64,000 bases of DNA, taken from positions 1-64,000 of the forward strand of contig CATLOT010000014.1 of assembly GCA_950054155.1 (NCBI GenBank), read 5' to 3'. The notes beneath the pieces were generated by a model. That model did not search any database, was not told the origin of the DNA, and saw only the letters and a program-made list of their open reading frames with translations. The first letter of the stretch is position 1. Each line of letters begins with the position of its first letter. The translations under genes and the position numbers were made by a program. The stretch is from an uncultured Bacteriovoracaceae bacterium. Its GTDB lineage: Bacteria; Bdellovibrionota; Bacteriovoracia; Bacteriovoracales; Bacteriovoracaceae. Shown in pieces: positions 1 to 64,000 of this stretch.

Positions 1-20
1 ACTACCGGTTGAAAGTTCTT

Positions 21-152
21 TATGCATGTACTTGAAGGCTTGAGTGCGGTGCAGTCCACCATTAAGGGAGAAGATCCCCAGTATTGTATGCTTGTAGTTA
101 AAGGCTTGAGTGCGGTGCAGTCCACCATTAAGCGAGAAGATCCTGAGTTTTG
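21..152. repeat. 66-bp tandem duplication
   Basis: Two adjacent copies of a 66-base unit run from about 21-86 and 87-152. The best conserved core, starting AAGGCTTGAGTGCGGTGCAG, lies at 35-77 and 101-143 and differs at one base. The period is exactly 22 codons, so both strands stay open in one frame. A terminator hairpin follows directly. The left window edge is only 20 bases away, so whether more copies lie outside cannot be seen. This could be the tail of a decayed gene or a small repeated peptide gene. Confidence 0.85.
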
Positions 153-159
153 GGTATAA
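22..159 (+). CDS. possible 45-residue peptide made of two 22-residue repeats
   Basis: An ATG at 22 follows an in-frame TGA at 10-12 and opens 45 codons to a TAA at 157-159. The peptide is two near-identical 22-residue units, each holding GLSAVQSTIK followed by (G/R)EDP. The stop codon abuts the terminator hairpin at 160-187, as expected for a transcribed gene. Against it, there is no clear ribosome binding site, the reverse strand is also open through the repeat, and I recognise no family. It may be the remnant of a longer gene cut by the TGA. No function is proposed. Confidence 0.3.
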   Translation: MHVLEGLSAVQSTIKGEDPQYCMLVVKGLSAVQSTIKREDPEFWV

Positions 160-187
160 AAAAACCCTTGTAAAAACAAGGGTTTTT
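160..187. terminator. bidirectional Rho-independent terminator
   Basis: The stem AAAAACCCTTG (160-170) pairs with CAAGGGTTTTT (177-187) around a 6-base loop. The A and T runs give a U-tract on either strand. It ends the leftward tRNA-Phe transcript and any rightward transcript from the repeat region. Confidence 0.85.
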
Positions 188-190
188 AAG

Positions 191-266
191 TGGTGCCCCG
201 ACGCGGATTCGAACCACGGACACAGGGATTTTCAGTCCCTTGCTCTACCTACTGAGCTATCGGGGC
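191..266 (-). tRNA. tRNA-Phe (GAA)
   Basis: On the minus strand a 76-base cloverleaf starts GCCCCGA and ends TCGGGGC-A-CCA, so the CCA end is encoded. The anticodon loop CTGAAAA (complement of 229-235) has U33 and anticodon GAA, which reads Phe codons. The D arm (GCTC/GAGC) and T arm (CGTGG TTCGAAT CCGCG) pair fully. It has its own promoter upstream and a terminator just downstream. Confidence 0.97.
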
Positions 267-286
267 GCAGATTTTTGAGTAGGATT

Positions 287-315
287 AATTTAAAGTGTGC
301 GAGGTTTTTCGTCAA
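287..315 (-). promoter_or_regulatory. sigma70-type promoter of tRNA-Phe
   Basis: On the minus strand the -35 box TTGACG (310-315) and -10 box TAAATT (287-292) are 17 bases apart. The predicted start is near 280, about 14 bases before the mature tRNA 5' end. Five of six -35 bases match consensus. Confidence 0.7.
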
Positions 316-359
316 TTTAAATCTCGCTGAAACTTAATGTTTTTAGTAACCTTGCCTCC

Positions 360-1157
360 ATGACAGTCAAAATTGAAAAACTCACCCTCCCCTATATTGA
401 TAAAAATGGTTTAACTCAGGTCAATGCCTTTGCCTTTATCCCCTCTAATAAAAGGGTTCGGGCGATTTCTCTTTTCACTCATGGCTACACCAGCCTTAAA
501 AGTAGCATTCTGAACTGGAGTTTGCGATTAGTTGAAGAAGGGGTTGCGGGAATTCTTTTTGACTTGCCGGGTCACTATCTCGGTGGCTTTACTGAAGTTC
601 AGTGCTTTGAAACCTTTAAAACCGCAGCTCCTAAGCTCTTTGAAGCGGCCCTCAAAGGTTTAAAAGAGCTTGTAGATGATATTGATCCTGAATCGACAAA
701 GCTCATTATCGGCGGTCATAGCCTAGGGGCTCTTCTTAGTCTTAAGGCCATTAGCCTGCCTTCCCTGCAAGAGTTTAAAACGCGCCAAGTGTGCGCCGTT
801 GGTTTTGGCCTCCCTCCTGAGGGTGTCACTCATATTTTTGATACTCCCTTTTACAAGAGTACTCTCGCTATTCGCGGACAACTTGTGAGTGAGGCGATCA
901 AACCTGATCTTATGTTTCCTTGGATTAAAGAGGAAAAAGAAGCCCTTGATCTCAGCCAAGAATCAATATATCTCCTGACAGGCGAGGATGATGTTGTCGT
1001 TGGTAAGGATGGTTCTGAAAGACTCAGAGATCAGCTCCTTGCCTTAGGTAATGATGTGGTTTTAGAAAAACCCAATAAACTCGCTCATCATCTTCCCGAA
1101 AGTGCCGCTCCTCATCTTAAGAAGTGGCTTAAAGATCAGGGCTTTTTCCAAAACTGA
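360..1157 (+). CDS. alpha/beta hydrolase family protein
   Basis: This 265-residue cytoplasmic protein has no signal peptide. It shows the alpha/beta hydrolase landmarks: an oxyanion-side HGYTS near residue 41, the nucleophile elbow GGHSLG with Ser121, a candidate acid in LTGEDD near residue 210, and a candidate catalytic His in LAHHLPES near residue 243. Family members are esterases, lipases or peptidases, and the substrate cannot be read from sequence. The ATG at 360 has no strong ribosome binding site. The 3' end overlaps the convergent queG by 22 bases. Naming it as a hydrolase is secure; the exact activity is not. Confidence 0.85.
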   Translation: MTVKIEKLTLPYIDKNGLTQVNAFAFIPSNKRVRAISLFTHGYTSLKSSILNWSLRLVEEGVAGILFDLPGHYLGGFTEVQCFETFKTAAPKLFEAALKGLKELVDDIDPESTKLIIGGHSLGALLSLKAISLPSLQEFKTRQVCAVGFGLPPEGVTHIFDTPFYKSTLAIRGQLVSEAIKPDLMFPWIKEEKEALDLSQESIYLLTGEDDVVVGKDGSERLRDQLLALGNDVVLEKPNKLAHHLPESAAPHLKKWLKDQGFFQN

Positions 1158-2149
1158 AGATTTTTAAGAAGACCTCTACGCCCTGTTCGACCAAGCGAAG
1201 TCTCTTTAAATTCTTTAGAAAATCCACTGTTGCTCTTTTTCTCTAACTTTTGGATGAGTTTTTCAAGTGGAGGGCTTAAAAAAGCCTTTTTCAATTTATC
1301 GATACTTTGAAGAAAGGATGACTTATCACTCGCTTGAAGGCCCAATCGAAGCGGCCTCTTATTCCAAGGGCAAACGTCCTGACAAATATCGCATCCAAAG
1401 AAGTACTGACCAGACTCTTCCATTCCTTTCGGTGCCGGCGCTCCTTCTTTAAAGAGCTCGATAGACCATGTGGAAATACAGTCATTGGCCTTAAGTGTTC
1501 GATTATTCCCATCTATGGCCTGCGTGGGGCAAGCTTCAACACAAGCATTACACTGGCCACAGTGATCACTCTCTAACGGGCGAGTTTCAAGCCCGAGAGT
1601 GTCGTCAAAAATAAGACTTCCAATAATAAAGAAAGATCCATGCTCTTTGCTGATAAGCATGGAGTTGCGGCCAAACCAGCCAAGTCCTGCTCTATAAGCA
1701 AGGTCCCTCTCAAGCACCGGTTGGATATCAAGACTATGGCGCCAATTTAAAGGGGTGGGATGATTTTCCTGAACCTTTTCGCCAATGGTCGTCAATTTAT
1801 CGCGAAGAAGGAGATGATAGTCGTAACCCTCAAAACCGGTGACATAACTCGCGATCTTTAATCCATTACTCTCTTCACTTTGGTAGAAATCTTCTAGAGC
1901 GAGTTTTTGGGGATGATAAGTAAAAAGAAAGCAGAGCGCGCTTTTCGCATTATTTACGACACTTGTAAGGTCAACGCGCGCTTCTTTTCGATGGTCACTT
2001 AAATAATGAAGCGGGCCATGATTGCCCTCATCGACCCAAGAAGAGAATTTATCATAGGTTTGTGCCGCTATATTCTCGGTATAACCCCAATCCACAATTC
2101 CCTGTTCGGACATGAGCTGATTGAGATTATTTTTGAGGATTGAGTTCAT
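1136..2149 (-). CDS. queG: epoxyqueuosine reductase QueG
   Basis: QueG reduces epoxyqueuosine to queuosine in the tRNA wobble position, the last step of the pathway, using cobalamin and two [4Fe-4S] clusters. The 337-residue protein is near the family's usual length. The iron-sulfur motifs are clear: C197-x2-C200-x2-C203-x3-C207-P, then C224 and C253-x2-C256-x3-C260-P. The block RDLAYRAGLGWFGRNS (about 148-163) is the conserved family active-site region. Its ATG overlaps the stop of the upstream pyruvate kinase as ATGA, so the two are probably translationally coupled. Another queuosine gene, queC, lies 20 kb away in this window. Confidence 0.95.
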   Translation of the reverse strand: MNSILKNNLNQLMSEQGIVDWGYTENIAAQTYDKFSSWVDEGNHGPLHYLSDHRKEARVDLTSVVNNAKSALCFLFTYHPQKLALEDFYQSEESNGLKIASYVTGFEGYDYHLLLRDKLTTIGEKVQENHPTPLNWRHSLDIQPVLERDLAYRAGLGWFGRNSMLISKEHGSFFIIGSLIFDDTLGLETRPLESDHCGQCNACVEACPTQAIDGNNRTLKANDCISTWSIELFKEGAPAPKGMEESGQYFFGCDICQDVCPWNKRPLRLGLQASDKSSFLQSIDKLKKAFLSPPLEKLIQKLEKKSNSGFSKEFKETSLGRTGRRGLLKNLQFWKKP

Positions 2150-3828
2150 AATCCTTTTGGTATTATCTCAATAGCCCCAGTTGGGCAAACACGAATACAC
2201 TCATAGTCCATTGTGCACTCACTAACGCGAGCAGCATTAATTTTAGTGTTATAGAGGTGATCATCAGACACTTCCCAAATTTCATGGGGACATATCTGAA
2301 TACAGCTTTGGCAAGAAGCACACAGTGAGTTATCTAGTAGGATCGTTTTTTTTTTATCTTCCTCGCTTGTCGTAACATCACCACTACCAGGAGCTTTGGG
2401 TCTGTCTTTAACAATCTCAACCTTAACGGAGTTAGAAGACCCCTTGGCAAAGAACTTTCCATCCCCTCTTGTGATAACAAGCTTATCTCCATTGACAAGA
2501 TCGAGGTCCTCTTTAACCTTCATGACAATATCTTCTTGAAAATCAAAGGTATCTTCATCATAGTCAACGAGATGAAAAGGTGTGACGCCCCAATAGAGAG
2601 AGAGTTTTCTCACAGTTTCAATATGATTAGTCACACCAAGAACAGGAGTTTTTGGGCGAAATTGAGAAATCTTCAAACAAGAATTTCCACTCTCGGTAAC
2701 CGAAAGAATTCTCTTTGCATGAATTTTCTCAGCAATCATAGAAGCGGCCACCATTACGGAGGCGTTCACATTGGAAAGATCCATGTGGCGAAGAAAAGGT
2801 CTCTCCTTAGGAGAGCGCTCTGCCTCACAAATTATGGCATTCATCATTTTAATGGTCTGAACAGGGTACTTTCCAGCAGCGGTCTCCCCACTTAACATCA
2901 CAGCATCTGTCCCATCCCAAATAGCATTGGCGACATCAGAAGCCTCTGCTCTTGTCGGCGTCGGATTTTCAGTCATCGTCTCAAGCATTTGAGTTGCCGT
3001 GATGACTGGAATATGGTGTTCATTACACATGCGAATGATTTTCTTTTGAACGGCGGGAACCAGGTGGTTGCCTAGCTCGACTCCCATATCCCCTCTTGCC
3101 ACCATGATAACATCAGTGGCTTCCATGATAGCCTCTAGATTGTCTACGGCCTGAGGCTTTTCGATTTTAGAAACGATGGGAATATTCTTTTTAAGTGAGT
3201 GAAGCAGATATTTGACTTCGAGGATATCCTCTTTTTTTCGGACAAAACTCAAAGCTATATAATCACAATTTTCTTTGAGACCAAAGATGAGATCTTCTCT
3301 GTCTTTCTCCGTAAACGCCGGAGCTGAGACATCACAATCAGGAAGATTGATTCCTTTATTACTCTTTAGGGTTCCCCCGACTTCAATCTTTATTTTATAA
3401 ACATTACGATCTTTCTTAACAGCACGGGCAGTGATCAGGCCGTCATCAAAGAGAATACGAGCGCCATCGTGGCAATCGGCTACAAGGTTTTCATAGATAG
3501 TCGGGATAAAGTTATCAGCATATTCGGGATAGTCACTCTTCTCTTTTGACGTGCCTATAACCCACTCTTCACCATCTTTTAAAGTGAGAGGTTCTTCAAG
3601 CTTATCGACTCTAATCTTAGGACCTTGTAAATCAATGAGAACAGCTACCTCTTGACCAACAATCTGAGATGCCTTTCTGACATTAGCGATAACCTCACGA
3701 TGTCCTTCGTGAGTGCCGTGACTCATATTAATCCGCGCAACATTGAGACCTGCCCTGATCAATTCAGAAATGGTTTCAACAGTATTCGATGCCGGACCGA
3801 GAGTGGAGACAATCTTTGCCCTTCTCAT
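2146..3828 (-). CDS. pyk: pyruvate kinase fused to a C-terminal ferredoxin-like domain
   Basis: Residues 1-470 form a complete pyruvate kinase, which converts phosphoenolpyruvate and ADP to pyruvate and ATP. Visible are ARINMSHG (R32, N34, S36, H37), the catalytic SKIEKPQA (K221, E223), ARGDMGVELG (244-253) and PTRAEASDVANA near 290-302. After a charged linker (about 472-497) comes a ferredoxin-like tail: C503-x2-C506-x2-C509-x3-C513-P, then C538-x2-D541-x2-C544-x3-C548-P. Asp541 replaces the second Cys of motif two. The extra domain makes the protein 560 residues, about 90 longer than usual. A good ribosome binding site (AGAAGGA) precedes the ATG. It is 27 bases after the coiled-coil gene and overlaps queG by 4. 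The kinase call is firm; the redox tail's role is unknown. Confidence 0.95.
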   Translation of the reverse strand: MRRAKIVSTLGPASNTVETISELIRAGLNVARINMSHGTHEGHREVIANVRKASQIVGQEVAVLIDLQGPKIRVDKLEEPLTLKDGEEWVIGTSKEKSDYPEYADNFIPTIYENLVADCHDGARILFDDGLITARAVKKDRNVYKIKIEVGGTLKSNKGINLPDCDVSAPAFTEKDREDLIFGLKENCDYIALSFVRKKEDILEVKYLLHSLKKNIPIVSKIEKPQAVDNLEAIMEATDVIMVARGDMGVELGNHLVPAVQKKIIRMCNEHHIPVITATQMLETMTENPTPTRAEASDVANAIWDGTDAVMLSGETAAGKYPVQTIKMMNAIICEAERSPKERPFLRHMDLSNVNASVMVAASMIAEKIHAKRILSVTESGNSCLKISQFRPKTPVLGVTNHIETVRKLSLYWGVTPFHLVDYDEDTFDFQEDIVMKVKEDLDLVNGDKLVITRGDGKFFAKGSSNSVKVEIVKDRPKAPGSGDVTTSEEDKKKTILLDNSLCASCQSCIQICPHEIWEVSDDHLYNTKINAARVSECTMDYECIRVCPTGAIEIIPKGL

Positions 3829-3855
3829 AAAATCCTTCTCTCTTTTCTATCGATA

Positions 3856-5799
3856 TTAAGCTTCGTTTTGATTATAGGGACGAGTGGCCTCAATTTCTTT
3901 GGCCAGCCTATTGGCTTCACGGAGCTTTTCAATCTTTAATTCGTATTGATTAATAAGATTGTCTCTCTCCATATTCGTTTTGTGAAGAAGGCTGTTGTAA
4001 TTTTCAGTCATCATTCGGTTTTGACGATCCATGGTCGCGCTATGCTCTTCACGCTCCCGCTTTACTTGAGCCTCATACTTTTGAGTTATTTTTGCGACAC
4101 GAATATCTGAATTTGATTTAGCTCGTGAAAGACGACGATCAAACTCACGACGAAGAGAACTTATAGTCTTTTCAAATTCTCTTTGCTGTTCAAGCATTTG
4201 CTGATTAGCCGCTCTCTTCTCTTCGATCCGTCTTTCATTTTCTATGATTTTAAGCTTTTCAAGTTCTTTTGCTGATTTTGTCGTGAGAACATCAATCTTC
4301 TTTTGATAGGCCTCTTCCATTTTCATTTTCTCAGATCTTTCCATTTCGATCTGTTTGTTGAGGCTCTCTTCTTTTTTAGCGAAATTCGTGCGAAGCTCAT
4401 CTTTCAAATCTTCTCGGTCATGGTGAACTTCTCTTCTGGTCTTTTCAATAAACTTGCTCTGCTCCTTAGCCATTTCATCGCGAACATTACTAAGCGCTTG
4501 TTGATTGGAGAGATTAATTTTATTGATTTCGCGACCAAATTCCGTTCTCTGGCGATCAAGGGTATCTGTTAGATTACGACGGGCTTTGACCTGATTGGCT
4601 TCACTCTCCATAGCGATTTCACGATTTCTCTTGCCCATCATTTCCTGATAATCACCCAATTCTTTCTTTACAGCAGCAATATCAGTTTCACGCATTTTTC
4701 TAATTTCAGCGTCTTTCTCATCAATAGCCTGCTCATGACGAGACTCGAACTTCTTAAGCTCTTCACTATGACCTTGGGCCAATCTTTCATTTTGTTTATT
4801 TTGAATATAATTATTGGCTTCAATCGTATCTTTTAGATTTCTGACTTGAATGGCATGTTGGCTTTTAAGATTCTTCTCTGTGTCTTCAATCTTATTTCCT
4901 CTGCCTTCATTGATAAGAGCATTTGTACGTCTTTCAAGAGAAAGTCTATTGGAGGCAAAATCTCTTTCAAGATCTCTTTTTTCAGCTTTATTTTGACGAT
5001 TAAGCTTTATAAGCTCCGCTTGATTTCTATCCATGATGTCTTTGGATAGATTTTCAAAAGTCTCACGCTGACCTTCAATTTGGGCATTCTTTGTCTGGCG
5101 TAGACTTGTATTGGCACTATCAAAGTTATTTTTGAGAGTCGTCTCATTTTGCTTTGCCGCCTCTCTTAAGCGCTCCATCTCCACTTGGTGACGAGAATTA
5201 GCCTTATTACGTGCAATGCTAGCATCCTGAACAAGTTGTTTTCTCTCATTCCCAAAGTCACTTATGAGCTTCTTTTTTTCACGTGTTGTAAGGTCACGAT
5301 AATCATTGATCTTCTCAGTTGCTGTTGATTGCATCTTTCCAAGCTTTTCATTGAAGTCTTTCTCACGCATGGAAAGACCGTCTTCATAGCGCTCTGTCAT
5401 ATTGTCTTTATAAAGTGCATGAAGCTTATCTTTTTCTGTACTAGAAGTTTCAAAGGACTTAGAAATAGAATCGAGCTTTTGATTATAGTCATCCATCAAG
5501 CGCTTGCGGTCTTCATTAAATTGCTTACGCTCCCCTTCTAAGCCTTTATTGTAGCGCTCAGTTCGAGTAGCAAGCTCTTGCTTGAGATCTTTATCATAGC
5601 GGTTAATGCGGGCTGCGGATTCTTCTTCAGAGTTGAGCTTTTGCTTGAGGTAGTTTTCTCGCTGACTCTCTTCTCTTTTAGCGTGAAGCTCCTCAAGTCT
5701 CTCAATATCGTTATTATAGTTTTCCTTCAGCTCCTGTTGAGCATCTGAAAACCTTGTTCTGGCTTGATTGAGTCTATTTGAGTAGTCGTTTATATCCAT
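3856..5799 (-). CDS. long coiled-coil protein, unknown function
   Basis: From the ATG at 5799 this is 647 residues of almost unbroken, highly charged coiled coil rich in Glu, Lys, Arg, Asn and Gln, with essentially no Pro or Cys. There is no signal peptide or membrane segment, so a cytoplasmic filament, scaffold or cytoskeletal role is plausible but unproven. An in-frame ATG at 5862 would add 21 residues of unlike composition. I prefer 5799 because the coil begins there and a strong TATAAT lies between the two. It heads a probable operon with pyk (27-base gap) and queG. No family is recognised. Confidence 0.8.
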   Translation of the reverse strand: MDINDYSNRLNQARTRFSDAQQELKENYNNDIERLEELHAKREESQRENYLKQKLNSEEESAARINRYDKDLKQELATRTERYNKGLEGERKQFNEDRKRLMDDYNQKLDSISKSFETSSTEKDKLHALYKDNMTERYEDGLSMREKDFNEKLGKMQSTATEKINDYRDLTTREKKKLISDFGNERKQLVQDASIARNKANSRHQVEMERLREAAKQNETTLKNNFDSANTSLRQTKNAQIEGQRETFENLSKDIMDRNQAELIKLNRQNKAEKRDLERDFASNRLSLERRTNALINEGRGNKIEDTEKNLKSQHAIQVRNLKDTIEANNYIQNKQNERLAQGHSEELKKFESRHEQAIDEKDAEIRKMRETDIAAVKKELGDYQEMMGKRNREIAMESEANQVKARRNLTDTLDRQRTEFGREINKINLSNQQALSNVRDEMAKEQSKFIEKTRREVHHDREDLKDELRTNFAKKEESLNKQIEMERSEKMKMEEAYQKKIDVLTTKSAKELEKLKIIENERRIEEKRAANQQMLEQQREFEKTISSLRREFDRRLSRAKSNSDIRVAKITQKYEAQVKREREEHSATMDRQNRMMTENYNSLLHKTNMERDNLINQYELKIEKLREANRLAKEIEATRPYNQNEA

Positions 5800-5844
5800 A
5801 AATAAGAAGAGTTGCCCCGGTTGGCACAGATTAATCTCCTTCTT

Positions 5845-5874
5845 ATTATACACATGGCACAACGCGAGGTTGAA
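5845..5874 (-). promoter_or_regulatory. candidate promoter of coiled-coil/pyk/queG operon
   Basis: On the minus strand a perfect TATAAT (5845-5850) lies 18 bases after a weak -35 TTCAAC (5869-5874). Transcription would begin near 5838, about 39 bases before the ATG at 5799. A consensus-like AAGGAG at 5836-5841 sits right at that start and points to a 17-codon GTG frame at 5774-5827, so the start site needs mapping. Confidence 0.45.
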
Positions 5875-5913
5875 GCGAGGTAATTCTTTCCAAAGACCTT
5901 TTTAAAGAGGCAC

Positions 5914-5939
5914 AAAAAAAGGGGCAAATTTTGCCCCTT
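5914..5939 (-). terminator. terminator after the DsbA-like lipoprotein gene
   Basis: The stem AAGGGGCAA (5919-5927) pairs with TTGCCCCTT (5931-5939). On the minus strand it is followed by a U-tract from the A run at 5914-5920. It lies 27 bases beyond the stop at 5966 and separates this gene from the coiled-coil operon. Confidence 0.85.
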
Positions 5940-5965
5940 CTCTCTTACTCAAATTTTGTTTTCTT

Positions 5966-7012
5966 CTATTTTGCTAATTCAGCGTCAATTATCTTCTTAA
6001 AGACTTCTACTGGCTGGGCCCCATTGACGAGCTGACCGTTGACAAAGAAAGTTGGGGTCGACTTCACGCCAACAGTCTTTCCTTGTTCCATGTCTTTAGA
6101 AACTGCGGCAGCAAACTTGCCACTTTCAAGACACTTTTTAAAGTCGGCTTCTTTAAGACCAATTTCTTTTGCCTTGGCCACAAGTCCATTAGTATCGAGT
6201 CCACTTTGATCAGCAAACATCTTGTCATGCATTTTCCAGAAATGACCTTTCTTAAGTTCTTCAGCACACATCGCTGCTTCAGCCGCTTTCTTTGCATGGT
6301 TATGAAAAGGAAGAGGAAAATGCTTAAAAGCAATCTTCACTTTCTTTCCATAATCTTTCTTAAGCTGTGTCATGATCTCAGCTCCTCTTTGACAAAAGGG
6401 ACACTGAAAATCACTAAATTCTACGACAGTAACTGTAGCGTCACTTCCCCCCATATAAGGAGCATCGCCGACCTGAACATCTTTCACAGGACGCTTTGGT
6501 TCATTAAGGTAGACTTCAACAGGCTTATCTTTTGTCTTTGTCGCAAGCCACTGATCGATAGCCTCCTGAGTTTTTTCCTTCTTAAGAAAATCCTTAATTC
6601 TCTCTTTTAACTGTGCATTAAGGTTTTGCTTAGGAATCTTTCTCTCACTAGCGAACTTATCAACTTCCTTGTCAGAAACCTTAATATTGTTGGCAATATT
6701 CTCTTGAAGGAAATTATCAGCATCGCCCTTATACTTAGGATCAGCTTCCATGAACTTTTTAATAACAAGGCCACGAAGAGCATTCATTTTAATCTCATAA
6801 ACCTTCATCTGGGCTTCATAGATGTCGTTTTCAAGACCTGTGAGGAGTTGATCATAAGAGATCATCTCTCCATTAATTTTTGCTGCAGTTTCGTTATTCG
6901 GTCCGGGCTTAAAAATAAATTGAGGTTTACTATCAGCTTCTTTAGTACAAGAAAGACCAAAAATAGTGACAGCAATGAGTAATACTGCCAATGGCTTTAA
7001 TTGAGACTTCAT
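5966..7012 (-). CDS. DsbA-like thioredoxin-fold lipoprotein
   Basis: This 348-residue protein starts with a lipoprotein signal ending FGLSC, so Cys22 should be lipidated and the protein anchored facing the periplasm. Residues about 40-160 are helical and resemble the N-terminal region found in SurA-like and related secreted thiol proteins. Residues about 185-345 form a Thioredoxin_4/DsbA-like domain with active site C204-P-F-C207 and the cis-Pro loop STPTFFVNG (P320). It probably oxidises or isomerises disulfides in exported proteins. A DsbD-family reductase at 45730 could be its electron partner. It is monocistronic with its own terminator. Confidence 0.9.
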   Translation of the reverse strand: MKSQLKPLAVLLIAVTIFGLSCTKEADSKPQFIFKPGPNNETAAKINGEMISYDQLLTGLENDIYEAQMKVYEIKMNALRGLVIKKFMEADPKYKGDADNFLQENIANNIKVSDKEVDKFASERKIPKQNLNAQLKERIKDFLKKEKTQEAIDQWLATKTKDKPVEVYLNEPKRPVKDVQVGDAPYMGGSDATVTVVEFSDFQCPFCQRGAEIMTQLKKDYGKKVKIAFKHFPLPFHNHAKKAAEAAMCAEELKKGHFWKMHDKMFADQSGLDTNGLVAKAKEIGLKEADFKKCLESGKFAAAVSKDMEQGKTVGVKSTPTFFVNGQLVNGAQPVEVFKKIIDAELAK

Positions 7013-7065
7013 AAAAGGAACTCCTTATCCGTGTCTATTCAAATGTAAATCACTGAAATTTTAAC

Positions 7066-8862
7066 CTAAGCTTCTTTACTTGGCGAATGGTGTTGACTCA
7101 ATTCTTGGAGAAATTCTTGATAGACAGGGCTGTTTTCTAGGAGCTCTGCGTGAGAACCTGAGTCACGCAGCCTTCCCTCTTCGAGGACTATTATATTATC
7201 GGCTCCGATAACCGTCTCTAGTCGGTGGGCCACGACAAAGGTAAGGCTATTCCTTTGAATCAGCTGCACCATTTCGCGAAGGGCCAATTCAAGTTCACCA
7301 TCGAGTCCTGAACTAATCTCATCAAAAAGAACGACAGGCTTTTTGAGGTAACACGATCGAATGGCCGCAAGTAGTTGTTTCTGCCCCATACTAAGGCTAC
7401 GCTGATCGAGCTTATCATCAAGAGAGAGGTTCCAATTACGAACATAGGGAATTTGCTCACGCACCTTCTCCCAAAACTCTTTTAAATCAGAGGGAGTTTC
7501 TCTCTTCATGGAAATATTAAAGGCAACGCTATCACTAAAGATATGAGACTCCTGGCTAACAATGCCCACCTGCTCGCGGTAGCCGATAAGATCTTGAGCG
7601 CTCTCACCAGGAAAGCTGAGAGTCTCACTTTCAGACTTAAAGTGAATCCCGCCTCTCAAGGGAATGATATTGGCGGCCATCATATTGAGGAGTGTAGACT
7701 TACCACAACCGGAAAGCCCCACAATCCCAACGAGTTCCCCAGGCCTTGCTGAAAATTTGATATCTTTAAGTGAGAAGGCCGTCTCCTCGTCTTGCGAGGC
7801 TTTACGAGGATATTCAAAGAATTGAACATCAATAATGGCCTCTGTGAGTTCAATATTCCCTCTTGTTTGATAGCCTTTAGAGCTAAGAGCTTCATCAAGG
7901 TCTCCGAGAAATTCATCTATTCGTTGAATCCCAGTATAAGCCCTTTGAATATTCGCTATTTTTGCGGCGACATCCTTAACTGGACCAATAGAGCGTTGGA
8001 TGAGGTCGACGATGGCAAAGATAATGGCTGCCTCAGTAATATGCGAATAGGGAAAGAGGAAGACAATAAAAGCAAGTAAGATAGGATAGAGAGATTCTGC
8101 TGTTGAGTAATAGCCCGCATCCCAAATATTGGCCGTGAGCTGCTTGGTGAGAAAGTCCTTAAAAACAACCTCCCCTCTTCGGCTCGCATAATTTTCATGG
8201 CGTGTGTAATAAGTCTCTTTAATCCCGCCAACCATATTAGAAAGGAGACGTGACATATCGGCACGTGACTTTCTCACATCCATAAAAACTTCTCTCATAT
8301 AACGGGAACCCCAAATTAATAAAAGGGCCGCAACAACTTCAGCGAGAGAAAGGGCAATGCCACTTACTTTATTAAGACTTATAAAAGAAATTAAACAGGA
8401 AACCACAAAGAAGACATCGATAAAGATCCCAAAAGTCCCCGAGGTCATAAGCTCCCGTAGCGACTCCGTATCATTCATGATGCGTGAAATAACTTCCCCC
8501 TGGGGATAGCGCTCTGAGCGACTATCTTTTGAAGTCTTCACATCGTAGGCGTGAAGCCACTTTTCAAAACACATGGAGCGGGTGTTTTGCATGAGCTGCT
8601 GGATATATTTATTAATGGAGAGCTGATAGAAAACACGATTGAGGTAAACACCCCCAAAGAGAAAGGCAAGCTGCTTTAATGATGTATAGAAATCACTCTC
8701 TACACTATAGGTTTCCGCTAACTTTGAGATCATCTTAGGCGTTAAGGCCCCCAAGACAGAGGAGCCAATAAGGCACAAGAGGACTGCCACTAAGAAGCGG
8801 CGGCCTCCCTCAAAGAGAAAATAGCTAGACCATCTGCTGCTTAAAGTATTCATAGACCTCAA
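7066..8862 (-). CDS. ABC exporter half-transporter, subunit with catalytic Walker B Glu
   Basis: This 598-residue inner-membrane half-transporter has a membrane domain (about 20-310) followed by an ATPase domain. Walker A is GLSGCGKST (382-390), Walker B is VVLFDE with D514 and catalytic E515, and the switch His is H546. The ABC signature reads LSMGQ (490-494) instead of LSGGQ. It overlaps the upstream half-transporter gene by 38 bases and surely pairs with it. Starts at residue 1 or Met4 are both possible. Family members export lipids, peptides or drugs; the substrate here is unknown. Confidence 0.93.
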   Translation of the reverse strand: MRSMNTLSSRWSSYFLFEGGRRFLVAVLLCLIGSSVLGALTPKMISKLAETYSVESDFYTSLKQLAFLFGGVYLNRVFYQLSINKYIQQLMQNTRSMCFEKWLHAYDVKTSKDSRSERYPQGEVISRIMNDTESLRELMTSGTFGIFIDVFFVVSCLISFISLNKVSGIALSLAEVVAALLLIWGSRYMREVFMDVRKSRADMSRLLSNMVGGIKETYYTRHENYASRRGEVVFKDFLTKQLTANIWDAGYYSTAESLYPILLAFIVFLFPYSHITEAAIIFAIVDLIQRSIGPVKDVAAKIANIQRAYTGIQRIDEFLGDLDEALSSKGYQTRGNIELTEAIIDVQFFEYPRKASQDEETAFSLKDIKFSARPGELVGIVGLSGCGKSTLLNMMAANIIPLRGGIHFKSESETLSFPGESAQDLIGYREQVGIVSQESHIFSDSVAFNISMKRETPSDLKEFWEKVREQIPYVRNWNLSLDDKLDQRSLSMGQKQLLAAIRSCYLKKPVVLFDEISSGLDGELELALREMVQLIQRNSLTFVVAHRLETVIGADNIIVLEEGRLRDSGSHAELLENSPVYQEFLQELSQHHSPSKEA

Positions 8863-10483
8863 ATTCGGGGTTTAATAATTGAGTCGTTTTTCCTTCTTCA
8901 ATAAGACCGCGCTCTTTATCGAGAAAGAGGCAGTAATCACTGGCCCTCACTGTGGTCACACGGTGACTCGAGAGAATGACGGTCTTATTATTAAGAAGGC
9001 CTAAAGACTTAAGTTCACTAATAATTTTCTTTTCCAAGATAAGATCAACACTTGAAAAGGGATCATCCCAAATAAGGATTTCAGCTCTCGCCATCAAAGA
9101 GCGTACAAGGCAAAGACGCTTTGATTGACCGCCACTTAGGCGCTTTCCTTTTTCCCCTACTTCCATCTTCAAAAGAGCTTCTTTAGTGGAGGCGAGGTAA
9201 TCAAGGCCAAAGAGAACCAAGAGATCATAGGCCTGTTGAATGCGATCCCCAGTGGCCTCTTGTCCGAGAAAGATATTGTTTTGAATAGTGTCGTTATAGA
9301 GATAAGGGTCCTGAGCGACGTAGGAAATACTCTCCTCTCTCAAGCTTAGAATATCAGCAAGCTGGGTCAAAACGGTAGACTTACCACACCCCGTTTTTCC
9401 AACAACTACAGACCAGCTGCCTCTAGGGGGAACAAGTTCTAAAAGACCATCCCAAAATTTGACCGTCGCCTTAACCTTACCCTTATTAAAGTTCTCAATA
9501 GCATTGAGCTCCTTAAGACCTTTTTCCTCATCAGACTCTTTACTAATGTCATCAACAAGAATTTTAATCCTCTGCCATGATCCGTATGAGCGCGCGAAGA
9601 CGACCCCAATCCAAGAGAGAAACATGATGGGCTCAAGAAAGAGAAAAATAAACCCACTAAAGAGAATCAAGGAACTCGCTCCAAGCCCCTCTTGAAAAAT
9701 GATATGACCGCCCCAGACAAGACTAAGTCCAATACCTAGCGGAAGAAGCGGAAGTGAGATTCCGACCCCAATACCAGCACGATAAAAGTACCAAAGCTCT
9801 TTCCATGAGTAGTCTTTAAACCAACTAATGAAAGAGTCCTCTGCGTGATAATTTTTAATGGTTTTCTTACCCGAGTAGGATTCAATAATAACGTTTTGAA
9901 CCTCACCTTGAAGGTCTTGAGTCTTACGATAGAAAGTACGGTTGCGACTTACAATTATTGTAAACAACACAAAGGCGACGACCAGTGGAGATAAAGCAAT
10001 AATAAGTCTATCGTTAAAACCTATAATTTTAGGCACAAGAACAATCATCGCCACTACAATATTTCCTACCTGGAGGAGTGCGAAACCGACAAGGGCCCGC
10101 AATTGCTCCATATCCATCTGTAAAACTTGAAAGAGCTGACCATCACTATGATGACGATAACGAGTGGGGCTGACGGCCTCAAGCTTCTCAAGAATTTCAA
10201 CTCTCAAGTCCTTTTGTAAAACCCGAGCGGGGTAAAAGAATAAAAGGCGTGAGCTGGTGCGAAAGATGATGATTCCAACGGCAAGAGCGAAGAACTTCCA
10301 CGTCTCAATTTTCTCAGCTCCCGTCTCCACAATATCGGCAAGTTCTTTGGCGAGAAAAGGAAGATGGGACTGAATCCAGTGGGTACCATAAAGGCAGATT
10401 AATGCCCCAAGGTAGTACGGCCAAAACTCAAGGAATTGATGGCCTAGGAGGCCACCTAGGCTACGATTAAGACGATTTTTCAT
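8825..10483 (-). CDS. ABC exporter half-transporter, subunit with degenerate Walker B
   Basis: This 552-residue half-transporter has membrane helices through about residue 300 and an ATPase domain with Walker A GKTGCGKST (362-370), Q391, a perfect LSGGQ signature (449-453) and H507. Walker B reads ILIWDD: D473 is the usual Asp, but the catalytic Glu position is D474. With its downstream partner (intact Glu, altered signature) this matches the asymmetric heterodimeric exporters such as TM287/288 and BmrCD, which have one hydrolytic and one degenerate ATP site. It is the first gene of the pair, divergent from the FecR gene. Confidence 0.93.
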   Translation of the reverse strand: MKNRLNRSLGGLLGHQFLEFWPYYLGALICLYGTHWIQSHLPFLAKELADIVETGAEKIETWKFFALAVGIIIFRTSSRLLFFYPARVLQKDLRVEILEKLEAVSPTRYRHHSDGQLFQVLQMDMEQLRALVGFALLQVGNIVVAMIVLVPKIIGFNDRLIIALSPLVVAFVLFTIIVSRNRTFYRKTQDLQGEVQNVIIESYSGKKTIKNYHAEDSFISWFKDYSWKELWYFYRAGIGVGISLPLLPLGIGLSLVWGGHIIFQEGLGASSLILFSGFIFLFLEPIMFLSWIGVVFARSYGSWQRIKILVDDISKESDEEKGLKELNAIENFNKGKVKATVKFWDGLLELVPPRGSWSVVVGKTGCGKSTVLTQLADILSLREESISYVAQDPYLYNDTIQNNIFLGQEATGDRIQQAYDLLVLFGLDYLASTKEALLKMEVGEKGKRLSGGQSKRLCLVRSLMARAEILIWDDPFSSVDLILEKKIISELKSLGLLNNKTVILSSHRVTTVRASDYCLFLDKERGLIEEGKTTQLLNPEFEVYEYFKQQMV

Positions 10484-10526
10484 GTAAGGCTGATCCTATA
10501 ATGCGCATCATCTTGTGTCTATGTTC

Positions 10527-10555
10527 TTGATTTATACAAGCCTCACCCCCATAAT
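10527..10555 (+). promoter_or_regulatory. candidate promoter of FecR-domain gene
   Basis: TTGATT (10527-10532) and CATAAT (10550-10555) are 17 bases apart. The predicted start is near 10562, giving a short leader that includes the ribosome binding site AGAGGTG before the ATG at 10578. Confidence 0.5.
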
Positions 10556-10577
10556 TAAATTCAATTTAGAGGTGCCT

Positions 10578-11507
10578 ATGAAATTGATTCTTCTCCTTCT
10601 TCTCCTTCCCCTATCGGCCTGGGCCAATATTGGCTCGATCAAGGAGCTACGAGGCCAAGCCTTTATCGGTCAAACGCCAGCAAAGGTCGGCGATCTTCTT
10701 CACGAGGGCGACCTGATACGCACCGAAGCAAAGTCTCTTGCCATTCTTTCTTTTAACGATCAAACCAAACTTACCCTTGGGCCTAAGGCCAAGTTAAAAA
10801 TTTCAACTTTTAAAGAAGACCAGGGAAAGCGCGATATTCACATAAAATATCTTCAAGGTCAGATCAGAACTTTGATTAAGCGCCACGCACTTCAAGGCGA
10901 GAAGCTGCGCTTTGATGTCCAACTTGTCACCCTCGGAGTGAGGGGCACTGAGTTTATTACTAACGCCTATAGTGTTGGCGGGGCGCCTTCCACCGACACC
11001 ATTTTACTTGAAGGAAGCTTACAAGCGAGTGGAACTGGCTTTGAGTCTTTTGTCTTAAAGCCAGGGGAATATTTTAACTCCCAAGAAATCGTCAAATTGG
11101 GAACAAAGGCAATTAAGAAATTAAGCGAGGGTGCTTTAAAGGAGCTCAAAAGTAAGGCCACGAAACTTGGAAACCCTCTCCAAAGTGCCACAGGCTTTAC
11201 AAGCCCACTTCCTCTAGTGGCTATCCAGCCTCCCCTTCTTGCCAAAGAAGAGGAGAAGAAACCACCTCAAAAAGAAATCGCTCCCCTTCCTGCACAATTA
11301 AAGAAACCGAGAGCAAAGAAGCGTCATGGCTTTTCCTATGACCTTACAAAGGAGCCCTGGGATATTCGCGATGCCGTGATGAATAGAAAGAGAAATAAGA
11401 AAGAAAATAAGTGCTTCACTTTCTTTTATAAGAAACTACCTGGGGCCGGTGAACCAGAGCGCTTTAGAAGAGAGAGGGATTGTGATGAATTTGAATTTGA
11501 TCTTTAG
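10578..11507 (+). CDS. secreted FecR-domain protein
   Basis: The protein has 309 residues from the ATG at 10578, chosen because AGAGGTG precedes it and a clean signal peptide (MKLILLLLLLPLSAWA) follows. Residues about 20-150 match the FecR domain pattern: a start like IGSIKELRGQA, then GDLLHEGDLIRT, AILSFNDQTKLTLGPKAKL and a late LVTLGVRGTEF. The C-terminal half is Lys- and Pro-rich and ends in a charged tail. There is no FecI sigma factor or TonB receptor nearby, so iron signalling is unlikely; such lone FecR proteins are probably envelope proteins. The next gene overlaps its 3' end by 23 bases. Confidence 0.85.
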   Translation: MKLILLLLLLPLSAWANIGSIKELRGQAFIGQTPAKVGDLLHEGDLIRTEAKSLAILSFNDQTKLTLGPKAKLKISTFKEDQGKRDIHIKYLQGQIRTLIKRHALQGEKLRFDVQLVTLGVRGTEFITNAYSVGGAPSTDTILLEGSLQASGTGFESFVLKPGEYFNSQEIVKLGTKAIKKLSEGALKELKSKATKLGNPLQSATGFTSPLPLVAIQPPLLAKEEEKKPPQKEIAPLPAQLKKPRAKKRHGFSYDLTKEPWDIRDAVMNRKRNKKENKCFTFFYKKLPGAGEPERFRRERDCDEFEFDL

Positions 11508-11712
11508 TTTAATTCTCGTGGCATTCACCTTCACGAGTTGCAGCTCTAGCAGTGAAAAGCCAACGACAGATGTGTGCACTCTAGAGAAGCATTGGCGCGA
11601 TAATATTTTCCAAGTGCAAATAAATGGTGAGCCCATTAATAAGAATTACTATATTCACGACGAAGCTCTTGAAATTACAAAAGAACTCGCAAAGCGTAAT
11701 AAGTGCATGTAG
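11485..11712 (+). CDS. small lipoprotein, unknown function
   Basis: The 75-residue product begins at an ATG at 11485, preceded by the purine-rich AGAGAGGG. A lipoprotein signal ends at FTFTSC, followed by a Ser-rich stretch. The mature part holds two further Cys (in DVCTLEKHW and at the end, RNKCM) that could pair. It overlaps the FecR gene by 23 bases and is probably co-translated with it. I recognise no family. Confidence 0.75.
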   Translation: MNLNLIFSLILVAFTFTSCSSSSEKPTTDVCTLEKHWRDNIFQVQINGEPINKNYYIHDEALEITKELAKRNKCM

Positions 11713-11781
11713 ACAGGCCGCAGCGTGCAACACTAAAAAAAAATTAGCTATCGTTTCCCCCACACAACAAAGGGGATATTT

Positions 11782-12444
11782 ATGATGAAACTACTCGTAG
11801 TGCTAAGCTTTCTCGCGGCTTCACCACTTTTTGCCCAAGTTCAGGGACCAAGCGCTAAGCAAGTTTGTAATCTTTCTGCGACTTCACCAGGACTTGATCA
11901 CGACAACTACTTCTACTACCGCTTTCTTGAATTCACTGTTTCGACACCTGTCCTCAAGCAAAAGGGCTATGCCTGTGCGGCCATTAAAAAAGAGGCCTAT
12001 GCTGAAACAGTGGACTACCTCGTTATCTCAGCTGACGACGGCTCAGATGATATCTGGATTGCAAGAGACGAAGCCCTAAGAGGTCACAATATTTTTGATA
12101 ATGCTATAAACGACTACCGCTTTATTAAAAAGCAGGTGATCGTGCGCCTTGAAACTCAAGAGAAACCCGCTCTTGAGGGTCAGTCACGCACTTATATCAA
12201 TGACCTTATCTTCTTGAGAAATTTCGTTACAGGAAGAGAAGATGATTACCGCAAAGCTAGCTTCACAGCGTTCTATGACCGTGAAGCCAATAAAATGCGC
12301 GCCATTTACAAAGGCATGGAAGTCTCAGGCATGCTTATCCGTATTGGCTTTAACTTAAAGTTTAATAAGGTCACTTACTATCCCGTTGGAAAAGACCCCA
12401 TCAAGTTGGATATCAGTGAACTGCCACGAGTAGCGGCTCCTTAA
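11782..12444 (+). CDS. secreted protein, unknown function
   Basis: The 220-residue protein has a signal peptide (MMKLLVVLSFLAASPLFA), and an AAGGGG ribosome binding site lies 8 bases before the start. The mature protein has two Cys near positions 30 and 58 (KQVCNLS, GYACAAI), mixed alpha/beta character and no recognisable catalytic motif. It is followed by tRNA-Val on the other strand. Either of two adjacent ATG codons could start it. Confidence 0.75.
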   Translation: MMKLLVVLSFLAASPLFAQVQGPSAKQVCNLSATSPGLDHDNYFYYRFLEFTVSTPVLKQKGYACAAIKKEAYAETVDYLVISADDGSDDIWIARDEALRGHNIFDNAINDYRFIKKQVIVRLETQEKPALEGQSRTYINDLIFLRNFVTGREDDYRKASFTAFYDREANKMRAIYKGMEVSGMLIRIGFNLKFNKVTYYPVGKDPIKLDISELPRVAAP

Positions 12445-12462
12445 AAATCAAATGAAGTGTAA

Positions 12463-12537
12463 TGGTGCGGCCGGCTGGGATTGAACCAGCGACCCCCTGC
12501 GTGTCGGGCAGGTGCTCTCCCACTGAGCTACGGCCGC
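12463..12537 (-). tRNA. tRNA-Val (GAC), with C at position 33
   Basis: On the minus strand a 75-base cloverleaf starts GCGGCCG and ends CGGCCGC-A-CCA with the CCA encoded. The anticodon stem CCTGC/GCAGG encloses the loop CCGACAC, giving anticodon GAC. The D arm (GCTC/GAGC) and T arm (GCTGG TTCAATC CCAGC) are intact. Position 33, nearly always U, is C here because base 12506 is G. All stems pair, so the gene looks functional. Confidence 0.93.
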
Positions 12538-12557
12538 AAATGGAATTAGGAAACGTC

Positions 12558-12587
12558 ATAGTATGGCAACTTCACTAAAACAGTCAA
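12558..12587 (-). promoter_or_regulatory. promoter of tRNA-Val inside the 5' end of the divergent gene
   Basis: On the minus strand TTGACT (12582-12587) and TACTAT (12558-12563) are 18 bases apart, placing the start near 12551, about 14 bases before the tRNA. The whole -35 box and spacer lie within the first 25 coding bases of the rightward gene that starts at 12563. Confidence 0.65.
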
Positions 12588-13348
12588 TAGTCATCATCTT
12601 AATCATTGGCGTTTCCTCGTTTTACGCAGGACGTCTTAGTGCCCCTGTCCAGACCCAAGAAGTCACAAAAGAAGTCACCAAAGAGATTATTAAAGAAAAA
12701 ATTATTCCTGACCCTCAATCAGAGGAATACTACGAAAAAGCCTTTAATCTCTTTCTCGCCACTATTGGAGTAAGGCTTTCGCGCAATCAAGAGGCCCTGG
12801 CGCAGGAACTTTTTGAAAATCCTAAAGAATTTAGCTCAAGAGATTTAAGGCCAAATCAATATCAAGAAGTACCTTCTCCTGTGGCCCCAAGAAATACATT
12901 ACCAACACCTGCGCCCACCAAAAAAGAGGCTCCACAAACTCACCCAGCTCAAGATCTTCTCGATCCCTTAACAACAATCAAAAATGCATCCCTCATCAAA
13001 GACTTTCGTACTTTAAAGCGATTTAACGGCGAATACCGTGGCATCATTCGCATGCTTCAGGGCAATCAAAAAGGAGAAGATCACGACGTCTATCTAGGGC
13101 TTGATTATATTCGTGATGGCAAAGAAGTCAGAGGTGAGTTTCGGGCAGAGATTGCAAGAAATGGAGAGGTTTACTCTAATAGCAGCGGCTCAGGACAGAA
13201 TAATCAAATTCGCTTATCGGGCAATGACCTGATTATTGAAGTGAGTCCAGACTCATTCTTTTTCTTTAAAGATAAGAGAATCACTAAAGGGACCTTTTAT
13301 TCTCGTGGTGAATTTAAAGGAATAATCAAGCTTTCAAGGCTCAATTAA
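12563..13348 (+). CDS. membrane-anchored protein, unknown function
   Basis: The 261-residue protein has one N-terminal membrane helix (about 8-26), then a short charged stretch built on repeated VTKE, then a Pro-rich region (about 105-135). A C-terminal domain of roughly 100 residues (FNGEYRGIIRML to the end) is rich in beta-strand pattern. The domain probably faces the periplasm. The ATG at 12563 has only a weak ribosome binding site. The 3' end overlaps the convergent gene by 4 bases. No family is recognised. Confidence 0.75.
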   Translation: MATSLKQSIVIILIIGVSSFYAGRLSAPVQTQEVTKEVTKEIIKEKIIPDPQSEEYYEKAFNLFLATIGVRLSRNQEALAQELFENPKEFSSRDLRPNQYQEVPSPVAPRNTLPTPAPTKKEAPQTHPAQDLLDPLTTIKNASLIKDFRTLKRFNGEYRGIIRMLQGNQKGEDHDVYLGLDYIRDGKEVRGEFRAEIARNGEVYSNSSGSGQNNQIRLSGNDLIIEVSPDSFFFFKDKRITKGTFYSRGEFKGIIKLSRLN

Positions 13349-14541
13349 AAAGTAATGCCGACACCAAGCTTAAGCTCTGAATTTCCCTCTTCATTCCCAA
13401 CTGTAGAGTAATTAAAAAAGACACGGTCAAAGACTTTGGCCTGACTAAAATTAAATTGATAACCGGCCCCTACAGAGACCATAGAAAAAGCCCCGCCAGT
13501 CGTTGAAGCCCAACTTTGAATCCCTAAACTTCCCGTCGCATACCAACCACTATCTTCAAAGGGAAACCACTCAAGCTCACCTGCAACATCATAGATAAGA
13601 AATGTTTCAGGGTCCTCTCCTTCCACGATTTCAACGCTGTAAAAGTGACCTCCCACTCGCCCGCGAGCCGCAAGAGAGGGTGAGAATTGCCAGCGAGGAG
13701 TCCAAGCAACATCGACAGTGGCGACACTATTTCCAGCGGAATCACCAATTGAAGTAAGGGCGGTTGAAAAACTAAGAAGCTGAATAGTGCGATCTTCAGG
13801 AATACGGTCATCCCTTCTTTTTATTCGGATAACCTCTTCATCACCACTATTGTTGGTTTGCCTCTCCAGCACAAAAGGCGCTACACCTTCTACATTGCCT
13901 TCAAGCTGCTTACGATCTTCAGCAAGAGTTACCTTGGAAAATTCATCAAGAGCATCTCTTCTCTCGGCCGGGGTGCTCTTCTTGGTTTCAATATCAAGCT
14001 CTTTTTCAAGCTGAGCAAACTCATCATATTCAGTGAGCTCAGCTTTCGCTTTTTGGGTGCGCTCTTTAATACGCTTTCTTAAACTTCTCTCTTCAGCGAC
14101 TCTCTCATTTTCTCGTCTTCTTTGGATTTCATCCACATAACGGCTTCGGTGGGGAGTCACTAAAGGTTTCTTACTCACAATCATGGGGAATTTATGACGG
14201 GTGTATCCAATTTTCTTGAGCTCTTCTCTTAGGCGACGAGTTTCTGTTGTTCTAGAAAATACCTTATTAATAAGACCACATTTTGCCTTGGCAGAGCATT
14301 TTCTCATTCCCTCACCTGTTGGAACACACTTCCATTGGGAGATCATTTTAGGCATCGTGAAACCACGACAGAACTTAGTTGAGCGGGCCAACTTGAGCTC
14401 CGCCCTCTTTTGAAAACTCTTTAAATAACCATCTTTGCCCTCAATTGTGACAGTGAACCGCTCTTGACCAAGAGCAACAGAGGTCGACAAAAATGCAGAC
14501 AATAGAAGTGTGAATAGAGCGCGCTTTAGATGAAAGTTCAT
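13345..14541 (-). CDS. secreted protein with coiled coil and C-terminal beta-barrel-like domain
   Basis: From the ATG at 14541 the protein has 398 residues. That start has AAGGA 10 bases upstream and opens a signal peptide ending SVALG. Residues about 30-130 hold three or four Cys that could form disulfides. Residues about 125-210 are strongly charged and helical. From about 240 to the end, alternating strands and a final VGITF resemble an outer-membrane barrel whose last residue is aromatic. Its likely role is an outer-membrane protein with a periplasmic arm. No family is recognised. Confidence 0.75.
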   Translation of the reverse strand: MNFHLKRALFTLLLSAFLSTSVALGQERFTVTIEGKDGYLKSFQKRAELKLARSTKFCRGFTMPKMISQWKCVPTGEGMRKCSAKAKCGLINKVFSRTTETRRLREELKKIGYTRHKFPMIVSKKPLVTPHRSRYVDEIQRRRENERVAEERSLRKRIKERTQKAKAELTEYDEFAQLEKELDIETKKSTPAERRDALDEFSKVTLAEDRKQLEGNVEGVAPFVLERQTNNSGDEEVIRIKRRDDRIPEDRTIQLLSFSTALTSIGDSAGNSVATVDVAWTPRWQFSPSLAARGRVGGHFYSVEIVEGEDPETFLIYDVAGELEWFPFEDSGWYATGSLGIQSWASTTGGAFSMVSVGAGYQFNFSQAKVFDRVFFNYSTVGNEEGNSELKLGVGITF

Positions 14542-14615
14542 TAGTTTCAAGTCCTTGGGAATATTGTAACGCAATATAATTTAAGGGAAAGGAGAAAGGT
14601 TCCTTTTGCCTAATC

Positions 14616-14644
14616 CTGACTTTTTAACTCGCTTTTGATATGCT
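14616..14644 (+). promoter_or_regulatory. extended -10 promoter of ilvE
   Basis: CTGACT (14616-14621) and TATGCT (14639-14644) are 17 bases apart, with an extended -10 TGA directly before the hexamer. The start near 14651 would leave a leader of about 29 bases carrying GAGGAGA before the ATG at 14680. Confidence 0.55.
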
Positions 14645-14679
14645 CCCCTTCCCTAAGAGAATTTATTGAGGAGAAGACC

Positions 14680-15756
14680 ATGGGTCACAGTTATAAAAGT
14701 ATTTCTATTAGTGAAGAGGCAATCAAAGTTCTTGAGAACTTCTCTCTTCCTGAAGATCTCGCCTTTGGTAAGGTCATGGCCCCCATAATGATTGAGGCTG
14801 ACTATGCCAATGGCAAATGGGGTGAATTCAAGATGGTCCCCTACCATAAGCTGACTTTAGACCCAACTTGTAAGGTTCTTCACTATGCTCAGGAAATTTT
14901 TGAAGGACTCAAAGCTTATAATGCCGATGGATTAGGTCCCTTTCTTTTTAGAGCGGAAGAAAACTATAAACGCTTTAATCTAAGCGCCCAAAGAATGGCC
15001 ATGCCAGATGTTCCTGCAGAGCTATTTCTTGAGGGATGTGAAGCAATGACTTCACACTGCTCTCATCTTATCCCAACAGAAAGTGGCAGCTCTCTCTACA
15101 TTCGCCCTTTTATGTTTGCTACCGATGACAATCTGGGGATAAAGCCCAGTGAAACATTTAAGTTTATGATTGTGGCCTCTCCTTCTGCGGCGTACTTTTC
15201 CTCTGGCAGTGTAAAAGTTCTCGTAGAAAAAGGCGCTGTTCGCGCCTGCCCAGGTGGTGTAGGACACGCGAAGACTGGTGGTAATTATGCGGCTTCACTC
15301 TATTCAATGATAGAGGCCAAGAAAGCAGGCTACGACCAAGTCCTTTGGCTAGATGCCGTTAATAAAAAATATATTGAAGAGATGTCAGGGATGAATTTCT
15401 TTGCCGTCTATGGAAACACAATCAAAACCCCCACCCTGACAGAGACGATTCTTAACGGAATCACAAGGAAATCGATTGTCACACTAGCTCAACATCTTGG
15501 TTACCAAGTGGAGGAGACGACAATGGATATTGACGAACTCCTTAGCGATATTAAGTCTGGTGCGTGTAGTGAATGTTTTGCCTGTGGAACAGCCGTTATT
15601 ATAACTCCTATAAGTCTCCTTGGAACAAGAGAGGGAGAACACTTTAAACTTGAGCACGAGCAAGGCCCTGTCTCTATGCGAATAAGAACAGAACTCCTCA
15701 ATATTCAAGAGGGACGTGGAGACGACCCCTTTCAGTGGCGTCAATCCGTCAAATAG
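14680..15756 (+). CDS. ilvE: branched-chain amino acid aminotransferase
   Basis: This PLP enzyme interconverts Leu, Ile and Val with their 2-oxo acids, using glutamate/2-oxoglutarate. The 358-residue product begins at the ATG at 14680 behind GAGGAGA. Family blocks seen are HYAQEIFEGLKAY, the PLP lysine in GHAKTGGNYA (K198), EEMSGMNFF and the late ECFACGTAVIITPI, which identify the longer, eukaryote-like BCAT group. It stands alone with its own promoter and is convergent with the glycosyltransferase gene. No biosynthetic ilv or leu genes lie nearby, so it could serve synthesis or breakdown. Confidence 0.95.
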   Translation: MGHSYKSISISEEAIKVLENFSLPEDLAFGKVMAPIMIEADYANGKWGEFKMVPYHKLTLDPTCKVLHYAQEIFEGLKAYNADGLGPFLFRAEENYKRFNLSAQRMAMPDVPAELFLEGCEAMTSHCSHLIPTESGSSLYIRPFMFATDDNLGIKPSETFKFMIVASPSAAYFSSGSVKVLVEKGAVRACPGGVGHAKTGGNYAASLYSMIEAKKAGYDQVLWLDAVNKKYIEEMSGMNFFAVYGNTIKTPTLTETILNGITRKSIVTLAQHLGYQVEETTMDIDELLSDIKSGACSECFACGTAVIITPISLLGTREGEHFKLEHEQGPVSMRIRTELLNIQEGRGDDPFQWRQSVK

Positions 15757-15772
15757 GAAGAGTTATCTGTCT

Positions 15773-18031
15773 CTAGGGAAGAACCTTATAGATACTCACG
15801 TTTTTAATTTGATGAATTTTCCTTAATTTACTGGTTTCCTCAATCGCGAGAAAGCCAGTGGATTCGGGCTCTAGGATAAGAAAGCGATCCCCCTCAGGCT
15901 GCCTTCCCTCTTTATAAAACTCCCTCTGTAAAACAGGGTATCCCCCACCGTCAAAGAAGCAACCTGACCATTGATCTGTCCGAAATCGGCTTGTCATGAT
16001 TTGAGGATTAGTCGACTTCGCGTTAATAAACTTTAAAACTTCTCTCTTTGTTTCTAGTGATGAACAGTGAGTATTAATTCCCCCATTTTTGCGGATGACC
16101 CAATTGAGAAAACCGGAATTGAGAATAAGCAATAAACTCAATATCATACTGAAATAGAACTTAACCTTTCGACTTCTCAACAAAGAAGAGCAAAAGTTAA
16201 ACATGAAAATAACAGTAATGGGTACTAAGAAGAGAACACGTTGCTGAGGCCACTCTTGAAAAATAAATCCACTCAAACCTGTGATCAATAGACTAGAAAA
16301 GAGGAGTAACCAAATGGCTTTATCAAACCTATCTCTAAGGTTAAAAGCTGAGCTTACAACTGCAGCCCCAAACATTAGAGTTGTAACACTAAGCAGGCTT
16401 GGGACACGTAAAAAGGGATAAACCTCACCCACCTTTTGATTAATCCACTGGCTTGGAAATGAGATAATATTGAGTAATTTCTCAAAGGGAATCAAGAGAT
16501 GGGAGTTAAAAAAGAGAGCATAGAAAATAAATGACACCACAAAAAGAACAAGACCATTTCTCACAACCTTAAAATTCAACGAAACCTTTTCTTTAAGAAA
16601 GTTCAGTAAATGAAGAAAGAGAAAAGGTACAAGTACCCCAACAAGAGTAACAATCTTGTTCATTTTAAAGAACTGAGTTATCTGAGGGAACAAAGATAAA
16701 ACAAGGACACTAAAAGCAAGCAAACAGCTGCCATAGAGATTCTCTTTCCTTCGAGCTAAACAGAGAACCGCTAAAAAATAGCCTGGAAAAAGAAAGAATG
16801 CCGAGGGATGAAAATGAACACTTAGGCCAAGGAAAAATGCTCCAATAATGAGGTTCCTCTCCCTTTCTTCTTTTAAATAATTAAATAACCCCCACAGAGA
16901 AATACTCAAAGAAGGGAGAAAATAGAGAAGCTGCCAGCTGCGCAAATTAAAGTAAATAGACATTGCCGGAAGGAAGAAGAGAGTCAGAGAGCTCATGAGA
17001 AGTACCCCTCTTTTCTCTCGATCGGCTTTTATAATAAAAAAATGCATCACGATAAGTATCACTACTCCAAAGTAGTAAATGGACTTCACAGAATGACTTA
17101 AACTATAGACTAAGCCGTGAAGAAAAGAGGCTAGCTTTGAATGAGAAATGAGATTACTCCCATAGGCTTTCTCTAAAAAGAATAGTCTTTTGAGATCAAA
17201 AGAGCTTTCAATTGTTTTTATAGTCTCCACAATCCAAGTCGCATCATCGTCGTAGAAAACTGAATTACCGATAAAGAAGAGTGAATAGAAAATATAAAAT
17301 GAGAAAAGAGCGAAAAGAGTTCTTCTTTGTCTATTCTTCGACCAATCACTCACATAAAAGGAAATTAGCTCCCCGAGAAAGGAGAGCAAGGAAAAGGCCG
17401 TGACTGTAGATTCCTGTCGTAAATCCTCCACAGTAACTGGGGCACTTGTTACTGTTAAGTTTGCCTCTTTAGTCCTAAGAAAGAATTCTGTTTGGGCAAA
17501 GAAGCCATTACTTTTTAACCCATCAATATTCGCAATCGCCTCTCTTTTAAAGAGGCATAAGCATTGAGTGTCTTGCCTCTTAATTCCAAAACTCATAGAG
17601 ACAACACTTTGAACGAAGAAAGAGGCGATGCTTCGAATAATTGGCCTCTTCACTATTGAGTCTGGGTGAGTTTTTTGACCAAAGAGAACTTGATCTTTTG
17701 TCGTTAAGAGATGTTTATAGCCCTCTATAATGAACTCTTCACTCCAGGCTCGGTCAATATCCAAGGTTCCAATAATGGGTGCTCGGGCTAAGGTTAACCC
17801 CTTCTTAAAGGCCGCTCCCTTCCCTTTTTCTTCACAAGAAATCAGCTGGACCTGATCAGGGAGGCTCAAGTTTTCATTTTCCAATTGAGCACCATTGATA
17901 AGAACGAGAACCTCAAAGTCATTGAAGCCAAGCTTTTCAATTAGTATTTCAACAATTGGATTTATATTGCGACGAAGAAGGTCTTCTTCATTAAAAAGGG
18001 GAATTAAGAGAGAGAGTTTGGGATCATTCAT
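15773..18031 (-). CDS. GT2-family glycosyltransferase fused to a multi-pass membrane domain
   Basis: Residues 1-230 form a family-2 glycosyltransferase: LLIPLFNEED at the nucleotide site, EEKGKGAAFKKGL, and TLDIDRAW with a DxD-like metal site. This resembles polyprenyl-phosphate sugar synthases. From about 250 to 665 there are about a dozen hydrophobic helices, followed by a soluble tail. The layout suggests a transferase that makes a lipid-linked sugar and a GT-C-like or polytopic part that uses or flips it. The protein has 752 residues and sits only 16 bases from the convergent ilvE. Its substrate and acceptor are not identifiable here. Confidence 0.8.
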   Translation of the reverse strand: MNDPKLSLLIPLFNEEDLLRRNINPIVEILIEKLGFNDFEVLVLINGAQLENENLSLPDQVQLISCEEKGKGAAFKKGLTLARAPIIGTLDIDRAWSEEFIIEGYKHLLTTKDQVLFGQKTHPDSIVKRPIIRSIASFFVQSVVSMSFGIKRQDTQCLCLFKREAIANIDGLKSNGFFAQTEFFLRTKEANLTVTSAPVTVEDLRQESTVTAFSLLSFLGELISFYVSDWSKNRQRRTLFALFSFYIFYSLFFIGNSVFYDDDATWIVETIKTIESSFDLKRLFFLEKAYGSNLISHSKLASFLHGLVYSLSHSVKSIYYFGVVILIVMHFFIIKADREKRGVLLMSSLTLFFLPAMSIYFNLRSWQLLYFLPSLSISLWGLFNYLKEERERNLIIGAFFLGLSVHFHPSAFFLFPGYFLAVLCLARRKENLYGSCLLAFSVLVLSLFPQITQFFKMNKIVTLVGVLVPFLFLHLLNFLKEKVSLNFKVVRNGLVLFVVSFIFYALFFNSHLLIPFEKLLNIISFPSQWINQKVGEVYPFLRVPSLLSVTTLMFGAAVVSSAFNLRDRFDKAIWLLLFSSLLITGLSGFIFQEWPQQRVLFLVPITVIFMFNFCSSLLRSRKVKFYFSMILSLLLILNSGFLNWVIRKNGGINTHCSSLETKREVLKFINAKSTNPQIMTSRFRTDQWSGCFFDGGGYPVLQREFYKEGRQPEGDRFLILEPESTGFLAIEETSKLRKIHQIKNVSIYKVLP

Positions 18032-18033
18032 TC

Positions 18034-18065
18034 AAAAAAAAAGGGCTTCTCAAAGAGAAGCCCTT
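18034..18065 (-). terminator. terminator after the antiporter gene
   Basis: The stem AAGGGCTTCTC (18041-18051) pairs perfectly with GAGAAGCCCTT (18055-18065) around a 3-base loop. The A run at 18034-18042 becomes a U-tract on the minus strand. It ends 12 bases past the antiporter stop codon and overlaps the start of the next gene's leader. Confidence 0.9.
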
Positions 18066-18077
18066 GTAACTCTTTTT

Positions 18078-19400
18078 TTAGTGACCAGCACTCATTAAAC
18101 TGGGAAGCACTTGCAAACATATCATGGCAATAATTGTAGGCCCTATCGCACCAGCGAGTAGTCCCATTGGACTAATCCCCTTCTCTCCGAAAGTTCCCTT
18201 AAGAATACCAAAGCCTGCTGGGTTTGGAGCGTTAGCGATAACCGTAAGACCACCACCAGCAACAGCACCGGCAACAAGATTGTATTTTGCACTATCGGTG
18301 AGCTCAACAAGTGAACCAAGGTAAGTCAGAGCAGCATTATCCGTAATGGCCGTAAGCCCCGTTGATCCAACAAAGAGAGGAAGATCTCCAAGAGTTGAAA
18401 GAATCGGCTGAAGCCACCAAGCCTGTACTCCCCCTAATGTCACAAGACCACCTAAAAAGAAACCGACAAGAAGTGATTCTTTAAGCTTAATCTGATCTTG
18501 ATATTCTTGAGTGACTGTTGTGAAGCCAAGGAAGAAGAGAAAGAGGGCTAAGAAGAAAACCATGTGGTGAGCAGTGTAAACAACGAGGGCAACAAAAATA
18601 ATATGAATTGTCGTCATCCACCATGTGGGCACCATGAAGTTATCGTGCTTTTGTTTAATTTCAAGTTTTCCTTCAAGTTCTTTTTTAAACATGAAAGCAA
18701 CAATAAGTGTTGAAATGACAATCGCCACAACTGACTTGTAACCAAAGTTAGTCAGCATATGCATGAGTCCCCAGTGCCACTTCCCTGCTACCATAAGAAC
18801 GGGAGGAGCTGCAAAGTGAGAAAGAGTGCCCCCGATAGAAACATTCACAAAGAGAAGACCGATTGTCGCGTACTTAAACTTGTCACTCATCTCTCCACTA
18901 TAGAAGTAATCAAGAAGAATAAGAGCTGTAACAGTCATTGCAGCGGGCTCAGTAATAAATGATCCAAGGATGGGACCAAAGACAAGTGCGGCCACATAAA
19001 AGGCCATCTTACCTGGAAGAGGAATAAGCTTGGCGACCAGCATAATTAGTTTTTCCGCTAGCATGATAATCGGTCGAGTACCCGCCATACACATAATCAC
19101 GAAGACGAACGCAGGTTCCGTAAAGTTTAAGCTCTCAAGATAATGAAGAGCTCCTCCCACGACATGGTGAGAATCATCGTAGACGGCAAATCCTTCCACA
19201 AAGGTTCTAAAAACCAGGAAGACTGCAGCCCACATACCAAAAACAGCTTCAACTTCCCCAAGGAAGTGAAAGAAGTTTTCACCAATAGATCCCTCAGGAT
19301 AATGGTGGGCCATTTTTTGAAATTTGGATACGACAAAGGTGTGAAGGACGGCAATGGCAAACAATGCTGTCCCAATCATTTCTACAGTTGAAGGGTTCAT
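18078..19400 (-). CDS. putative Na+/H+ antiporter (Na_H_antiport_3-like)
   Basis: This is a 440-residue inner-membrane protein with about 11-12 hydrophobic helices. Conserved-looking polar patches within helices, such as MAGTRPIIMLAEK, FGPILGSFITEPAAM and GSTGLTAITDNAALTYLG, resemble the ion-transporter fold shared by NhaD-like proteins and the PF07399 putative antiporters. It would exchange cytoplasmic Na+ for H+, helping with salt and pH balance. It is monocistronic with a strong terminator. The transporter class is likely; the ion specificity is inferred. Confidence 0.8.
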   Translation of the reverse strand: MNPSTVEMIGTALFAIAVLHTFVVSKFQKMAHHYPEGSIGENFFHFLGEVEAVFGMWAAVFLVFRTFVEGFAVYDDSHHVVGGALHYLESLNFTEPAFVFVIMCMAGTRPIIMLAEKLIMLVAKLIPLPGKMAFYVAALVFGPILGSFITEPAAMTVTALILLDYFYSGEMSDKFKYATIGLLFVNVSIGGTLSHFAAPPVLMVAGKWHWGLMHMLTNFGYKSVVAIVISTLIVAFMFKKELEGKLEIKQKHDNFMVPTWWMTTIHIIFVALVVYTAHHMVFFLALFLFFLGFTTVTQEYQDQIKLKESLLVGFFLGGLVTLGGVQAWWLQPILSTLGDLPLFVGSTGLTAITDNAALTYLGSLVELTDSAKYNLVAGAVAGGGLTVIANAPNPAGFGILKGTFGEKGISPMGLLAGAIGPTIIAMICLQVLPSLMSAGH

Positions 19401-19473
19401 AACTCTCCTCTCTCCAAAGGATTAAATAAAGATATAAACCTATGATAACAGGAAGGCGTGCGGCGCAAAAGAT

Positions 19474-19503
19474 AAAAAAAAGCCCACCTTAAAAAGGTGG
19501 GCT
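19474..19503 (-). terminator. terminator after the ferredoxin gene
   Basis: AGCCCACCTT (19481-19490) pairs with AAGGTGGGCT (19494-19503) around a 3-base loop. The A run at 19474-19481 provides the U-tract on the minus strand, 24 bases beyond the ferredoxin stop. Confidence 0.9.
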
Positions 19504-19527
19504 GTTTAAAGCTAAATTTAGATTTCT

Positions 19528-19776
19528 TTATCCATCGTTTCCAATAGAGCCAACTGGACAAGCTTCCATTTGCTCAACGCAAAGTTCAATCTCTTCGTCC
19601 GTTGTGGGCTGCTTCATAATATAAGCATTGCCGTCCTCATCTTCTGCATAGAACTCGGGAGCCCCAGTATAACAGACGTTACACGCAATACACCCTTCTC
19701 CATTATCATCATCTGGATCTGTACAATAGAACTTTCCCTCAACGTTTTTGGGATGCTTCATTTGTGGATTTGCCAT
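19528..19776 (-). CDS. single-cluster [4Fe-4S] ferredoxin
   Basis: This 82-residue acidic protein carries C29-x2-C32-x2-C35 and a distant C73-P, the ligand pattern of monocluster [4Fe-4S] ferredoxins of the APEF type (here GAPEFYAEDEDG). C18 and C66 are extra and could bridge. A ribosome binding site GAGGTG precedes the ATG. It is a small soluble electron carrier whose partner is not apparent from the neighbours. The pyruvate kinase in this window also carries a ferredoxin-like domain, of a different type. Confidence 0.9.
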   Translation of the reverse strand: MANPQMKHPKNVEGKFYCTDPDDDNGEGCIACNVCYTGAPEFYAEDEDGNAYIMKQPTTDEEIELCVEQMEACPVGSIGNDG

Positions 19777-19924
19777 TTTTCACCTCGTTAAAATTTTTCC
19801 TCTCCTCTTTATAATCTAAAAAGAGGTATTTTTCGAGTGATTCCCAACTTTTTCCCTCTACTTTGACTAGACGGGCAAAATATTGCCTAAAGCCCTCTCC
19901 TTTGCGATATTTAAGGGCTAACAC
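19739..19924 (-). CDS. possible 61-residue basic protein upstream of ferredoxin
   Basis: A GTG at 19924 opens 61 codons that fill the gap between the ferredoxin and phosphohexomutase genes and overlap the ferredoxin start by 38 bases. The product is rich in Lys, Arg and aromatic residues (EGFRQYFARLVKVEGKSW). No family is recognised and the ribosome binding site is weak. It may be a coupled leader gene or chance; the promoter region of the divergent gene also occupies this stretch. Confidence 0.3.
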   Translation of the reverse strand: MLALKYRKGEGFRQYFARLVKVEGKSWESLEKYLFLDYKEERKNFNEVKNGKSTNEASQKR

Positions 19925-19931
19925 TTGATAA
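19902..19931 (+). promoter_or_regulatory. candidate promoter of phosphohexomutase-queC operon
   Basis: TTGCGA (19902-19907) and TGATAA (19926-19931) are 18 bases apart. A leader of about 17 bases would carry CGGAG before the ATG at 19955. A second TTGACT at 19863-19868 has no good -10 partner. Confidence 0.35.
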
Positions 19932-19954
19932 AAAATCTCTCGGAGAACATTAAT

Positions 19955-21673
19955 ATGTCACAGACTAGCTTAGAAAAGGCCAAGCTTTGGGCCAGTAATG
20001 AAGCAATCGACACAGACTCACGTCAAGAAATTCAAGCTCTCATTGACTCAGGGAATGAAAAAGAGATTGAGGAGCGTTTTTATCGCGACCTCGAATTTGG
20101 AACGGGAGGAATGCGCGCTATTCTTGGCCAAGGAACCTACCGCCTCAATAAGTACAACATTAGAAAAGCAACTCACGCTGTCTCCCAGGTGGTTCTTAAA
20201 GAAAAACCTCAGGGTGCAAAAGTCGCCATTAGCTATGACTCACGTCGCTTCTCTTTAGAGTTTGCAAAGGAAGCTGCCACCGTTTTTGCCGCAAATGGAA
20301 TCACCGCCCTAATCTATGACAGACTCAACCCTGTTCCTCTATGCTCCTTCGCTATTCGCCATAATGAGTGCCAAGCCGGCGTCATGGTTACAGCAAGCCA
20401 CAATCCCCCCGAGTACAATGGATTCAAAGTCTTTTGGAGCGATGGCGCTCAAGTCACCCCTCCAAATGACAAAATGATTATCGACGAATTTAATTCCATT
20501 CAAGATTACGGAGACATCCCCCTTGTTGATTTTGACAAGGCCTTAAATGATGGACTCATAAAGTGGATGGGTGAAGAAACAGAAAAAGAATATTATCAGG
20601 CCATCAAAGAAAATAGCCTTGGCCTCTCTATGACTCAAGAGCATGGCGAAAAACTTAAGATCGTCTATACCGCTCTTCATGGTACCGGCTGGCACTGTTG
20701 CTCGCGAGCACTCAATGACCTAGGCCTCACTCAAATCATTTCAGTCAAAGAGCAACAACAACCTGATGGTAACTTTCCCACAGTAAGTTCTCCAAACCCT
20801 GAAAATCCTGAGGCCCTTGCCCTAGCCGTTGAATTAATGAAGAAAGAGGTTGCCGACATCGCTCTTGGAACCGATCCCGATACTGACCGCGTCGGTATTG
20901 CCCTTGAACACGAAGGTCAAACTCATTACATCAATGGAAATCAAATTGGTATATTGATGCTTCACTATATTTGTAAGCAACACACTCAAAAAGGATCGAT
21001 GCCTGCACACCCCTACTTCGTCAAAACAATTGTAACGACTGAGCTTCAAACTAAAATAGCAAAGTCCTTTGGTGTTGCTCATGAAAATACCCTCACAGGT
21101 TTTAAGTGGATCTGTGGCGAAGTAAATAAAATTGAGAAAAACTCTCCTGAACGAAATTTCATCTTTGGTACAGAGGAAAGCTTTGGCTACCTCAACCATG
21201 GCAATGTTCGTGATAAAGATGGCGTTGCCTCGGTAGCTCTTGTGAGCGAAATTGCTCTTTATTATAAACTTCAAGGAATGAATCTTATCCAAGCCCTTGA
21301 TGCGATCTATGAAGAGTACGGCTTCTCTCATGAACGACTTCTCTCTCTCAATTACTATGGTAAGTCGGGAGCTGAGAAAATAAATCGTATTATGGAAAGC
21401 TTCAGAACAAATACGCCCAAGGAAATTTGTGGGGCAGAAATTGAATCCCTTACGGATTATCTTAAGTGGGATGGACCTAGTAGTAATGTCCTTGGCTTTT
21501 CTTTCTCCAATGGTAATAAACTCTTCATGAGACCATCAGGCACAGAGCCAAAAATTAAATTCTATATTATGATCCAAGAAAATGAAGGAAGTCTGACTGA
21601 AAAGAAAGAGCGTGCCTATGCTCTCTCCCAAAAGTTTGTAGACTTCATTGAAGACTGGGCGGAAAGAGCATGA
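19955..21673 (+). CDS. phosphoglucomutase/phosphomannomutase family protein
   Basis: The protein has 572 residues from the ATG at 19955, chosen for the CGGAG upstream and the family-like start. It is an alpha-D-phosphohexomutase: GTGGMRAILGQG near the N-terminus, the phosphoserine loop TASHNPPEYNG (Ser148), the metal loop GTDPDTDRVG, the sugar loop EESFGYL and the phosphate-binding RPSGTEPKIKFY. The long form with GTGGMR resembles PgcA and eukaryotic PGM2-like enzymes, which act on glucose-1-phosphate or pentose phosphates. queC follows with an ATGA overlap. Substrate choice cannot be set by eye. It may feed sugar nucleotides alongside the ManC gene at the right edge. Confidence 0.93.
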   Translation: MSQTSLEKAKLWASNEAIDTDSRQEIQALIDSGNEKEIEERFYRDLEFGTGGMRAILGQGTYRLNKYNIRKATHAVSQVVLKEKPQGAKVAISYDSRRFSLEFAKEAATVFAANGITALIYDRLNPVPLCSFAIRHNECQAGVMVTASHNPPEYNGFKVFWSDGAQVTPPNDKMIIDEFNSIQDYGDIPLVDFDKALNDGLIKWMGEETEKEYYQAIKENSLGLSMTQEHGEKLKIVYTALHGTGWHCCSRALNDLGLTQIISVKEQQQPDGNFPTVSSPNPENPEALALAVELMKKEVADIALGTDPDTDRVGIALEHEGQTHYINGNQIGILMLHYICKQHTQKGSMPAHPYFVKTIVTTELQTKIAKSFGVAHENTLTGFKWICGEVNKIEKNSPERNFIFGTEESFGYLNHGNVRDKDGVASVALVSEIALYYKLQGMNLIQALDAIYEEYGFSHERLLSLNYYGKSGAEKINRIMESFRTNTPKEICGAEIESLTDYLKWDGPSSNVLGFSFSNGNKLFMRPSGTEPKIKFYIMIQENEGSLTEKKERAYALSQKFVDFIEDWAERA

Positions 21674-22368
21674 GTGAAAAAAGTAAAAAGTTAGCCGTTA
21701 TTCTCGTCAGTGGTGGAATGGACTCTCTAGTAACAGCGGCCATTGCCAACGAGAAGCATGATAATCTTGCTTTCCTCCACCTTAATTATGGCCAAAAAAC
21801 ACAAGAGAAAGAACTGCAATGCTTTCATGAAATTGCAGACCACTATAATGTTCCTCAAAACCTAAGAAAGATAATTGACGTAAGCTTTCTTAAACAGATT
21901 GGAGGAAGCTCTCTTACGGACGACAATATCGACGTGAAAAAATATAAGGGTGACAGTGAAGAAATTCCTGACTCCTATGTTCCTTTTCGTAACACCCACA
22001 TCGTTGCCATGGCCGTTAGCTGGGCAGAAGTGATTGGTGCAGAAAAAATTTATATTGGCGCCGTTGAAGAAGATAGCTCAGGTTATCCTGATTGCAGACC
22101 CAGCTACTATAAAGCCCTCAATGCTTTGATTAAGGAAGGCACAAAAGAAGGTGTGATTGAAGTCATCACTCCCGTTATTGCGATGAAAAAGCATGAGATT
22201 GTTCAAAGGGCAGTGGATCTGAAGGCCCCTATAAAAATGAGCTGGTCCTGTTATGACCGTGGAGACAAAGCTTGTGGTGTTTGTGATTCCTGTGCCCTTC
22301 GCTTACGTGGGTTTCAAAGAGCAGGGCTCGAAGATCCCATTGAATACGATCAGCGCCCTAGATATTAA
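21670..22368 (+). CDS. queC: 7-cyano-7-deazaguanine synthase QueC
   Basis: QueC uses ATP and ammonia to turn 7-carboxy-7-deazaguanine into preQ0, a queuosine precursor. The 232-residue protein shows the PP-loop SGGMDS (14-19) and the zinc site C194, C202, C205, C208 in SCYDRGDKACGVCDSC. FRNTH (107-111) is the usual substrate-side motif. It overlaps the phosphohexomutase stop as ATGA, so it is likely translated by coupling. With queG in the window, the organism probably makes queuosine itself. Its 3' end overlaps the convergent TPR gene by 11 bases. Confidence 0.96.
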   Translation: MSEKSKKLAVILVSGGMDSLVTAAIANEKHDNLAFLHLNYGQKTQEKELQCFHEIADHYNVPQNLRKIIDVSFLKQIGGSSLTDDNIDVKKYKGDSEEIPDSYVPFRNTHIVAMAVSWAEVIGAEKIYIGAVEEDSSGYPDCRPSYYKALNALIKEGTKEGVIEVITPVIAMKKHEIVQRAVDLKAPIKMSWSCYDRGDKACGVCDSCALRLRGFQRAGLEDPIEYDQRPRY

Positions 22369-22903
22369 GAAGTTTATCATTCACACGGCCCATCGCCTGT
22401 TGGGCCTGTTGAATCTTTTCGATATCCCCTAAAATTAGCCTCTCATCAAGAGCACGAGCAAAGAGGCTACTAGCTTCGCCATAAAAGCGCTGCTCAAACT
22501 TCATACATCCCCAATGAAAGAGAATGAATTCAGAATATTTTTTGACCTGTTGAGATTTACTCTTTTCAACCGTTTCTAAAGCCTGAGAGTAGACATCATT
22601 GGCCTTGGCAAACTTGCCTTGGTAGTGACAAACTTGGGCCAAGCGAAGTTTAGTAAGGAAAGCTTCCTCACTTTTTTTGTATTCACTAAAAACCTTCAAA
22701 GCATCGAGCCCACAAGTCTGCGCCGTCCTATAGTCTCCACTAATACGCCCATAGACACACAGATTAAGAAGAATTACCGCAGACTGTAAGGTATCAACAG
22801 GACTTACTCTTATGAGCTCCTCATTCAGCCATTCTATTCCTTTTAAGAGGTCAGTGGCATCCTCGGGAACTTCCCGCATATCATCGCCATAAGTAAATTT
22901 CAT
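22358..22903 (-). CDS. TPR-like protein, unknown function
   Basis: From the ATG at 22903 the product has 181 residues, all helical, with repeated pairs matching tetratricopeptide spacing (for example AQVCHYQGKFAKANDVYSQALE and the following WGCMKFEQRFYGEASSLFARAL). There is no signal peptide, so it is probably a cytoplasmic protein-binding scaffold. An upstream in-frame ATG at 22921 would add six residues. It follows the DUF2298 membrane gene by 27 bases on the same strand and may be its operon partner. Confidence 0.75.
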   Translation of the reverse strand: MKFTYGDDMREVPEDATDLLKGIEWLNEELIRVSPVDTLQSAVILLNLCVYGRISGDYRTAQTCGLDALKVFSEYKKSEEAFLTKLRLAQVCHYQGKFAKANDVYSQALETVEKSKSQQVKKYSEFILFHWGCMKFEQRFYGEASSLFARALDERLILGDIEKIQQAQQAMGRVNDKLLNI

Positions 22904-22930
22904 ATTAAAGGGAATTTGCAAAACACTACC

Positions 22931-24859
22931 TTACTTTTTAATTCTATAGAGGATTGTATCACCTTCTCCTGCAACTGCTATAAACAGATCGCGGTACTCC
23001 TTAAACTTATCAAGTTCAGAAGCTGTGTAATACTTGCGCTCATTCTTACCAACCATAATATAATCAATACCTTGCTCACGCAAAAGTTCGTAAGACTTAA
23101 GAGGATCTCGCCCTCTGTAAATACGATCTAATATTTGTTTCCTTTGAAAGACAGCTGCCCACTTTTTTCCTCTTAAGGATACATGATGATCCCATCCCAA
23201 ATAGGATGGCATCCCTGTATGACTTGATAGAATATTGGAAGGGTAATCAAAACTGCGCCCATACCTTTCCGCTAGACGAGGAGTTCCCTCTACATTTTTA
23301 TTAACCCACTGTATGACTTCATACATGACGAGGTCTGCCTTCTTTAAGTAACGATCACCATGTAACGAATATTGAAGACGACCAAAGGGACGATAAGAGC
23401 TAATCGCTATCATTAAAGAAAGGGTTGGCAAAATAAGGATCCCACAACAAGCATAGCGGACCCATCGTCTTGTATTAACAAGAGTGCTTAAGGCAGCAAA
23501 GCCAAGAATCCACCATAAGGCTGTCAGTCCCTTAAAAAGAGTATTCACTCGATCCATAAAGACTATATTTTCAAAAAGAAGGAGTAGAAATCCACAAAGA
23601 ATAAGCCAAGAGAGAGGTTCTCGCTTCTTGTATCCTCGCCCCAGCAAAAAGATAATCCCCCACTGACCGAAGAGCCAAATCAGAGGTAAAGCGCCACTTC
23701 CCTCACCTTTGTAGAAACTAAGTGTTGTCTTCACATGAGAGCTTAGTTCAAAGAGAATGGGACTAAAAAGTAAGAGGCCACATAAATGAACCAAGAAGAA
23801 ATTGGGGGCGTATCGAAAGCGCTCTTTGAGGTCCTCTCTCGAGTTGATATTATAGGAAATAAATAGACCTGAATTAAAAAGAGAAAAGAAGAGGAAGTCC
23901 CAGGTATTCATTCCCAAGAGCGAGCCAAAGAATAGAGAACAGATTAATCCATAGGTAATAGTCTGTTTTAAAGTAAATTGAGAACTCTTGGTAAAATAAA
24001 TGCGCAATCCGTAGAGAGTTAAAAGAAGCACACTTGCGGCAATAGGATAGCTCATAACGTGAGGATGAAGATCGGCAAAGAGATAGGACCAAAGAGGAAA
24101 TTCCGCAAATTCTTGCCCTTCAAAGACACGAGAAACACTCCAAAAGTCATCAAAACTAAATGAGAAGAATTTTTGAAAGAAAAGAATTATTCCCTTGAGA
24201 TTGACGGCTAAGAGTAAAGTGAAAGAGAGAAGGAAGCTTTGCTTTATTCTTCTTGTCGTAAAGCAAAAGAGAGAAAAGAGGATACTTGCAAACCAACCCA
24301 TCGATGTTGAAAGAGCTAAAGGGTAAACGAGATTACCACTTACTCCTGCGACTTTGGCGACCGTACTGAAAAGAAGATATCCCCAGTAATAGTAATGAAG
24401 CTGCTCCCCTGCAAACCAAGGATCTTCAAAGACTCCTCCCTTGAAACGAAGGGCATAACTGAGAAGATTGATATCCATGGGCTTCTCACCACCATAGAAT
24501 TCACTATGAAAACCAAAACTTAACAAACAGAAGAAAAAGAAAAATGAAAAAAGAGCTTCAGAATAAAGGATTCTTCGCAGAGAGATTTTAGGGTACTTCT
24601 TCTTTCCAAGCTGCCAAAAGAGAAAAAAGAGATTGAGAGAGAGAAAAAATGAAAGGAGGTGTCCGCTAAAGAACTCAAAACTTGGAAAAACAAAATTGAG
24701 GAGCCAAGGAATGAGGTTGAGAAGAAGAAGGCCAAAAATCTTTGCAAGGGCATAACCTCGATCGGGAAGAAACCCAAAAAAAGGAGAGATTATTGGCGTC
24801 CACAAAACACCGAGAAGCGTAACAATGGCATACCACTGAATGATCCCGATAATTTCTAT
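22931..24859 (-). CDS. DUF2298 (Chlor_Arch_YYY-like) multi-pass membrane protein
   Basis: This large inner-membrane protein has many helices and blocks typical of the DUF2298 group: LPDRGYALAK near the N-terminus, DPWFAGEQLHYYYWGY, FADLHPHVMSYP and MNTWDFL. The family is known mostly from Archaea and Chloroflexi and is suspected to be a GT-C-like transferase. The first ordinary start is TTG at 24805, but it has no ribosome binding site and drops the first helix (IIGIIQWYAIVTLLGV). AAGGA lies 7 bases before an ATA at 24857-24859 in the same frame, so that near-cognate start is given here. The gene follows the pyrD stop at once. Confidence 0.78.
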   Translation of the reverse strand: MEIIGIIQWYAIVTLLGVLWTPIISPFFGFLPDRGYALAKIFGLLLLNLIPWLLNFVFPSFEFFSGHLLSFFLSLNLFFLFWQLGKKKYPKISLRRILYSEALFSFFFFFCLLSFGFHSEFYGGEKPMDINLLSYALRFKGGVFEDPWFAGEQLHYYYWGYLLFSTVAKVAGVSGNLVYPLALSTSMGWFASILFSLFCFTTRRIKQSFLLSFTLLLAVNLKGIILFFQKFFSFSFDDFWSVSRVFEGQEFAEFPLWSYLFADLHPHVMSYPIAASVLLLTLYGLRIYFTKSSQFTLKQTITYGLICSLFFGSLLGMNTWDFLFFSLFNSGLFISYNINSREDLKERFRYAPNFFLVHLCGLLLFSPILFELSSHVKTTLSFYKGEGSGALPLIWLFGQWGIIFLLGRGYKKREPLSWLILCGFLLLLFENIVFMDRVNTLFKGLTALWWILGFAALSTLVNTRRWVRYACCGILILPTLSLMIAISSYRPFGRLQYSLHGDRYLKKADLVMYEVIQWVNKNVEGTPRLAERYGRSFDYPSNILSSHTGMPSYLGWDHHVSLRGKKWAAVFQRKQILDRIYRGRDPLKSYELLREQGIDYIMVGKNERKYYTASELDKFKEYRDLFIAVAGEGDTILYRIKK

Positions 24860-24862
24860 AAC

Positions 24863-25930
24863 TTATTCCTTTGCAGATAGAGACTGAAAGAAATCGTTCA
24901 TATTTGTAACTCCACGACTTCTCATTTCAGCTGCTAATTGCTTTTTAAAATCAAGGAGCATTTGAGGCCCTTGATAAATGAATGAAGTATAAACCTGACA
25001 GACGCGCCCTCCGGCCTTCCAAAAATGCATAAGATCTTCAAAACGACTTATGCCACCAACACCGATCAGATCAAGTCCCGGTTTGCCTTTCATTGCTTCA
25101 AGAACTTTCTCGCGCACAACCCTCCCCTTTTCATGAAGGAGCCCCCCAGAAATTCCTCCCACACCAAGATCGGGTCTGATGGTGGTATTCGTGGCAATAA
25201 GCCCTGATAACTTAAACTCATCCGCGAGATCCACAATTGCGGGAATATCCTCAAGAGCAAGATCAGGTGAAATCTTTAAATAAAGTGGCGTGGACACTTT
25301 TTCACGCTCTTCTTTAAGGGCAACAAAAATCTCTTTAAGAGACTCTATATTCTGTAAATCTCTAAGCCCTGGCGTATTAGGAGAAGAAACATTGATCACT
25401 AAATACTGACAGTGAGGAGCGAACTTTGCGTAGAGTTTTTGATAATCAAGATTGGCCTCTTCTTGCGGAGTTGTTTTGTTCTTTCCCAGATTGACGCCAA
25501 CAACTTTTCCATGGCGGTCGCCCTTCATCAAATTGGAAAAAATCTTTTCCATCCCCTCATTATTAAATCCCATTCGATTGAGAAGACTTTTTTCTTCAAT
25601 CAAGCGAAACATCCTAGGCTTGGGATTCCCCTCCTGAGGTTTGGGTGTCACCGTTCCCACTTCAATCGCCCCAAAAGGAATAGATGTAAAAAAGCTAATG
25701 GCCTCTGCATTCTTATCTAGCCCCGCTGCAAGACCAACAGGGAAAGTCCAAATATTTCCATCTTTAAGAGTCACACTATAGTCAAATTCATCTTCTTCTA
25801 GATTCTCGTGGGCACCCATAAAAGTCGCGAGACTCTCAGGAAAGTGGCTTAAAAGCTTCATACTTTGGGTGTGGGCCAGCTCGGGATCGAGCTGGAAAGC
25901 GATCTTCTTAAATAGGTCGTATGTATTCAA
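24863..25930 (-). CDS. pyrD: dihydroorotate dehydrogenase (quinone), class 2
   Basis: PyrD oxidises dihydroorotate to orotate and passes electrons through FMN to membrane quinone. The 355-residue length and N-terminal helix pair (YDLFKKIAFQLDPELAH) mark class 2. FPVGLAAGLDKNAE, NRMGFNNEGM, NVSSPNTPGLRDLQ and the late GVGGISRFEDL with QVYTSFIYQGP are family blocks. Ser in the NVSSPNTPG loop matches the class 2 catalytic base. It is followed immediately by the DUF2298 gene, with its stop inside that gene's probable ribosome binding region. Confidence 0.96.
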   Translation of the reverse strand: MNTYDLFKKIAFQLDPELAHTQSMKLLSHFPESLATFMGAHENLEEDEFDYSVTLKDGNIWTFPVGLAAGLDKNAEAISFFTSIPFGAIEVGTVTPKPQEGNPKPRMFRLIEEKSLLNRMGFNNEGMEKIFSNLMKGDRHGKVVGVNLGKNKTTPQEEANLDYQKLYAKFAPHCQYLVINVSSPNTPGLRDLQNIESLKEIFVALKEEREKVSTPLYLKISPDLALEDIPAIVDLADEFKLSGLIATNTTIRPDLGVGGISGGLLHEKGRVVREKVLEAMKGKPGLDLIGVGGISRFEDLMHFWKAGGRVCQVYTSFIYQGPQMLLDFKKQLAAEMRSRGVTNMNDFFQSLSAKE

Positions 25931-25941
25931 AAGAGGGTCCT

Positions 25942-26859
25942 TTAATAGAGCTGAACAAAGTCACCTTCGACCACAGAGCCCCCCGAGTGGAGAATAGCGA
26001 TAGCTCCATCTGGCCCAAAATAATCGATAATTTCTACTGTTCCTTTAACTTCACCCTTAGAAACACCAATAAGAGCACCTGTCTCAGGATCAAAAATTTC
26101 TTGTCCCTCTGTTACGACCTTAAGGATATCTCCTATTTGCATACCAGAACTTCTTCCAGCATTGATATAGATTTTACTTCCAATAATGCGGGCCACTCGC
26201 CCCACCCAATCAAGCTTGCGAGAAATCTCAAGGATTCTTGGAATGGTCTTTCTCACTGCAACCTTAACGGCATAGCGCATGAGCTCACGACGATAAGTCA
26301 GTTTAGACTCACGGTCTCCCGTAAAAAGCCTAAAGGTCGAGTCATCAGCGTAGCCTCTAATCTCATCCGTATAAATCTCTTTATTAGAATTAACATCAAA
26401 GATACGAACTTCGACTTTACTCTCAGTATAAGACTTGGTCTCTCTGACAACACCGATTTCATCTGTTTTCTCGCGAATCCGAGCATCCTTTACCCGCCCA
26501 AACATGACAAAGTTAAGACCTGCCACCTTGGCCTTACGAGCGAGCTGAACAAGCTTAACGCCTCCTCCAGCATAAATTTCCTTTGACGACCCAAAGAGCT
26601 TCTTTGCCATGGGATCAATGATAAATTCCCCAGTTCGAGCGAGTTCTCTTCGTAACTCTTCAGTGGCCGTGATACCAAGATCAGGGCCTCCATAGGGAGA
26701 TTCATTAAAGAAGGTTAAAAGAGCGACTTTTTTCTTAACACCATTAAAGTGCTGTCTTGGAGTCCCTCTTGGAATTTTTCCCGCCCCCTGCCTTCTGACA
26801 ACAGGAGTTTGGCAGGCATAAAGAAAGAAACTTAAGAATATTATGAGATGTTTAGCCAT
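25942..26859 (-). CDS. lipoprotein with FlgT-like C-terminal domain
   Basis: From the ATG at 26859 the product has 305 residues and a lipoprotein signal ending FFLYAC. The middle (KVALLTFFNESPYGGPDLG to about 230) resembles the CsgG/FlgT middle fold, which collects strands around a putative secretion or ring core. The end (GRVARIIGSKIYINAGRSSG, then GDILKV and DPETG) matches the FlgT C-terminal domain. FlgT builds the H-ring around sheathed polar flagella in Vibrio. It overlaps the upstream secreted gene by 8 bases. The domain call is good; a flagellar role is inferred. Confidence 0.72.
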   Translation of the reverse strand: MAKHLIIFLSFFLYACQTPVVRRQGAGKIPRGTPRQHFNGVKKKVALLTFFNESPYGGPDLGITATEELRRELARTGEFIIDPMAKKLFGSSKEIYAGGGVKLVQLARKAKVAGLNFVMFGRVKDARIREKTDEIGVVRETKSYTESKVEVRIFDVNSNKEIYTDEIRGYADDSTFRLFTGDRESKLTYRRELMRYAVKVAVRKTIPRILEISRKLDWVGRVARIIGSKIYINAGRSSGMQIGDILKVVTEGQEIFDPETGALIGVSKGEVKGTVEIIDYFGPDGAIAILHSGGSVVEGDFVQLY

Positions 26860-28210
26860 CACTCTTTTCCACTTCATCCCCTTTCTTTAAGGCCAATTGA
26901 AATGGACTCTCCGAATTGGGGAATATGATTTTACGGTTATTTTCTAAGACAACATTATTTAAGCCCCTTAATAAGGCCACCATTTCGTCATCCTCACCCG
27001 CGTACTCTAAAGAGATTTTAGCACTATTTGGGGTCATGCTTTCAATCACCGGAGTAAATTGCTTAGCAATCCCTCTATTTCCGAGTCTTCTCGTCAGAAG
27101 CTCAAGGTCACGATAATTTTCGTATTCCACGATTTCTAAAAATACTTTCTTAAGCCCCATCTTAGCATTGAGCACGGTTTCCTTAAGTTCCCTAAATTTG
27201 CCGATAGGGAGACCGTAGATCGCATTGGCCACACCATTACTTAGACCCTTAACTTCCTCATAGCTTAAGGCGAGAGGCTTCTCTTCAAAATCATCATAAG
27301 TTAAGATCTTCTGCTGAGAGAGGTCCATTAAAAGAAGATCTCCAGCAATCGCGAAGTTTCTCTTCTTGCTGTCTTCATTCTCTTTGGTTTTTTTAATACT
27401 AAAATTCAATTTCATCCAAAGAGAAGAGCCAAAGTCATTGGCAAGAGTTTCCCCTTCCTCAGGAGTACTTAACTCCTTAGTTTCTTTTGCCAGACGAAAG
27501 AAGCTTTCAAGCTCATTTGATTGAGCAGCATCAGCAAAGACAATCTTATCAACTTTCCCCTGAAGACTAGCTTCAATTTTTTCTCGCCATGAATTCTCTA
27601 AGACTTGAGTGAGATCACTCTCGACTTGAACCCCCGTCTCCACCCAAGCGGTGTCTATAAGTTGAAAAGAAGGTGTAATGTAGAGAGTTGAAAAGTGACG
27701 ATCAGGGTTGTCAGTCGTGAACTGAAGATAGATCTTATGAAGAACCTTACGATCAACATAGGCCTTAACCCTAATATAGCGCGAGTTTGGAACCTCGGGA
27801 GAGCGAAGCCTCTTTACTACAGAGTAGCGAGGAATGGCATTTCTCAGGCCACCATAACGGCTCTTTAAGCTGAGCTTCTTTAAGCGCAATGCTTTTTTGT
27901 AATCCGCTTTTCTCTTTATTTTTCCTGACTCTTCGTCAGTGTACTTCTTCTCAATCGTCTCTTGAATGGGGAGAAAGTACTCCGCAAACTTTTCTTCATA
28001 GTGTTGCCAAAACTTATCAGAATCAAGGTTCATTGCCTTAAGTTCACGGCTAAAAACATCTTGGTAGGCACTATAAAGAAGCTGATTTTTAACAAAGGAA
28101 AGGCGGTCGTCATCTCTTGCATAAAAGCGTCCATCCGCTTCGACTGTTACGAGTTGTGACCATACCTGGCCTGAAGTTAAAAGCAGTAGTAAAAGCGTGA
28201 TTCCCTTCAC
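26852..28210 (-). CDS. secreted protein, possible FlgT N-domain-like partner
   Basis: This 452-residue exported protein has a signal peptide ending GQVWS. The segment after it (TVEADGRFYARDDDRLSFVK and the helix beyond) resembles the start of FlgT/LPP20-like domains, where a VEAxG strand precedes a long helix. The remainder (about 150-440) is unrecognised, with alternating strands and helices. It overlaps the following FlgT-like lipoprotein gene by 8 bases, so the products probably work together. There is no catalytic motif. Confidence 0.65.
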   Translation of the reverse strand: MKGITLLLLLLTSGQVWSQLVTVEADGRFYARDDDRLSFVKNQLLYSAYQDVFSRELKAMNLDSDKFWQHYEEKFAEYFLPIQETIEKKYTDEESGKIKRKADYKKALRLKKLSLKSRYGGLRNAIPRYSVVKRLRSPEVPNSRYIRVKAYVDRKVLHKIYLQFTTDNPDRHFSTLYITPSFQLIDTAWVETGVQVESDLTQVLENSWREKIEASLQGKVDKIVFADAAQSNELESFFRLAKETKELSTPEEGETLANDFGSSLWMKLNFSIKKTKENEDSKKRNFAIAGDLLLMDLSQQKILTYDDFEEKPLALSYEEVKGLSNGVANAIYGLPIGKFRELKETVLNAKMGLKKVFLEIVEYENYRDLELLTRRLGNRGIAKQFTPVIESMTPNSAKISLEYAGEDDEMVALLRGLNNVVLENNRKIIFPNSESPFQLALKKGDEVEKSDG

Positions 28211-28235
28211 GATATCCTCTCTTAAATTAAATCAA

Positions 28236-31200
28236 TTAATGACTAACATGTTCTCCATCTTCTAATTTACCATCCACGACAAACTGCACCGAATTGGTAT
28301 TGAAGACTTCATTTATTTTAGCGGCCATTTGGGGAGTTGGGTTAACTAAGAACTCATCACCTAATGGCATACGGGCCTTCCCGCCACCTCCTTCAAAGAT
28401 AACATGGGCGGGCACGCTTCCTCTATAACTAAGAAGTACATGCTTAAAACGCTCAAGTTTATGAAGAGGGAGCTCGTCAATGCTCACATTGATCCTTACT
28501 CCCGTGACCCTTTCTTCAGCCTGGTCTTTCATACGCAGGATTTTAGAAGGAAAGAACTTTCGCGGCTCTTCACTCAAGTTCACCTGTCCATGGAGAATAA
28601 GGGCTTCATCAGTCCCCAGTATTTCTTCAAACTCAGCGTAGGTTTTAGGAAAGACGATACACTCAATTTTTCCTGAGAGGTCTTCAAGGGTTGCAAAGCA
28701 CATGCGATCCCCTTTCTTGGTAATGATTTGCTTCTTCGCGGTAATCATTCCCGCAAGAACCATATCCCTCTTCCCTTCTCCTTGCATGTCTTGAAGTTCA
28801 CTAATTTCTTTAGAAGAAAGTTGCCTCATGACATCGCGAAAGCGATCAAGGGGGTGACCAGAAACAAAGATCCCCATTAAGCTTTGCTCATAACCGAGCT
28901 TTTCGCGATCATCATAATCTGCGACTTCTTGAATATCGAGACGAGATTTTGTTGTTTCCTCATCCACAACTTCTGTATCAAAGAGAGAGACCTGCCCAAG
29001 TGCCTTTTCTTCTTGCTTCTTCTGCGCATAGGCAACAATCAGTTCAAGGTTTTCGGCAAGCGTCTTACGATTCATTTTCTCACAAGAGTCAAACGCACCG
29101 ACCTTGATCAGAGATTCAATCATTCTCTTATTCACGAGTTTGAGATCAACTCGCTCACAGAAGTTAATAAAGCCCTCATAGGGACCATTTTCTTCACGCT
29201 CTTTTACAAGGGCACGAACAGCATTCTCACCAACATTCTTTACAGCGCCCATCCCAAAGCGAATATTTTTACCAACAACATTAAAGAGCCATAGCGACTC
29301 ATTAACATCGGGGGGAAGAACTTCGATATCATAATTGCGAGCATCGTTAATATAGATGGTCACTTTATCTGTATTAGAAAGTTCAGTTGAGAGAAGTGCC
29401 GCAAAGAAAGCAGCTGGATAGTAGTTCTTAAGGAAAGCCGTTTGATAAGCAATCACTGCATAGGCTACGGCGTGTGATTTGTTGAATCCGTATTCAGCAA
29501 AGTTCGCCATAAGCTGATAAAGATCCGAAGCTTTCTTCTCATCATAGCCACGCTCTTTGGCCCCTTTAAGAAAGATCTCACGGTGTTCTTCAATGAGCTT
29601 TATTTTTTTCTTACCCATCGCTTTTCTCAGAATATCCGCTTGCCCAAGTGAGTAGCCAGCAAGAATCTGAGCGATTTTCATAACCTGCTCTTGATAAACA
29701 ACAACACCATAGGTGTCTTTAAGAACAGGCTCTAAAACATCAAAGGGAAAAGTCATGTCTTTTCGGCCATGCTTGATGTCAATAAAGTCGTCAACCATTC
29801 CAGAGTTAAGAGGACCAGGGCGGTAAAGAGCGTTTACGGCGGTGATATCCTCAAGGTTATCAGGTCCAAGCTTTTTACAGAGCTCAATCATTCCTGATGA
29901 TTCGAGCTGAAAGACACCAACAGTCTCACCACGACTTACAAAGTCGTAGACATTCTTATCCTCAATATCAATGGACTCAATATCAAACTCAGGATCATGA
30001 TCACGACGAATAAATTGGACGGCCTGATCCACAACGGTGAGTGTTTTAAGACCAAGAAAGTCAAACTTAACGAGACCAATCATCTCACCAAAGTCTTTAT
30101 CAAATTGAATAACCTTCTCGCCCTTCGCTCCCTTAAAGAGGGGGCAGTATTCAACGAGGGGCTCGTTAGTAATCACAACCCCGGCCGCATGAATACCAGC
30201 ATGGCGATAGAGACCCTCAAGCCTTCTTGAGATACTAAAGATATGACGAATCTTAGGATCAGTATCGATAAGCTCCGTGAGTTTAGGCTCCATTTCAAGG
30301 GCCTTCTCAAGCGAAATGCCTATTTCATCAGGAATTAGCTTTGACAGAATATTGGCCTCAGCAAAGCTCAGACCAAAGACACGAGAAACGTCTTTAACAA
30401 CAGCCTTGGCCTGAAGTTTTCCGAAGGTGATAATCTGGCCAACTTTATCCTCACCATATTTTTGGGTTACATATTCAATGACTCGAGGTCTACCAAACTG
30501 ACAAAAATCCACGTCAAAGTCAGGCATGGAAATTCGCTCAGGGTTGATAAATCTCTCAAAGAGGAGGTCATAAGGAATGGGGTTAATATTGGTAATCTCC
30601 ATGGCGTAGGCAACAATCGAGCCTGCTCCAGACCCACGACCTGGGCCTACGGGAATACCGTTATCTTTGGACCATTTAATGAAGTCGGATACGATAAGAA
30701 AGTAACCACAAAAGCCCATTTGCTTGATCATGTTTACTTCATATTCAAGACGCTCCATATACTTGGGAAGCTGTTCAGTTTCCCAGTTTTCCATCTCCAC
30801 AAGCTTTGTAAAGTGAGGTCCCTGAAAACGCTTCTCTAAACCCTCACGGGCCATACGCTCAAAGAACTCAACATCCGATTCACCTGTATCAATGGGAAAG
30901 TCGGGAAGATGATAAATTTGATTACCCTCATCATCAGTCCACTTCAGTTCGACATTACACTTATCGGCAATTCTTAAAGTATTATCGCAGGCTTCGGGCA
31001 CGTGACTAAAGGCCTCGCGCATTTTCTCTGGTGACTTAAAGTAAAATTCCTGTGAGGTCATTCTCATGCGGTTTTCATCAGCATAAGTCTTGCCCGTTTG
31101 CACGCAAAGAAGAACCTCTTGCGCTTGAGCATCTTCAGGAGTCATGTAGTGACAATCATTCGTCGCTACAAGATTCATATTCCTCTCTTTAGCAAAGGCG

Positions 31201-31844
31201 ATCACCTTTTCATTGACGATCTTTTGCTCAGGAATACCGTTTTCTTGAATTTCAAGATAGAAGTCATCTCCAAAAACCTCGTGGAGTTTGGTGATGGCCT
31301 TAGAAGCTCTCTCATCTTGTTCCGTAAAGAAGTTATAGCCAACTTCACCTTTAAGACAAGCCGTAGTACAGATGAGGCCTTCACTATACTCTTTAAGTAG
31401 CTCTATATCAGCCCGTGGCTTGTAGTAGAAACCTTCTAAGTAAGCCTGACTCAGGAGTTTACAAAGATTCTTATAACCAGTGTTATTCTTACAAAGAAGA
31501 ATGAGATGATGAATTTGGCGAGAGGACTCCTCTGCGTCTTGAGAGCTTACTGACTTGGCCTTCTTAGCCGACTTACGATCAAATCGGCTGCCAGGAGTAA
31601 AATAGATTTCAGATCCAAGGATCGGCTTTATCCCCTCTTGCTTACATCGATTATAAAAATCAATGGCACCAAACATATTGCCATGATCTGTTTGAGCTAT
31701 TGCAGGCACTCCCATTTCTTTTGCACTTGCAATGAGATCCTTTAAACGGATGGCCCCATCAAGAAGTGAGTACTGGGTGTGCAGGTGGAGGTGAACAAAA
31801 CTATCAGAGTGAGTCTCTAAGAGAGATTGTGTGGTCTCAGTCAT
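28236..31844 (-). CDS. dnaE: DNA polymerase III alpha subunit DnaE
   Basis: This is the replicative polymerase subunit, 1202 residues. In order: a PHP domain (FVHLHLHTQYSLLDGAI and QTDHGNMFG), the catalytic core with GPGRGSGAGSIVAYA and the metal-binding PDFDVDFC, the thumb and fingers with GETVGVFQLESSGM and YQEQVMKIAQILAGYSLGQA, helix-hairpin elements near AVKNVGENAV, and a C-terminal OB fold (GMITAKKQIITKKGDRM). Its length and order match DnaE1. It is monocistronic, between the FlgT-like pair and a divergent intergenic region. No frameshift is seen. Confidence 0.98.
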   Translation of the reverse strand: MTETTQSLLETHSDSFVHLHLHTQYSLLDGAIRLKDLIASAKEMGVPAIAQTDHGNMFGAIDFYNRCKQEGIKPILGSEIYFTPGSRFDRKSAKKAKSVSSQDAEESSRQIHHLILLCKNNTGYKNLCKLLSQAYLEGFYYKPRADIELLKEYSEGLICTTACLKGEVGYNFFTEQDERASKAITKLHEVFGDDFYLEIQENGIPEQKIVNEKVIAFAKERNMNLVATNDCHYMTPEDAQAQEVLLCVQTGKTYADENRMRMTSQEFYFKSPEKMREAFSHVPEACDNTLRIADKCNVELKWTDDEGNQIYHLPDFPIDTGESDVEFFERMAREGLEKRFQGPHFTKLVEMENWETEQLPKYMERLEYEVNMIKQMGFCGYFLIVSDFIKWSKDNGIPVGPGRGSGAGSIVAYAMEITNINPIPYDLLFERFINPERISMPDFDVDFCQFGRPRVIEYVTQKYGEDKVGQIITFGKLQAKAVVKDVSRVFGLSFAEANILSKLIPDEIGISLEKALEMEPKLTELIDTDPKIRHIFSISRRLEGLYRHAGIHAAGVVITNEPLVEYCPLFKGAKGEKVIQFDKDFGEMIGLVKFDFLGLKTLTVVDQAVQFIRRDHDPEFDIESIDIEDKNVYDFVSRGETVGVFQLESSGMIELCKKLGPDNLEDITAVNALYRPGPLNSGMVDDFIDIKHGRKDMTFPFDVLEPVLKDTYGVVVYQEQVMKIAQILAGYSLGQADILRKAMGKKKIKLIEEHREIFLKGAKERGYDEKKASDLYQLMANFAEYGFNKSHAVAYAVIAYQTAFLKNYYPAAFFAALLSTELSNTDKVTIYINDARNYDIEVLPPDVNESLWLFNVVGKNIRFGMGAVKNVGENAVRALVKEREENGPYEGFINFCERVDLKLVNKRMIESLIKVGAFDSCEKMNRKTLAENLELIVAYAQKKQEEKALGQVSLFDTEVVDEETTKSRLDIQEVADYDDREKLGYEQSLMGIFVSGHPLDRFRDVMRQLSSKEISELQDMQGEGKRDMVLAGMITAKKQIITKKGDRMCFATLEDLSGKIECIVFPKTYAEFEEILGTDEALILHGQVNLSEEPRKFFPSKILRMKDQAEERVTGVRINVSIDELPLHKLERFKHVLLSYRGSVPAHVIFEGGGGKARMPLGDEFLVNPTPQMAAKINEVFNTNSVQFVVDGKLEDGEHVSH

Positions 31845-31953
31845 TTATGCCTCATGAAGTGTCCGTGTGTGTGCTTATTTCATTAAAGCAAAAAGCAGCG
31901 CTTTTGTCCCCAACACGCTGCAACTAAGATTCGTCATTTCAAAGCTTTACAAC

Positions 31954-31981
31954 AAAAAAAGGCCCCATAAAATGGGGCCTT
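31954..31981 (-). terminator. terminator after the Cys-repeat secreted protein
   Basis: AAGGCCCCAT (31959-31968) pairs with ATGGGGCCTT (31972-31981) around a 3-base loop. The A run at 31954-31960 gives a U-tract on the minus strand, 29 bases past the stop at 32010. Confidence 0.9.
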
Positions 31982-32009
31982 CCAATAAAATCTTATTAAT
32001 TCAATGCTC

Positions 32010-32732
32010 TTAGTCGCGAATTACACAACGAAGTGAGCCACGCTCGTGTTGAGAACACTCACGAAGGGCATCAGCACAGGCACGTTGTCTTGCTTCAGTG
32101 TAGTTTCTCGCCTGAGCAACTCCAGAGTAGATATTTCCAGTAGGACGACCTACACGACCAGCAATAAGCTCAGCACTACAGCTTGCAGAAACCATACGTG
32201 GTGGTTGTGGTGGTCTTGGACGAGGAGTAGGTCTTACTGAGCCACTCGTTATTACACAGAGTGCTTGGCGACCCACTTGGCCTCTTCTTCTCAGGTAATC
32301 AAGCTCATCTTCACAGCTTTGCTCTGCTTCCCAACAAGCATCAATACCATATCCAACATATTCTCCATCAAGGAAACGTCTATTGTGCTGACGTCCCACT
32401 TCGATTCTGTATTCACATCTTTCAATAGGACGTGGCCTAGGAGTTGAAACTTCTTGAGTACATCTGTACTTCCAGCTGTCCCATTTGCCCATCCTCTCTC
32501 TCTCACAATCAGCTTCAGCTTCCATACAAGCGCGAAAGCCAAATTCAGTGAACGATGTAATGAAATAATAACGAGTCGAAAAGTCTGATGCTTTCTTCTC
32601 AAGATTAAATGTACAAGAACTTGGCTGGTCCCAACCAAAATCATTTCCGCCAAAACCTGGGCGGCCAAAGTCTCTCGCCTCAGACTGGAAAGACAACGCA
32701 ACTAAAAATAATGACAACAAAGCAACTCTCAT
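32010..32732 (-). CDS. secreted protein with three four-cysteine repeats
   Basis: The 240-residue exported protein has a signal peptide ending FQSEA and a strong ribosome binding site, GGGAGAGGA. It contains three copies of a 50-55 residue unit, each with four Cys: C40/C69/C76/C91, C106/C133/C140/C159 and C185/C219/C226/C236. The central C-x6-C is constant, and lies in a helix such as ACMEAEADCE or ACWEAEQSCE. Units are joined by Pro-Arg linkers (TPRPRPIER, RPTPRPRPPQPP). Disulfides within each unit are likely, matching the Dsb-type genes in the window. No known family is recognised. Confidence 0.8.
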   Translation of the reverse strand: MRVALLSLFLVALSFQSEARDFGRPGFGGNDFGWDQPSSCTFNLEKKASDFSTRYYFITSFTEFGFRACMEAEADCERERMGKWDSWKYRCTQEVSTPRPRPIERCEYRIEVGRQHNRRFLDGEYVGYGIDACWEAEQSCEDELDYLRRRGQVGRQALCVITSGSVRPTPRPRPPQPPRMVSASCSAELIAGRVGRPTGNIYSGVAQARNYTEARQRACADALRECSQHERGSLRCVIRD

Positions 32733-32887
32733 AAAATCCTCTCCCTTTGGATTACAAGTTTCGGTAATTCCTTTGTTACCAAATAAAAAGAGTTAAACAA
32801 GCGAAGTTACTCATTATTAGAAATCTTTACAGTTGTAGTGTCCCTTTGACCCCAGAAAAATAGTCAAAATGTCCCCAAAATACCCTT

Positions 32888-34414
32888 TTAAAGAAGTTTT
32901 CCTCTAATTTGGACCACGCTGCTAAGAGGTTCAGAATCTCCTCCTTTTGGCCAATGACTCGTCAAGGTTCTTAGACTTCCTGACTTTTCACCGGGGTGCT
33001 GCACGGACATGAAGAGAGTCTTTCCATCAGGGGAAAAAGACAATCCCGTAAGTTCAGCGTCCTTTGGTGCTGAGGCAATTTGCTTCACAATTCCTGCTTC
33101 GGGACCACTCATGGCCACATAGAAGAGACCATTATTTTTAAACTTTGTGTAGGGTGGCTTATTCATCGCCCCGCCACTCATATCTGTGGCAATCCATAAA
33201 TTACCTTTTGAATCGAAGGCAAGATTATCAGGACAAGAGAAGTCATCACCACCAACAAGAAAGTCTGCGGCCTTAAAGGTCATAGCCCCATGGTCGCCCC
33301 CACTCTCTTTAAGGCGTAAGATACTTCCATGAAAGTTTCCACGAGGCTTATTATTAGTAAGAGTAATAAAGACATCACCCGTTTCAGGATGAATTTCAAT
33401 GTCTTCAGGACGATCCAGTGGCGTGGCACCAAGAAGCTTTCCCGCCTCGCGACAGTGAATCAGAACATCCGTTTGATCTTTAAATGCTTTCTTAAGGGCA
33501 GGTTGTTTTTCAATGGAAAGTGAAATCCATTGACCTTTTTTAACATCGGCAACAAAGAGCTCTCCCTTCTCAAGAGAGTCTTTCTCGTCACTGAGAAACT
33601 TATAAAGGAATTGATCATTGCGGTCATCTCCCGTGTAAACGGCAACTCGGCCATCCTTTGTGCGGACGCAGGTTGCACATTCATGGGAGAATCGCCCTAA
33701 GCCTGTGAGCTTCTTGGCTTCGCCTGTTTTAGGATTTACCTCAACAACCCAACCATAGTGCTCTGGAGGGTTATCAAAATACTTTTCCCATCCGAGACGA
33801 CTGGCACTTCTCTCCTTGTCCTCCCTCTCTCTTTCTCCATAGAAGAGATCATAATTCTCTTCGCAGGTTAAGAATGTATTCCAAGGCGTTAAACCTCCAG
33901 CACAATTGGCAAAGGTTCCTTGAGCTTCAGTCTTACCAACGATGGGGCGCTCAGAAATAAGGGGAATCATTGTCTCTGCATTGAGGCGGCGATTATATTT
34001 TGAGTTATAAACAACCTCCCACTTATCCCCTTTTTTAAGATGAAGAATACTACCACCGACACTATAGCGCTCATGCTCTACCATTTCTTTAGTACGCTCA
34101 ACTCCCTTCTCCCAGCGTGAACCAACAAGAACATCAGGGTATTCATGGTTGACCCAAAAAAGGAGTTCATTCTCATTGAGAACGACCGGGCATGTGTAAT
34201 CATTATTGGCACCAAACTGATCTTTGTCGCTGATCTTGTCTTTAAAAGAAATCAAAAGGTCATACTCAAAACCGTCTGCTAAAACCAATTCATCTCGATC
34301 AGAAAAGTTGAGAAAGGGTGAATCCTTTTGCGTCTCTGCAAAGCAGCCTGCGAGTCCAGTCGCTCCCAGAGTCCCCCCCATAAATTTCACAAATTCTCTT
34401 CTTGAAAATGACAT
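32888..34414 (-). CDS. PhoX-family (DUF839) phosphatase with Tat signal
   Basis: The 508-residue protein opens with the twin-arginine signal SRREFVKFMGG, so it is exported folded. PhoX enzymes are Ca- and Fe-dependent alkaline phosphatases with a beta-propeller. Here NDYTCPVVLNENELLFWVNHE, PWNTFLTCEENYDLFYG, GRFSHECATC and RPEDIEIHPETGDVFITLTN are recognisable propeller blocks. LAGC follows the Tat motif and would also serve as a lipobox, so it may be a membrane-anchored Tat lipoprotein. It probably frees phosphate outside the cell. Ribosome binding site GGGAG precedes the ATG. Confidence 0.88.
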   Translation of the reverse strand: MSFSRREFVKFMGGTLGATGLAGCFAETQKDSPFLNFSDRDELVLADGFEYDLLISFKDKISDKDQFGANNDYTCPVVLNENELLFWVNHEYPDVLVGSRWEKGVERTKEMVEHERYSVGGSILHLKKGDKWEVVYNSKYNRRLNAETMIPLISERPIVGKTEAQGTFANCAGGLTPWNTFLTCEENYDLFYGEREREDKERSASRLGWEKYFDNPPEHYGWVVEVNPKTGEAKKLTGLGRFSHECATCVRTKDGRVAVYTGDDRNDQFLYKFLSDEKDSLEKGELFVADVKKGQWISLSIEKQPALKKAFKDQTDVLIHCREAGKLLGATPLDRPEDIEIHPETGDVFITLTNNKPRGNFHGSILRLKESGGDHGAMTFKAADFLVGGDDFSCPDNLAFDSKGNLWIATDMSGGAMNKPPYTKFKNNGLFYVAMSGPEAGIVKQIASAPKDAELTGLSFSPDGKTLFMSVQHPGEKSGSLRTLTSHWPKGGDSEPLSSVVQIRGKLL

Positions 34415-34536
34415 CTCAACTCCCTGATTTTATTTAAGAACCAGCCCTATTCTACCTCAGTGTTTAAGGCGTAAACAGGTTGGAAAAGTCTACAGGATTT
34501 GCCCCAAAACTAGCGCAAAGTGTTAATGTCGGCGAT

Positions 34537-35610
34537 ATGAAATGCTTAAGCGCGCCTAACCTATTAAAATTACTATTAATTCTACCTCTTTTGCAGGTAT
34601 CAACTTCGCATGCCTTTCAAATTGCCAATGAATTCAATGAAAAAGAAAAGCAAATCTTAACAAACGCTCTCAACCTCGAAGAAGAGAAGAGCTGGCAAGA
34701 GCTCACGAAAGAACAAAGAGAAATTGGGAATATTGGGCCAACCATCGACCAACGCCATCAATGGTTAAAGAAAAGAATCAATTGGATTCTTCCCGCCATG
34801 GAAAAGGTTGATTATCAACTCCTAAGCTATGGACTCAATATTCCCTATCCCTTTGAAGATCGCCTGCCCCCTCTTCAAGAAGATAATTTTAATATTCTCT
34901 CAGACTCTAGGCCTGGGACTATTCGAAACCTAAGTCCAGAGCTTTATCTTCAAGGAAAGAAAACAAAATCCCTCATCCTCTTTCGTACCACCAACTTTGG
35001 AAACCTTGAAAAGCCTGTTCACCTTATTCCTCTTCACTCTCCACGAGCGGGTATTATCTCTCTTGATCAAGAGGCCATAGGAAGCGAGACTTTTTCAAGC
35101 AAAGTCCCCGTTCTTTCCTCTATTCTTTTTCATGAGGCGAGGCATGGTGATGGCCACGCTGAGAACCTAGGATTTCCTCATAGCGTTTGCCCTCGCGATC
35201 ACGATTATAGTGGCCAAAAAGCCTGTGACCGCACATCAAATGGAGCCTATGCTATTTCTGCACTTTATTTTGAGAAGTCTCTTGAAGCTTGTTCTTCCTG
35301 TAAAGAAGGCGATAAAGAAGTTCTTCGCTTTTTCCAGATCGAATCTCAAAATAGAGTTCTTCCCAGTCTTAAACGCCTTAGTCTTAATACTCTTGATGAA
35401 ATTCACCGCCTAGAAAATCAAATTAACAATCTTTCTCGCCTTTACTTCTCTGAAACAGATGAGCAAAAACTCAATGAAATCAGAGATAAGATTTATAAAT
35501 ACCATGATGAAATTCAACAGTTAGAAAAAAGAAGAAATGCTAAGCAAATACTCGATCCAAGCCCAGAAAAAGTAAGCACTCACGAGAGGAGATTTTTTGG
35601 TGAAGAATAA
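34537..35610 (+). CDS. secreted HExxH metallopeptidase-like protein
   Basis: From the ATG at 34537 the product has 357 residues and a signal peptide through about residue 25. The notable motif is HEARHGDGH (199-207), an HExxH zinc site with a third His four residues on. It is followed by a Cys- and His-rich segment (HSVCPRDHDYSGQKACD) and GAYAIS. A zinc metallopeptidase of unknown family is the best guess. The last 90 residues are helical. It starts an operon: the next gene overlaps its end and a third follows 10 bases later. Confidence 0.7.
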   Translation: MKCLSAPNLLKLLLILPLLQVSTSHAFQIANEFNEKEKQILTNALNLEEEKSWQELTKEQREIGNIGPTIDQRHQWLKKRINWILPAMEKVDYQLLSYGLNIPYPFEDRLPPLQEDNFNILSDSRPGTIRNLSPELYLQGKKTKSLILFRTTNFGNLEKPVHLIPLHSPRAGIISLDQEAIGSETFSSKVPVLSSILFHEARHGDGHAENLGFPHSVCPRDHDYSGQKACDRTSNGAYAISALYFEKSLEACSSCKEGDKEVLRFFQIESQNRVLPSLKRLSLNTLDEIHRLENQINNLSRLYFSETDEQKLNEIRDKIYKYHDEIQQLEKRRNAKQILDPSPEKVSTHERRFFGEE

Positions 35611-36127
35611 AGTTGTTATTATAGCGACCACACTTATTACTTTATCTGCCGTCTTTCTTATCCCTGAGAATAAGGAGGATACCCGTAGACTTCTGCAAAG
35701 GGCGCAGTCCACTTTGACCCATGTACTTCCCAATAAGAAAGGAAGCCCTGATCAGAAAAAAGCTGAAATCATCAAGACTTTCCACTCCCAAAAGATGAGG
35801 GTTCTTAATGAGCTCCCTCTTAAGAGAGATTTACAGGGACTTGAACAAGGTGATAGCCACTATACTCCCGAGCTTCTTAAAAGTTTTGCAAAAAAAATGG
35901 CCTCTATAAAAGAGAATACAGTGACCTATGCCCATATTCCTGAAATTCAGGTCGCGGCCCTCGATTTCTATGCCCTTTGTTCCGATAGAGAAGAGTACCC
36001 GCTTTCGATTCGCTCCCTCTGCCTTTTTAACCGGATTAAACTGGCGAAGGCCCAAGGAGAGAATGTTGATATTTCAGGCTACCCTTTAGAAATGAAGAAA
36101 CTTGTCATACAACTAAGACCATTTTAG
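35600..36127 (+). CDS. membrane-anchored protein, unknown function
   Basis: The GTG at 35600 (or TTG at 35597) follows GAGGAG at a fitting distance and overlaps the previous gene by 11 bases. The 175-residue product has one N-terminal membrane helix (about 4-20), then a soluble, mostly helical part with two Cys near the end (YALCSDREEYPLSIRSLCLF). No family is recognised. Tight spacing on both sides places it in a three-gene operon with an HExxH protein and a HAD-like protein. Confidence 0.7.
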   Translation: MKNKVVIIATTLITLSAVFLIPENKEDTRRLLQRAQSTLTHVLPNKKGSPDQKKAEIIKTFHSQKMRVLNELPLKRDLQGLEQGDSHYTPELLKSFAKKMASIKENTVTYAHIPEIQVAALDFYALCSDREEYPLSIRSLCLFNRIKLAKAQGENVDISGYPLEMKKLVIQLRPF

Positions 36128-36137
36128 GAGACAGACG

Positions 36138-37055
36138 TTGGTAAAAATTCGCCTGAGCCGTAAGAGGTTTCCTCAAAACCAGGCTCAACTCGATTTAGGT
36201 CTAAGAAGACCCACAGAGAATGACCGAAATTTTCATCTCGGTGGGCGCAGCTTTTACTTTTTTGATTTCGATGACAATGTCGCCTACCTCACAACTCCCA
36301 TCGTGATCTTTAATAAAGACACGGGTGCTGAAAAAACTCTCTCCTCTGGAGAATGGGCACGCTATCACCATGAGATTGGTCAAACCGGTGCCTTTGAAAA
36401 CTACTATGTTGATTATAATGATGAGACCGGAAGTTTTCGCTACTTTAGAGATCAGAAACACAGCTTTATCGACCGCATGGTAGGGCGAAAGCAAACCTTT
36501 CTGAGTGATATTGAAAAGGCCCTTAATCAAGCGGACTACTCTTGGAAGGCCCCTTCATGGAACACCTTTTTTCATGCGACTTATAACAATAGACCGACTT
36601 CCGTCATTACAGCGCGAGGCCACCACAAGATCACCATTAAGCAGGGAATTGACCTTCTCGTGAAGACGGGCCACTTGCCTCATAACCCCAATTACCTGAG
36701 TATTTACCCCGTCACAAATCCTGATGTGCGCGCCAGTGAACTTGAAGACCCTGAACTTAAATCAAGTGTCGCCGACCTTAAAAGGGCCGCCATTAGAAAT
36801 AGTGTTGAAAAAGCTCTTGAACTCTATGGGGATAACCCTCACCACCGCTTCGGTATGAGTGATGATGATCCTAAAAATGTCGAATTAATCACAGAAGAAA
36901 TGAAGTGCCTGAAAAAGAAATACCCTGAGATGGCCTTTTACGTTATTCAAACTTTTGAAGATTCTTTTGTTAAGACTGAGGTTTTGGAAACCAAAACCAA
37001 AACGAAAGAGAAGGGGCAGAAAAAAGACCTGCCCGAGCAATTAGACCTCTTATAA
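36138..37055 (+). CDS. HAD-like hydrolase, unknown substrate
   Basis: The TTG at 36138 follows AGGAG by 7 bases. The 305-residue soluble protein carries haloacid-dehalogenase-like motifs: FFDFDDNVA (D43, D45), VITARG (T158) and the acidic GMSDDDPKN (D242-D244). Together these suggest Asp-based phosphoryl transfer. The C-terminal tail is Lys- and Glu-rich. There is no signal peptide, although its operon partners are exported. Its end overlaps the convergent lipoprotein gene by 6 bases. Confidence 0.75.
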   Translation: MVKIRLSRKRFPQNQAQLDLGLRRPTENDRNFHLGGRSFYFFDFDDNVAYLTTPIVIFNKDTGAEKTLSSGEWARYHHEIGQTGAFENYYVDYNDETGSFRYFRDQKHSFIDRMVGRKQTFLSDIEKALNQADYSWKAPSWNTFFHATYNNRPTSVITARGHHKITIKQGIDLLVKTGHLPHNPNYLSIYPVTNPDVRASELEDPELKSSVADLKRAAIRNSVEKALELYGDNPHHRFGMSDDDPKNVELITEEMKCLKKKYPEMAFYVIQTFEDSFVKTEVLETKTKTKEKGQKKDLPEQLDLL

Positions 37056-37358
37056 AAGACAGCTTACACCAGGAAGGCTGCATTGCTCTAAGCTTGCAGA
37101 CTCTTCAAGACATTCCATTCTCATGGTCACACTTGTCTTTTCTTGAAGACTCATCAGGTTTGATTCATAAGTATTATGAACTCTAATTTTTCCACTTTCA
37201 CAGAGAGTCTTAGCTCTTTTTTCGCACTTGCTTTGATCGCCAAGGCAATTCACGTCAAAGCCCTTTACGCCGTTAGAGAGAGTAATTGTTTTTACTGTCG
37301 CTGTAGAACAAGACACAAGAAATGCCATACAGCTTAAAAGTGTTCCTAAATTTTTCAT
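37050..37358 (-). CDS. small Cys-rich lipoprotein, unknown function
   Basis: The 102-residue product has a lipoprotein signal ending FLVSC. The mature part holds six further Cys (NCLGDQSKCEKRAKTLCES, MECLEES, QCSLPGVSCLL), consistent with disulfides after export. There is a Thr-rich stretch after the lipid anchor. It converges with the HAD-like gene and diverges from the gene at 37445. No family is recognised. Confidence 0.75.
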   Translation of the reverse strand: MKNLGTLLSCMAFLVSCSTATVKTITLSNGVKGFDVNCLGDQSKCEKRAKTLCESGKIRVHNTYESNLMSLQEKTSVTMRMECLEESASLEQCSLPGVSCLL

Positions 37359-37409
37359 AAGCTATCGCTATCATGGCAAAAATTAGCGCGTCAATTCCTC
37401 TTAAAAAGG

Positions 37410-37438
37410 TTGGTAATTTTTAGTGGCTTCGTCATAAT
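37410..37438 (+). promoter_or_regulatory. promoter placing transcription start at a GTG codon
   Basis: TTGGTA (37410-37415) and CATAAT (37433-37438) are 17 bases apart. Transcription is predicted at about 37445, exactly the first base of the GTG start codon, so the mRNA would be leaderless. Confidence 0.5.
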
Positions 37439-37444
37439 AGATCT

Positions 37445-38353
37445 GTGCTTAAGTTATTGATATTTCTATTTCTCTTCCTTCCTACTCATGCCAGTGAGAA
37501 GTCTGAGGAGGCTTCTTCCTCCATGAAGTCGGCGGTGGACTCTACTCATCAAAGCATCAGCTCAAGTATCCTCGATATTTCTCATCGTATTGACAGTTTT
37601 TTTGGAACTCAAAGGGGTGACGAAGAAACAAATGGGTCGCGTCTGCGCCTATTCTATGACACTTCATTAAGACAGCATGAAAAGATGGATAATGGTCTTA
37701 ATGTCCGCTTTTCTCTTCGCCTGCCTACCCTGCAAAACCTTCTTAAATTTAAATATGAAAAGAAAGCAAAAGAGCAAGAAAAGACCCCAAGTGAACAAAC
37801 AAGGCCTACCCCCTCCAAGAGAAGCTTTTTAAAAGAACTTAGCCAAAAGTGGACCTTTAACTTTAGCACTGGTGTAAGAGTAGACTTTCCTCCCAATGTC
37901 TTTGCTCGTGCTCGATTAAGAAAGACATTCAACTTCTTTGATAAGTGGGAATTTAATCCTACAGCAGAGCTTAACTGGTTTTCCCGTGGGGGCTGGGGAG
38001 CTCTTTATTCTAATGATCTCGATCGCAAACTCACGGAGTCAACACTTCTAAGAATCGTAAACACCTTTGTTTGGAATAATGATGCTAATGAAATCACGAG
38101 TACTCATGGCCCTCAAGTCATCCAGAAAATCGATGAAAGCAAGGGAATAAGCTATAATGCTTTGGCCTCAGGAAGTAATCGCCCCGTCTGGGCCATCAAT
38201 AATTACCGTCTCGCCACTCAATTTCGCCATCGTGTTTATAGCAACTGGCTTTTCTACGAGATTGTCCCAGCAGTCGATTTCCCAAGAGAGCGCCAATGGA
38301 GTGAAGTCTATTCAGTCTTTATTCGTTTAGAGGCGCTCTTTGGAGCACTCTAA
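37445..38353 (+). CDS. secreted beta-rich (outer-membrane-like) protein
   Basis: The start is GTG at 37445; no ribosome binding site is visible and the promoter abuts it. The 302-residue product has a signal peptide ending THAS, a Ser-rich low-complexity region, then alternating-strand segments (RLRLFYDTSLRQHEKM, FNFSTGVRVDFPPNVF, WEFNPTAELNWFSRGGWG, YRLATQFRHRVYSNWLFY) typical of outer-membrane barrels. It ends FIRLEALFGAL. No family is named. It is followed about 130 bases later by a terminator. Confidence 0.7.
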   Translation: MLKLLIFLFLFLPTHASEKSEEASSSMKSAVDSTHQSISSSILDISHRIDSFFGTQRGDEETNGSRLRLFYDTSLRQHEKMDNGLNVRFSLRLPTLQNLLKFKYEKKAKEQEKTPSEQTRPTPSKRSFLKELSQKWTFNFSTGVRVDFPPNVFARARLRKTFNFFDKWEFNPTAELNWFSRGGWGALYSNDLDRKLTESTLLRIVNTFVWNNDANEITSTHGPQVIQKIDESKGISYNALASGSNRPVWAINNYRLATQFRHRVYSNWLFYEIVPAVDFPRERQWSEVYSVFIRLEALFGAL

Positions 38354-38482
38354 TTTCTAACACAACCTTGCCGAGTTTACTTAACCTATTGATTTTTAAT
38401 GCCCCTATCCTCTGTAAAAAAGCCACACTTTAACTATCTCATTCCAATCTCGATTAATATTTCGCTATTCCAAAAACAAGTT

Positions 38483-38527
38483 AAAGGCCTAGACCATGAT
38501 TGATTATTGCGTGCTCTAGGCCTTTTT
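38483..38527 (+). terminator. Rho-independent terminator with a long loop
   Basis: AAAGGCCTAGA (38483-38493) pairs with TCTAGGCCTTT (38515-38525), followed by a T run. The loop is 21 bases. It lies 130 bases beyond the upstream stop codon, so it could end that mRNA's long 3' tail or a small RNA in 38354-38527. Confidence 0.8.
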
Positions 38528-38541
38528 GGTACAAGCTCTTC

Positions 38542-38757
38542 ATGGATATCATTAAAGAAAAGTTCTCTGATCTAGAGACATACTCACCTAAAAAACTTCG
38601 CACTTTAAGAAATAATCTTAACAACCGCATTTCTCATTTTGAAAGTAGTGGTGATAAAGCAAAAGACCTTAAACCAAGCCAAAGACTCTATGGTCTAGAC
38701 GAAGATCAATGCAAAAGTCTTCTCAGTAAAGTTCAAGAGCTTTTAAAGAACTTATAA
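38542..38757 (+). CDS. small helical protein, unknown function
   Basis: An ATG at 38542 opens 71 codons just after the terminator. The product is charged and helical (MDIIKEKFSDLETYSPKKL) with one Cys. It is cytoplasmic, with no signal. The ribosome binding site is weak, so the leader is short. The next gene starts 12 bases after its stop. No family is recognised. Confidence 0.6.
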   Translation: MDIIKEKFSDLETYSPKKLRTLRNNLNNRISHFESSGDKAKDLKPSQRLYGLDEDQCKSLLSKVQELLKNL

Positions 38758-38769
38758 CCTTTCAATACT

Positions 38770-39705
38770 ATGATGAAGACTCTCCTCATCCTTTGCCTGC
38801 TTTCTCCTCCGGTTTTAGCAGAGAAGGTTTTTGGAGACCTTATTCAAGGGTTAAGCACTGGTATCTCAAAGGTTGCAGTTGCCAATAATCTTACCAATGA
38901 TGAAAATGGCAAAAAGACGTTAGAGTTTGTCCCCAACAATCCTCTCCAATTTAATCTCAACGTTATCACCAAGTATGGAACACTTGGACTTTTTACAGAT
39001 ATCAAAGACAGCGAGGACCCAGAGAGTCCCAAATCCCCCTTTCAAAGTTTTTATTATAAGAATCAATTTGGCAGTTTTGATTTTCGCTATTCCTACGCCA
39101 ATTTCAAAGGTGCTGCTGTAGACGCTCAAGGTAAGAAAGTCTTCTATTCTCAATATCAACATCGTAATAATAAAATCGAAATCTCTTATTACACTGACAA
39201 GAATTACCTCAAGCTTATTCAGCTAGATCTTAAAGAAGAGACCAATATCTCAAATATTTCTCCACGCAACGCGATTAGCTTTCTCTTTGGACTCTCCTAT
39301 GAAAGGACAAAGGTACAGTATCCCAACCTCTTTGATCCCACTCATCAGTCCCTCCTCGACTCTAATAATATAAAAGTACCAAAGACTATTTTTGGGACTT
39401 CATTAGGAGCGCTAGCAGGCCTTGATGCCCTTTATCGCTTTAAGGGAAACTTCTTTATCAGGGGAAAACTATCTGCTGGGATTGCCTATCGAGTGAAGAA
39501 TGAAATTACTCTTCAATCACAACAAGTTGACATTAATCGTATCGAATCACTCATTGATCTTGATTTTACTTTGGGTTATCTCTTTGCCAGAAATCAGCAC
39601 CTTGTCTTGAACTTGGATATCTACTCGACAAATACCTATGGTAGCGGTGTTCGCTTTGGAGACACCGCTAATTTTCTCTCTTTACTCTATTCTTATTACT
39701 TCTAA
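38770..39705 (+). CDS. secreted outer-membrane-like protein
   Basis: The 311-residue product has a signal peptide ending PPVLA. From about residue 60 it shows repeated amphipathic strands with aromatic girdles (FQSFYYKNQFGSFDFRYSYA, KVFYSQYQHRNNKIEISYY, LFGLSYERTKV) and ends YSYYF with a terminal Phe, the classic outer-membrane barrel signature. A barrel of about 12 strands is plausible. The channel function is unknown. It converges with guaA, one base apart. Confidence 0.72.
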   Translation: MMKTLLILCLLSPPVLAEKVFGDLIQGLSTGISKVAVANNLTNDENGKKTLEFVPNNPLQFNLNVITKYGTLGLFTDIKDSEDPESPKSPFQSFYYKNQFGSFDFRYSYANFKGAAVDAQGKKVFYSQYQHRNNKIEISYYTDKNYLKLIQLDLKEETNISNISPRNAISFLFGLSYERTKVQYPNLFDPTHQSLLDSNNIKVPKTIFGTSLGALAGLDALYRFKGNFFIRGKLSAGIAYRVKNEITLQSQQVDINRIESLIDLDFTLGYLFARNQHLVLNLDIYSTNTYGSGVRFGDTANFLSLLYSYYF

Positions 39706-39706
39706 T

Positions 39707-41263
39707 TTATTCCCACTCAATCGTACCTGGAGGTTTACTGGTTATATCGTAAACAACCCGTGTAACACCTTTAACCTCATTAGTAATACGATTGGAGACA
39801 CGAGAGAGAAACTCACGAGGGAGATCCGACCATGTTGCAGTCATATAATCAGTAGTTGAAACAAGACGAAGACAGATAACCTCTTCATAGGCGCGACCAT
39901 CACCTTTTACCCCTACCGTCTTTACTGGTAGCAATACGGTAAAGGCCTGAGCAACAGACTCGTACACATTAAAAGCGTGAAGTTCCTCGAAGAGAATCTG
40001 ATCTGATTCCCCAACCTTTCGAATCGAATCATCAAAGAGTTCACCAAGAACGCGAATACCAATACCTGGACCTGGAAAGGGATGACGATAAACCCACTCA
40101 TGACGAAGACCCAGCTCCTCACCAATTTTTCGCCCCTCATCTTTGAAGAGATAACGAAGAGGTTCTAAAAGTTCTAATTTCATCCGCTCGGGTAGTCCAC
40201 CAACATTATGGTGGGACTTAATAGTGACTGACTTCCCTCCCTTCTTATGGGGAGAAGTACTTTCAATGACGTCGGGATAAAGGGTTCCTTGAAGAAGGTA
40301 CTCAAACTTAACACCATGATCATTTTCAAAGAGGTGTACTTTTTCTTCAAATACTTCAATGAAAGTATGGCCAATAATCTTTCTCTTCTCTTCAGGATCA
40401 GAAACACCTTTAAGCTTAGAGAGAAAGGCTTCCTTAGCATCAATAATTTCGATATTAAGAGGAGTTTCTTTCTTTAGAGTTTCAATATGGATATGGTCTT
40501 GTGGTCTCAAAAGGCCATGATCAACAAAGAAGCAATAAAGGTTATCCCCAATAACTTCATGAGCAATAGTTGCAGCGACGAGCGAGTCTACTCCTCCCGA
40601 GAAGGCACAGAGAACTTTCTTATCGCCAACCTTTTTTACAAGATCAGTTGCTTCTTTGAGCATTTCATTGCGATCCCAATCCTCATCGAGTTTTGCAACT
40701 TCCTCATAGAAGTAGTTTAGGATTTCTTTACCGAAGTTAGAGTGCTCTACCTCAGGGTGAAATTGCAGCCCCATCATCCCACGGTCTTTGTCACGAATTC
40801 CTGCAACCATTCCATTATGACTTTCCATAATAAGCGTGAAACCTTCAGGAACCTTTTCAACATGATCAAAATGGCTCATCCATACTTGAAAGTTTTCAGG
40901 GCAATGATCGAGTTTAAAGCCATTTGTTAAATGGATATCAGCGTGACCATACTCCCCGATCGTTCCGGGAGCTACTTTTCCACCAAAGTAGTTCGCCATA
41001 ATTTGCAGGCCATAACAAATTCCAAGAGTCGGTACCCCTAAATTGAAGAGAAAACCGTAATCAGTTTTATCGGTTGAAAGAGAGTCAGGCCCTCCACTCA
41101 GAACAAGACAACCAGGCTTCTTGCCCTCTTTAAGAAGTTCTTGGACTTCATCAAGAGTCATGATGGCAGAACTATAACCTAACTCACGAGTCTTTCTTGT
41201 GATCAGTTGAGTGTACTGAGAACCGAAGTCGACGATCCAAATTTTTCTTAATGCTTGTTCCAC
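39707..41263 (-). CDS. guaA: GMP synthase (glutamine-hydrolysing)
   Basis: GuaA aminates XMP to GMP with glutamine and ATP. The 518-residue protein has a GATase domain with the catalytic C83 in GICYGLQIM and the triad His in GLQFHPEVEHS. An ATP pyrophosphatase domain follows with the PP-loop FSGGVDS near residue 220, and it ends in the dimer domain with RVVYDITSKPPGTIEWE. It lies 11 bases after guaB, forming the usual guaB-guaA order. The length is typical. Confidence 0.98.
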   Translation of the reverse strand: MEQALRKIWIVDFGSQYTQLITRKTRELGYSSAIMTLDEVQELLKEGKKPGCLVLSGGPDSLSTDKTDYGFLFNLGVPTLGICYGLQIMANYFGGKVAPGTIGEYGHADIHLTNGFKLDHCPENFQVWMSHFDHVEKVPEGFTLIMESHNGMVAGIRDKDRGMMGLQFHPEVEHSNFGKEILNYFYEEVAKLDEDWDRNEMLKEATDLVKKVGDKKVLCAFSGGVDSLVAATIAHEVIGDNLYCFFVDHGLLRPQDHIHIETLKKETPLNIEIIDAKEAFLSKLKGVSDPEEKRKIIGHTFIEVFEEKVHLFENDHGVKFEYLLQGTLYPDVIESTSPHKKGGKSVTIKSHHNVGGLPERMKLELLEPLRYLFKDEGRKIGEELGLRHEWVYRHPFPGPGIGIRVLGELFDDSIRKVGESDQILFEELHAFNVYESVAQAFTVLLPVKTVGVKGDGRAYEEVICLRLVSTTDYMTATWSDLPREFLSRVSNRITNEVKGVTRVVYDITSKPPGTIEWE

Positions 41264-41274
41264 GTGGTTATCCT

Positions 41275-42807
<1,533 letters not shown>

Positions 42808-42845
42808 TTAAGCATTTGACGAGGCTACTAAATTACCTGTGTATT

Positions 42846-44006
42846 TTAGTAATCTTTTTTATAATCCATATCAATGGACTTGAGTTGATCGATCAACTCA
42901 TTTACTTCTTGGTCATGGCGCATCTGCTTCTTGTACTGACGCAGAAGTTCACCCTCAAAAGCACTATTATTGATCTGTGGAGTCATGCCGCCTACACTTG
43001 CCGGTGTCCTCTTCTTTGCTTTGGGCTTAGCTGCTGTTACAGAGGCTGGTACGCGGCTCTTCTTTTTTCCTAGACCAAAGACATGAACGGCTACGCCACT
43101 TTTCTTTTGATAAGTGGGGGTCCACTTCTTCTTAGGCTTTGGCACAGGCTTAAGCTCAGCGATCTTCTTACTATAATAATTCATCAATGATTTTTCTTTC
43201 TTTTTATCATCTTGCGGGTCATGAAGTTTGATGACAGTTATTTTTCCCTTTTCGCTCTCAGCACTTGCGATACCCCGACCTGCCTTTCTTTGCTGAAGAG
43301 CAGCTTCAAATGAATCATTAGTCTTAACTTTAGACGGAGCTTTTGCAGCATAAGTTTGAACTGGTTTTGCAACTTTCGGGGTTTGCGCCTCTTGTTGCTT
43401 AGGCTCTACCCCTTTGAAAAGACCTGTTACTTTCTGAAAGCTTGAATAGCCAATGGGTGTCGGCTTTCGCGGACGACCATTTTCATGCTCATCAGAAATA
43501 AAACTAAACTGCCCTTCTGAAAGAGCGAGATGATAATACTCTTGGCGGATATTTTTAAAGTCCACCCCTCCATCAACGGCAAGAACTTGCGTCTTACCAG
43601 TGTAGACATCAAAGCTCACAATCCCCTCGCCTACTTGATGCTCAACAATCGCATTAGATGTCGTCACACGAAGAGGTCCTTTAATAGGATCATAATTGAG
43701 GCTCTTCACCCAAAGGTATCCCTCTTTGAGTTCAACAAGATTTGTATGAAGAATCATATGCCCACCTCCTGCGAGATGATAGATATGATCGTAATAATCG
43801 TTAATACTTAATTGACCACCAAGATCTGTGAAAATCTCAGCCTGGCGAGGGAGGTGCATTCCCGCAGTAATCGTCTTTGTCTTCCCTTCATAAGTATAAA
43901 AAGCCTTTCCTTTTACTGAAGAGACAACTGCAACGATTTTGCCTTTAGCAAAACTAGCAATGGAGAAGAGAAAAGCAATAAGGACAAGTGATGTTCTTAA
44001 CAACAT
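42846..44006 (-). CDS. secreted FecR-domain protein with Lys-rich tail
   Basis: The 386-residue product has a signal peptide ending IASFA and a FecR-like domain (about 22-180): GKIVAVVSSVKGKAFYTYEG, HLPRQAEIFTDLGGQLSIND and VTTSNAIVEHQVGEGIVSFD. From about 200 on it is a low-complexity Lys, Pro and Ala stretch. There is no sigma factor or receptor nearby. It starts 3 bases after the CpoB-like lipoprotein gene, so the two may be partners on the cell wall. It is the second such FecR protein in the window. Confidence 0.82.
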   Translation of the reverse strand: MLLRTSLVLIAFLFSIASFAKGKIVAVVSSVKGKAFYTYEGKTKTITAGMHLPRQAEIFTDLGGQLSINDYYDHIYHLAGGGHMILHTNLVELKEGYLWVKSLNYDPIKGPLRVTTSNAIVEHQVGEGIVSFDVYTGKTQVLAVDGGVDFKNIRQEYYHLALSEGQFSFISDEHENGRPRKPTPIGYSSFQKVTGLFKGVEPKQQEAQTPKVAKPVQTYAAKAPSKVKTNDSFEAALQQRKAGRGIASAESEKGKITVIKLHDPQDDKKKEKSLMNYYSKKIAELKPVPKPKKKWTPTYQKKSGVAVHVFGLGKKKSRVPASVTAAKPKAKKRTPASVGGMTPQINNSAFEGELLRQYKKQMRHDQEVNELIDQLKSIDMDYKKDY

Positions 44007-44009
44007 GAA

Positions 44010-44750
44010 TTAATTCCTTTTGAACTTTTGAACGATTTTTTCGTAGTGAGGACTAAGGACCTTCCACTCTTCTGTATTACGGTATTTCTTGCGAAACTCC
44101 TCTACAGTGGTAAAAAACTTCTCTTCCTGACCTAACTGAAGATAAGTTAAGGCCATCCAAAGCTTCGCTCCACGATAGTACTTAGACGTTGGGTAGGCTT
44201 TGACAAGATTTTCAAGATGATGAAGGGTCCACTCCGGGTGATTTCCTGACTCAAAAGAAGCGACTCCTGCCTGAAAGAGGAATTGATCCGTGATTCTTTC
44301 ATGCTTTGGAAAATGCTCTCTAAAGGACATAAAAAATTGAGCTGATTTTTCAAAGTTCTTTTGCTCAAATTCCTTTTCGGCCATCGCGAGAACTTGCGAG
44401 GGAGTCCATTTATAAACATCGTACTTTACAAGATCGTTACTTGGTTTAACCGGAGCGACACTCGCTAAGCTTCGTCCTGAGTCTGAACCAATGGTGCTTG
44501 CAAGAGTTTTCTTCTCATACTTATCGATTTTAATTTGCAGATAATTCTTTTCTGACTTTAAACCTTGAATCTCACTTCTGAGGCGACTGATTTCTAACTT
44601 GAGGTCCCTATTCTCCTTCGCTAAATGGAGCGATACATTTTCATAGCGATTGATCTTTTCGGCCTTCGCCTCCAAATGATCAAAGGTATCACAAGAGCTC
44701 AAGGAGAGGGCTCCCATTAGAGTAAGAACTGTAGTCAAAGTTGTTTTCAT
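44010..44750 (-). CDS. CpoB/YbgF-like lipoprotein with coiled coil and TPR
   Basis: From Met at 44750 the product has 246 residues, with a lipoprotein signal ending ALSLSSC. A leucine-rich coiled coil follows (about 30-80, RDLKLEISRLRSEIQGLKSE), then a linker and a TPR-type region (AEKEFEQKNFEKSAQFFMSF onward). Coiled coil plus TPR is the layout of CpoB/YbgF, a trimeric periplasmic partner of Tol-Pal. No tol genes lie nearby. ATG codons at 44771 and 44777 are alternatives. It sits 3 bases before a FecR-domain gene. Confidence 0.72.
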   Translation of the reverse strand: MKTTLTTVLTLMGALSLSSCDTFDHLEAKAEKINRYENVSLHLAKENRDLKLEISRLRSEIQGLKSEKNYLQIKIDKYEKKTLASTIGSDSGRSLASVAPVKPSNDLVKYDVYKWTPSQVLAMAEKEFEQKNFEKSAQFFMSFREHFPKHERITDQFLFQAGVASFESGNHPEWTLHHLENLVKAYPTSKYYRGAKLWMALTYLQLGQEEKFFTTVEEFRKKYRNTEEWKVLSPHYEKIVQKFKRN

Positions 44751-44859
44751 AAGCCAAGTCCAATGTTTCATGACCAAAAGTCATGGGTATTCACTTGTCT
44801 TATCGTCAGGTAATCAAAGAAGTTTAGGATAGAGATTGACTAAACGAGATTTCAGGAAC

Positions 44860-45651
44860 TTATTGCCATTTTTTAAAGAGATTCATAAGGGTATCGATGC
44901 CCTCTTCAAAAAGGGCCGGTCCGGGTTGCAAGAAAATCTCTGGAGGTAGCTCAAAGATATTGTCCTCTTTGATAGCGTCCATCTTTTCCCAGCCTTTTCT
45001 CTTTTTAATCTGATCCACATCAACCTTTTTTCCACACCAACAGGCTAGAATAAGATCAGGGTTTGAATTTATGACATGATCATCATGAGAAAAGCGTTCT
45101 TTTGCCAAGAAGCCATCTCTAAGATGAGAATTAATATCAACTCCTCCACAGAGCTCAATAAGTTCGGAGAAGTAACGGATACCACTTATTCGAGGATCAT
45201 CCCACTCTTCGATATAAATGCGAGGTCGCTTCTTAAGATTTTGAGCGAAGGCCTTTGCCTCCTCTATTTTTAAAAACCAAGAGCTGAAAAGCTCCTGTGC
45301 TTGGGAGGAAGCCCCAACGGCACTTGCGAGAGTAAAGCAATAATCCATAACCTCTTGAAGGGAGCGATGATTAGCAATCCAAACATTCTGACCAGCTTCA
45401 ATAAAGTCTCTTGCGATATCCTTTTGGATATCGGAGTAACCAATGATCAAATCGGGTTTAAGATTAAGAACTTTCTCCCGATTACTATGAGTGAAAACAG
45501 AAACAACCGGCTTTTCCTTCTTAACTTGTTTAGGACGCACAGCAAATTGGCTTACGCCTACAATTCGCTGTTCTTCTCCAAGCAAGTACAGAAGCTCAAC
45601 CGACTCTTCTGTAAGGCAAATTATTCTTTCCGGAGTTTTTGGCTTTTTCAT
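44860..45651 (-). CDS. BtuF/cobalamin-binding-like protein without signal peptide
   Basis: The ATG at 45651 gives 263 residues starting MKKPKTPERIICLTEESVEL, the usual first strand of type III periplasmic binding proteins of the BtuF/FhuD group. Further blocks are LKPDLIIGYSD, FIEEWDD-like IYIEEWDDPRIS and NSNPDLILACWCGKK. There is no signal peptide, and a TTG at 45684 adds only 11 residues. No permease or ATPase is nearby. A cytoplasmic corrinoid- or metal-chelate-binding role is possible; note that queG in this window is a cobalamin enzyme. Confidence 0.75.
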   Translation of the reverse strand: MKKPKTPERIICLTEESVELLYLLGEEQRIVGVSQFAVRPKQVKKEKPVVSVFTHSNREKVLNLKPDLIIGYSDIQKDIARDFIEAGQNVWIANHRSLQEVMDYCFTLASAVGASSQAQELFSSWFLKIEEAKAFAQNLKKRPRIYIEEWDDPRISGIRYFSELIELCGGVDINSHLRDGFLAKERFSHDDHVINSNPDLILACWCGKKVDVDQIKKRKGWEKMDAIKEDNIFELPPEIFLQPGPALFEEGIDTLMNLFKKWQ

Positions 45652-45729
45652 GACAAAACCATAACATATAAGTGCTACAAACAAAGTATATTAAGGTATA
45701 CGACATTTTTCTTCTTTGGTGTTTAAAAT

Positions 45730-47934
45730 ATGAGAAAACTCTTACCCCTCATCTTATCCCTCTTCCTCACAATGGCCTTTGCTGGTGAGAGCATTCCCGA
45801 TAAACCTGTCGAAACCTCTCTTCAAGTCTTCAATTACAATGGAAAAAATATTTTCGCACTCTCCTATAGAAATGCAGAGCACTGGCATACTTACTGGAAG
45901 AACCCAGGGGATGCAGGTCTTCCCACCGAGATCGTTCCCAATGGTTTTGAAGTTGAAGAATACCCATGGCCGGTACCGACTCGTTTTATTGAAAAGGGTG
46001 ACATCCTCGCCTATGGCTATAGTGGAGAATACACTCGCTTTTTCACTCTTAAAGAAGAGGTGCAACAACTCGAACTCACCTCAAAATGGCTCGTTTGTAA
46101 GCATATTTGTATTCCTGGAAAGGTTGATATTAAAGGAACCTTTTCAAGTGGTCTCTTCACCCCTTCAATTCCCAATGACTTCACCGTCAATCAAGAAGAG
46201 CTCATTGCACGACTCAAGAAATTACCTAAGCCTAGAGAGTGGCCAAGTGAACTTGATATGGTCCTCAAAAAAGGGGAAGGCGAAAATAAATTAATTGCCT
46301 ACTACAATTACAGTAATCATGGTGCAAAGAACCTGTATCTCAACTTAGGAATGCTGACTCCCTACACCCAAGACCTTCTCGATATCACGCGAGAAAAACT
46401 CTATAAAAATAAAGACGGGACTCTCTTTGGAAAAATGATCATTGGTTGGGATGGAGAATATCTTGAGCCAGAAGTAAAGCTGCCCGAAAATGGAGTCTTT
46501 AGCCAGCCGGTGACAATGAAGTTTCTCTGGCAAGACCCTGTCACTGAAACTGTATCTATTATTGAAAAGTCATTTGATCGCTTTGACCCCACAGGAGGAA
46601 AGGCCATCGAATCTCTCATGAGTAACATGAAGTTTCTCACTCCTTTAAAAGCCGGTGAGAAAAGGGAAGATGCCTCACAAGAAGACACACCGTCTGGAGC
46701 TGTTACTGCTCCAGAGATTAATGAGTCCTTTCTCAGTATTCTTCTCTTTGCCTTTTTAGGCGGACTCATACTCAATATCATGCCTTGTGTCCTGCCCGTT
46801 ATTTCTCTCAAACTCTTTGGCCTTGTGATCCATTCTGATGAGTCACGAGCCAATATTTTTAAGCACAACCTCTTCTACACTCTAGGTGTGCTCTCGACAT
46901 TTTTGGCGTTGGCCTTATCAATCTTAGCTCTCAAGAGCACTGGCGAAAATATTGGCTGGGGCTTTCAACTGCAAAGTCCTATTTTTGTCTCCATCATGAT
47001 CGGTGTCCTTTTTATCTTTGCCCTTAATCTCTTTGGTCTTTTTGAGTTTCAAACACCTGGCGGAAAGGTTCTCGGAAACATGGAACTTAAAAAAGGATTT
47101 AGTGGAGACTTCATGGGGGGCATTCTCGCGACGATCCTCTCAACTCCTTGTAGCGCCCCTTTTCTTGGAACTGCACTGACCTTTGCTTTTACAGCAAGTC
47201 CCCTTAAAATCATTCTTGTCTTCCAAGCAATTGGTCTTGGTCTCGCTTTTCCTTTTCTGATGACAGGAATTTTTCCTGCAACTATTCGCTTCTTGCCAAA
47301 ACCTGGTATGTGGATGGAAGCTGTCAAAAAATTCTTAGGCCTGACTCTCATCCTCACTGCGATCTGGTTAATTGATGTCTTCATCTCATTAACTGATGGC
47401 AATATTCCACTGATGAAGCTCAACACAGGACTAGTCCTTCTCTTCTTCGCTTTTTATTTTCAAAAGCATATTAGTAAGAAAACGGGCTGGCGTGTTCTCT
47501 ATTTCGCCTTAGCCCTTCTCCCTTTTATTTCTCTCTACACAAGTCCCCTTCAGTCGGATACTGCCACAAGTGGCTCAGACCTTATCAATGAGAAGAATAC
47601 CCATGCCGATATCCACTGGGAAAAGTGGAGTGAGAGTAAAATGAATGACCTTAAAGGAGAGCTGGTCTTTATCGACTTCACCGCCAAGTGGTGCTTCACC
47701 TGCAAAGTTAATGAGAAACTTGTTCTTGAAACAGAGGGATTTCGAAATCTTGTTCGCGATAATAATATGAAACTCCTCCTTGGGGATTGGACTAAGTATG
47801 ACCCTGTAATTGGGGCTTTTCTTAAGAAAAACGGCCTCGTAGGAGTACCTGCCTACTTTATTCAAAAACCAGATGGAACCCTCATTAATCTTGGGGAGAC
47901 TATTACTCTCTCTAAAATTAAGAAAAACCTCTAA
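45730..47934 (+). CDS. DsbD-family protein-disulfide reductase
   Basis: This 734-residue inner-membrane protein moves electrons from cytoplasmic thioredoxin to periplasmic thiol proteins. A signal peptide ends AFAGE. A periplasmic domain follows (about 25-330) with KWLVCKHICIPG. An eight-helix core carries C353 (IMPCVLPV) and C474 (TPCSAPF), and a C-terminal thioredoxin domain has W-C655-F-T-C658. The N-domain resembles ScsB/DsbD-like variants, with fewer landmark Cys than classical DsbD. It may reduce the DsbA-like lipoprotein at 5966. The next gene starts 20 bases later. Confidence 0.9.
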   Translation: MRKLLPLILSLFLTMAFAGESIPDKPVETSLQVFNYNGKNIFALSYRNAEHWHTYWKNPGDAGLPTEIVPNGFEVEEYPWPVPTRFIEKGDILAYGYSGEYTRFFTLKEEVQQLELTSKWLVCKHICIPGKVDIKGTFSSGLFTPSIPNDFTVNQEELIARLKKLPKPREWPSELDMVLKKGEGENKLIAYYNYSNHGAKNLYLNLGMLTPYTQDLLDITREKLYKNKDGTLFGKMIIGWDGEYLEPEVKLPENGVFSQPVTMKFLWQDPVTETVSIIEKSFDRFDPTGGKAIESLMSNMKFLTPLKAGEKREDASQEDTPSGAVTAPEINESFLSILLFAFLGGLILNIMPCVLPVISLKLFGLVIHSDESRANIFKHNLFYTLGVLSTFLALALSILALKSTGENIGWGFQLQSPIFVSIMIGVLFIFALNLFGLFEFQTPGGKVLGNMELKKGFSGDFMGGILATILSTPCSAPFLGTALTFAFTASPLKIILVFQAIGLGLAFPFLMTGIFPATIRFLPKPGMWMEAVKKFLGLTLILTAIWLIDVFISLTDGNIPLMKLNTGLVLLFFAFYFQKHISKKTGWRVLYFALALLPFISLYTSPLQSDTATSGSDLINEKNTHADIHWEKWSESKMNDLKGELVFIDFTAKWCFTCKVNEKLVLETEGFRNLVRDNNMKLLLGDWTKYDPVIGAFLKKNGLVGVPAYFIQKPDGTLINLGETITLSKIKKNL

Positions 47935-47953
47935 ATCATCCGAAAGATGGACT

Positions 47954-48703
47954 ATGAAGTTTCTTTTCTTTGTAGTCCTCTTTGTCGCCCCTCTTTTCAC
48001 AAGCTGCCAGCAAACTCTGGATCGCAGCCCCTCAAATATTTTTTACCAGGACGATCGACAAACACACGCTCTTGAGGACTTCCCTCAATGGGGACGAGTC
48101 GCGAAAACTACCGACTCTGATCGCCACCCCTGGGGTACAGGCTTTCTCATTCACTCTTGTTATGTAGCGACGGCCTATCATGTTGTCCAGTCAACAGATA
48201 TTCCCCTTACGGGAAATGAGCGAGTTTACTTTCATCATTTTAAAGCAGTCCTTGAAGCGAGCCCTGTTCTTTGGGGAGACCCTCTAAATGCAAGTCTTAA
48301 TGAAAATGATTGGGTCGTCCTCAAGCTCTCCGAATGCCTCGATATTGAACCTCTCAAAATGGAAGCTCTCTCAAAGAAAGAGTTAAGGGAGAGGAAGCTC
48401 TTTAATGCAGGCTTTCCTGAGGATCGCCATCCAAAGAATATAAGCGTGGATATGCACTGCCAAAGTGGTCCTGAAGTTCAAGAAGTAGGCTTTGGCCACG
48501 ATTGTGCGACCAGACCTGGTAGCAGTGGTAGCCCCCTCCTCTCATCCCTCGACGGTAAAGACGTCGTCATAGGACTGACCGTCGCCTCTAGAGGTTATTT
48601 CGAAGATTATATTGGTGGATATAGTGAGTGGATCTCAAATAAGGCCTGTCCGATTGGCCCTCTAAAACGCTCTTTTGAAAAGCTTCTCAAAGAGAGCCTC
48701 TAG
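47954..48703 (+). CDS. trypsin-like serine protease lipoprotein
   Basis: The ATG at 47954 gives 249 residues and a lipoprotein signal ending LFTSC18. The chymotrypsin fold is marked by the triad H76 (TAYHVV), D119 (NENDWVVL) and S191 (PGSSGSPLL). Four other Cys could form disulfides, fitting export next to a DsbD gene. It starts 20 bases after that gene and is probably co-expressed with it. It is most like secreted trypsin-type or V8-like peptidases. Family membership is solid; its target is unknown. Confidence 0.85.
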   Translation: MKFLFFVVLFVAPLFTSCQQTLDRSPSNIFYQDDRQTHALEDFPQWGRVAKTTDSDRHPWGTGFLIHSCYVATAYHVVQSTDIPLTGNERVYFHHFKAVLEASPVLWGDPLNASLNENDWVVLKLSECLDIEPLKMEALSKKELRERKLFNAGFPEDRHPKNISVDMHCQSGPEVQEVGFGHDCATRPGSSGSPLLSSLDGKDVVIGLTVASRGYFEDYIGGYSEWISNKACPIGPLKRSFEKLLKESL

Positions 48704-48707
48704 GTTC

Positions 48708-49739
48708 TTACTCGAGCTCAAACTTTGAAGGAACTTTCATCATTCCCTCAATCACTGCACGTGGCTCAGCCCCTTCATAGAGGACTTTATAAACACCGTG
48801 GAAAATACGGGCCCGAATTTCATAGCGTTCACTTAAGAGAAATGCAGCCTTCGCTGTTTTATATCCTTCAACAACAGTTCGCTGGCTTTGAATAATTTCA
48901 TCAGCTTTTCGTCCCTTGGCCAACTCGAGACCAAAGTTCTTATTTCGAGAAAGTCCGCCTGTCGTTGTTAAGATAAGATCCCCCATTCCAGAGAGTCCAT
49001 AGAAGGTTTCAGGACGTGCATTGAAGACTTTTCCAAATCGTAGCATCTCATTAATTGCTCGCGTAATCATGGCCGCACGAGTGTTATGATTATAGCCTAG
49101 TCCTTCAATGATACCGCCTGCAATAGCGATAACATTTTTAAGTGCGCCCCCTAAGAGAACACCTTTAACGTCATAACTTCCGAGGCATTTAAAGTAAGGA
49201 GAATCCAGCATTTCCATCACTTGCTTAATCGTCTTACGACTTCTGCCAGCAAGAGTGGCCAAGGTAATTTGCTCTTGCATAATTTCTTTAGCAAAACTAG
49301 GGCCACTGAGAAATGTTAAAGACTCACGATGACTTGGGAAAAGGTCAAAGAGGAGGTCATCGGCCATTTCAAGCGTGTCGGGATCAATCCCTTTAGAGAG
49401 AGACACAAGAGGGATGCCTTGAGCTAAATACTCTTCAAAGCGATCTTTATTCTCTGTAAAAAAGGGGGAAATACCTGCTGTTGGTAAACCATTGACCATT
49501 AATTCATAGTCGCTCTTTCCATAGGAGTCCACTTCATCCCAAGTTAATGCTGGTTTTAAATTTTCTGGAATTGCATGGCCAGGCAAATAGACAGAGTTTT
49601 CTCCAGACTTAATGGCCTTATAAACATCTTCAGAGCGAACTTTTAGAATAACACTTTCAAAATTCGCTGCCAGTACAGTGGCGATACTTGTTCCAAAAGC
49701 ACCAGCCCCAAGAACTAAGGCCTTCTTATGTTTTGTCAT
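48708..49739 (-). CDS. gpsA: glycerol-3-phosphate dehydrogenase (NAD(P)+)
   Basis: GpsA makes sn-glycerol-3-phosphate for phospholipids. The 343-residue soluble enzyme has the Rossmann loop LGAGAFGTS (10-18), LSKGIDPDTLEMADDL, LSGPSFAKEI, the catalytic Lys in GGALKNVIAIAGGIIEGLG, and NTRAAMITRA. The length is typical. It is the last gene of the kdsB-pyrG-kdsA-kdsC-DUF493 run, 28 bases after DUF493. Linking Kdo and phospholipid precursor genes fits coordinated envelope growth. Confidence 0.97.
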   Translation of the reverse strand: MTKHKKALVLGAGAFGTSIATVLAANFESVILKVRSEDVYKAIKSGENSVYLPGHAIPENLKPALTWDEVDSYGKSDYELMVNGLPTAGISPFFTENKDRFEEYLAQGIPLVSLSKGIDPDTLEMADDLLFDLFPSHRESLTFLSGPSFAKEIMQEQITLATLAGRSRKTIKQVMEMLDSPYFKCLGSYDVKGVLLGGALKNVIAIAGGIIEGLGYNHNTRAAMITRAINEMLRFGKVFNARPETFYGLSGMGDLILTTTGGLSRNKNFGLELAKGRKADEIIQSQRTVVEGYKTAKAAFLLSERYEIRARIFHGVYKVLYEGAEPRAVIEGMMKVPSKFELE

Positions 49740-49767
49740 AGCATTCCCTCGCTTTTACTAATCTCTC

Positions 49768-50043
49768 TTAAAGTGAAATCACTCCATCAATAACGGAAAC
49801 TGATTCGTAGACTTGGGTGACCTCTTCAGCACTCTTCACTGTTCTCACCACAGTGACAGAGATGTATTTGCCCTTTGAACTTGGTTTCGTATTAATATTC
49901 TTTTCATCGGGAAAGAGTCCAAGAATACGAGTCAATTGCTCCGTTGGCACAATAAACTTAAATGTGTACTTAAGAGGAAAATTTTCCTCATTACTAAGTA
50001 GCTCTTTTAAATGCTCTAATTTCTTTGGATCAATCTTCTTCAT
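49768..50043 (-). CDS. DUF493 (YbeD-like) protein
   Basis: The 91-residue protein has the ACT-like DUF493 pattern: FPLKYTFKFIVP, KPSSKGKYISVTVVRTVKSAEEV and the final DGVISL. YbeD-type proteins are suspected small regulators, without a settled role. Its start overlaps the stop of kdsC by one base, and gpsA follows 28 bases later. It is probably translated by coupling. Confidence 0.85.
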   Translation of the reverse strand: MKKIDPKKLEHLKELLSNEENFPLKYTFKFIVPTEQLTRILGLFPDEKNINTKPSSKGKYISVTVVRTVKSAEEVTQVYESVSVIDGVISL

Positions 50044-50597
50044 TAAACTTCTTGCCCTTCACTTTCTGGTAGGATGCCACAGGCCACTCGAAGCATATCA
50101 ATCACTTCACGTGCAGCGCCTGCTCCCCCACTCGCTGTTGTCACATAGTCACATACTGCCTTCACTTCAAAGCCAGCTTCAGGAACAGTCGCACTAAAAC
50201 CCGCCGCGCGAAGAAGAGGCATATCAAAGTGCTCATCGCCCATGTAGAGAATTTCACTCCGGTCGTATCCCTCACTCATAAGCGAGCGAAAGGCATCTCT
50301 CTTGTCTTCATTTCCTTTGAAGATGAAATCAAGTTTAAGATTATCACCAAAACGTTTTGTGATACTAAAAGAATCTCCTCCAGTGATCACACCAACCTTA
50401 TAGCCTGCTCTTTGTAAAACCTTGAGACCGTAACCATCATGAATATTGGTGTAACGATTCCACCCGGTAGTTTCATCTTGCCACCAAACACGACCATCGG
50501 TGAGAATTCCATCGACATCAAAAGCACAAACTTTGATTTTCTTTAGCTTCTCTTCAAAGCGCTTGGCGCATTCTCTGACTATCTTTTCGTCTCTCAT
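50043..50597 (-). CDS. kdsC: 3-deoxy-D-manno-octulosonate 8-phosphate phosphatase (KdsC-like)
   Basis: KdsC dephosphorylates Kdo-8-phosphate. The 184-residue protein is a minimal HAD phosphatase with FDVDGILTDG (D27, D29), NIHDGYGLKVL, GVITGGDS and YMGDEHFDMPLL, exactly the KdsC pattern without a large cap. Its ATG overlaps the kdsA stop by 4 bases. The order kdsA-kdsC fits consecutive pathway steps. Confidence 0.95.
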   Translation of the reverse strand: MRDEKIVRECAKRFEEKLKKIKVCAFDVDGILTDGRVWWQDETTGWNRYTNIHDGYGLKVLQRAGYKVGVITGGDSFSITKRFGDNLKLDFIFKGNEDKRDAFRSLMSEGYDRSEILYMGDEHFDMPLLRAAGFSATVPEAGFEVKAVCDYVTTASGGAGAAREVIDMLRVACGILPESEGQEV

Positions 50598-51388
50598 GAA
50601 ACAGCGTCCTTCACCTTGAGAAGTGACTCAATAATACCGCCAATTTTTGGTAATTCTAAAGATGTCGTAGAGTCACTTAAGGCCATATCAGGGTTGGGGT
50701 GACACTCCATAAAAACGCCATCTGCTCCGGCCGCGACAGCAGCTCGTGCCAGAACGAGAATTTGCTCTCTCTTACCACCTGTAGAAGTTCCAAGACCACC
50801 TGGTCTTTGCACACAGTGAGTAGCATCGTGAATAGTTCTCACCCCAAAGGACTTCATTATCGAGAAACTCGCCATATCAACGACCAGATTATTATAACCA
50901 AAGGAAGTCCCTCTCTCTGTCAGAAGAATCTTATCCTTCATCAGAAAGTTAACCGCTTTATCGACGATATTCTTTGTCTCTTCTGGACTTAGAAACTGAC
51001 CCTTTTTAATTTTGAGCTGTCTGCCATATTTCTCACAAGCTTGTGCGCCCGCAATAATCATATCTGTTTGTCGGCAAAGAAAAGCCGGGATCTGTAATGT
51101 ATCGACAACGGAAGCCACTTCTTCAGCCTGAGAGGGAAGATGATAATCAGTGATAACGGGTAATCCCGTCTCTTTTTTTACCTTCTCAAGGATCTTAAGC
51201 CCTTTTTCAATACCGGGACCACGATAAGAATCAATGCTACTGCGGTTGGCCTTATCAAAACTTCCTTTAAAGGTTAAGTGAACTCTATCGCCAAAAGGCT
51301 TCAGTTGCTCTTTAAGAGACTGAGCAACTTCCATCGCAAGATCTTCACTTTCTAAAACACAGGGACCACTAAATAATATTAAGCTCAT
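50594..51388 (-). CDS. kdsA: 3-deoxy-8-phosphooctulonate synthase
   Basis: KdsA condenses arabinose-5-phosphate with phosphoenolpyruvate to Kdo-8-phosphate. The 264-residue barrel shows LFSGPCVLES near the start, FKGSFDKANRSSIDSYRGPG, TERGTSFGYNNLVVDMAS, DATHCVQRPGG and MECHPNPDMALSD. Both Cys11-like (GPCV) and ATHCVQ residues occur; the GPCV Cys marks possible metal dependence. It lies 8 bases after pyrG. Confidence 0.97.
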   Translation of the reverse strand: MSLILFSGPCVLESEDLAMEVAQSLKEQLKPFGDRVHLTFKGSFDKANRSSIDSYRGPGIEKGLKILEKVKKETGLPVITDYHLPSQAEEVASVVDTLQIPAFLCRQTDMIIAGAQACEKYGRQLKIKKGQFLSPEETKNIVDKAVNFLMKDKILLTERGTSFGYNNLVVDMASFSIMKSFGVRTIHDATHCVQRPGGLGTSTGGKREQILVLARAAVAAGADGVFMECHPNPDMALSDSTTSLELPKIGGIIESLLKVKDAVS

Positions 51389-51396
51389 AGAATTTC

Positions 51397-53019
51397 CTAA
51401 ACTCTCTTACCAGACTCTTCAATAAAGCGCTTAAAAAGAGGATGAGGTGAAAAAGGTTTTGATTTAAATTCGGGATGATATTGGCATCCTAAAAAGAAAG
51501 GATGATTTTCAAGTTCAATCACTTCAACCAAGTTAAGTTTCGGATTAGTTCCAGAAATAACCATGCCCGCTTTTTTGAGTTCCTCAACGTAAGCATTATT
51601 CACTTCAAGGCGGTGGCGGTGTCTCTCTGAAATTTCACTTCCTCCATAGACATTTTGGGCTAGAGTTCCCTTTTCAAGAGTACAGTCATAAGCACCTAGT
51701 CTCATCGTGCCCCCCTTACTCCCGGATTCACTTTGTCCTTCCATATAATGAACAACAAGTTCACCGTCTTTCTTAAACTCTTGGCTTGTCGCCCCTTCAA
51801 TACCAGCGACATTGCGAGCGAATTCGATCATCGCCAATTGCATGCCAAGACAGATCCCAAAGAAGGGAATCCCTTTTTCACGCGCATAGCGAATGGCCTC
51901 AATCTTTCCTTCTGTCCCTCTTTGACCAAAGCCACCAGGAACAAGAATGCCATCAATATCACCGAGGATTTCATCCTTATCTTTAGTTTTCTCTATTTCC
52001 TCAGCATCAATATACTGGGGAACAAGCTCTAGTTGGTTGGAAAGTGCACCATGCTGAAGGGCTTCATCAAGGGACTTATAAGATTCAATAAGCTCCGTGT
52101 ACTTGCCAACAATTCCGATCTTCACTTTCTTAAGGGGGTTATCAAAATTATAGACAACTTTTTCAAGGGCTTTAATGTCAGGAGCAGAAGTCCACATTCC
52201 AAGAAGTTCAGTGATCTTCTCATCAAGTCCTTGGCGGTGAAAATTAAGAGGAACTTTATAGATAGAATCTAAATCAATTGAGCTAAAGACATGAGGTCTC
52301 GGTACATTACAAAAGAGCGCAATTTTATCAATAATACTTGGCTCAATCTCACGATCACTTCGACAAATAATAAGGTTTGGTGAGAGACCAATCGAGCGTA
52401 GTTCTTTGACAGAGTGCTGAGCTGGTTTACTCTTTAGCTCACCAGCTGCACTGAGATAAGGAATCAGGACAAGATGAACAAAGAGAACATTTTCATAGCC
52501 CACGTCCTGAGCAAATTGCCTGATGGCCTCAAGAAAAGGTAGAGACTCGATATCCCCAACAGTCCCGCCAATTTCTCCAAGAAGAAGATCGGCTCCATCA
52601 GCAGCGATATGAATACGCCTTTTAATTTCGTCGGTAATATGGGGAACAACCTGAACTGTTTTTCCGAGATACTTCCCTTCTCTCTCATTTTCAATGACCT
52701 GCATATAGACTTGGCCAGTTGTAAAATTACTTTGCTTATTAAGAGTCAATGAAGTGAAACGCTCATAGTGACCAAGATCAAGATCTGTTTCGGCCCCATC
52801 ATCAGTAACAAAGACCTCACCATGTTGAGTAGGACTCATCGTGCCGGGATCAACGTTAATATAAGGATCCATCTTAAGCATATTTATCTTGATGCCTCTT
52901 CTCTCAAGAAGAGAAGCAACAGCAGCTGAAGCAAGACCTTTACCTAAAGAGGAACTCACTCCCCCTGTGATAAAGATAAATTTCTTTTGGGCTTTACGGG
53001 TTGCTTTGGGGTTATTCAC
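51397..53019 (-). CDS. pyrG: CTP synthase
   Basis: PyrG makes CTP from UTP with glutamine and ATP. The 540-residue protein has the synthetase domain ([40 protein letters not shown], the allosteric-site [12 protein letters not shown]) and a C-terminal GATase with [10 protein letters not shown] and CQYHPEFKS. Its start overlaps the kdsB stop by 4 bases. CTP is the co-substrate of KdsB, so the placement is functionally apt; kdsB-pyrG neighbours also occur in Chlamydiae. Confidence 0.98.
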
Positions 53020-53771
53020 TCTAATACTCCTTCTACACTCGCGATATCCTCAGGAGTATCGACTCCGAGAAAAGGATGGCGCGCGCGGGTTGCTCCAATT
53101 GTCATTCCTAATCCGAGGGCCCTTAGTTGTTCGAGTTTCTCAATCTTCTCTAGGCTTCCCATAGGATTTTTACAAAATTTCTCTAGTGCTTGTGCACGGT
53201 AACAGTATAGACCAATATGCAGATGCCAATGCTTTAAATTTCCCCCATCGCGATCCATCGGTATAGCTGCGCGAGAAAAGTAAAAACACTGACCAGTCTT
53301 TTCATCAAAGACGGCCTTAACTCGATTAGGATTGTTGAACTCTTGATCAATTTCCTTCTCTTGTACCACCGTGGCGATATCGAAAGAGGACTGATGATGA
53401 AATTCAACAAGTTCTTTCAAGTCTTCTTTTTCAATAAGAGGTTCATCTCCTTGAACATTGATGATGAAGTCAAAGTCTTCCTCACCGAAATGACGCTTCC
53501 AAGCAAGGTGAATCCGCTCAGTCCCACTCTCCACTGGATCATCGACACGAACAACACATTTTTCTTCATTTTTAAGGTGCTCTTCAATGCGATCATCATC
53601 TGTCACCACTGCTACCGTTACTTCAAAACCTTGAACTTCACTCAGTTTCTGGGTGCGCTCATAGACATGAGAGATCATGGGCTTGTTTTTAAGGGGTGCA
53701 AGGGGCTTTCCCGGAAATCGGGAAGATTCATAACGAGCAGGAATGAGCACCAACGCTTTGATTGAGCTGAT
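53016..53771 (-). CDS. kdsB: 3-deoxy-manno-octulosonate cytidylyltransferase, probable ATC start
   Basis: KdsB activates Kdo as CMP-Kdo for LPS inner core. Blocks seen: [61 protein letters not shown] and the late GVDTPEDI. There is no ATG or GTG in a sensible place. A TTG at 53819 would add 16 odd residues and lies inside the predicted -35 box (53818-53823, with -10 at 53794-53799). GAGG (53777-53780) is 5 bases before an in-frame ATC at 53769-53771, giving a 251-residue protein of normal length. A TTG at 53753 is the other option. It heads the operon. Confidence 0.93.
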
Positions 53772-53853
53772 AGGTACCTCACGAAAAGTAAGAATTAAAG
53801 GTAAGAAATTACCACCCAAGCAAGGCTTTGGCCAAGCATGCTATTCTATTTTC

Positions 53854-54255
53854 ATGAAGTTTTCTCTTCCCAAGAAATTGAAGAACTCATTGAAGAAGCC
53901 GACAAAATCAGTTGGCTACCTCTTTCTTTTGATAGGGGTCCTTATTCCTTTTGCTGCGACCGCTCAAGTTGAAGACTACCGTCAAACGGTCATTACAGAC
54001 CCCGCAATCTCTAGGCGATGCAGTGCTCTTATCGACCAAAGGCAGCAAAAGATTGACCATAAGCAAAAGCTGCGCTCTCTTCTTGAAAGGAGCAAGCGTT
54101 TGCTGCAGCTCACCCCTCCCGAGAGAAAGACCCTTCTTGATAAGCTGCGAAAGAACCGCAAGAGGCTCACAAGAGAACTCAAGCTCACTCTCAATCAAAT
54201 TCAAACGAAAGAAGAAAATATTATCAGAAAGGGCTGCCCAGGCATCACTCTCTAA
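53854..54255 (+). CDS. secreted small basic protein, unknown function
   Basis: The ATG at 53854 gives 133 residues: a Lys-rich start, a hydrophobic export segment ending AATA, then a strongly basic helical region (DQRQQKIDHKQKLRSLLERS and KLRKNRKRLTRELKLT). Two Cys (RRCSAL, KGCPGI) may pair. It is divergent from kdsB with only about 80 bases between likely starts. No family is recognised. Confidence 0.65.
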   Translation: MKFSLPKKLKNSLKKPTKSVGYLFLLIGVLIPFAATAQVEDYRQTVITDPAISRRCSALIDQRQQKIDHKQKLRSLLERSKRLLQLTPPERKTLLDKLRKNRKRLTRELKLTLNQIQTKEENIIRKGCPGITL

Positions 54256-54290
54256 CCTCCTCTTTTGCTCCTCTCATTGCCCGACTATCC

Positions 54291-54330
54291 TTGTCCAAGT
54301 GTAAAAAATTAGACTACAATTTTTTTACAC
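54291..54330 (+). promoter_or_regulatory. tolC-like gene promoter overlapped by an inverted repeat
   Basis: TTGTCC (54291-54296) and TACAAT (54315-54320) are 18 bases apart. A 12-13 base inverted repeat, GTGTAAAAAATT (54299-54310) and AATTTTTTTACAC (54318-54330), spans the spacer and the -10 box. This is the usual place for a repressor operator. Confidence 0.5.
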
Positions 54331-54352
54331 ACAACACTTTAAGACACACACA

Positions 54353-55795
54353 TTGCAAGCGAGCCCAATTTTGAGAGTACCAACTCAATTCAAAACTATT
54401 GTCATAGGACTTATGGCGCTTACAAGCGTCTATGCTCAGAAAGAGGCCATCCAAACAACTGATGGTCTCAAGGCCACACAAACGAAGGCTATTAGTCTTA
54501 GCGGTGCCATTGAGCAGGCCCTTCGAGCGAACTATGATCAGAATCAGCGAGACTTTAATCAAGAGATCCTTGACCTCAACTGGGAAGACACCAAAGAGAG
54601 TTTTTGGCTGCCTCAACTGAGTTTGAATCTCACGACCTCAGATCAGAGAATTTCCCGTTTAAAAGGACGAGGTGATGTTGGCCTTGACCTTAGGCCAACC
54701 GGAAGTCTTAGCCTCGGTTTTCAAGACTATGTTCTCTTTAACTGGGGAAAAGACTATCTTGCCTACCTTAACAATAAAGAAAGTTACCTACGCTCCACCA
54801 CTCGCTTTAAAGAACAACGCCGTGCCCTTCGCCATGATGTCATCATCAAATACTTTGAAGTGGCCTACCTGCAAAAACTTGTGGAGATCTACCGCAGACA
54901 ACTCAGGCACGCTTCCTTTGTTTACCGCTTTAATAGAGAGAAGGTCAGCATTCGAAAAATCGGAAAGCAGGAGTACTACCAAGCAAGAAGTGAGTACCTC
55001 AGAGCTCAAAACCAGTTCCAAGATATTAGTAACCAGCTCAGAGTCTCAGAAGAGCAATTTGCCTTTCTTCTCACTGATGATCCAGGAACGCGCTATCTTC
55101 TCAAAGATGAGCTCCAATATAATCGTCTGCAAATCCCTCTTGAAGATGCAGAAAAGATCGCAATCAAAAATAATCCTGAAATTCTTGAATCCACCAAGGA
55201 TGTCAACAATGCCAGACGCGATTATCAAATTCAGCTGCGAGAAAACCTCCCGCTTCCCACCTTTAGCGTTAACCTAGGCGCTTATCGCCACAACTTTGGT
55301 CAGGGGGTCAACACCACTCGCTACAATAGTGGTCTTGCAGGCAACACCATTGACGTCAGAGCAAGTATTAATGCTACATGGAGCCTTACTGGGCGAGGTG
55401 GCTTCTTTAATCAAAGAACAACGGACTCTTTCGCTATTGCTCGTCAACGAAGCTACTCTGAGCTTGCCGAGTCTCGTCACCAAACGCTTTCAGACATTCA
55501 AAAAGCTTACTACCGTATCCGCACCTATGAGCAACAAGTGAGAATTCTTGAAGCTGCCAGCAACACCAATAACCGCACCTTTGATGTCATCCTTGAAAAT
55601 TATCTCAACCGAAAGACGGCCTTTATTAACTTTTCGGATGCTCTTATTTCGGCAGTGGCCACAGATGCTGCCCTCGCGGAAACTTACTATCTTCACACGC
55701 AACAAAAAGTTCTTCTCGCCCAAGAGATGGGTCTAGATGAATTTCCAGGAAAGAGTTTTGAACAACTCGGTCTACCTAAAGGGGCTTCAAAATGA
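54353..55795 (+). CDS. TolC-family outer-membrane efflux protein
   Basis: This 480-residue protein starts at a TTG (54353; a TTG at 54371 is also possible). A signal segment ending TSVYA is followed by two outer-membrane-efflux repeats with long helices: LSGAIEQALRANYDQNQRDF, EYYQARSEYLRAQNQFQDIS, EKIAIKNNPEILESTKDVNNA and HQTLSDIQKAYYRIRTYEQQ. Such trimers form the outer-membrane duct of efflux or type I secretion. No RND pump or adaptor is adjacent. The next gene overlaps by 4 bases. Confidence 0.87.
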   Translation: MQASPILRVPTQFKTIVIGLMALTSVYAQKEAIQTTDGLKATQTKAISLSGAIEQALRANYDQNQRDFNQEILDLNWEDTKESFWLPQLSLNLTTSDQRISRLKGRGDVGLDLRPTGSLSLGFQDYVLFNWGKDYLAYLNNKESYLRSTTRFKEQRRALRHDVIIKYFEVAYLQKLVEIYRRQLRHASFVYRFNREKVSIRKIGKQEYYQARSEYLRAQNQFQDISNQLRVSEEQFAFLLTDDPGTRYLLKDELQYNRLQIPLEDAEKIAIKNNPEILESTKDVNNARRDYQIQLRENLPLPTFSVNLGAYRHNFGQGVNTTRYNSGLAGNTIDVRASINATWSLTGRGGFFNQRTTDSFAIARQRSYSELAESRHQTLSDIQKAYYRIRTYEQQVRILEAASNTNNRTFDVILENYLNRKTAFINFSDALISAVATDAALAETYYLHTQQKVLLAQEMGLDEFPGKSFEQLGLPKGASK

Positions 55796-56544
55796 TTAAG
55801 AACCTACTCCTCCTTTTTAGCCTCCTCCTTTGCGTCCTCGCAACGAAAGCACAGGATAGACTTGAACTTAGTGATAGCGAAATGGGTGAAGCCTTTACTG
55901 AAGAAGAGCTTAAAGTCATCGATAATAAAGAGCGCGGCACAGTCCTTAAGAGAAGAGATATTGAAACGGGCATCTTCTTAAAGAACTACAATACTTACGA
56001 TGACAAGAACCGCACAAGCTTTCTCTATCACCTTAATAATGACATCAGCTCACCGACAGACCTGACCACCTTAGAATTCAACTACGCCCATCGTTTTGAA
56101 TTGGCCTGGCTTGAACTCTTCGCTTTTAGAACCAGTGGTAAGTTCAGAGAAATAACCGACAACAATCCAGGTGACTTTGGGACAAGCTTTGACCTTGAAG
56201 ACACCGATGAGACACTCTTTGCTTTTGGTGCCGCGATCTCTTATCGCTCACGCTGGATCCAAGACTTGGTTAACTCCGACAAAATGTTCACAACGACTTC
56301 AGCAGGTATTGGCTACTACTCCTTTGATGAAAACTTCACAGGTCAAAGTTACGGTGGGCCAGGACTTAAGACAGACTTTGGTCTTCACCGTCGCTCAAGT
56401 CGCTCCGTGCACTATGGTGTGCGCATGAGTTATCACCTCGCCAGTGTGAAGAGAGCTGAGGAAGTTGAAGGAGAGACATCGTCGCAACGCGCACTGACTC
56501 TCTCTTGGCTAACCTTTGGTTTTGATCTAAGTTTCTACTTCTAA
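55792..56544 (+). CDS. secreted outer-membrane-like protein
   Basis: The ATG overlaps the TolC-like stop as ATGA. The 250-residue product has a signal peptide ending ATKA. A charged segment follows (about 23-60), then repeated strands (FLYHLNNDISSPTDLTTLEF, AFGAAISYRSRW, SAGIGYYSFDE, VHYGVRMSYHLASV) and the final FDLSFYF. The terminal Phe and strand pattern indicate a barrel. It may work with the TolC-like duct. purB follows 13 bases later. Confidence 0.75.
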   Translation: MIKNLLLLFSLLLCVLATKAQDRLELSDSEMGEAFTEEELKVIDNKERGTVLKRRDIETGIFLKNYNTYDDKNRTSFLYHLNNDISSPTDLTTLEFNYAHRFELAWLELFAFRTSGKFREITDNNPGDFGTSFDLEDTDETLFAFGAAISYRSRWIQDLVNSDKMFTTTSAGIGYYSFDENFTGQSYGGPGLKTDFGLHRRSSRSVHYGVRMSYHLASVKRAEEVEGETSSQRALTLSWLTFGFDLSFYF

Positions 56545-56557
56545 AAGGAGCCCAACC

Positions 56558-57877
56558 ATGATCCCACGTTATGACCGCCCAGAGATCTCAAACCTCTGGA
56601 ATGAGCACGCCAAATTTTCAACCTACCTTGAAGTCGAACTCGCCATCCTCAAAGCTCTTGAGGGCGATAAAGTACCAGCTGGAACTGCTGATAAAATCAG
56701 AAGCTTAGCCAAGATCGACCCTGAAAGAATCAATGAGATTGAAAAGCAAACCCGTCATGACGTTATTGCCTTTTGCACTTCCATCACTGAAAACCTGGAC
56801 GCTGAAACGGGTAAGTACTTTCACTTTGGGGTGACAAGCTCCGATATTATTGACACAGCAACAGTCGTTCAAATGAAGAGATCTCTTGAGACGATCCTAC
56901 CAGTCTTTAAAGAACTTCTTCACACCCTAAAAGAGCGCGCCGAAGAAATGAAGGACGTGATCACCATGGGCCGCTCTCACGGCATGTACGCAGAGCCCAT
57001 GAGCTTCGGCCAAAAGCTTTTAGGTCACTATAATGAGTTTGCAAGACGCTACCAAGAAGTGATCGATTTCACAGAGAACGAACTCACCGTTCAATATTCA
57101 GGTGCCGTTGGCAACTACACAATCCTTACACCTGATCAAGAAGCCATTGCCGCTCAGGAACTTGGTCTCAAAGTAGAACCTCATAGCACACAGGTCATCC
57201 CTCGCGATCGCATCGCAAAGATGGTCAATATTCATGGCCTCATTGCCGGTGCCATTGAGCGCTTAAGTGTTGAAATCCGCCACCTTCACAGAAGTGATGT
57301 GGGTGAGCTTCATGAAGGCTTTAAAAAAGGTCAAAAGGGCTCCTCGACCATGCCTCATAAGAAGAATCCTATTAGTGGTGAAAACCTTACGGGCATGGCC
57401 AGAATGCTTCGCTCTCATCAAATGATCGCCGCCGAAAATATCGTTCTTTGGCATGAAAGGGATATCAGTCACTCAAGTGCAGAGCGCATGATGCTTCCCG
57501 ATAATTTTGGCATTCTCTTCTATGCCCTTGATCGCCTCAAAGATACGGTGAGAGATCTTGTCTTTCACAAAGAGAAAATAGAAGCGCGTGTGATGGAAGG
57601 TCACAACTACCTCTCAAGCTACTATCTTCATCACCTCATCGAAAAAACGGACTTTAAAAGAGAGGATCTTTACTACTACGTTCAAGAGGCAGCCTTTAAA
57701 GGTGCTGAAGCGAAGAGTGCGGAAGTTTTTCACGAGTCCCTCGTCGAAATCATGAAAGAGAAAGGTCACACTATTGATCTTCCTAAACCAACCTTCGATG
57801 AAATTAAGAATATTTTCACAAAGCATGTCGACCAAGTTTTTAACCGCTCTCTTGAGCTCTACCCCCTACCGTCATGA
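56558..57877 (+). CDS. purB: adenylosuccinate lyase
   Basis: PurB acts twice in purine synthesis, splitting SAICAR and adenylosuccinate. The 439-residue protein shows the family start MIPRYDRPEISNLWNE, HFGVTSSDIIDTA, the signature GSSTMPHKKNP with catalytic Ser near 262-263, and RDISHSSAERMMLPD. AAAGGAG precedes the ATG. It sits between envelope genes, 13 bases after an outer-membrane protein and overlapping a START-domain gene by 4 bases. Confidence 0.97.
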   Translation: MIPRYDRPEISNLWNEHAKFSTYLEVELAILKALEGDKVPAGTADKIRSLAKIDPERINEIEKQTRHDVIAFCTSITENLDAETGKYFHFGVTSSDIIDTATVVQMKRSLETILPVFKELLHTLKERAEEMKDVITMGRSHGMYAEPMSFGQKLLGHYNEFARRYQEVIDFTENELTVQYSGAVGNYTILTPDQEAIAAQELGLKVEPHSTQVIPRDRIAKMVNIHGLIAGAIERLSVEIRHLHRSDVGELHEGFKKGQKGSSTMPHKKNPISGENLTGMARMLRSHQMIAAENIVLWHERDISHSSAERMMLPDNFGILFYALDRLKDTVRDLVFHKEKIEARVMEGHNYLSSYYLHHLIEKTDFKREDLYYYVQEAAFKGAEAKSAEVFHESLVEIMKEKGHTIDLPKPTFDEIKNIFTKHVDQVFNRSLELYPLPS

Positions 57878-58527
57878 TAAAATCACTCCTCCTGTGCCTT
57901 CTTACGATTCAGTCCCTATGGGCCCTTCATCCCGATGATTTTAAGTGGGAGATTGATAAAGACAGAAGAGGGATCAAAGTCTTTAAAGCTCCTCGCCACG
58001 AAGAGACGGGAATTATTCCCATTAAGGCCCAAACAGTTCTCGACTTTCCAATCTCGCGCGTTCTCACAGTTTTAGCGGACACCAAGAGAAAAGCAGAGTG
58101 GATTCCCAAACTCGATGAAGCCTATATTATCGAGGAGAAGAGTAAATACTCTCGCATTGAGTACGCCCGCTATAGTGCGCCCTGGCCTTTTCACGACCGA
58201 AGCTTTGTGATCTCAACCAAGGGACGCTATGACCCTAAAGAGCGAACGATTTTCATCGATATTCAGTCCACCACCCATGATAAAGCGCCTCTTAATCCTA
58301 AATATGTCAGAGGAAAGACCTATATTGGTTCGGTATTCTTAAAGTACGTTGAGGAAAATAAGACTTTCTTTGAAATTACTCTCCTCACAGACTTTAGAGG
58401 AAATATTCCGGCGTGGATAATCAACTTAGTTCAAAGTTCGTGGCCATTTAAGATGGTGGATAATCTTACGGCCCAACTCAAGAAAGACGATATCGTCATT
58501 CCCGAATTTTATAAGAGCCCTGAATAA
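57874..58527 (+). CDS. secreted START-domain protein
   Basis: The 217-residue product starts by an ATGA overlap with purB and has a signal peptide ending SLWA. The mature part resembles START/SRPBCC lipid-binding domains: WEIDKDRRGIKVFKA, RVLTVLADTKRKAEWIPK, YARYSAPWPFHDRSFVI and NIPAWIINLVQSSWPFKMVD. It could carry a lipid or hydrophobic ligand in the periplasm. The ligand is unknown. Confidence 0.82.
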   Translation: MIKSLLLCLLTIQSLWALHPDDFKWEIDKDRRGIKVFKAPRHEETGIIPIKAQTVLDFPISRVLTVLADTKRKAEWIPKLDEAYIIEEKSKYSRIEYARYSAPWPFHDRSFVISTKGRYDPKERTIFIDIQSTTHDKAPLNPKYVRGKTYIGSVFLKYVEENKTFFEITLLTDFRGNIPAWIINLVQSSWPFKMVDNLTAQLKKDDIVIPEFYKSPE

Positions 58528-58541
58528 GGGCCCTTATTTTT
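58523..58541. terminator. possible terminator between convergent genes
   Basis: A perfect 16-base palindrome, AATAAGGGCCCTTATT (58523-58538), is followed by T residues. It overlaps the stop codon at 58525-58527. The hairpin loop would be tight (GGCC), so its strength is uncertain. It could serve the convergent lipoprotein gene too. Confidence 0.35.
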
Positions 58542-58545
58542 AAAA

Positions 58546-58956
58546 TTAATTCTTCTGGCAGCTCACTTCATCACAGTGCATGGGATCGTTCTTGGCCAAG
58601 CACTTTTGTTTAACCTGAGCTTTGACTCGCCCTAAGTTTCTTCCACTTGCTGTAAACGTTTCGACAAAAGGAGACATCTCACAAGTGTAATAGTTAAGGC
58701 CAATAGCATCTTTAATGAGACTCATTGGATTATTCTTAGCTGAGCTATATCCCTTCGAATAAGCGGCTTTAAACTTTCCTTGGTTTGCTTTATCACAAAG
58801 AGAGTATCCCCTAGCATTATGTTCTTCGCCATTTTGAGCATCTTCGACACCTTTTGAGTAGGCTGCATCAGCATCACAATTGTCAGCAACCCATTGTTTT
58901 TCAATCGCCGCGCATGAAGTAAAAAGAAGAAGTGAAATGAGTAAGTGTGTTTTCAT
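58546..58956 (-). CDS. small Cys-rich lipoprotein, DUF2799-like
   Basis: The 136-residue product has a lipoprotein signal ending LFTSC. Seven other Cys are spread through the mature part. The pattern AYSKGVEDAQNG, SLCDKANQGKFKAAYSKGYSSA resembles the paired Gly-containing repeats of DUF2799 lipoproteins. Disulfides are likely. It is convergent with the START-domain gene, and upstream lies the secreted protein of the TIGR02147 locus, on the same strand 31 bases away. Confidence 0.7.
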   Translation of the reverse strand: MKTHLLISLLLFTSCAAIEKQWVADNCDADAAYSKGVEDAQNGEEHNARGYSLCDKANQGKFKAAYSKGYSSAKNNPMSLIKDAIGLNYYTCEMSPFVETFTASGRNLGRVKAQVKQKCLAKNDPMHCDEVSCQKN

Positions 58957-58986
58957 TTTTGTATCCTTTTCTTGTTAAGTTAGAGA

Positions 58987-60135
58987 TTATAGTCCCCAAA
59001 TAATGTTATAAAATTCAATTAAACTTTTTGCCCTTGTAAGGTCACCGGATATAGAAAAATCCTCCTCTCTGTCCCTTCTATAATAATTTTCAGTGTACCA
59101 AGTATAGGTCGGAAAAATATCAAGTAGGGTTACAGTCGGCTCTTCAATTTCACCTGCGACAACAATTGCTTTAATGTAAGAATCTACAATAAAACGAGTC
59201 AGCACATTGGGTGCTTTAACCTTTTCTTTGAACTTCTTAAAAATCTCAACCATACCAGGCGTAAATTCATCAAACCGAATTGTGACGTCACTTTTTAGAA
59301 AACTTTCAACTACCTCTAATGTTGTAGAATCAAAAGAGATGCAGCTTATTTGATTATAGATTTGTACTGCTTCAAAGAGTTCCATTTCATCTCGAAGAGC
59401 AATTTTCTTTGCCGCTTCCAGATGACGCATTCTAGACTTGTTATTCTCCGAATGAATGCAACCACTTATATTGCGAAAAGCCTTAGAGAGTTCAAGTCTT
59501 GTAAAGGGGCCATTCCCTTGTGGATCTTTAACCGCCAGTCTCGTTACAATCTCTCTCTCTAAGAAGGCCGTAATTTGATTTGATAGTGAATAATTAGATG
59601 TACCGTCGGCACTTCCTGACTCAAGGCCCGCAACACCAGCAAGCTCATGGTGAACGATGAGATACTGATCATTAATATCCTTTTCCAAAAGTTGCTTAGA
59701 GTTACAGATCATCATTGGAATCGATTCATCTGTAATAAAATTCACACACATCTTTTCTTTATTCTCCACCATAATAGGCTTACTAATACAGGTGACTTGA
59801 GTTTCTCTAATGGCCGTCGTCATTTTTTCTTCGTAATCTGCAATCGTTACTGAATCCTCTAATTTTAAGGAAAGATGACCTTCCTCTCCAATCCAGCGCT
59901 CAATATCCTCACTAATCTCTCTGATTTTTTGCTCACAGATATCACCTCCGTTTCCCTTGTCTCCAGAAAGTTGCAGAACTTCCTCACTAAGAGAGCGGTT
60001 TCTCATAAAAGATTCAATCTCTTCATAAGTCACCTGCGTGACTAACGAAGAATCAGTTGGTGGCGCCGCAAGAGGTAAGACCTCATTGGCATTAATCGTA
60101 GTACAAACTAATAAAAGTCCGATGAGTGATTTCAT
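58987..60135 (-). CDS. secreted protein with HHELAGVAG motif, TIGR02147 partner
   Basis: The 382-residue product has a signal peptide ending TINA. GDKGNGGD (58-65) and VHHELAGVAG (161-170, His162, His163, Glu164) are its notable motifs; the latter recalls metal-site helices but lacks a full HExxH. The rest is mostly helical with several Cys. Its ATG overlaps the TIGR02147 regulator's stop by 4 bases (ATGA), so the two are produced together. Function unknown. Confidence 0.75.
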   Translation of the reverse strand: MKSLIGLLLVCTTINANEVLPLAAPPTDSSLVTQVTYEEIESFMRNRSLSEEVLQLSGDKGNGGDICEQKIREISEDIERWIGEEGHLSLKLEDSVTIADYEEKMTTAIRETQVTCISKPIMVENKEKMCVNFITDESIPMMICNSKQLLEKDINDQYLIVHHELAGVAGLESGSADGTSNYSLSNQITAFLEREIVTRLAVKDPQGNGPFTRLELSKAFRNISGCIHSENNKSRMRHLEAAKKIALRDEMELFEAVQIYNQISCISFDSTTLEVVESFLKSDVTIRFDEFTPGMVEIFKKFKEKVKAPNVLTRFIVDSYIKAIVVAGEIEEPTVTLLDIFPTYTWYTENYYRRDREEDFSISGDLTRAKSLIEFYNIIWGL

Positions 60136-60917
60136 TGCATTTTCTCCTGATCATTTAAATTACTTAAGGGGTAGAGTTGAATAGCGAGATTATAAACTTC
60201 TGTTTTATTTCCTGTTTGAAAGAGTGCTGACATCTTTTGGCGAAACTCTCTAATAATTTTCTTAGCTTCTTGAACCTGTTCCACATCAATAGCGACAGTC
60301 ACTGAAGAGAAGTCCCTGAGATGAACGTCAACGTCCTCAAGCTTTTCCTTTCCTAAATCAAGAGTCTCTTGATGGGAAACCTGGAGGGCCTTACTGACAA
60401 CATCTTCCGTTGTTTTGATGCCTTTATTTACTTTTATGAAAGAGCTTCCCTCTTTTTTGAGAAGACCTGACTCTAATAAATTATGAACCACCACATCAGC
60501 TCGATGAGAAGTAAGGTCAAGCTTACTCGCAATCGAAGCCAGGGTGACCTCAAAACCATCGAGCTCAAAGAGCTCTAAAACAGCGTAATGTTCCCACTCT
60601 GAAATGACCTTGTAGTAGGACTCATCCAGAAGAAAGCGCTTATCTTCTTCTATAATAATATCTTCTAGAGAAGCCTGCTTCTTTCCGACACTCTGATTGA
60701 AGAGCTGCTCTTCAATCGGGCTAAGCTTTAATTTCTTTATGATCGTGCTGGCCTTCTTCAAAGGAAAGGCCCTCTCCCCTCTCATAATCTTTCCGAGAGA
60801 AGAGCTATCAATCTCAAGGTCCCTTGAGAAGGCACGCATGGAGTAGTGGGCATTAACCCTTTGCTTCTCCGAGAAAGCTTCCTTGAGCTTTTGAATATGA
60901 TAGCGATCTGTGTTCAT
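60132..60917 (-). CDS. TIGR02147-family DNA-binding protein
   Basis: The 261-residue soluble protein begins with an N-terminal helix-turn-helix (YSMRAFSRDLEIDSSSLGKI, about residues 25-45) followed by MRGERAFPLKKASTIIKKL. A second winged-helix-like region (ASIASKLDLTSHRADVVVHNL) and the C-terminal block with SSVTVAID and KIIREFRQKMSAL complete the TIGR02147 architecture, which is common in Fibrobacteres and Bdellovibrionota. It is likely an auto-regulated transcription factor for its downstream partner. Inverted TGCCGCA elements lie just upstream of its ATG. Confidence 0.9.
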   Translation of the reverse strand: MNTDRYHIQKLKEAFSEKQRVNAHYSMRAFSRDLEIDSSSLGKIMRGERAFPLKKASTIIKKLKLSPIEEQLFNQSVGKKQASLEDIIIEEDKRFLLDESYYKVISEWEHYAVLELFELDGFEVTLASIASKLDLTSHRADVVVHNLLESGLLKKEGSSFIKVNKGIKTTEDVVSKALQVSHQETLDLGKEKLEDVDVHLRDFSSVTVAIDVEQVQEAKKIIREFRQKMSALFQTGNKTEVYNLAIQLYPLSNLNDQEKMQ

Positions 60918-60936
60918 GAGCTTCTTTTAGCACAGC

Positions 60937-60997
60937 TTGCCGCAGAGTGCGGCAAAATGAAAAAAGTACAACGAGAAAGCGCGGCTCATCTGCCGCA
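60937..60997. promoter_or_regulatory. TGCCGCA inverted repeats, candidate operator
   Basis: A perfect inverted repeat TTGCCGCA-GAG-TGCGGCAA (60937-60955) lies 20 bases upstream of the regulator's start codon. A third TGCCGCA is at 60991-60997, where GCGGC (60981-60985) can pair with it. It sits in the 204-base divergent region between the regulator and the gene at 61122, so one protein could control both directions. The rest of that region (to 61121) shows no certain promoter. Confidence 0.5.
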
Positions 60998-61121
60998 CCC
61001 CCTAAAATAGCCATTATTGACTGTCTAAAACTTAGGCAGCCCCCTAAAAGCTTTACCCTAGAACCCCCTCCGAGGTGCCCTGTTGCTATATTTGGAAAAA
61101 ACAAAAACCAAGGATCACTCC

Positions 61122-61727
61122 GTGAAGAAAACACTCTCTTTCGCTCTTTTAGCGACTCTATTTTCAGCACAAGCTAAGCTTAATACAGTCAAAGTTTTTG
61201 ACGGCTCACTTGCTACCTGTAAAACAGAGAAAGATGTCAATGAAGTTAGAAATCAATTGGGTGCCTACCGAGCAAAAGCCCTAAGTGCAACACTGACTGA
61301 AGATGAGAATGTTCAAATTAAGATCGCCCTCTCTTTTCTTCAATGTGTAAACGAAGATTCTAAAATTGGCTTCAAGCTCCAATCCCCACTTGAGACTATT
61401 ACTTCACGCTCCTTTAAAGGCGATGAGATTACTATCTTTGTTAATAAGGCACGTGTGAAATCATTCAAAGACGGTGTCTACACAATCCTCTCCAATACTC
61501 AACTTGATGATAAGGCCGTTCAGGTTCACACCATCGAAGTTCCCCTCAAAGAAATTCTCAATGGAGAAGGCTCCGAGCACGCAAGTCTTGACCTCTTTAT
61601 CCAAAAAGATATTAAAGTCGAAAATACGTCATCAAGTGAAATGGTAATGGAAGATGTCAGAAGCTTCGGTAAGTTTCGCATCCACCTCAAGGTCGACTCT
61701 GAAACAAAAAAGGTCACGATTAAATGA
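61122..61727 (+). CDS. secreted protein, unknown function
   Basis: The start is GTG at 61122, with AAGGA about 8 bases upstream; it opens a signal peptide (MKKTLSFALLATLFSAQA-like, read with GTG as Met). The 201-residue product has two Cys (ATCKTE, LQCVNE) and a strand-rich second half (DEITIFVNKARVKSFKDGVY). The next gene starts by a 4-base overlap. No family is recognised. It diverges from the TIGR02147 regulator. Confidence 0.72.
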   Translation: MKKTLSFALLATLFSAQAKLNTVKVFDGSLATCKTEKDVNEVRNQLGAYRAKALSATLTEDENVQIKIALSFLQCVNEDSKIGFKLQSPLETITSRSFKGDEITIFVNKARVKSFKDGVYTILSNTQLDDKAVQVHTIEVPLKEILNGEGSEHASLDLFIQKDIKVENTSSSEMVMEDVRSFGKFRIHLKVDSETKKVTIK

Positions 61728-62329
61728 AGAAGGTCTTAAGCACTTTTTTATTTCTTCTTTGTGCGACAACTCTAGCAACAGAATATGTTGTGGTAGGCGT
61801 TTCAGGCTTTGGAACCAGAAAGCCTGAAAATGCCTGGCAACCCAGTGCTGCTCATGACCTGCTTCCCACCATGGGAAAGATTTATTCGCAACACAAGATT
61901 GTTCACTATGCAAAGACAGCTGAACTTCAGGAAATTGTCGATGAATTTGAGTGTAACGAGGGAAAGCAACAAAGAGATGATCTTAAGCTTATCGTTCTCG
62001 TTAATAGCTGGGGTTCAGGAAAGGGGCATAAACTTGCTCAGATGTATAAGAAGCAATGCGGACAGTTGGCAGAGGCTTTTTATATCGTCGACGGTGTTAA
62101 GAAACCTATTGGACCTTTCAAAAAGAAGATTCTCGCCAACTCTTGCTACAATATCTATCAGAGAAAAGGTGCTGTTCGTGGTAATAAAATTAAAGGCTGT
62201 GAGAATATTAACCTCACAAGTGAGTGCGATGTCCTAGGCTATGGCGGAGTGAAATGCCATATTCATGCAGAGTGGACAGGTGGCCAGCACTTTGCTGACC
62301 ACATGAGAGAGAATTACCTCTTTAACTAA
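61724..62329 (+). CDS. secreted protein, alpha/beta-hydrolase-like start
   Basis: The ATG overlaps the previous stop as ATGA. The 201-residue product has a signal peptide ending TTLAT. EYVVVGVSGFGTR and DLKLIVLVNSWGSGKGHKLA look like the first strand and nucleophile-elbow strand of an alpha/beta hydrolase, but the nucleophile motif is not standard (NSWGSG). Six Cys are present. It ends next to the convergent bacterioferritin gene. The fold assignment is tentative. Confidence 0.7.
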   Translation: MKKVLSTFLFLLCATTLATEYVVVGVSGFGTRKPENAWQPSAAHDLLPTMGKIYSQHKIVHYAKTAELQEIVDEFECNEGKQQRDDLKLIVLVNSWGSGKGHKLAQMYKKQCGQLAEAFYIVDGVKKPIGPFKKKILANSCYNIYQRKGAVRGNKIKGCENINLTSECDVLGYGGVKCHIHAEWTGGQHFADHMRENYLFN

Positions 62330-62332
62330 GTC

Positions 62333-62818
62333 TTAGTGATTAGCTTCATCAGGTGTCATCTGCGCCTGAATGAAGTTTTGGATACCAACTTGCTTAATAA
62401 GGTGTTGCTGAGTTTCAAGCCAGTCAACATGGTGCTCTTCAGACTCAAGAATGGAGCGAAAGAGATCACGCGAAACATAATCACGCTCTTTTTCAGCTAA
62501 CTCAATACAGTCTTTAAGATGAGGAACAGCTGCATGCTCAACCTTAAGGTCGCACTCAATAACTTCCTCAATATTAGTACCAATCATGACTCTTTCAAGC
62601 TTTTGAACATTAGGTAGCCCCTCAAGAAAGAGAATGCGCTTTATGAGTTCATCAGCATGCTTCATCTCATCAATGGAAGCATCGTATTCAAGCCTTGCAA
62701 GCTTATTCATTCCCCAATCCTCAAGCATTCTTGAGTGGAGGAAATATTGATTAATTGCAGTGAGTTCTTTTGTGAGAACAGAGTTAAGGGCGTCGATCAC
62801 CGCCTGTGAACCTTTCAT
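62333..62818 (-). CDS. bfr: bacterioferritin
   Basis: Bfr stores iron in a 24-mer. The 161-residue protein keeps all ferroxidase ligands at the E. coli positions: E18, E51, H54, E94, E127 and H130, and the haem ligand M52 (in DEMKHAD). It is therefore likely a haem-containing, active bacterioferritin. It follows the Bfd gene by 30 bases on the same strand. Confidence 0.97.
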   Translation of the reverse strand: MKGSQAVIDALNSVLTKELTAINQYFLHSRMLEDWGMNKLARLEYDASIDEMKHADELIKRILFLEGLPNVQKLERVMIGTNIEEVIECDLKVEHAAVPHLKDCIELAEKERDYVSRDLFRSILESEEHHVDWLETQQHLIKQVGIQNFIQAQMTPDEANH

Positions 62819-62848
62819 GGATGACTCCTTAGCAAAAATGAAATTGAA

Positions 62849-63043
62849 CTAGTTCTTTTTTGCTATATTAGAGTCTTTGGAGGCCATTTGCATACCCACT
62901 TTTTCAAGGGCATCCATCAAACACACTCCACAGGACTGGCCGAGGTTTAATTTTCTTAAGGCATCATTGAGGTTACCCTTCGTTGCCTGAACGGTTTCCT
63001 CTAATTCCTTCTCTGTAATTTTGTGACAAATACATGCGTACAT
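62849..63043 (-). CDS. bfd: bacterioferritin-associated ferredoxin
   Basis: The 64-residue protein starts MYACICHKITE at the ATG at 63043. Its four Cys, C4-x-C6 and C38-x2-C41, bind one [2Fe-2S] cluster in the BFD-like fold. Bfd reduces bacterioferritin's iron core so that iron is released, and the bfr gene follows 30 bases on. No Fur box is evident upstream. Confidence 0.95.
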   Translation of the reverse strand: MYACICHKITEKELEETVQATKGNLNDALRKLNLGQSCGVCLMDALEKVGMQMASKDSNIAKKN

Positions 63044-63158
63044 AGCCAAATACCTCTAACACCAATACTAGCACAGGTGTTTGAAAGATCAAACTAAAAC
63101 AGTTATCGGCTAATTTTTATCACACTTTATAAATTTTAATAGGTTAGAAGCTATTTTT

Positions 63159-64000
63159 TTATAACAGGTCAACTAAGTCCTTGTTTTCCTGAAGCTCTGC
63201 AACAATATTTTTTACCTCTTGAGAGCGGCTTTTTGGCAAAACAACCACCGTTTTCTCGTTAGAAACAACAATCAGATCGTCCACTCCAACGAGACTAACA
63301 TGCTTACCAGGAGCATAGACGATATTGCCTTTGGCCTCATGAATGACATCATGGCCTCGACTTATAAGGGTATTTCCCTGTCTTTCTGTGACCACTGTTT
63401 CAAGGGCATCCCATGAACCAAGATCATTCCAATCAAAGTCTGCGGCCACAACGCAAACGCATTCACTCTTTTCCATGACAGCATAATCAATGGAATCTTT
63501 TGGAAGCTTTTCATAAACTTCGGCCACACCCTGACCTTTTTCAAGAGCACTTTTAAGGGCATCAAAGTGAGCATAGGTTTCTGGCGAGCAGTGGCTAAAT
63601 TCACGCTTAAGTGTTTTTAACGTCGCCACAAACATACCTGCATTCCAGTAATACTGGCCGCTCTTAAGATAAGATTCAGCCGTTTCACGATCAGGCTTTT
63701 CCTTGAATTCATCAACTTTTGAAACACCACTTGCGGCCTCTTCCCCTCTTTTAATGTAACCATATCCGGTATGAGGAAAGTTTGGTTTAATTCCAATCGT
63801 GACAATTGCATCCTGTTCTGTCGCACTCTTTCCAGCGAGCTCCACCGTACGGCGAAAGCCATCTTCATCTAAGATCACGTGGTCAGAGGGCACGATAGCG
63901 ACCACATCATCGTCACCTGCTCCCATAACTTCAAGCGCTGCCATACTCAGGAGAATACAAGGAGCTGTGTTTCGGCCACTTGGCTCAAAGATCAGGCCTT
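63159..64000 (-). CDS. manC: mannose-1-phosphate guanylyltransferase, partial
   Basis: ManC makes GDP-mannose from GTP and mannose-1-phosphate. The window holds the C-terminal 280 or so residues; the N-terminus lies beyond the right edge. Reading through 63945-64000 in frame gives EPSGRNTAPCILLSMAAL, a hallmark block. Then come VPSDHVI, FVEKPD-like DEFKEKPD, YYWNAGMF, DYAVMEKS and DWNDLGSWDAL. It lacks the C-terminal isomerase domain of bifunctional forms. The Met at 63944 is internal, not the start. Confidence 0.95.
   Translation of the reverse strand, partial: GLIFEPSGRNTAPCILLSMAALEVMGAGDDDVVAIVPSDHVILDEDGFRRTVELAGKSATEQDAIVTIGIKPNFPHTGYGYIKRGEEAASGVSKVDEFKEKPDRETAESYLKSGQYYWNAGMFVATLKTLKREFSHCSPETYAHFDALKSALEKGQGVAEVYEKLPKDSIDYAVMEKSECVCVVAADFDWNDLGSWDALETVVTERQGNTLISRGHDVIHEAKGNIVYAPGKHVSLVGVDDLIVVSNEKTVVVLPKSRSQEVKNIVAELQENKDLVDLL

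Follow-up and report, generated by a model that had tools for sequence, protein, structure and literature searches.

Which genes does the TIGR02147 regulator encoded at 60132-60917 (reverse strand) control, and by way of which DNA element? In the window, i.e. the whole 64,000-nucleotide stretch of DNA analysed here, a palindrome lies between this regulator, with a secreted protein encoded downstream of it, and two secreted proteins encoded on the opposite strand; the sequence-only reading had taken the four genes and the intergenic region between them for a self-contained regulated module, perhaps with a surface or predatory activity. Comparison with related genomes points to a smaller unit, probably a two-gene cassette in which the regulator reads the palindrome in its own promoter via residue 38 and base -4, with autorepression as the simplest reading.

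Results

Organization of the locus

Gene order, strands and both ATGA couplings proved to be as first described. The regulator gene overlaps that of sec382, a secreted partner of 382 residues (58987-60135, reverse strand), at 60132/60135; on the forward strand the gene for secreted protein A (61122-61727), which has a GTG start and its own ribosome site, overlaps that for secreted protein B (61724-62329) at 61724/61727. Signal peptides were assigned by eye and with a simple rule rather than with a dedicated predictor. With sec382, A and B, no Pfam or NCBIfam family scored above cut-off. The locus adjoins two genes which we take to encode a bacterioferritin-like protein (62333-62818) and a BFD-like ferredoxin (62849-63049); a homolog of the bacterioferritin-like gene is likewise accompanied, in a related genome (G020, locus L163), by a TIGR02147 gene and a homolog of sec382.

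The regulator was correctly recognised as TIGR02147 from its sequence: it scores 99.8 bits with this profile (NCBIfam cut-off 50) and 138.8 bits with DUF4423 (PF14394; Pfam cut-off 30), and is by profile score a member of the TIGR02147 (Fsuc_second)/DUF4423 family. With HTH_3/XRE it scores 18.4 bits, below the Pfam cut-off of 23. Its AF2 model (pLDDT 91.5) has a helical N-terminal HTH, and the architecture comprises an N-terminal XRE/HigA-like HTH, with a recognition helix at approximately residues 38-45 that includes S38 and K43, a MarR-like winged HTH (~96-161) and a C-terminal DUF4423 part. Foldseek comparison of the regulator fold with the PDB gave partial HTH or winged-HTH matches only, none with E < 0.001, and the family profile matches HigA (2icp) with E 3e-6. 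The window genome (3.52 Mb in 61 contigs), the closest named relatives of which are Halobacteriovoraceae and other Bacteriovoracia (Bdellovibrionota), contains eight TIGR02147-family matches, five of them above cut-off; among the relatives searched there are up to 24 copies per genome.

The regulator and its secreted partner

From the relatives of the window genome 103 TIGR02147 genes were gathered as homologs, and directly downstream of 78 of them lies a signal-bearing ORF, which in most cases overlaps the regulator gene or starts no more than 10 bp from it. Close to the mature N-terminus, 61 of these 78 partners have a GNGGD-like motif, compared with 14 of 137 other secreted ORFs at the same loci. 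sec382 itself has the motifs GDKGNGGD and HHELAGVAGLE...NYSLSNQ, and its homologs in G023 (two), G020 and G049 each adjoin a TIGR02147 gene. Judged by these gene neighbourhoods, the conserved unit is two genes, a regulator and a secreted GNGGD protein.

Many of the partners recall the zincin metallopeptidases (selecase, HtpX, M60 and others) in that 61/78 contain an HE pair and 13/78 a true HExxH, the partners at L046 and L139 among them. In sec382, however, the HExxH zinc motif is absent, with a degenerate HE motif, HELAG, in its place, which argues against counting it as a zincin metallopeptidase. Its predicted fold is confident mainly over residues 60-200, and several of its weak Foldseek matches are Zn-peptidases; since neither profile nor Foldseek searches gave a significant family match, 'zincin-like' is at best a lead.

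The palindrome and its conservation

The palindrome reported between the divergent genes, TTGCCGCA-GAG-TGCGGCAA, was located exactly at 60937-60955, against a shuffled-sequence expectation of 0.08 sites even when up to 3 mismatches are allowed; in reverse-strand letters it reads TTGCCGCA-CTC-TGCGGCAA, a candidate operator centred at -29 from the regulator ATG. The third TGCCGCA was likewise found, at 60991-60997, where it makes up half of a second, everted pair (CGCGGC-TCATC-TGCCGCA, 60980-60997). The same intergenic region contains a direct repeat, CCCCCTAAAA, at 60998-61007 and 61040-61049, with no further exact copies in the window.

The palindrome has a single exact copy in its own genome, in which copies with 3 mismatches are at control level and no further target rises above chance. 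Among 129 genomes of the order it is present in two, both times before orthologous regulators. The closest ortholog of the regulator, 55% identical and from another genus (L039/L165 in G015), has TTGCCGCA-CCC-TGCGGCAA centred at -30 in its promoter, i.e. identical arms around a different 3-nt spacer, and keeps the distal pair 10 bp (one helical turn, counted by hand) closer to the palindrome. In the same-genus genomes no ortholog of the regulator was found, the best matches being ~30% identical. The sequence-only reading had held that its operator would fall if the palindrome were not conserved at orthologous loci, and the exact copy before the L039 ortholog upholds it on that point.

Sequence inspection and the family promoter geometry (see below) place the predicted promoter elements of the regulator at 60918-60931 (reverse strand), with a predicted -10, GCTAAA, 8 nt before the regulator ATG and a transcript predicted to be leaderless. 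The would-be -35 is TTGCCG, within the palindrome itself, with an 18-bp spacer, and the same arrangement is seen in L039. The operator is conserved in the orthologs' own promoters, as expected for an autoregulator that reads this palindrome. By this comparison autoregulation is well supported, and the window palindrome is very probably the operator to which its adjacent TIGR02147 regulator would bind.

The divergent genes A and B

The intergenic region is common to both sides of the locus, and a single operator might control the regulator operon together with A and B. That such regulators can gain targets beyond their own operon is seen in G049 (L213/L215): the regulator there has a sec382 homolog as its partner, and 2.2 kb away a second operator copy with a similar promoter (L215:3910-4030, G049:C65) precedes a further secreted gene, in front of a cluster of small secreted proteins. 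From its promoter, this cluster is a likely extra regulon member, and the copying of the operator to another secreted-gene cluster makes extra targets possible in principle. For A and B, however, the distribution in other genomes argues otherwise. Homologs of A are found in 10 other genomes and of B in five, including same-genus orthologs of B without the regulator; at the loci inspected, none of them lies next to a TIGR02147 gene, nor do A and B adjoin each other, so the shared intergenic region is probably incidental. Moreover, the gene divergent from the L039 regulator is unrelated to A, and 167 bp separate the proximal palindrome from the start of A, which has a ribosome site of its own. 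The B homologs are 49-61% identical and of no known family, and GVSGFGTR and NSWGSG look conserved in them.

The four-gene divergent module was rejected on this distribution of A and B, and we consider it unlikely that they belong to the regulon. What survives of the self-contained module is the conserved pair of regulator and secreted partner, with A and B outside it; the four-gene unit with a shared operator does not stand.

A family operator and promoter geometry

Further named loci were added to the 103 homologs. Twelve upstreams have a palindrome in which arms of at least 8 flank a 3-nt spacer, against 0.5 expected after shuffling, and when aligned these palindromes consist of variable arms around an oriented CA-CTT-TG core. 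With at most one mismatch, this core is found in the -55 to -51 bin of 31/130 unique upstreams, compared with ~2 per bin elsewhere, whereas its reverse complement gives no positional peak in the same set, i.e. the core is used in one orientation only. The operator is centred near -51, 16 bp before the TTGAC -35 box of an apparently leaderless promoter: in 37 core-bearing loci, TTG(AC) lies at +16, TA at +39 and the start codon near +52, corresponding to a -35, a 17-bp spacer, a -10 and a predicted transcription start at the start codon. In the same 37 loci a third, everted half-site 6 bp upstream has a mean of 3.14/7 matches, compared with ~1.2-2.1 at other spacings, and reaches at least 6/7 matches in nine.

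Of 107 regulator promoters, 22 have the exact core in that position, as do none of 184 other promoters of the same loci, whereas for generic palindromes the excess of the regulator promoters (25/107) over the controls (18/184) is only about twofold. In these promoters the strong signal is the core, its position and the covariation described below, not generic palindromes. A recognisable core is present in only about a third of TIGR02147 genes, and the window palindrome, at -29, is unlike the common -51; on inspection, several regulators closely related to that of the window combine the -51 element with a proximal site near -30 (L039/L165, L168 and L169, with more degenerate forms in L166 and L181).

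A separate TIGR02147 group (L045, L075, L083, L088, L090, L129 and L192) has a lipoprotein partner starting SCASY.PG.Y or similar, and an operator of the type TGAAACA-n-TGTTTCA in most cases. At L221 (G001:C291) an operator-like GACCACTTTGGTC lies beside a TIGR02147 gene with its core oriented opposite to the gene.

A residue-to-base rule

When all residue columns were compared with the operator bases, mutual information was highest for bases -4, -5, -6 and -7 with residues 38, 43, 43 and 49, respectively, which lie within or adjoin the recognition helix. Base -4 is concordant with the class of residue 38 at 36/36 loci, i.e. A with P/A/V (24), C with H (5) and G with S/N/D (7), a set that includes new loci found by pattern scans and omits three further loci with arms unequal at -4. 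An A-type scan of 369 genomes (TGCNACACTTTGTNGCA) returned nine matches, with none in the control; five of the nine have a TIGR02147 start codon at +51 to +54, and three of these five were previously unseen loci (L206, L208 and L209), all with P38. The G rule had been seen in the window, L039, L056 and L103 (S or N) before the corresponding G(-4) scan of 369 genomes, which returned five matches, four of them before TIGR02147 genes; residue 38 is S in the window and D, S and S at the three new loci, D having joined the class afterwards. For C(-4), a blind test of the pairing with H38 used a 13-base pattern and was uninformative, its 17 matches being mostly chance.

In a phylogeny from which the HTH columns were omitted, base -4 and residue 38 each change nine times. 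Only a few independent pairs fall on well-supported branches (2 and 1), all of them concordant, which leaves the phylogenetic test weak when taken by itself. A guessed rule by which E43 reads G(-5) was ruled out, E43 occurring with A(-5) in 9/9 cases. Taken over these protein-operator pairs, the covariation shows that the recognition helix predicts part of the operator word across the TIGR02147 family.

The covariation bears on what kind of element the palindrome is. With its fixed orientation and position relative to the promoter, the CACTTTG core might be a promoter element for another factor, such as a shared activator or an alternative sigma factor, the arms being incidental. The exact core is missing at that position from the 184 other promoters of the same loci, and the arms form a palindrome whose bases vary together with the adjacent HTH, which makes this decidedly improbable. 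Less probable still is an RNA hairpin (an attenuator or terminator) rather than a DNA operator: the perfect 8-bp stem and 3-nt loop near the start codon, and a distal pair flagged as terminator-like, would suit one, but in most relatives with a recognisable site the element lies upstream of the -35 and would stay untranscribed, the spacer letters are conserved and oriented, and the arm bases track the recognition helix of the adjacent protein. Palindromes of similar length do occur in other promoters, but this one recurs exactly before the orthologous regulator and is absent from the rest of the 129 genomes, which makes a chance palindrome beside an unrelated regulator very unlikely, to the point of being negligible.

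Discussion

At the level of sequence, the analysis establishes conservation, position, promoter spacing, covariation of HTH and operator, and linkage to the partner. The mechanism that we propose is that the locus would be one copy of a repeated cassette, the regulator and its GNGGD partner being translated from the same mRNA; the N-terminal HTH would bind the palindrome as a dimer, with residue 38, a serine in this regulator, reading base -4, which is G at this site, and the regulator would repress the regulator-partner operon until some signal lifts the repression. At the window locus and at its ortholog, the perfect palindrome extends over both the -35 and the spacer, which makes autorepression the simplest reading, whereas in most members with a recognisable site the position just upstream of the -35 suggests activation. 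We lean, with some reserve, towards repression at the window locus.

The regulator resembles the HigA-type XRE antitoxins/autorepressors in its HTH and in its predicted autoregulation through a palindrome in its own promoter, but differs by the extra winged HTH and DUF4423 part, and its partner is secreted and encoded downstream, in contrast with HigA's cytoplasmic toxin. Assignment as a type II toxin-antitoxin system was rejected, because the partner starts with a signal peptide-like stretch. The ComR/PrgX/Rgg-type peptide-responsive regulators similarly pair an HTH regulator with a secreted product, and PrgX and ComR are among the weak Foldseek matches (E ~0.1); however, the model of the window regulator is without a TPR-like helical repeat, and the partners here are proteins of roughly 90-600 residues rather than short pheromones.

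In the literature covered by our search for TIGR02147, Fsuc_second and GNGGD, which took in few subscription journals, no paper names TIGR02147 and none describes a function, an operator or a partner for the family, and earlier work may exist; one paper lists the DUF4423 protein Bd3700 as upregulated during growth in prey. Local palindrome autoregulators are common and, as far as the literature search shows, what is new is the operator, promoter geometry, residue-to-base rule and GNGGD linkage of the TIGR02147 family.

A further, quite unlikely reading is that the TIGR02147 cassettes form a large set of parallel, mutually insulated switches within a single cell, with separate operator words, each regulator sensing its own GNGGD partner as an unexported precursor or a returned fragment; if so, the bacterium would monitor export or its environment channel by channel. 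Together, the operator, its promoter geometry, the rule that links residue to base and the recurring secreted partner may make many TIGR02147 regulators testable at once; in predatory bacteria and related organisms, their targets would become predictable from the sequence.
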